Shown: positions 1 through 22,073 of the stretch, one piece after another
Layout: the number at the start of each line of letters is the position of its first letter
Position numbering within the stretch: position 1 is the stretch's first letter
Origin: a virus
Reading direction: 5' to 3' (one strand)
Virus record (IMG/VR): IMGVR_UViG_3300030104_000497
Location: 1-22,073 of that record
Length of the DNA stretch: 22,073 bases
The notes under the pieces: model-generated
Told to the model about the DNA's origin: nothing
The model's input: the letters and a program-made list of their open reading frames with translations, nothing else
Database searches by the model: none
Made by a program: the position numbers and the translations under genes

Positions 1-228
1 GATATAAAGGTTCCAGTTGAATTTATACAGGCAGAAGAGGATGAAGGAAGGGAAATAAGACGAGCAAAGTTATATATAACACCTGATTTAATAGGAGATA
101 ATCAACCTACATTTGAGGATGAGATTACGTTGAGTTATGCAGGGGGGAATAAGGTTGCACAGATTATTGATATAGATACAAAACGTGGTGGACAGGTTTA
201 TCTACATACAATTCAGGTGAGATTCTGA
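1..228 (+). CDS. Head-completion / head-tail connector protein (partial, 3' end)
   Basis: An open frame runs from the first base to a TGA at 226-228, giving the last 75 residues of a protein whose start lies outside the window. The fragment is mostly short alternating hydrophobic and charged stretches, consistent with a small beta-rich protein, and ends in HTIQVRF. I see no catalytic motif. The role is inferred from position: in lambda-type genomes the gene directly before the Z-like gene is the head-completion protein (FII), which closes the portal and docks the tail. The stop overlaps the ATG of the next gene (ATGA), so the two are translationally coupled. Confidence 0.55.
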   Translation, partial: DIKVPVEFIQAEEDEGREIRRAKLYITPDLIGDNQPTFEDEITLSYAGGNKVAQIIDIDTKRGGQVYLHTIQVRF

Positions 229-884
229 TGGCTAGGAGAGCAAGGAGAAGAAAGCCAAAACAGAGTTACGCAGAATTACAAGCAGCGTTAAGTAAAAAAG
301 AATTACCTCGTCAACTGACGAATAGGATTGAACAAGATTTATATGCAGAAATTGAAGATGATTTTAATTTATTAATCCAAGCTACTATTTCTGACTTAAC
401 AAGTGATGCTGATGAAGGTGGTTATAGTCCTGTTTTAACAGGTTTCTTTGCTTCTAATTGGAAAGCAAATAAAAGACCAATTAATAGAACAGAGACTCCA
501 AAAGGAACTGCGTGGGAGAATATAAGGAAAACGACAAGAGTAATAGGAGAGAAGAAAACAACTGTTTTATCTCCAGGGTATGAACCTATTATTGAACAAC
601 GTCATGCTGTTCCAGAGTTTAAATTAAAAGATAGAGTTTATATTGGTAGTGCAGTTAAATATGCTCCATACGCTGCAATGTCTCCTAAATCAAAATTACT
701 GAATTACATTTCAGGAGGTGGCGGTGGAACTGCTTCTTTAAATCAAAGATTAAATGAAATAATGACAGATAAGAAAACAGATGTTCGTATAGGTGGAAAT
801 GTGTTTGGAGGAATTAAAACGGGTAGACTAAGAAAAGAATATGAGCCAGATTTCAGACCTAGAACTGGCTATGACAAAATTTAA
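228..884 (+). CDS. Tail completion protein, HK97 gp10 / lambda Z-like
   Basis: This 218-residue protein has a very basic N-terminus (MARRARRRKPK). Around residues 65-80 it has the segment SPVLTGFFASNW, which is typical of HK97 gp10/lambda Z-type neck proteins, where it follows the word 'tolerance' helix and precedes a beta sheet. A later segment, VKYAPYAAM, matches the 'YA.y.e.G' region of the same family. These proteins sit at the end of the tail and help join it to the head. A good ribosome site, AGGTGA at 215-220, precedes the ATG by 7 bases and lies inside the upstream gene. The family assignment comes from motif and gene order together; sequence similarity to lambda Z itself would be weak. 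Confidence 0.65.
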   Translation: MARRARRRKPKQSYAELQAALSKKELPRQLTNRIEQDLYAEIEDDFNLLIQATISDLTSDADEGGYSPVLTGFFASNWKANKRPINRTETPKGTAWENIRKTTRVIGEKKTTVLSPGYEPIIEQRHAVPEFKLKDRVYIGSAVKYAPYAAMSPKSKLLNYISGGGGGTASLNQRLNEIMTDKKTDVRIGGNVFGGIKTGRLRKEYEPDFRPRTGYDKI

Positions 885-896
885 GGTTCTTAAACA

Positions 897-1325
897 ATGA
901 CACTTGTAAAAGCTAGAGCCGCTTTTGAAAAAGCAATTACTGACGCAGTAACGGATATTGATCCGACTGTCAAAATGATTTATGACAATATTGCTTATAC
1001 AACTCCTGGTAAAACAGTTAAATACATCATTTTAGGCGTTAATTTTGGTCAAGCAACGATGCAAAACCAAGGTGCTTCTAGTGATTATTATTCAGGTTTT
1101 GTTCAATGCAATGTTTATGTTCCAAAGAACAAAGGGACATCAGTATTAGCTGCTATTAGTGAGTCAGTCATTGATGGTATGACCTCTGTTAATGCTTCTG
1201 ACTATGTTGATACTTATAGTTGTAAACCAAAAGTAAGGGATGTTGTAGGGCCAGGAATATTTGATACTGAAAACGATTCACATTGTATGGCTGTAATAAC
1301 CTGCCAATTTTCTGCAAACGCTTAG
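897..1325 (+). CDS. Tail terminator protein (lambda U-like, DUF4128-type)
   Basis: The 142-residue product starts with an amphipathic helix (residues 1-27), followed by short beta strands, a YYSGFVQCNVYVPKNKG segment near residues 63-79, and a second helix, LAAISESVIDGM. This helix-sheet-helix layout and size match tail terminators of the gpU/DUF4128 type (lambda U is 131 residues), which cap the tail tube at its final length and bind the connector. It lies just after the Z-like gene, exactly where U sits in lambda. A weak AAGG ribosome site lies about 10 bases before the ATG. A small tail-tube protein is the main alternative, because no separate tube gene follows, but the motif pattern favours the terminator. 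Confidence 0.65.
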   Translation: MTLVKARAAFEKAITDAVTDIDPTVKMIYDNIAYTTPGKTVKYIILGVNFGQATMQNQGASSDYYSGFVQCNVYVPKNKGTSVLAAISESVIDGMTSVNASDYVDTYSCKPKVRDVVGPGIFDTENDSHCMAVITCQFSANA

Positions 1326-1327
1326 TA

Positions 1328-1341
1328 TAGTATTAATACTA
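1328..1341. repeat. 14-bp perfect palindrome in the terminator-chaperone gap
   Basis: TAGTATTAATACTA reads the same on both strands and fills almost half of the 31-base gap between the tail terminator and the chaperone gene. As RNA it could form only a 5-bp A/U-rich hairpin with a UUAA loop, too weak for a terminator. It could be an operator-like site or chance in AT-rich DNA. No Shine-Dalgarno sequence follows it before the chaperone ATG. Confidence 0.35.
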
Positions 1342-1356
1342 ATCGAATCCTAACTT

Positions 1357-1710
1357 ATGGTTAAGGCCATTGAACTTCTCCGCAACAAATTTGGAGTTAG
1401 TCAGTTATATCAACATGACGTTGTTAAAGATGGTGAAACTGTCTTAACTGTATATTGGAATCCATTAACAATTGCAGAAAGAGAATCAATTCAGAAAAAA
1501 GCAGGAACAAATGATGCTAATGATTTTGCATTAGCTTTAATGATTCAAAAGGCTTTAGATAAAGATAGTAAAAGGTTATTTCAAGATGGTGATAAAGCTG
1601 CTTTAAGACGGGAAATTGAAGCTGCTGTTTTACAAGAAATACAGTTGGCAATGCTTAATTCTGGTACGGATAAGGAGGTGGAAGAAGTTCAGGCTGACTT
1701 GAAAAGCTAA
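1357..1710 (+). CDS. Tail assembly chaperone, G-like part
   Basis: This is a 117-residue, mostly helical, charged protein. An N-terminal strand region (GETVLTVYWNPLTIAERESI) leads into helices, ending ..EVEEVQADLKS. This is the usual form of the lambda G-type chaperone that coats the tape-measure protein before tail tube assembly. It lies directly before a T-like frame and the tape measure, as in lambda. The ATG has no clear ribosome site. Close to the 3' end lie an internal Shine-Dalgarno sequence and an A-run just before the stop, which suggests that a fraction of ribosomes change frame to make the longer G-T protein. The assignment rests on gene order, length and the paired T frame; primary sequence conservation in this family is low. 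Confidence 0.75.
   Translation: MVKAIELLRNKFGVSQLYQHDVVKDGETVLTVYWNPLTIAERESIQKKAGTNDANDFALALMIQKALDKDSKRLFQDGDKAALRREIEAAVLQEIQLAMLNSGTDKEVEEVQADLKS
1671..1680 (+). promoter_or_regulatory. Internal perfect Shine-Dalgarno sequence near the end of the G-like gene
   Basis: TAAGGAGGTG is fully complementary to the canonical anti-Shine-Dalgarno end of bacterial 16S rRNA (CACCTCCTTA). It lies inside coding sequence, 21 bases before the AAAA run at 1702-1705, with no well-placed start codon for a new gene after it. Internal Shine-Dalgarno sequences are known to pause ribosomes and stimulate frameshifting (dnaX, prfB). The spacing here is longer than in those cases, so a frameshift role is inference. 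Confidence 0.5.
1699..1710 (+). other. Candidate +1 (or -2) programmed frameshift site
   Basis: In the G frame the codons are TTG AAA AGC TAA. The AAA at 1702-1704 is followed by another A, so a lysine tRNA can move forward one base and pair perfectly again at 1703-1705. The next codon is then GCT at 1706, in the T frame. The T frame has a TGA at 1700-1702, so the shift cannot be upstream of this point, and the G-frame TAA at 1708 sets the downstream limit. No AAAAAAG-type -1 heptamer is present, and -1 leads to the wrong frame. Confidence 0.5.
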
Positions 1711-1897
1711 TAAGCTTTGGTATTTTATGTTTTCTCTAGCTAAAGAGTTAGGGATGACGGTATCTCAGTTGTCAAATGATTTAACGATGGAAGAGTTGAT
1801 GGGATGGTCAGCTTATTTTGCGTTAAAGAATGAAGAAGATGAACGAGAAAAAGATAAAGTTCAAAAAGGTGCTGCTAGTCGGGTTCAAACAAGGTAA
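1706..1897 (+). CDS. Tail assembly chaperone T-like extension, expressed as G-T fusion
   Basis: The frame is open from 1703 to a TAA at 1895-1897. It encodes LWYFMFSLAKELGMTV and later MEELMGWSAYFALKNEEDE. A short helix with LAKELG followed by a MEELxGWxAYF motif is typical of the T domain that binds the tape measure. If reached by a +1 shift at 1702-1705, the fusion protein would be about 179 residues (116 from G plus 63). An ATG at 1727 inside this frame could give a separate 56-residue protein, but it has no ribosome site, so I favour the fusion. It is easily missed in annotation because the frame is short and has no good start. Confidence 0.7.
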   Translation, partial: ANKLWYFMFSLAKELGMTVSQLSNDLTMEELMGWSAYFALKNEEDEREKDKVQKGAASRVQTR

Positions 1898-1928
1898 AGT
1901 AGGGTGAAGTTTATCGGGTTAGAAAGGA

Positions 1929-4364
1929 GTGGCTGCTGACTATACCCGAGTTATAGTTTTTAAAGTAGAAGATCAGGCAATAAAACGTGCCACTGATCGT
2001 ATTACTCGTAGCTTAGAAGGTATTGAAAAAACTTTAGGACGTATTGAACAGAAAGGATTTGGAAAAATAGCGAAAGAGGCTGATATGGCGGCTAAATCAA
2101 TAGATAAATTAAGTAAAAGTGCAAGAGGATGGAAAGGTTTAGCAAATCAACTTACTACGACTAAAGGTGGTGTAAGGACTATGGGCGTGGGGGTGCTGGG
2201 AGCAGGTATGGGTCTTAATTGGATGAAGAATCAAATTGGTGGAATAAAAAGTGCAGTTGCTAGTTTAAATCCATTTAACAAAGCAACTGAAGTAGCGGCA
2301 GCAAAGACAGGAGCCTTAAGCGCAGGTTTAGCAAAATTATCAGCAGTTGCTTCTGGTCATCCTGTTCAAGTTGCAGCAATGGCTGTTGCTTATATGGCTT
2401 TTGGAGATCAACTTTTAAACGTAACAAAAAAAGGAATCTTTGGATTATTAGGAGGATTAGGAAAAATAGGTCAAGGAGCAACAAATTCAGCAGCTTTAGC
2501 TATTGGTAAATATAAAAATTTAGAAACTCAATTTGAATTAACTACTGCTGCTGCTGCGAGATTAAATGCTCAAATTCAAAGTCCTAGAGGGCGAATTGGG
2601 CCGAAAAACAGAGCCTTTGGTGTTAGGGAGCAAGGAACATCAATAGAAGAATCAGTAAGGATGAGGAATAGAGCTATAAACCAAAGGGCTGCTGAACATA
2701 GAGAAGCAAAAATGATTGCAGAGGGAAATGCTCCTATTTCCAGAGCAAGCAAACGAGCAATTAGATTAGACGCTGAATTTAAGAATTTACCAACTGTAAA
2801 AGCAGTCAGACAACTTCATGCTATTGAGAAGAAGAGGTTACTTATACATCAGAGAAATCTTAGAGCAACTGAAAAATTAACAATGATGGCAGAGGCCACA
2901 GGTATGCCTGGCAGTACAGGGTTTACGGCTGCTCAGTATGGGCCTCAACCTGCTCCTTTAAATAGGATGCAAAGGTTCGGAATTGGAAAGGGAGCGAATC
3001 CAAAAGGCATGTTTGCTTCTCCTGGTGGAATAGGAGGAAGAGGTAAAGGAGCATTACAAAGTGGAATGATTGGTGGAGGTTTCCCCTTATTGTTTGGTCA
3101 AAGCCCTGCTGCTGCTGTTGCTGGTGGAATTGGTGGTGCTTTGGGTGGTGCGTTAAGCCCTGGATTTGGATTTGCTGGTTCAATTGTTGCAACTGCTGCT
3201 GCACAAAAAATAGGAGAAATTGTTGCATTTAGAAAATCAATTAAAGAGTTAAATGCAGATATGCAAAGTATGGGCTTTAACGCTGGATTTAGTGCAAAAG
3301 AGATAACAAGTCTAGGTAAGTCATTAGGAATAACAAAAGAAGAAGCTGTTCAAGTTGCAGAAGAATTTAAACGATTTGGAAAGTCTGGAGGTTTATTTGC
3401 TAAAGCTTTTGGAGGAGATTTTGCAAAATTCTCGGCAGTAGCACAAGCTGATGAGATTAGTACAGCGATGCAAGCAATAAAAACTTTGAATAAAGATATG
3501 ACCTTAGAAGAAGAACTAAGATTAACTCTTGCATTAAGAAGGAAAGGTGTTGAATCTACTATTAATGAATTAATAGAAGATACTTTAGAAAAACAAAAAA
3601 AAGCGACTATTTCAGGTCATCAAAAAGATTCTGGAACGACAAGAGTTCGTCCTGCTGTAAAACGAAGACAAGCAACCGAAATCAAAGAAATAGATGAAGG
3701 CAATATTAAAACTATTGAAGAGTTGACAAAAATTAGAGATCTTTATAGTGAGATAAGAATAGCGGCAGAAGAAAATTCTTATTCTGTTGTTAAAGCTGTT
3801 GAAGATATAAATACAGAATTAAGAAAATTAAATAGTACACAATATCAAGTTGTTGAATTATCTAAATCAATTGGTTCATCGTTTAGTGAATCATTTAAAG
3901 GAATAATTCAAGGAACAATGAGTGTTCAAGATGCGTTTAGAAACATGTTTAGTCGTATTGCAGATCATTTCTTAGATATGGCAGCACAAATTGCTGCGGC
4001 TCAGTTACAGAAAGGAATATTGCAAATGTTTATGCCATCAATAGGGAGTCAAGTAGGAAACGATTTAGCGGGCCATTTTGCTAAGCTTCCTAAGAAAGCA
4101 GCAGGAGGCCCAGTTTCAGGAGGATCACCTTACATCGTTGGAGAGAAAGGCCCAGAATTATTCGTTCCAGGTTCTAGCGGTAATATCGTTCCAAATCATG
4201 CAATGGGAGGAGCAAATATTGTAGTTAACGTAGATGCTTCTGGTTCGTCAGTTCAAGGCGATGCAGGGCAAGCTGAACAACTTGGAAGTATGCTGGCAGC
4301 AGCAGTTCAAGCTGAACTTGTTAATCAGCAACGACCTGGAGGACTCTTAGCAGGTACACGTTAA
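1929..4364 (+). CDS. Tail tape measure protein (lambda H-like)
   Basis: This is the longest gene of the tail core, 811 residues. It begins with YTRVIVFKVEDQAIKRATDR and a long charged helical region. Glycine/alanine-rich hydrophobic stretches follow around residues 80-105, 150-185 and 380-435 (AAAVAGGIGGALGGAL), then more helix, then a C-terminal tail with AAGGPVSGGSPYIVGEKGPE, a motif seen at the end of many tape measures. It sets tail length and is ejected into the host envelope. At about 1.5 A per residue it predicts a tail near 120 nm (inference). The GTG start at 1929 is the first codon possible after an in-frame TAG at 1920; the AAAGGAG sequence abuts it, so the ribosome spacing is unusually short. 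Confidence 0.93.
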   Translation: MAADYTRVIVFKVEDQAIKRATDRITRSLEGIEKTLGRIEQKGFGKIAKEADMAAKSIDKLSKSARGWKGLANQLTTTKGGVRTMGVGVLGAGMGLNWMKNQIGGIKSAVASLNPFNKATEVAAAKTGALSAGLAKLSAVASGHPVQVAAMAVAYMAFGDQLLNVTKKGIFGLLGGLGKIGQGATNSAALAIGKYKNLETQFELTTAAAARLNAQIQSPRGRIGPKNRAFGVREQGTSIEESVRMRNRAINQRAAEHREAKMIAEGNAPISRASKRAIRLDAEFKNLPTVKAVRQLHAIEKKRLLIHQRNLRATEKLTMMAEATGMPGSTGFTAAQYGPQPAPLNRMQRFGIGKGANPKGMFASPGGIGGRGKGALQSGMIGGGFPLLFGQSPAAAVAGGIGGALGGALSPGFGFAGSIVATAAAQKIGEIVAFRKSIKELNADMQSMGFNAGFSAKEITSLGKSLGITKEEAVQVAEEFKRFGKSGGLFAKAFGGDFAKFSAVAQADEISTAMQAIKTLNKDMTLEEELRLTLALRRKGVESTINELIEDTLEKQKKATISGHQKDSGTTRVRPAVKRRQATEIKEIDEGNIKTIEELTKIRDLYSEIRIAAEENSYSVVKAVEDINTELRKLNSTQYQVVELSKSIGSSFSESFKGIIQGTMSVQDAFRNMFSRIADHFLDMAAQIAAAQLQKGILQMFMPSIGSQVGNDLAGHFAKLPKKAAGGPVSGGSPYIVGEKGPELFVPGSSGNIVPNHAMGGANIVVNVDASGSSVQGDAGQAEQLGSMLAAAVQAELVNQQRPGGLLAGTR

Positions 4365-4711
4365 TGGCAACATTTCCTTCCATCTCTCCGCAATATGGAG
4401 TTCAAAAAAGATCAGCACCTAATAAACGTGTGGTTCGTTTTGCTGATGGTTATGAACATCGAATTTTATTCGGGCTGGACGCACATACAAATCCAAAAGT
4501 GTACTCTTTAAAGTTCGCAGTATCAGAAACAGATGCAGACACCATAGAAACATTTTTAGACGCAAGAGCATTAGATCAAGCTAGTTTTGATTTTACGCCA
4601 CCTGGAGAGGGTTCAGCTTCTAAGTTTGTTTGTGATGGCTGGAATAAATCAATTCCTTACTTAAATAGAGCAACAATTACAGCCACATTTAGGGAAGTAT
4701 TTGAACCATGA
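4364..4711 (+). CDS. Minor tail protein, lambda M-like
   Basis: The 115-residue product begins ATFPSISPQYGVQKRSAPNK and carries RVVRFADGYEHRILFG, the GYE(Q/H)R signature of the lambda M family of minor tail proteins. The later region (ETFLDARALDQASFDFTPPG) matches the family's 'f.pp...w.c..w' half, ending ATITATFREVFEP. Length agrees with lambda M (109 residues). M-type proteins belong to the tail tip where the tube meets the hub. The ATG shares bases with the tape measure stop (TAATG) and the gene's own stop overlaps the next ATG, so it is translated in a coupled chain. Confidence 0.88.
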   Translation: MATFPSISPQYGVQKRSAPNKRVVRFADGYEHRILFGLDAHTNPKVYSLKFAVSETDADTIETFLDARALDQASFDFTPPGEGSASKFVCDGWNKSIPYLNRATITATFREVFEP

Positions 4712-5277
4712 GTTTAGATCCAATTATTAGTGATCTACAGAAGACTAATCCTTCTGCAATTATTGAATTATTTGAGCTGGAATTAGATTCAACTTTGCAT
4801 GGTAGTCAAACAACAATGACATATCGGTTTCATGCAGGAAGTAATTTAAACGCAAATGGTGAAATTATTTGGCAAAGTAATACATACTTAAGATACCCCG
4901 TAGAAGCAAGTGGTTTTGCGTTTCAAAAAGGGCAACTTCCTAGACCACAATTGACAGTTAGCAATACTTTATCTTTACTTACTGCTGTAATGTTAGAGGT
5001 TAATGAAGTTACTGCTGGTAACGATTTAACAGGTTCAAAAGTAACGAGAATTAGGACATTGGCTAAGTTTTTAGATGCTGGTAATTTTTCTGGTGGTAAT
5101 GGAGATGCTGCAAACAATGAATTTCCAAGAGAGATTTATTACGTAGATAGGAAAGCTGCTGAAAATAGAGAAATTGTTACTTTTGAATTGGCAAGTATTA
5201 GTGATCTAGCAGGAATTAGATTACCCAAAAGACAATGTACTAGAGAATTATTTCCTTCTATTGGTACGTTTATTTAA
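4708..5277 (+). CDS. Minor tail protein, lambda L-like, lacking the C-terminal cysteine domain
   Basis: The 189-residue product matches the lambda L pattern: an N-terminal LELDSTLHGSQTTMTYRFHA strand pair, the phrase IIWQSNTYLRYPVEASGFAF (residues 53-72), then PRPQLTVSN, and a C-terminal half with REIYYVDRKAAENREIVTFE. L helps build the tail tip next to M and the hub. In lambda, L is 232 residues and binds an iron-sulfur cluster through four cysteines at its C-terminus. Here the protein stops 12 residues after a single cysteine (C177), so that domain is absent. The frame itself is intact and the next gene starts at the stop (TAATG), which suggests a natural short form rather than a break. Confidence 0.85.
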   Translation: MSLDPIISDLQKTNPSAIIELFELELDSTLHGSQTTMTYRFHAGSNLNANGEIIWQSNTYLRYPVEASGFAFQKGQLPRPQLTVSNTLSLLTAVMLEVNEVTAGNDLTGSKVTRIRTLAKFLDAGNFSGGNGDAANNEFPREIYYVDRKAAENREIVTFELASISDLAGIRLPKRQCTRELFPSIGTFI

Positions 5278-5984
5278 TGGATTGGAAAGAAAAAGCTTTA
5301 GAACACGCTAAAGAAGAAGATCCTAAAGAATCTGTTGGTTTGTTGTTAAATATTAAAGGTAAAAAGATTTACTATCCTTGTCGTAATTTATCAACTTACT
5401 CTCATCAGTGTTTTATTTTAGATCCAGAAGACTATGTGAAAGCAGATAACTTAGGTCAGATAGTTAGTGTGATTCATTCGCATCCAACAACTCCAGCAGC
5501 AGCAAGTGAAGCAGATCGAGTTAGTTGTGAAGCCAGTGGATTGCCTTGGCATATTGTGAATCCTAAGAATGAAGAATGGGGATACTACGAACCAACAGGA
5601 TATAAACCGAAGTTAAAAGGGAGACCGTGGTGTTGGGGCGTAACTGATTGTTGGAGTTTAGTTAGAGATTGGTATTTAGAAGAAAAAGGTATTAATTTAA
5701 TGGATTGGGAGAGACCTGTTACACCTGAAGAATTTTTAGAGAAGCCTATGTTTGAAGATTGTGCAGAAACAACAGGTTTTCGCTTATTAAAACCAGAGGA
5801 AAAGCTAGAAAATGGTGATCTTTTGTTTATGTCAATTATGGGTAAGGGGTTAAATCATGTTGCGATCTTTTTAAATGGGGAAGTTTTACATCATTTAGCA
5901 GATCGTTTAAGTTGTCAGGAACCTTATTCCGAATGGTTGCTAAAATGTACGGGAGGCAGGTATCGGTATGTTGAAAACAATTAA
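5277..5984 (+). CDS. Tail tip peptidase, JAMM plus NlpC/P60 (lambda K-like)
   Basis: Two enzyme domains are visible in 235 residues. The N-terminal JAMM/MPN metalloprotease-type domain has E18 in KESVGLLL and HSHPTTPAAASEAD, giving the full zinc set H67, H69, S77 and D80. The C-terminal NlpC/P60 domain has the cysteine in GVTDCWSLVRDWY (C125), the histidine in LNHVAIFL (H194) and a HH pair at 205-206 as the third polar position. Lambda K has the same architecture. The NlpC/P60 half is expected to cut peptidoglycan cross-bridges so that DNA can enter. Every catalytic residue appears present. The start shares bases with the stop of the L-like gene, and the 3' end overlaps the I-like gene by 17 bases. 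Confidence 0.92.
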   Translation: MDWKEKALEHAKEEDPKESVGLLLNIKGKKIYYPCRNLSTYSHQCFILDPEDYVKADNLGQIVSVIHSHPTTPAAASEADRVSCEASGLPWHIVNPKNEEWGYYEPTGYKPKLKGRPWCWGVTDCWSLVRDWYLEEKGINLMDWERPVTPEEFLEKPMFEDCAETTGFRLLKPEEKLENGDLLFMSIMGKGLNHVAIFLNGEVLHHLADRLSCQEPYSEWLLKCTGGRYRYVENN

Positions 5985-6564
5985 ATTGTATGGTGATCTA
6001 AGAGAGATCACAGGACATAGCGAATTAGATGCTCATGTAAATAGTGTTGGAGACTCTATAAGGTTTTTATTAATGAATTGGCCTAAGTTAGAGGCTCACA
6101 TGAATACACAGCATTATCAAGTTTTAACGGATGGAACGGAAATAGGAGAAGAAGAAATTCATTATCCAGTAGCAGAAGAAATCAAGATTGTTCCTGTTAT
6201 CGCTGGCGCAGGAGGCGGCGCAGGAAAAATGCTTGCTGGTGCAGCATTGATTGGATTGGCTATTGCAACAGGTGGTTTCGCTCCTGTAGCAGGTGCAGGT
6301 TTTTTCGCAGCAGGAGGTGGTGCAGCAGTAATGGCTGGAAATCTTGGAATTGCTCTTGTTTTAGGTGGTGTTTCGGAAATGTTGTTTCCTCTTCCTAAAC
6401 CAGAAAAGTTTGAAAACGATCAAGATCCACGCATATCTTTTGACTTTGGTGGAACGCCAAACACCTCCAGAGCAGGAACTACGCATCCAATCGTTTACGG
6501 TGAAATAATGACTGGCTCGACAGTTATTAGTATGAACTTAACGACTGATCAGGTGACAGCATGA
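5968..6564 (+). CDS. Tail assembly protein, lambda I-like
   Basis: The 198-residue protein opens with IKLYGDLREITGHSELDAHV, the start of the ubiquitin-like (beta-grasp) N-terminal fold of lambda I. It then has KIVPVIAGAGGGAGK and a long alanine/glycine hydrophobic stretch (about residues 72-140) typical of this family, and ends HPIVYGEIMTGSTVISMNLT. Lambda I is 223 residues. It is needed for tail tip assembly together with K and J, and may chaperone the hub. An AGGCAGG ribosome site is embedded in the end of the K-like gene. The stop overlaps the start of the hub gene by four bases (ATGA). Confidence 0.88.
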   Translation: MLKTIKLYGDLREITGHSELDAHVNSVGDSIRFLLMNWPKLEAHMNTQHYQVLTDGTEIGEEEIHYPVAEEIKIVPVIAGAGGGAGKMLAGAALIGLAIATGGFAPVAGAGFFAAGGGAAVMAGNLGIALVLGGVSEMLFPLPKPEKFENDQDPRISFDFGGTPNTSRAGTTHPIVYGEIMTGSTVISMNLTTDQVTA

Positions 6565-9500
6565 GCAAAATAATACGAGGATCTGGTGGTGGTGGCCCTA
6601 AAACTCCTCCTAAACCAACACGTGCGCCTGACACCTTAAATAGTCGTCAGTTCGTAACGCTCCAAGATTTAATCAGCGAAGGTGAAATAGAAGGTTGGGC
6701 AACAGCTTCTAAAGAAGGAAGAACACAAGGTACAACTGCATATAATAATGCTGCGTTAAAAGATGTTTATTTAGATAATACCCCTGTTCTTAATCCTAAC
6801 GCTAATTCAACCAACCCTGCTACAACAGATTTTAACTTTCAAGAGGTAACTTTTACTCCTCGTTTTGGGACATCTAATCAAATACATATACCTGGAATAG
6901 TACAGTCTTCAAGTCCTGTTTCTGGTTTTCCTAGAGCTTGTACTGTTGCTAATGGTGGTGTTACTCAACAGATTACAAATACAAATGTCGATGCTGTTCG
7001 TTTAACAATTAACTTTCCTCAATTACAAGAAGCAAAAGACAATGGTGATTTATTAGGTTCTAGTGTTCAATTAAAAGTACAAATTCAATATAACTCTGGT
7101 GGTTACTCCGATTTGTTTACTGATACTATTACAGGTCGCACAAGCGATTCTTACTCTAAAGATTACAGAGTTGAAATTGATGGAGCGTTTCCTGTTGACA
7201 TAAAAGTAGTTCGTCTAACGGCTGATAGCACAAACGCATCATTACAAGATTCTTTTAATGTTCTATCAATGCAGGAATTGATAGATGAACATCAAACTTA
7301 TACTAATAGTGCTTATGCCGCATTAAAGCTTGATAGTAAAATAGTAAGTAATATTCCAAATAGAAAGTATCGAATAAGAGGTGTAAAGATCAGGATTCCA
7401 GGTGCGGGAGCTTCTGCATCTGGAACACCAACTGTTGATAGTAATACAGGTCGAATTGTATATCCAACTGGTTATATATTTAATGGTACTATGGCTGCGG
7501 CGCAGTGGTGTTCATGCCCTGCAATGGTATTACTTGATTTACTTACTACCGTTAGATATGGGTTAGGAGATCATATTGCTGATAGTAATTTAGATTTATT
7601 TAGTTTTGTCAATGCTTCTAAATTTGCTAACGAGTTAGTTGATGATGGTTTTGGAGGGCAAGAAGCAAGATTTAGCTGCAATGTAAATATTTTATCTGCA
7701 AACGAGGCGTTCAATGTTATAGAAGAACTTTGCGGAGTAATGAGATGTATGCCGATATGGAGCGCAGGAACAATAACAATTGCACAAGATAAACCAACTG
7801 ATGCAAGCTTTTTATTCAGTCTTGCAAATGTAACTGAGGAAGGATTTTCTTATTCTGGATCGTCACTTAAAACAAGACATTCTGTAGTAGCTGTTAGTTA
7901 TTACAATATGGATTCAAGAGAAATAGATTATGAGGTTGTAGAAGATAGTACTGCAAAAACAAAACTGGGCGTTGTTAAAAAAGATGTAAGAGCTTTTGCT
8001 TGCACCAGCCGTGGTCAAGCTCAAAGATTAGGGAAAGCAATACTTTTTGCGGAACAAAATGAGTCAGAGGTTGTTGCATTTACTACATCTGTCGATGCTG
8101 GAGTAACAATTAGACCTGGAGCAGTTATAGATGTAAACGATCCAGTTCGTAGTGGTGCTAGACGATCTGGACGCATAAATACTGCAACTACAACTGCAAT
8201 TACTATTGATGATACACAAGGTTTATCAACATTTGGTGGAGCAAATCAAAAGGTTAGTGTACTTATGCCCGATAACTCTGTCGAAACAAAAAATGTTTTA
8301 AGTACGACTAATGGAGTTATTAGTTTAGAGTCTGCGTTGTCTGAAGTACCTAATGTTAATTCAATATGGTTTTTAGTTAGCGATACGATTGAGGCTCAAA
8401 AATTTAGAGTAATAACAGTAGAAGAAGCAGATGGTATTAACTATAAAATTACAGCCTTATCTTATAAGCCAAATAAATATGCAAATATTGAAGAAGGATT
8501 ATCTTTACCTGCAAGAAACGTATCAATATTAAATGAACCAGCTTCTCCTCCTACTGAACTAAATTTTGAAGAAAGAACGATTGTTAGAAATGGAGTTGCT
8601 ATTTCAAGGCTTTTTGTAACATGGGTTCCTGTTAATGGTGTTAGTCAGTATTTAGTTCAATATCGTTTTGCTAATGGGAACTACGAAAGTCAGGTTGTTT
8701 TCAGACCAGACATAACAATTGATAATTCTGAATTAGGAACGTATGAATTTAAAGTGTTTTCTTTTAATGCTGCTTTAGAAGTATCAAATACATCTTTAGA
8801 ACGATCATTTTCTGCTGAAGGTAAAACAGCTTTACCAACAGATGTTCAGAATTTAACAGCAGAACCAGTTGGAGATCACTTAATGAGATTGAGGTGGGAT
8901 CAATCGACTGATGCTGACGTTTTACATGGAGGAAGAGTTTACGTCAGACACTCCAATAAGACTGATGGCTCTGGTACGTTTGCAGGTTCAGTTGATTTAG
9001 TTGCAGCTTTAGCAGGAACCAGCTCTGAAGCTATCGTTCCAGCTTTGGAAGGTGAATACATTTTGAAATTTCAAGATGACGGAGGACGTTTTTCTGCTGG
9101 AGAAGTAAGTGTTGTTATTGATATTCCAGATGTAGGACAACAACTAGCTGTTTTAACTAAAAGAGAGGATTTATTAAGTACTCCATTTAGCGGCACGAAA
9201 ACAAATGTTTCGTATAGCAGTGGAGCATTACAACTAACCAATCCTGCGTCTAATGCAACAGGTACTTATGCCTTTGCCGATACTTTGGATCTAGGCGGTG
9301 TATTTACATTGACATTAAAAAGGCATATTCAAAGTTTAGGTGTTCAAATTGGAAACAATATTGATGACGTTCCTGACTTTGATAATATTGTTAATCTCGA
9401 CGGAGATCCTGCTAATGATACTGATTGCCAAGTTTTTGTAAAAACAAGTACAGATAACTCTAGTTATGGGTCTTTTAATGCTTTTGTTAATGGAGAATTT

Positions 9501-9872
9501 AAGGCAAGAGCGTTTCAATTTAAAGCTAATCTTTCGTCAACCAATACAAACCAAAATGTCAATGTTCAACAGTTAGGGTATAGCGCAATATTGCAATCTA
9601 GGACTGAACAAAGTACAACAACAATTGCTTCTGGAGCTGGAGCTAAAAATGTAACTTTTTCTAATCCCTTCTTTGTTGGAACGGCGAGTCTTGGTGGTGC
9701 TAATGCTTATTTACCTTCAATTGGCATTACAGCTCAAGGTATGGAGTCAGGGGATTTCTTTGAACTATCGAATGTATCAGGTACAGGTTTTACAGTTCAT
9801 TTTAAGAATGGAAGCACAAGCAAGGATAGAAACTTTAGTTATCAGGCTGTAGGTTTCGGCAAAGGGGTATAG
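6561..9872 (+). CDS. Central tail hub / tip attachment protein (lambda J-like)
   Basis: At 1103 residues it is close to lambda J (1132). The glycine-rich N-terminus is followed by APDTLNSRQFVTLQDLISEG, the usual J opening. Next come the hub domains, including YRIRGVKIRIPG and CGVMRCMPIWSAGTITIAQD near residue 390. Two fibronectin type III-like domains follow: one from about 658 to 755 (LFVTWVPVNGVSQYLVQYRF) and one from about 757 to 850. The C-terminal 200 residues are serine/threonine-rich and look strain-specific; they may contact the host or hold the fibres. J forms the trimeric hub at the tail tip and, in lambda, recognises the receptor. It is coupled to the I-like gene by ATGA. The next translated start lies two bases after its TAG stop. 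Confidence 0.92.
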   Translation: MSKIIRGSGGGGPKTPPKPTRAPDTLNSRQFVTLQDLISEGEIEGWATASKEGRTQGTTAYNNAALKDVYLDNTPVLNPNANSTNPATTDFNFQEVTFTPRFGTSNQIHIPGIVQSSSPVSGFPRACTVANGGVTQQITNTNVDAVRLTINFPQLQEAKDNGDLLGSSVQLKVQIQYNSGGYSDLFTDTITGRTSDSYSKDYRVEIDGAFPVDIKVVRLTADSTNASLQDSFNVLSMQELIDEHQTYTNSAYAALKLDSKIVSNIPNRKYRIRGVKIRIPGAGASASGTPTVDSNTGRIVYPTGYIFNGTMAAAQWCSCPAMVLLDLLTTVRYGLGDHIADSNLDLFSFVNASKFANELVDDGFGGQEARFSCNVNILSANEAFNVIEELCGVMRCMPIWSAGTITIAQDKPTDASFLFSLANVTEEGFSYSGSSLKTRHSVVAVSYYNMDSREIDYEVVEDSTAKTKLGVVKKDVRAFACTSRGQAQRLGKAILFAEQNESEVVAFTTSVDAGVTIRPGAVIDVNDPVRSGARRSGRINTATTTAITIDDTQGLSTFGGANQKVSVLMPDNSVETKNVLSTTNGVISLESALSEVPNVNSIWFLVSDTIEAQKFRVITVEEADGINYKITALSYKPNKYANIEEGLSLPARNVSILNEPASPPTELNFEERTIVRNGVAISRLFVTWVPVNGVSQYLVQYRFANGNYESQVVFRPDITIDNSELGTYEFKVFSFNAALEVSNTSLERSFSAEGKTALPTDVQNLTAEPVGDHLMRLRWDQSTDADVLHGGRVYVRHSNKTDGSGTFAGSVDLVAALAGTSSEAIVPALEGEYILKFQDDGGRFSAGEVSVVIDIPDVGQQLAVLTKREDLLSTPFSGTKTNVSYSSGALQLTNPASNATGTYAFADTLDLGGVFTLTLKRHIQSLGVQIGNNIDDVPDFDNIVNLDGDPANDTDCQVFVKTSTDNSSYGSFNAFVNGEFKARAFQFKANLSSTNTNQNVNVQQLGYSAILQSRTEQSTTTIASGAGAKNVTFSNPFFVGTASLGGANAYLPSIGITAQGMESGDFFELSNVSGTGFTVHFKNGSTSKDRNFSYQAVGFGKGV

Positions 9873-9873
9873 A

Positions 9874-9897
9874 ATGATTGAAACTGTAGAAGATTAG
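9874..9897 (+). other. Seven-codon micro-ORF coupling J to the collar fibre gene
   Basis: ATG at 9874 opens a frame coding MIETVED and stops at TAG 9895-9897. The last base of that TAG is the G of the GTG start of the fibre gene. A good ribosome site (AAGGGG) sits 8 bases before this ATG, whereas the GTG has none of its own. The micro-ORF may therefore bring ribosomes to the fibre gene start. This reading is inference; the positions and overlap are seen directly. Confidence 0.4.
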
Positions 9898-11030
9898 TGT
9901 CTCAGGTCACAAACTATACCGTTGATAATGCAGCAGGAAACGTAGTTCGTGCTGATGTAAATAGCATTTTAGATGCGGTAAAAACAAACAATAGTGGCGG
10001 TTCAGATCCTAGTAACCCTGTAAAATTTATGTTTTACGGGAAATCCAGTGATGATAAATTAAAAGTTTATGATGGATCAAACTTTAGAGAAATAGGAGAT
10101 GTAGGAGAAGACAACCTTGGTTTATTGCTTAGATCAGGTGGCACGATGACGGGTGTTATCTTGGCTGATGATGCGTCAGGTGCTAGTACACCAGCTATTG
10201 CTTTTGATGGTGATGCAGATACAGGACTATTTAGAAAATCAGCAAATACGATTGGATTATCAACGGCTGGAACGGAAAGAGCAATTGTTGATAGTAACGG
10301 TTTAACTGTTCAAGCTCAAGGTGATTTAAGACTTGCAGATTCAGATAGTAGTAATTGGGTAGCATTACAAGCTGCTTCTTCTGTTGGATCTAATCTTACT
10401 TTTACGTTGCCTTCTGCTGATGGATCAAATGGGCAAATGCTTCAGACAAATGGATCTGGAGTCCTTAGTTTTACTTCTGTTCAGGGTGTTCCATCAGGGG
10501 CAGTATTTTGTTTAGCTGTTGCCACAGTTCCTTCTGGTTACTTGGAATGTAACGGTGCTTCAGTTAGCAGGACGACTTATGCAGCTTTGTTTGCTGTTAT
10601 CGGTACAGCTTATGGGACAGCAAGTGGTTCAACTTTTAATGTTCCAGATTTAAGGGGTGAATTTATAAGAGGTTTTGATAACGGTAAGGGTACTGACTCT
10701 GGAAGATCAATTGCAACTGCTCAAAGCGATCAAAACGAAGCTCATACTCATGGAGCAGGAAGTTATACGTCAGACACCCATTCCATGTCTGGAAATATTA
10801 CGGGTATTTCTGAATCTTTTGATGCTGGTGGTGGTTCATGTTCAGGAGTATTTTCTAAAGAAACTGGTCATAACATGTCTCAAACGCCTTCAGGTCATTC
10901 TGATTCTGGAAATTGTGGTCGGGCTGTTCTAAGTGATAATCACGATCACGATATTAGTGGAACTTCTGGAAGCAGTGGAGGCGAATCAAGACCAAGAAAC
11001 ATTGCAATGATGTACGTTATAAAAACTTAA
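9897..11030 (+). CDS. Tail fibre with phage tail collar domain and HxH tip
   Basis: The N-terminus (MSQVTNYTVDNAAGNVVRAD) is of a type I recall from marine phage fibres and probably anchors the 377-residue protein to the tail. Residues 90-195 form a repetitive shaft (DADTGLFRKSANTIGLSTAG). A phage tail collar domain follows from about 200 to 255: VPSGYLECNGASVSRTTYAA and STFNVPDLRGEFIRGFD. The tip is rich in glycine, serine and histidine, with HTH at 283-285 and HDH at 349-351, and closes with PRNIAMMYVIKT. Such domains are known in short tail fibres that grip the host surface. The start is GTG with no ribosome site of its own, overlapping the micro-ORF stop. Confidence 0.85.
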   Translation: MSQVTNYTVDNAAGNVVRADVNSILDAVKTNNSGGSDPSNPVKFMFYGKSSDDKLKVYDGSNFREIGDVGEDNLGLLLRSGGTMTGVILADDASGASTPAIAFDGDADTGLFRKSANTIGLSTAGTERAIVDSNGLTVQAQGDLRLADSDSSNWVALQAASSVGSNLTFTLPSADGSNGQMLQTNGSGVLSFTSVQGVPSGAVFCLAVATVPSGYLECNGASVSRTTYAALFAVIGTAYGTASGSTFNVPDLRGEFIRGFDNGKGTDSGRSIATAQSDQNEAHTHGAGSYTSDTHSMSGNITGISESFDAGGGSCSGVFSKETGHNMSQTPSGHSDSGNCGRAVLSDNHDHDISGTSGSSGGESRPRNIAMMYVIKT

Positions 11031-11062
11031 CCCTTGTTAAACTATGAAAAAGTTTTAGTCCT

Positions 11063-11404
11063 ATGGCAATAGCACCTGGAACGTATGACATGACGATCCA
11101 ACGAAGATCGGATCATAGTGTGTCTGTTACCTTGAAAGACTCAGGAGGTAGTGCGGTAAATCTTACTGGCTATTCAATTGCTTCTCAGATTTGGGATTCT
11201 GGGCGTACCACAAAAGCTGCTGATGCTACTTGCGCTATTACAAGTGCGGCAGGTGGAACGTGGACTTGGACAGTGACAGATACTCAAACAACTACGTTTA
11301 CTGCTGATGAATATAAATATGATGTGTTATTAACTAATGGATCAGGGCTGAAAGAATACTGGATAGAAGGTACTATTTATATGGATGAAGGATACACTGC
11401 ATGA
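11063..11404 (+). CDS. Small beta-sandwich tail accessory protein (BppU N-terminal-like)
   Basis: The 113-residue product has the pattern IQRRSDHSVSVTLKDSGG, then NLTGYSIASQIW, then EYKYDVLLTNGSGLKEYWIE, ending GTIYMDEGYTA. This strand order resembles the Ig-like N-terminal domain of baseplate upper proteins (BppU) and similar single-domain proteins found among phage tail genes, where it serves as an adaptor for receptor-binding proteins. No enzyme motif is seen. It lies between two fibre genes and overlaps the next by four bases (ATGA), which supports a structural role. There is no clear ribosome site before the ATG, although a five-codon ATGAAAAAGTTTTAG sits just upstream. Confidence 0.6.
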   Translation: MAIAPGTYDMTIQRRSDHSVSVTLKDSGGSAVNLTGYSIASQIWDSGRTTKAADATCAITSAAGGTWTWTVTDTQTTTFTADEYKYDVLLTNGSGLKEYWIEGTIYMDEGYTA

Positions 11405-11637
11405 CTAGCGTAAACATTACAACCAATAAAAACACTGTAACTGTTGACGAAAGCAATAGTTCAGTCATAGAAGTATCGACTCAAGGTCCACAAGGAGCCA
11501 CAGGATCAGCAGGTTTTACTTTAAGTGATGATAATAAGGTGAATAAGTCTATAATTTATTATGACAGTACTGCTGGAACCTATAAGGCTGACAGCACATG
11601 GACTACTAGCACAATTACCGACGGAGGCAACTTCTAG
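11401..11637 (+). CDS. Small collagen-like fibre accessory protein
   Basis: This 78-residue protein has an N-terminal TSVNITTNKNTVTVDESN strand pair, a short collagen-type stretch GPQGATGSAG (three Gly-X-Y steps) near residues 29-38, and a C-terminal half with IIYYDSTAGTYKADSTWT. Short collagen repeats are common in phage fibre proteins, where they help trimers form. A GAAGGA ribosome site lies within the preceding gene, and its stop shares a G with the next gene's GTG (TAGTG). I do not know a named family for the whole protein; an adaptor or chain-registering role is inferred from its position between fibre genes. Confidence 0.6.
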   Translation: MTSVNITTNKNTVTVDESNSSVIEVSTQGPQGATGSAGFTLSDDNKVNKSIIYYDSTAGTYKADSTWTTSTITDGGNF

Positions 11638-13067
11638 TGGCTAACACAATCAGAATCAAACGTAGCACTGGAAGTTCAGCTCCTACCAGTCTCGAAAACG
11701 CAGAATTAGCCTTTTCTGAAGGTAATGAGATTCTCTACTTTGGTAAAGGAACTGGTGGGGCAGGTGGATCGGCAACATCCATTATTCCTGTAGGTGGTAA
11801 GGGTAAATATTTTGATAAAGAAACGACCCAGACAGCAAATCATATCCTTGCTGGTCCTACGGCTGGATCGGCTGCGGCTGCTGCCTATAGAGCTTTAGTA
11901 GCGGCTGATATTCCATCAATAGCACATACAAAAATATCTGATTTTGATACAGGCGTAAGGGTAAATAGATTAGATCAGATGGCTGCACCAACAGCTTCCG
12001 TAGGTTTAAACAGTCAGAAGATTACAGGATTAGCTGATTGCACAGCAGATAGTGATGCGGCAAATAAGGGCTACGTGGATGGGGTTGCTCAAGGTTTAGA
12101 TATAAAAGACTCAGTAAAAGTTGCAACGACAGCAAATATCACGTTGTCAGGTACCCAGACGGTGGACGGAGTTTCCTTGTCTGCTGATGATCGAGTACTC
12201 GTAAAAAATCAAAGTACTGCGACTCAAAATGGTATTTACCTTTGCAAGTCTGGTGCTTCATGGGTAAGAACAGACGACATGGCAGCATCTTCAGATGCTT
12301 CTGGCGCATTTGCCTTTATTGAACAGGGTTCAACTTATGCAGATGTAGGTTTTGTTTGTAGTTCTGATAAAGGAAGTGCAGTTGTAGGAACAAACAACCT
12401 TGCTTTCACTCAGTTCTCTGGAGTTGCTAGCGTTACTGCTGGTAATGGTCTTGACAAGTCTGGAAATGAATTAAGCCTTGACCTTAAGGCGAATGGTGGT
12501 TGTGTAATTGAATCGACAGAACTCGCAGTTGATTTAGGCGCAAGTTCAATCACTGGAACGCTTGCAGTAAGTGATGGTGGTACTGGAAGTACTTCAGCTT
12601 CAGGAGCTAGAACAAATCTTGGTTTGGTAATCGGTACAAACGTACAGGCTTATGACGCACAGTTAGCAGATGTAGCTGGTCTTACACCTTCTGATAGTGG
12701 ATTTATTGTTGGTAATGGATCTAACTTCGTTATTGAATCAGGATCAACAGCAAGAGCAAGTTTAGGAGCGCAAGCATCAGCCACAGACCTAACGAATTTA
12801 TCTTCTTGTCAATCAGGAGGTTCTGCGGCTTTAGCAGCTTTAACTTCAACAGAGATTGCAATTCTCGATGGCGCAACCGTAACGACCACCGAATTAAATA
12901 CATGTTGCGATGGTGGAACGTCAGCTACTTCAACAACACTTGCTGCTGCTGATCGCATGGTTATTAATGATGCAGGTACAATGGTTCAAGTTGCTTTATC
13001 TGATTTGGTTACGTTCTTAGAGAATGGTTCAGTTTCAGGGTTTGATATAGATGGTGGCACATATTAA
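11637..13067 (+). CDS. Tail fibre / adhesin with Mtd-like N-terminal domain
   Basis: The 476-residue protein starts MANTIRIKRSTGSSAPTSL and ENAELAFSEGNEILYFGKG, matching the N-terminal domain of the major tropism determinant (Mtd) family, which binds the tail. Around residues 155-265 there is a module with GTQTVDGVSLSADDRVLVKN, NGIYLCKSGASWVRTDD and NNLAFTQFSG, frequent in phage fibre shafts. A repetitive serine/alanine-rich C-terminal half follows (AILDGATVTTTELNTCCDG). The start is GTG at 11637, with a GGAGG ribosome site ending about 9 bases before it. Receptor binding is inferred from domain type and position. No variable repeat or reverse transcriptase is present in the window, so the Mtd-like domain does not imply a diversity-generating element here. 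Confidence 0.75.
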   Translation: MANTIRIKRSTGSSAPTSLENAELAFSEGNEILYFGKGTGGAGGSATSIIPVGGKGKYFDKETTQTANHILAGPTAGSAAAAAYRALVAADIPSIAHTKISDFDTGVRVNRLDQMAAPTASVGLNSQKITGLADCTADSDAANKGYVDGVAQGLDIKDSVKVATTANITLSGTQTVDGVSLSADDRVLVKNQSTATQNGIYLCKSGASWVRTDDMAASSDASGAFAFIEQGSTYADVGFVCSSDKGSAVVGTNNLAFTQFSGVASVTAGNGLDKSGNELSLDLKANGGCVIESTELAVDLGASSITGTLAVSDGGTGSTSASGARTNLGLVIGTNVQAYDAQLADVAGLTPSDSGFIVGNGSNFVIESGSTARASLGAQASATDLTNLSSCQSGGSAALAALTSTEIAILDGATVTTTELNTCCDGGTSATSTTLAAADRMVINDAGTMVQVALSDLVTFLENGSVSGFDIDGGTY

Positions 13068-13098
13068 CCCCTTTCTGTTCACCTAATCTAAAAGTAAA

Positions 13099-15234
13099 AT
13101 GGCTAACACAATTAAGTTAAAAAGGGGAACGAGTACTCCATCAACGAGTGACATAGATAGTGGCGAAGTTGCGATAGATACCTCGGCTAAGAAGCTATAT
13201 ATAAATGATTCTGGAACGGTTAAAGAGATTGGTGGTGGTGGTGGTGGAGTTAGTTCAGACGCTCAAGGAAACACCGTTGGAGGAACTAATGCAGGTGATA
13301 GTTTTACTGGTACGGATGCAGAATCTAATACTTTATTCGGTAAAGATGCTGGCACAGCAATAACTACAGGCGATAGACATACGGCAGTAGGTTATCAAGC
13401 TTTAGCTACTTTTACTACAGGAGGTGATTGCACGGCTATAGGATACCAAGCCTTATATGACTGCACTACTGGAATTAATAACGTATGTGTCGGAAGGGGA
13501 GCAGGTGAAAATATTACTACTGCTTCTGCTAATACATTTATAGGTGTAAATGCGGGAGCTGGATATACAACTTTTGGAGATTGCACAGCCGTAGGTTTTC
13601 AAGTGATGTCATCTGCTACAGGTGATGCAAACTATGCTTTTGGTAGACAAGCTTTACAACAAAGTACTGTAGGACAAAACTGTGCTTTTGGTCGTTGGAG
13701 TTTACAGAACGTATCTACAGGGACTAAAAATGCTGGATTTGGGAATTACACATTAGCGACCAGTACTACAGGAAGTGAAAATACAGCCGTTGGATATGAG
13801 TCGATGAGATCCAGTACCACTGGTACGAAAAATACGTGTATAGGATCTGACTCTGGATATTTCTTGACAACAGGAAGTAACAATATTGCGGTGGGTTATC
13901 AAGCAATCTATAGCACACATACTGGAAGTAATAATATTGTTATTGGATATGAAGGTACTCCTAGTTCAAGTAGTGTAAGCAACGAAATAACTCTTGGTAA
14001 TACATCTACTGATAAGTTCAGAATCCCTGGTATTAACTTTACGGTTAAAGATACTACTGCTACTGAAGACTACGTCTTAACTGTTGATGCAAACGGCGAA
14101 GCAGGTTGGGAGGCAGTAGCAGCAGGAGTTAGTTCTGACTCTAATTACAATACAGTAGGAGGAACTGATGCAGGTGGTAATTTTAATTCAGGTGCAGTAA
14201 GAAATACATTATTTGGTAAGTCGGCTGGTTATCAAATAACAAGTGGAGACGATAATTCAATTTTTGGTTACGAGGCTGGATATTCACTTACTGGCGGTAA
14301 TTATGAAAACACTTTTATTGGAAAGGGAGCTGGTTATGCTTGTACTGGCAATTTAAACACATTTGTTGGAAATTTAGCTGGATATAATTGTAAAGCAAAA
14401 TCATATAATGTAGGAGTTGGAAGAGATGCTTTAAAAGGTGATTCCACATCTGGGTCAGGAGAATATAATACTGCTATTGGTTATAGAGCATTAAAGGATA
14501 ATTCAGCAGATAACAATACAGCAGTAGGATCATTTGCACTCTATTCCAACACTACTGGTGGTTCAAATATAGCTGTAGGTTATTTAGCTGGTGAAGACTT
14601 AACTACTGGTTCAGGTCATGTACTAATAGGTACTTCTGTAGGTAAATCAATAACAGTTGCAGATGGTAATACCTATGTAGGTCAAGAATCAGGTATGGAT
14701 AATACCTCTGGTAGTTCAAATACTGGTATTGGTAAAATTGCTCTTAAAGGCATAACATCTGGTGCTGGTAATACAGGTATTGGTTATAGAACTGGTGATC
14801 CACTCAGAATTGGTTCAAATAATACTTATCTAGGTAGTAACGCAGGTCTAGTAAATTATAGTGGAAGTAATAATACATGTATTGGTTATGAAGCTGGTAC
14901 ATCATCAAATAGTGTCAGCAACGAAATAACTTTAGGTAATACCTCTGTTACCAAGTTCAGAATACCAGGACTTAACTTCGTTGTTAAAGACTCTACAGCT
15001 ACTGATAACTACGTTCTAACAGTAGACGCTAATGGTGAAGCAGGTTGGGAAGAAGCTGCTGGTGGCGGTGCTACAGGTGGTGGTAGCGATGCTGTCTTCT
15101 TTGAAAATGGACAGTCAGTTACTAGCGACTATACTATAACTAACAACACTAACGCAGGTTCATTTGGACCTATCACTGTAAATTCTGGAGTAACAGTAAC
15201 TGTTGGCTCTGGTGAAAACTGGACGGTAATTTAA
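13099..15234 (+). CDS. Large repetitive adhesin: Mtd-like anchor plus duplicated YadA-head-like repeats
   Basis: The 711-residue protein opens with MANTIKLKRGTSTPSTSDID, similar to the upstream adhesin's anchor, then a run of glycines. The rest is two large blocks (residues about 50-343 and 344-655). Each starts GVSSD, holds 13 or 14 copies of an N-T-x-(I/V)-G-x-x-A-(G/L) unit about 20-22 residues apart, and ends with NEITLGNTS, FRIPG and VLTVDANGEAGWE. The unit resembles the head repeat of trimeric autotransporters such as YadA, which forms a left-handed beta roll. The final 55 residues (ENGQSVTSDYTITNNTNAG) differ and look like a beta tip. A host-binding spike is the likely function. No ribosome site is obvious. 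Confidence 0.75.
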   Translation: MANTIKLKRGTSTPSTSDIDSGEVAIDTSAKKLYINDSGTVKEIGGGGGGVSSDAQGNTVGGTNAGDSFTGTDAESNTLFGKDAGTAITTGDRHTAVGYQALATFTTGGDCTAIGYQALYDCTTGINNVCVGRGAGENITTASANTFIGVNAGAGYTTFGDCTAVGFQVMSSATGDANYAFGRQALQQSTVGQNCAFGRWSLQNVSTGTKNAGFGNYTLATSTTGSENTAVGYESMRSSTTGTKNTCIGSDSGYFLTTGSNNIAVGYQAIYSTHTGSNNIVIGYEGTPSSSSVSNEITLGNTSTDKFRIPGINFTVKDTTATEDYVLTVDANGEAGWEAVAAGVSSDSNYNTVGGTDAGGNFNSGAVRNTLFGKSAGYQITSGDDNSIFGYEAGYSLTGGNYENTFIGKGAGYACTGNLNTFVGNLAGYNCKAKSYNVGVGRDALKGDSTSGSGEYNTAIGYRALKDNSADNNTAVGSFALYSNTTGGSNIAVGYLAGEDLTTGSGHVLIGTSVGKSITVADGNTYVGQESGMDNTSGSSNTGIGKIALKGITSGAGNTGIGYRTGDPLRIGSNNTYLGSNAGLVNYSGSNNTCIGYEAGTSSNSVSNEITLGNTSVTKFRIPGLNFVVKDSTATDNYVLTVDANGEAGWEEAAGGGATGGGSDAVFFENGQSVTSDYTITNNTNAGSFGPITVNSGVTVTVGSGENWTVI
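13246..14124 (+). repeat. Adhesin block, copy 1 (13 repeat units)
   Basis: Codons 50-342 of the large adhesin gene. It runs from the GVSSD start to the GEAGWEAVAA end and contains 13 NTxIGxxA-type units, such as HTAVGYQAL, CTAIGYQAL, NTAVGYESM and NIAVGYQAI. The end segment has SNEITLGNTSTDKFRIPG. It is a direct tandem counterpart of copy 2, similar in both protein and DNA. Confidence 0.7.
14125..15066 (+). repeat. Adhesin block, copy 2 (14 repeat units)
   Basis: Codons about 343-656 of the same gene. It opens GVSSDSNYNTVGGTDAGG and ends GEAGWEEAAGG, with 14 units such as NTLFGKSAG, NSIFGYEAG, NTAIGYRAL and NTCIGYEAG. The offset from copy 1 is 293 codons at the start and 313 at the end, so copy 2 is longer by 20 codons, about one repeat unit. 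Confidence 0.7.
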
Positions 15235-15236
15235 CT

Positions 15237-15839
15237 ATGGCAGTAACAATTAATGGGAATGGTACCGTCACAGGAGTCTCTGTAGGCGGCTTACCTGATG
15301 GAATAGTAGATACAGATATGATTGCTGCTACGGCAGTAACAGCACCTAAAAAAGGTTCAGGTTCAATAGTTCAAATCGTATCTACAACAAAAACAGCAAG
15401 AGCACAATCTTCTACGGCTACAGGTGGTGAAAGTGGAACTTTGTTTGAAGCTTCAATAACTCCTACGTCTTCAAGTAATAAAATCTTACTTTTCGGGAGC
15501 ATGTCGATAGGGTTGTCCTCTACTGATTCAGTTGCAATACGCTTAAAAATAGATGGTGCTTTAACAGCAGGTCGAGGGGTCGGTATTGCTGTAGGAAATA
15601 GAAGGTATGTAACATCACGTAGCAACCTGATGTCTAGTGGGAACAACGATCAGGGTAGTATTCCTTTTAATTATTTAGACAGTCCAAATACTACAAGTGA
15701 AGTGACTTATTCTTTCGTAGGACTGCACTCTTCCAGCTCAACTAGAATTATTACTATAAACAGATCGGAGAATGATTCTGACGAAACTTACAATCATGTC
15801 CCCATTTCAACAATGACACTCATGGAGGTAGTACCATAA
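15237..15839 (+). CDS. Probable fibre / receptor-binding protein of unknown family
   Basis: This 200-residue protein starts with AVTINGNGTVTGVSVGGLPD, a short beta anchor of a kind common at the start of marine phage fibres (from memory). It continues with DTDMIAATAVTAPKKGSG and a beta-rich C-terminal domain: SNKILLFGSMSIGLSSTDS, then VTYSFVGLHSSSSTRIITIN, ending STMTLMEVVP. The C-terminal half looks like a jelly-roll-type head domain with alternating strands; this fold guess comes from strand pattern only. It starts two bases after the large adhesin's stop and its own stop overlaps the next ATG (TAATG). Its place in the fibre run supports a host-recognition role. Confidence 0.6.
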   Translation: MAVTINGNGTVTGVSVGGLPDGIVDTDMIAATAVTAPKKGSGSIVQIVSTTKTARAQSSTATGGESGTLFEASITPTSSSNKILLFGSMSIGLSSTDSVAIRLKIDGALTAGRGVGIAVGNRRYVTSRSNLMSSGNNDQGSIPFNYLDSPNTTSEVTYSFVGLHSSSSTRIITINRSENDSDETYNHVPISTMTLMEVVP

Positions 15840-16129
15840 TGCCTATATATGATTTTAATGCAATAACAAAAGCCTATCCAAATGCTTGGCTTATTGATGA
15901 AGATAAAGGTATTTTTGACAAAGATGGAAATGCTGTAACTATTGAGCAATCAAAAGTAGACGAAGCAAGAACAACCTTAAATACAGAAGCAGCAGCTATT
16001 AAATATAAATCAGATAGAGCAGCCGAATACCCTCCTGTGGTCGATCAGTTGGATGACATCTACCATAACGGAGTTGATGCATGGAAAGCTACCATAAAAT
16101 CTACAAAAGATAAGTATCCTAAACCATGA
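15839..16129 (+). CDS. Small tail-fibre-associated protein (possible fibre assembly helper)
   Basis: The 96-residue product is acidic and helical. Its C-terminal half, RAAEYPPVVDQLDDIYHNGV followed by DAWKATIKSTKDKYPKP, is a pattern I recall from many phages as a small gene or as the end of larger tail proteins. No function is firmly known; a chaperone or tail-attached role is inferred from its place between fibre genes. The ribosome site is strong (GGAGGT about 8 bases before the ATG, inside the upstream gene), better than for most genes nearby, suggesting good expression. Its stop overlaps the next start (ATGA). Confidence 0.6.
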   Translation: MPIYDFNAITKAYPNAWLIDEDKGIFDKDGNAVTIEQSKVDEARTTLNTEAAAIKYKSDRAAEYPPVVDQLDDIYHNGVDAWKATIKSTKDKYPKP

Positions 16130-17067
16130 GTAAAATAAAATTAAAACATTCAAGCGGGAATAGCATGAGCATAGGTGCTCCAGCTACTAACCCCGCCTCT
16201 GATTTAGAACTGAAATTACCTGCAACTGTAGGTACGGCTAATCAGTTCTTGAAGAATAGTGGTACAGCAGGAACACTAGGATGGTCTAGTGTTACGGAAG
16301 ATTCTGGAACAGTAATAATAAAAAATGCAGATGGTGATTCTAATGGTTTGAGAATATCTCAAGAATCTAGTGATGAATCAAGAATTTATAATTATTACGG
16401 TGGGAGTTTAACTTTTGGAGTAGGTAACGCAGAAAAGATGCGACTTACTACGGCTGGCATAACAGTTCAGGGTTCTCAGTATATGGGTGAAAATGGTACT
16501 GATACATCTCCTTGGAATAATGATTCGTCAGGAGAAAGAGGATGGAATTGGCAAGATAATATAGGTGTTTTTTCTGTTATTAATAATTCTGACTATTCAG
16601 CAATGTATATAAATAAGATTAGTGCAGGTGGTATTGTTGATTATAGATTTATAGATTTTAGATTTGATGGCAGTGCAGTTGGAAAGATTTGGTATACCAA
16701 TAACGATGTTGTTCTTGCACAACAATCAGATTATAGATTAAAAGAAAATGTTGTAGGTATTACAGATGGCATATCAAGAATTAAACAGTTGAATCCAATT
16801 AAATTTAATTTTAAATCTGATGCTCCAAGTAAAGATCCAAGTATTCTTAATGAAGGATTCCTTGCTCATGAACTTCAAGCTGTAATACCACAAGCTGCTT
16901 ATGGTACTAAAGATGGTACTAAATTAAATGAAGAAGGACAAACTGTAGCTGATTATCAAGAGGTATACACGCCTAAGATGATACCTACTCTTACAGCAGC
17001 TTTAAAAGAAGCAATAGCAAAGATCGAAACTTTAGAAACTAAAGTAGCAGCATTGGAGGCAGCATGA
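16126..17067 (+). CDS. Tail fibre with S74 intramolecular chaperone
   Basis: This 313-residue fibre has a short anchor (MSKIKLKHSSGNSMSIGAP), a shaft with LPATVGTANQFLKNSGTAG, and a receptor-facing middle region (residues 90-195). A C-terminal S74 peptidase domain follows from S201: SDYRLKENVVGITDGISRIK, then FLAHELQAVIPQA, and a terminal coiled coil ([17 protein letters not shown]). In this family the chaperone trimerises the fibre and then cuts itself off just before the serine of the SDxRLKE motif; the serine and the lysine are both present. The mature fibre would be about 200 residues. The gene overlaps both neighbours by four bases. Confidence 0.88.
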   Translation: MSKIKLKHSSGNSMSIGAPATNPASDLELKLPATVGTANQFLKNSGTAGTLGWSSVTEDSGTVIIKNADGDSNGLRISQESSDESRIYNYYGGSLTFGVGNAEKMRLTTAGITVQGSQYMGENGTDTSPWNNDSSGERGWNWQDNIGVFSVINNSDYSAMYINKISAGGIVDYRFIDFRFDGSAVGKIWYTNNDVVLAQQSDYRLKENVVGITDGISRIKQLNPIKFNFKSDAPSKDPSILNEGFLAHELQAVIPQAAYGTKDGTKLNEEGQTVADYQEVYTPKMIPTLTAALKEAIAKIETLETKVAALEAA

Positions 17068-18119
17068 GTACATTAAACGTAAATACAATCAATGCTGCAA
17101 CCAGTGGACAAGCTGTTGCAGTAGATGTTAAGAATCCTAGAAGCTTTAGAAATTTGATAATTAATGGCTCGATGATTTGTGCCCAACGTGGAACGTCATC
17201 TACAATATCTGGATATGGAAGTGTTGATAGGTTTAAATGTTCTTACAGTGGAGAAGATGAAGACCCTACACAAGCACAAGTAGATGTTGCTAGCGGAACT
17301 ACACCATATACTTTAGGATTTAGAAAAGCATTTAAAATCACAAACGGAAACCAGACAAGTACTGGAGGTTCTGACTTTACGGTTTTAGCATATAATATAG
17401 AAGCACAAGATATTGCTAATAGTGGTTGGAACTATATTGATTCAAATAGTAAACTAACTATTCAATTTTGGGCAAAATCTAGTGTAGCAAAAACTTTTAT
17501 TTTAAGTCTGTATGCTGCTGATGGTACACCACGACAATATAATCATAAATTCACGCTTGCAGCTAATACTTGGACAAAAGTAACTCATACAATTCCTGGT
17601 AGTTCTACACTTGTTTTTGATAACAATAATGGAACTGGGATAGGCATAGAAATATTTCAATATGTTGGAACAAATTTAACAAGTGGTTCAACGGTTGATC
17701 AATGGGTTACTTATGTTGGTAGCAGTTCAACACCTGATGATACTGATGATTGGTGGACAACTAATGATGCAACATTTGAACTAACAGGCGTTCAGTTAGA
17801 AGTAGGAGACGTTGCCACTGACTTTGAACATAGATCGTATGGTGACGAATTAGCTAGGTGTCAGAGGTATTATTATAAGAAGCCTATTAACACTTATGGC
17901 CCACCAGCTTACCAATATCATAATAATCATAAACAATCAGTTGTCTTTTTCCCTACAATTATGAGAGCTACCCCAACTTGTGTTGCAACTTGGGCTCAAT
18001 CTGGTACATTTACTCATTATTATAATTCTGCATCTCATTTTAAAGCATACATAGGTAGTGCTTATGATTCAGGAAACTCATATTATCTAACATCACTTAC
18101 AGCAACAGCAGAGCTTTAA
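17064..18119 (+). CDS. Lectin-like tail fibre protein
   Basis: The 351-residue product starts [17 protein letters not shown], a small anchor, followed by [19 protein letters not shown], where NLIINGxMxxxQRG is a frequent opening of phage carbohydrate-binding-like fibre domains. Residues 60-270 form a beta-sandwich pattern ([32 protein letters not shown]) that closely resembles proteins I recall from marine cyanophage fibres. The segment [17 protein letters not shown] is typical of these. The last 60 residues are a separate beta domain. Binding host surface sugars is the likely role, inferred from fold type. A perfect GGAGG ribosome site precedes the ATG. Confidence 0.75.
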
Positions 18120-18121
18120 AT

Positions 18122-18301
18122 ATGACTTTTACATACAAACTACTTGGAAATCATACTGAACCTTCAGTGGTAGGACAACCTATTGAATTTATTTTAAGAA
18201 AAGAAGATGGTGCTTGGATTCCTAAAGACACAGCAAACATAGATTACCAAGAGTACCTAGCATGGGTAGCAGAAGGAAATACCCCAGAAGACGCAGATTA
18301 G
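18122..18301 (+). CDS. Small tail-associated protein, 59 residues
   Basis: This short gene opens two bases after the lectin-like fibre stop. It codes [19 protein letters not shown] and then a hydrophilic part with [19 protein letters not shown] at the end. The YQ(E/A)[11 protein letters not shown] motif is one I recall at the ends of small tail proteins in cyanophages, which supports it as a real gene despite its length. The reading frame is complete from ATG to TAG. No ribosome site is obvious. The function is unknown; its position suggests a tail accessory part. Confidence 0.65.
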
Positions 18302-18326
18302 GTATTATAAACTTGTATTTATAAAG
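18302..18326 (+). promoter_or_regulatory. AT-rich direct repeat, promoter-like
   Basis: Two near copies, GTATTATAAAC (18302-18312) and GTATTTATAAAG (18315-18326), fill the 29-base gap before the small-gene cluster. Each holds a TATTAT or TATAAA core that could serve as a -10 element. No matching -35 is clear. The position, at the change from fibre genes to small membrane genes, is suitable for a promoter, but the evidence is weak in DNA this AT-rich. Confidence 0.2.
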
Positions 18327-18330
18327 ACTC

Positions 18331-18579
18331 ATGGCTGAACGTACTACTGATGAAGTTGCACAGGTTTTCTCTGCGGCTGGTGATAGCGTCACTCTGATCA
18401 ATTCTGTTGCTGGTCAATCAACAATTACTGATGAGGACAAAGCAACCCTCAAAAGGAATGTTGATCATTTAGAAATTATCAAGGCTTACAAAAAAGAAGA
18501 TGGAACGACCTCTATCTGGACATCAGAAGACTTTACTGCTCAAGATGCAGCAGTTACACTTGGAAAGTCTAAATATTAA
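18331..18579 (+). CDS. Hypothetical small protein
   Basis: An 82-residue soluble protein (AERTTDEVAQVFSAAGDSV, then LKRNVDHLEIIKAYKKEDG and FTAQDAAVTLGKSKY). It is mixed helical and has no transmembrane segment, signal peptide or motif I can name. I recall similar short proteins next to fibre genes in marine phages, but not a role. The next gene starts two bases after its stop, so the two are probably co-translated. The frame is clean and the codon use resembles that of its neighbours. Confidence 0.6.
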   Translation: MAERTTDEVAQVFSAAGDSVTLINSVAGQSTITDEDKATLKRNVDHLEIIKAYKKEDGTTSIWTSEDFTAQDAAVTLGKSKY

Positions 18580-18581
18580 TT

Positions 18582-18815
18582 ATGACCTTATCTCCTGAAT
18601 CAGTTCAGAAACAATCTCTTCAATGGCAGGAAGAACTTAAAGTTCAAAGAGATCGTCTAAATCAAGCTCAAGCTGTAACTTCAGATGCAAGCCAAAAGAT
18701 CGCAATGATTGAAGGTGGCTTACAGTTTGCTAACTCTTTAGTTCCTGTTGAGCCTGAAGCTGAAGTTGAAGGTGCAGTAACGATTGGAGAGGAAGTAGAG
18801 CAGCCAAGCTCATAA
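18582..18815 (+). CDS. Hypothetical small coiled-coil protein
   Basis: The 77-residue product is helical over residues 5-50, with heptad-like spacing (QKQSLQWQEELKVQRDRLNQ), and ends in an acidic tail (EAEVEGAVTIGEEVEQPSS). There is no membrane segment. A coiled coil of this length could oligomerise or bind another tail or lysis protein; nothing more specific can be said. It begins two bases after the upstream gene and is followed by a 50-base gap in which no clear promoter is visible. Confidence 0.6.
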   Translation: MTLSPESVQKQSLQWQEELKVQRDRLNQAQAVTSDASQKIAMIEGGLQFANSLVPVEPEAEVEGAVTIGEEVEQPSS

Positions 18816-18865
18816 AAACGATTAGGGTAGTATGAGAAATAGCTTTTAATACAGCTTCTTTTACC

Positions 18866-19120
18866 ATGCAAAAAATTCTGAACATCATCAGTGTAGTATC
18901 GTTCCTCCTTGTAGCGGCTATAACTGGTGGTGGAGTTTTTGGTTATTTATGGATAACAAACGAAGATAACCAGAAGATGCTTCAAGATAAAGCAATGGAA
19001 AAGGTAATGGGTGCAATAAAGTTACCTAGTTTATCTGGTCCTGCCCTACCTACTGGAGCGTTAAGTCCTGCCCAACAAAAGAACGAAGAGAAAAAAGCAT
19101 TTGGTTTGCCTAAGTTTTGA
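18866..19120 (+). CDS. Small single-pass membrane protein
   Basis: The 84-residue protein has one N-terminal hydrophobic segment (ISVVSFLLVAAITGGGVFGY, residues 8-27), preceded by only MQKILNI. A soluble tail with a charged helix (NQKMLQDKAMEKVMGA) and a proline-rich end follows. It is likely anchored in the cytoplasmic membrane, with the orientation unclear. Its stop overlaps the TTG start of the next gene, which also has a hydrophobic segment, so the two may act together. Lysis (holin or spanin type) or a superinfection role is possible, but nothing in the sequence proves either. Confidence 0.65.
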   Translation: MQKILNIISVVSFLLVAAITGGGVFGYLWITNEDNQKMLQDKAMEKVMGAIKLPSLSGPALPTGALSPAQQKNEEKKAFGLPKF

Positions 19121-19833
19121 TCCCTAAGATTGGTGTAAATCCCATTAGGGTTACACCTGTTAATACTTATGTGATTAATGTTCCTACCGTTAATCCTCCA
19201 AACGTACCAATAAATGTCCCTATAGGATTCCCAATAATTGAAATGCCTTGTGTTAAAGCAAGGCGTAGTGGTGAAAATGATGGACTTATAGATAACGATC
19301 CAGATGGCAATATGATCTTGTGTCCTGCTCCGACACCAAGTTATGAACCGATGAATTTTGAGCCTTTAAGGGTTGTGCCTATAGAAGATGGAGAATCACA
19401 AAGACACGAAGAGCCAGAAATCCCTCCAGCACCAGAAGTGCCAAGAGAGCAGCCAGATACTTGTCCTCCTGATGGTGCGCCTGAAGTTGGGACAAAAGTA
19501 GAAGAAGGAACTAAACAGATTATTAGGTATGAATTGGTAGGAAACCGTTGTGTAACTAGATATAAAAAATTAAATGTTCAACAACAGATAATTGATGCCA
19601 TACCCACAGTTCCAGCAGTGGTAAAAACTGGCTCGATAACCCTTGTGGCTACTACTGCTGCGTTATCTACACCAATATTATTAAAGGCAGTCAAACCGAT
19701 TATTAAGCAGGTAGTGAATAAGGTAAAAAAAGCTTTAGGTAAAAAAGTAAAACGACCCAACTTATCAGAAAAAATTACAAATGCTTACAGAGAGAAGAAA
19801 GGTTTACCACCGTTAAAAAATAAAGTAAAATAA
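19117..19833 (+). CDS. Proline-rich protein with C-terminal membrane segment
   Basis: The start is TTG at 19117, overlapping the stop of the membrane-protein gene (TTGA); no better start is near. The N-terminal third is valine/proline-rich (VNTYVINVPTVNPPNVPINV). Then come CVKARRSGENDGLIDNDPDG and a second cysteine, a layout with a DNDPDGN loop that resembles calcium-binding loops (DxDxDG). A proline/glutamate-rich linker follows. Near residues 172-192 is a hydrophobic segment (ITLVATTAALSTPILLKAV), followed by a strongly basic tail (KKALGKKVKRP). I recall related proteins in marine cyanophages but no function. It is the last gene of the rightward block. Confidence 0.6.
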   Translation: MIPKIGVNPIRVTPVNTYVINVPTVNPPNVPINVPIGFPIIEMPCVKARRSGENDGLIDNDPDGNMILCPAPTPSYEPMNFEPLRVVPIEDGESQRHEEPEIPPAPEVPREQPDTCPPDGAPEVGTKVEEGTKQIIRYELVGNRCVTRYKKLNVQQQIIDAIPTVPAVVKTGSITLVATTAALSTPILLKAVKPIIKQVVNKVKKALGKKVKRPNLSEKITNAYREKKGLPPLKNKVK

Positions 19834-19837
19834 ACTT

Positions 19838-19917
19838 ACTCCTACATCCGCAAAGTGACGGGTTGACCTTAATTGGAATAGAGCGTGTATTTAGTTTTGG
19901 CTAAATGTCGTAGGGGT
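19838..19917 (+). other. Possible structured RNA region in the convergent gap
   Basis: The 87 bases between the two converging gene blocks hold ACTCCTAC (19838-19845) and GTAGGGGT (19910-19917), which can form an 8-bp stem with one G-U pair. Inside it, ATTTAG (19889-19894) and CTAAAT (19901-19906) could form a small hairpin. Neither has a U-tract, so a classical terminator is not evident. A termination structure or small RNA is possible. Confidence 0.25.
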
Positions 19918-19920
19918 TAA

Positions 19921-20682
19921 TTATTTAGAGTCAGGTTGAGATATAAGGTGTCGGTGCGGTAAGACTTGACCCATCTTAGGTTTAACCACAACGTCTTCAC
20001 AGAGATGGAAGTAAGGAGAATTAGCAGCAAACTCAATTCCGCCTAACTTTAATTTTCCACATTCTCTCAAACGTGCTATGTGCCAATCTAGTTTTTTATT
20101 ATCAATTAGTTGCTGTTGGTGTTCTCCTTGTAGCTTTGCATTTTTTAAACAACGCTCTTGAAATCTTCTATCTAATGGCATACTAAAAGTTAAACTTGCA
20201 CCGACATTAAGTGAAAAATTATCTTTCTGTCCTGTTCTTGTTTGTTGGTGATAAATAATGTTGCCATCATCGTCATATACTGGTGCATCATATAAATATT
20301 CTCTAGGTTTTTGGAACGTATGTGAGTCAGTAATAAAAGGAGAAAATGTAAGCATTGGTCCCTGACAAACTACTCCACCACCGTATTGGTTCTGTATTAG
20401 GTTTCCTTGTAATGTCTGTATTGCCATATTGGTCAGACTGGCTGATGTATTTGCCACAGGAGCCGCAGTTTGTGAGGTATTAGCTAATGCACTTGACCCA
20501 CTAAATAATATTATTGCGAGAAAACTGAGGTTGTTTCGGTAACACTTTCTAAGACTGTTGTTCGATTGATTGTTGTCATATTGGACAAACCAGGGCCAAT
20601 GTAACTTTCTGCGTATTGAAACGCCTGACCTGGGTTTGCAATCGTGACGTTGGGTTTTTGTGTTAGGTCTGCACCTGTCCAT
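19921..20682 (-). CDS. Exported protein with four cysteines; start uncertain
   Basis: The mature part has NTSQTAAPVANTSASLTNMA, then NQYGGGVVCQGPMLTFSPFI, NVGASLTFSMPLDRRFQERC, and a helical region with two further cysteines (RECGK, HLCEDV). A signal peptide core, LSFLAIILFSGSSALA, ends at about residue 67 of the frame, not at the start. The only ATG, GTG or TTG before it is ATG at 20682, which would put about 50 odd residues before the signal core and overlap the upstream gene by 172 bases. A GGAG ribosome site lies 10 bases before that ATG. I recall this family, with a normal signal peptide at residue 1, in marine cyanophages. A rare start or a sequence error is possible. Function unknown. 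Confidence 0.65.
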   Translation of the reverse strand: MDRCRPNTKTQRHDCKPRSGVSIRRKLHWPWFVQYDNNQSNNSLRKCYRNNLSFLAIILFSGSSALANTSQTAAPVANTSASLTNMAIQTLQGNLIQNQYGGGVVCQGPMLTFSPFITDSHTFQKPREYLYDAPVYDDDGNIIYHQQTRTGQKDNFSLNVGASLTFSMPLDRRFQERCLKNAKLQGEHQQQLIDNKKLDWHIARLRECGKLKLGGIEFAANSPYFHLCEDVVVKPKMGQVLPHRHLISQPDSK

Positions 20683-20939
20683 GTATAACTTACTCCATTA
20701 ATCGTTTGGGACGTTTGCTCTGGAGGCGGTGAAAGAGTCGCACCATCGATAGACAAATTCGTTCCATTGATCGTATAAGTGTGCCCACTGTTGAAATCAG
20801 TAGAGACGATAGTTTCAGTAACATTTTGTGTGGTGCGTGTAACTGCCGACATTGTTCCCGAAGAAAAGTTAGGAACAACTGGCACAGCTAAAGTATAAGG
20901 GGTATTTAATATTAATAATAATGGTAAATACCTTTTCAT
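20511..20939 (-). CDS. Exported small protein A
   Basis: This 142-residue protein has a clear signal peptide (MKRYLPLLLILNTPYTLA, cleavage before VPVVPN). Its mature part is rich in Thr, Ser and Asn: GTMSAVTRTTQNVTETIVST, GHTYTINGTNLSIDG, GVSYTWTGADLTQKP, GQAFQYAESYIGPGL, and a C-terminal LESVTETTSVFSQ. There is no cysteine. I recall close relatives in marine cyanophages, including the final TTSVFSQ. It shares motifs with the upstream exported protein (see findings). It starts four bases after that gene's stop, so they form an operon. The protein is probably released to the periplasm or cell surface; its function is unknown. Confidence 0.75.
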   Translation of the reverse strand: MKRYLPLLLILNTPYTLAVPVVPNFSSGTMSAVTRTTQNVTETIVSTDFNSGHTYTINGTNLSIDGATLSPPPEQTSQTINGVSYTWTGADLTQKPNVTIANPGQAFQYAESYIGPGLSNMTTINRTTVLESVTETTSVFSQ

Positions 20940-20943
20940 TTAT

Positions 20944-21441
20944 CTACTTCACGGTCAGACTTGTGACCACTGATCCCACTGCCGAAGTATTTGCCCCTCC
21001 CGCTACTAAAGTTACAACTCCAGCCGAAGTAATTGTTCCAGCAAGGGTTCCTGCAACTCCACCAGACATCGTTAAGACTTCACCGTAAGCTGGCATGTCT
21101 GCTACCACGCCTGAAGTAACATCAACACCTGTTCCTATAGGATTCGTTGCGTCGCCTTGGGTCCAGCTTTCCGAGAAAGAAAAAGCTGAGCCTGTGGTGT
21201 TTACGTCATACGATCCAACATCAAGTGTTGCTGCTGTTGTAGCAGTACCCGCAGTTAACTTGCCGAAGTGGGCATCAGTCGCAACTTTTATATTGGAACC
21301 TGAAACTGCGTAGGTGCTACCTATACGATTTGAATCTGTATAGGCTCCATTAACTGTCAACTGAGTTGAAGTTGTGATGTTATGCGTCATGTCTGCATTA
21401 GCAGGAGCCGCTAAAAGGAGTAGTAAAAGAAGTTTCTTCAT
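20944..21441 (-). CDS. Exported small protein B
   Basis: This 165-residue protein has a textbook signal peptide (MKKLLLLLLLAAPANA, cleavage before DMTHN). The mature chain is beta-rich and low in charge: STQLTVNGAYTDSNRIGST, YAVSGSNIKV, TTGSAFSFSESWTQGD, then a glycine-rich end (GGVAGTLAGTITSAGVV). It lacks cysteine and any enzyme motif. Its start overlaps the stop of the membrane-protein gene upstream (ATGA), so they are co-translated. It is likely secreted or surface-exposed. I recall similar small proteins in marine cyanophages, with no assigned function. Confidence 0.75.
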   Translation of the reverse strand: MKKLLLLLLLAAPANADMTHNITTSTQLTVNGAYTDSNRIGSTYAVSGSNIKVATDAHFGKLTAGTATTAATLDVGSYDVNTTGSAFSFSESWTQGDATNPIGTGVDVTSGVVADMPAYGEVLTMSGGVAGTLAGTITSAGVVTLVAGGANTSAVGSVVTSLTVK

Positions 21442-21881
21442 GTGAGCTTGCCTGTTTGTGGATCTATTTCTTTTCCAGAAATAGGATCAATGCGTGGTTT
21501 ATCTGGCACTAATCGTATAGGAGTCTCGACTTTTATGATGGTATAAGGAACGCCATTGCTAAACCCTGCTGCTTCTGCCTTTTTCTTTTCTTCATCTGCT
21601 TTATACGTTCCGTCACCTCTCTTTTTTGCTGTCTCAAGTCCAAAACTCGCCAGCGCACCAGTGAAAACAGATGCAATAAAAGTCGGATCTATGCGTTCTT
21701 GTTCTCCTAAGCCTGGAATCGTAACGTAATTTAAAGTCAAGATAAATCCACTCCAAACCACAACTCCCAAACGCACAAATGTAGACAAGACTTGCAGTTG
21801 TTCTTCTTTATCATCCAAGCCTTCCTTTAGTTTTTGAAGAGGATTCTTCTTTTTTGGTTCGTTTGCTTGTGACTCTGGCAT
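21438..21881 (-). CDS. Two-segment membrane protein (holin-like candidate)
   Basis: The 147-residue protein has a basic N-terminus (EPKKKNPLQKLKEGL) and a DDKEEQLQVLSTFVRLG lead-in. A hydrophobic stretch follows (VVVWSGFILTLNYVTIPGLG, about residues 40-59), then a second one (PTFIASVFTGALASFGLE, about 66-83). The soluble, lysine/proline-rich C-terminus has IKVETPIRLVPDKPRIDPIS. Two membrane segments and a charged tail are common in holins, but the position at the head of an exported-protein operon also fits a host-membrane effector or exclusion protein. It begins the leftward block; no ribosome site is clear before its ATG. Confidence 0.65.
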   Translation of the reverse strand: MPESQANEPKKKNPLQKLKEGLDDKEEQLQVLSTFVRLGVVVWSGFILTLNYVTIPGLGEQERIDPTFIASVFTGALASFGLETAKKRGDGTYKADEEKKKAEAAGFSNGVPYTIIKVETPIRLVPDKPRIDPISGKEIDPQTGKLT

Positions 21882-21927
21882 GGAAAACTAGAAAGAATAG
21901 TCTAAGATTACTCCTAAACTGTAAATT
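21882..21927. promoter_or_regulatory. Divergent intergenic region, likely two promoters
   Basis: This 46-base gap separates the leftward exported-protein operon (ATG at 21881) from the rightward gene at 21928, so promoters for both would be expected at or near it. TAAGAT on the plus strand and TATTCT on the minus strand could serve as -10 boxes, but no convincing -35 elements are seen and the space is small. A minus-strand TAGGAG is too far from the 21881 start to be its ribosome site. The rightward ATG has none. Confidence 0.25.
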
Positions 21928-22073
21928 ATGCCTCAAGAACTACTAGCAGCACTGATAGGGGCGGCTATTTCTGGAGCGTTAATGGTTTTAGCGAACCAAA
22001 CAAACAAGAGGCAACGAGATATACGTGAAATTTTCCATCGTTTAAATACTATTGATAAGGAGATTGCTACTCT
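21928..22073 (+). CDS. Small single-pass membrane protein (partial, 5' end)
   Basis: The first 48 codons are visible before the window ends. They encode a hydrophobic segment (LLAALIGAAISGALMVLANQ, residues 5-24) followed by a basic and then helical part (NKRQRDIREIFHRLNTIDKE). An N-terminal anchor followed by a coiled helix is seen in i-spanins and in various small phage membrane proteins. With the end missing, it cannot be told which. It is transcribed away from the exported-protein operon. Confidence 0.55.
   Translation, partial: MPQELLAALIGAAISGALMVLANQTNKRQRDIREIFHRLNTIDKEIAT

Follow-up and report, generated by a model that had tools for sequence, protein, structure and literature searches.

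Xu, Hendrix and Duda reportedly described in 2004 a conserved frameshift in tail chaperone genes, with G/GT of phage lambda. The locus presented here is of this known kind: as in lambda, the gene precedes that of the tape measure protein and encodes a chaperone together with a frameshift extension, which would be reached by a shift near the end of G. However, lambda relies on a -1 slip at a heptamer of the X XXY YYZ type, whereas our locus carries its extension in the +1 frame at an AAA AGY site. Tail chaperone frameshifts of +1, -1 and -2 were already noted in a 2016 review (PMC5009743), which mentions a -2 shift in Mu and a predicted +1 shift in haloarchaeal HSTV-2. Both share with our locus an extension in the frame that is reached by +1 or -2, but Mu uses -2 and HSTV-2 is a single archaeal case. 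Hence, the direction, which a preliminary description of this DNA had called unusual for a lambda-type tail, is unusual indeed, but it has precedent in tailed phages (PMC5009743).

Several other systems share single elements with the locus. In prfB (RF2), the P-site tRNA also slips by +1 downstream of a Shine-Dalgarno (SD) sequence, but the site is CUU UGA, the slip involves competition with the release factor and the SD is spaced by 3 nt, as compared to AAA AGY, a sense codon in the A-site and 17-23 nt in the group of our locus. Likewise, dnaX combines an internal SD with an A-rich site, but it shifts by -1 at A AAA AAG, has a shorter spacing and employs a downstream hairpin. A +1 frameshift in a phage tail gene, in which a rare codon is followed by a common one as in our case, is provided by SPP1 gp17.1/17.1*, but here the tail tube protein is extended at CCC UAA, while the chaperone of SPP1 is predicted to shift by -1 (PMC6316719). 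Finally, cyanophage KBS-S-2A and its relatives possess G and T genes homologous to ours, but with T in the -1 frame, the site A AAA AAC, strong downstream structure and no SD excess. In the open-access literature, we came across no tail chaperone for which an AAA AGY site or an SD at 17-23 nt has been described.

The locus is located near the start of a viral sequence of 22,073 nt (positions 1 to 22,073 of IMG/VR record IMGVR_UViG_3300030104_000497, one strand), the whole of which is designated the window. Its tail module is lambda-like, with analogues of M, L, K, I and J beyond the tape measure gene. A weak match to a tail completion protein (228-884) is followed on the + strand by a tail terminator (897..1325; PHROG 179, E 1.9e-11), by G encoding the 0-frame product of 117 aa (1357..1710), by the T extension of 63 aa plus stop (1706..1897) and by the tape measure gene (1929..4364; PHROG 1538, E 1.1e-15). 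As in lambda-type G/GT modules, G is overlapped by T in another frame and lies directly before the tape measure gene. Both profiles and fold identify G as a chaperone: it matches PHROGs 344 (E 4.5e-5), 16513 and 20784, the latter being the best match, and the top PDB hit of its AlphaFold model (pLDDT 72.6) is 2OB9, the tail chaperone of HK97 (Foldseek probability 1.00, E 0.01). T matches the tail-protein PHROGs 26456 and 337. A separate major tail tube gene is not evident between terminator and G (897-1357), unlike in cyanophage S-2L; the tube gene of the window may sit elsewhere, or the terminator call at 897-1325 may be wrong. Further downstream (13099-15234), a protein of 711 aa with many short glycine-rich repeats (FGxxAG / TAxGYxA type) is encoded, which is probably a fibre or decoration protein.

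The window sequence confirmed the arrangement of the frames given in the preliminary description. G is read in frame 1 up to the TAA at 1708-1710, while the T frame is frame 2, which contains a TGA at 1700..1702 (+ strand), is open from 1703 and stops at 1895-1897; it is reached from G by +1 or -2. Since the TGA bounds the shift upstream and the TAA downstream, it is confined to AAAAGC (1702-1707), which includes the AAAA run at 1702-1705. The candidate slip site is thus AAA AGC (1702..1707, + strand), with Lys AAA in the P-site and Ser AGC in the A-site. Also confirmed was the ten-base SD complement 21 bases upstream: TAAGGAGGTG is present at 1671..1680 (+ strand), where it encodes (D)-K-E-V, 21 nt before the AAA or 23 nt when counted from the last G of GGAGG.

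Our preferred interpretation, to which we assign a probability of roughly 0.85 on the grounds of sequence comparison, is that the locus represents a G/GT tail chaperone of a siphovirus-like phage, with a programmed +1 frameshift at AAA AGC whose rate is probably raised by the SD. The majority of ribosomes would terminate at the TAA at 1708 and yield G. In a minority, tRNA-Lys would occupy the P-site on AAA 1702-1704 while the scarce AGC, presumably decoded slowly, is in the A-site. The tRNA would then re-pair one base forward, from AAA 1702-1704 to AAA 1703-1705, Ala would be decoded on GCU (GCN) and translation would continue as GT, a fusion of about 179 aa with the predicted junction ..QADLK-ANKLWYF... 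Shifting is probably enhanced by the SD, located 17-23 nt upstream, through pairing with 16S rRNA behind the ribosome, and in the clade with 23-nt spacing the SD may effectively be brought closer by a hairpin formed within the spacer.

To assess the locus by comparison, 464 G-homolog loci were collected from viral-contig scans and annotated phages, some of them being the same contig fetched twice. The T frame was assigned by tblastn homology without use of junction or motif, which placed T at +1 in 423 loci and at -1 in 33; the remaining loci received no assignment. Among the -1 loci are those of the isolates KBS-S-2A, HTVC202P, HTVC026P, S-H1, S-2L and MED4-184. The +1 phages are uncultured, aquatic and, as a group, widespread, and a fraction of their ribosomes seems to advance by one base at the site; no related prophages were found in a scan of bacterial and archaeal genomes.

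All 423 +1 loci carry an in-frame AAA AGY at most 16 codons from the G stop, a motif with only 3 occurrences among the 17,830 codon positions elsewhere in G. The preceding codon is always Leu or Met (ATG, TTA, TTG, CTC, CTA, CTG), the A-site codon is AGY throughout, and a TGA or TAA bounds the shift upstream in 411 loci but is absent from 12 (CTC AAA) loci. The slip site looks to be under selection. The comparison of relatives proposed in the preliminary description as a check of the A-run came out in its favor, and a shift into the +1 frame at the AAAA is strongly supported and very likely, given that all relatives with T in that frame carry the site. The heptamer of the -1 type does not account for these loci, whereas most of the 33 -1 loci end in A AAA AAC, the classical site. 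In nine loci (L306 and others), AAA AGC occurs twice at the end of G, at a distance of nine bases, and either copy could be the shift site.

Within the family of the window, the A-site codon is AGC in 51 of 51 cases, as opposed to a background of 0.12 among Ser codons. AGC is rare in the window (7.7 per 1000) and GCT is common (45 per 1000). This usage fits the rule employed by PRFect, which models forward sites as 'four in a row' with a rare A0 codon followed by a common A1 codon (PMC10274946). The codon following AGY is variable among the +1 loci, and 71 of the 146 distinct loci of this class have 1-7 sense codons separating AGY from the G stop, so that the shift is independent of a stop directly after AGY. 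A slip assisted by the stop codon was ruled out on the basis of this variability.

By itself, the SD is not special in the window: two matches with at most one mismatch compare with 1.3 expected, and three other coding stretches pair about equally well with the anti-SD. The idea that it is remarkable in the window alone was therefore rejected, and its significance lies in its conservation among relatives. A role as initiator of an internal start was also discarded, as no start codon is present at normal distance. In the window clade, the SD codons are AAG in 46 of 47 sequences (background 0.27) and GAG in 46 of 47 (background 0.21), while the adjoining wobble positions vary. We compared the anti-SD duplex energy with synonymous shuffles keeping protein and codon usage. 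In the window family, pairing is much stronger at -22, with -11.95 versus -4.6 in the shuffles, and in the sister clade (the L060 family) near -17, with about -9.0 versus -2.9; the z values of this test treat related sequences as independent, and single-sequence p values are modest, many loci exceeding 0.05. In some relatives with a changed amino acid, an SD is nevertheless retained as AAGGGGG or AGGGAGG. The same argument, retention despite protein change, has been used for prfB (PMC5009743). Moreover, the distance from the SD to the slip site is held constant, at 23 nt in the window clade and at 17 nt in the sister clade. Selection on the SD beyond protein and codon usage is thus well supported in these two clades, in line with the conservation check proposed at the outset.

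In contrast, no SD excess over synonymous shuffles was detectable in the KBS-like +1 families (L191, L197, L201 and L446) or in the -1 relatives. As this second +1 group uses AAA AGC without SD excess, the SD is an accessory rather than a core element. As to the stimulation of the shift proposed in the preliminary description, the SD is under selection in two clades and is a candidate stimulator, but the mechanism does not require it. The spacing had correctly been noted as longer than in the known cases: SD stimulators are spaced by 3 nt for +1 and by 9-14 nt for -1 sites (PMC5009743), and the 17-23 nt of the window and sister clades, a spacing without published example among slips of either direction, fits neither. 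It casts doubt on the notion that stimulation by an SD is restricted to distances of 3 or 9-14 nt.

These properties bear on the strongest competing explanation, namely a true shift at AAA AGC with an SD that does not stimulate it and owes its conservation to something else, for instance pausing, ribosome retention for the tape measure gene, G output or codon preference. We consider this less probable than stimulation, but a serious contender. The spacing outside the published windows, the +1 families lacking SD excess and the equally strong SD-like stretches elsewhere in the coding regions of the window speak for it, but it does not readily account for the constant spacing of SD and slip site (23 or 17 nt), for the persistence of the SD through amino-acid changes or for the lack of SD excess in the -1 relatives.

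RNA structure was inspected on both sides of the slip site. In the -1 family of the KBS type, the downstream region folds strongly (mean z -2.9 over 60 nt and -4.9 over 100 nt), whereas in the large +1 families its initial 60 nt fold weakly or hardly at all (z +0.3 to -1.4); over 100 nt, some folding is present in the L053 and L201 families. A downstream stimulator in the window clade was dismissed, as folding is weak (mean z -0.8 and -0.4). In vitro, upstream duplexes stimulate +1 shifting and downstream structure, including a pseudoknot, attenuates it, and a hairpin upstream by the E-site can mimic the SD duplex and stimulate +1 (PMC6321510). The distribution of downstream structure between -1 relatives and large +1 families agrees with these data. 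Upstream, folding of the stretch that separates SD and slip site amounts to -2.87 in the window family as compared to -1.84 in synonymous shuffles, and the wobble positions -16 and -7 are Watson-Crick paired in 36 of 51 sequences versus 18.8 expected, although this covariation is not significant after phylogenetic correction, with 9 changes per position and few independent pairs. These data tentatively point to a small hairpin at 1685..1700 (+ strand) in the window clade. If real, it would place the SD a few bases from the slip site, close to the distance in prfB.

The same net frame would result from a slip by -2, as documented for Mu (PMC5009743), which would give the junction LKSANK, and an SD at a distance should exert a backward pull. 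Nevertheless, we regard this as improbable: tRNA-Lys would have to re-pair poorly from AAA to TGA, TAA or TCA and tRNA-Ser from AGC to AAA, whereas the +1 slip from AAA to AAA is perfect. The variable codon after AGY also speaks against it, and the -2 slip was rejected for want of an acceptable re-pairing. We therefore infer +1 as the direction.

A separate T protein starting at the ATG at 1727, which the preliminary description had set against a frameshift, is very improbable. This ATG is present in the window and 1727-1897 is an ORF, but in the stretch from the slip site to the conserved LAxEL core of T, 64 of 104 distinct loci lack an ATG and 56 of 104 lack ATG, GTG and TTG alike. Since the T frame and its protein sequence are moreover conserved in relatives beginning at the slip site, we regard the ATG at 1727 as incidental; nor is it preceded by an SD at start distance. 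A separately started T was thus excluded by the relatives. The least probable explanation, transcriptional slippage on the A-run yielding a shifted mRNA, can draw on the presence of the run (4 A in the window, 5 in TTA AAA AGY relatives), but four to five A are too short for transcriptional slippage, and AGY after the run would need no conservation.

The occurrence of both directions provides a large natural +1 set with one invariant motif, AAA AGY, alongside homologous -1 relatives, and thereby makes the evolution of frameshift direction and its determinants testable within one gene. In a tree of G built without the junction, from a short alignment and with some long branches, 5 changes of direction are required, of which two or more fall on well-supported branches. 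The KBS-like family holds both directions, which requires 2 changes, although a single clade of its -1 members was not rejected (AU p 0.07). On this tree, gain and loss of a direction cannot be told apart. A more far-reaching interpretation combines two claims: that the internal SD stimulates +1 shifting from 17-23 nt, which would add a third working distance, and does so in the 23-nt clade by means of a spacer hairpin bringing it to about the prfB distance, and that a homologous gene has switched direction at least 2 times, with site (A AAA AAC or AAA AGY) and stimulator (downstream structure or upstream SD) changing together. In this combined form we consider it rather unlikely.

In the L053 family, Leu is encoded by CTC and GGAGG could pair with the CCTC before AAA, hiding the SD within the mRNA. 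In the L191 and L197 families, anti-SD pairing 4-10 nt before AAA is weaker than in shuffles, as if SD-like sequence were avoided. Finally, the comparison improves annotation: T extensions in the -1 frame for which no gene is annotated were recovered at L162 (3330-3534), L276 (2480-2681), L164 (3243-3410) and L165 (3246-3413), and belong to the cultured phages KBS-S-2A, MED4-184, HTVC202P and HTVC026P.
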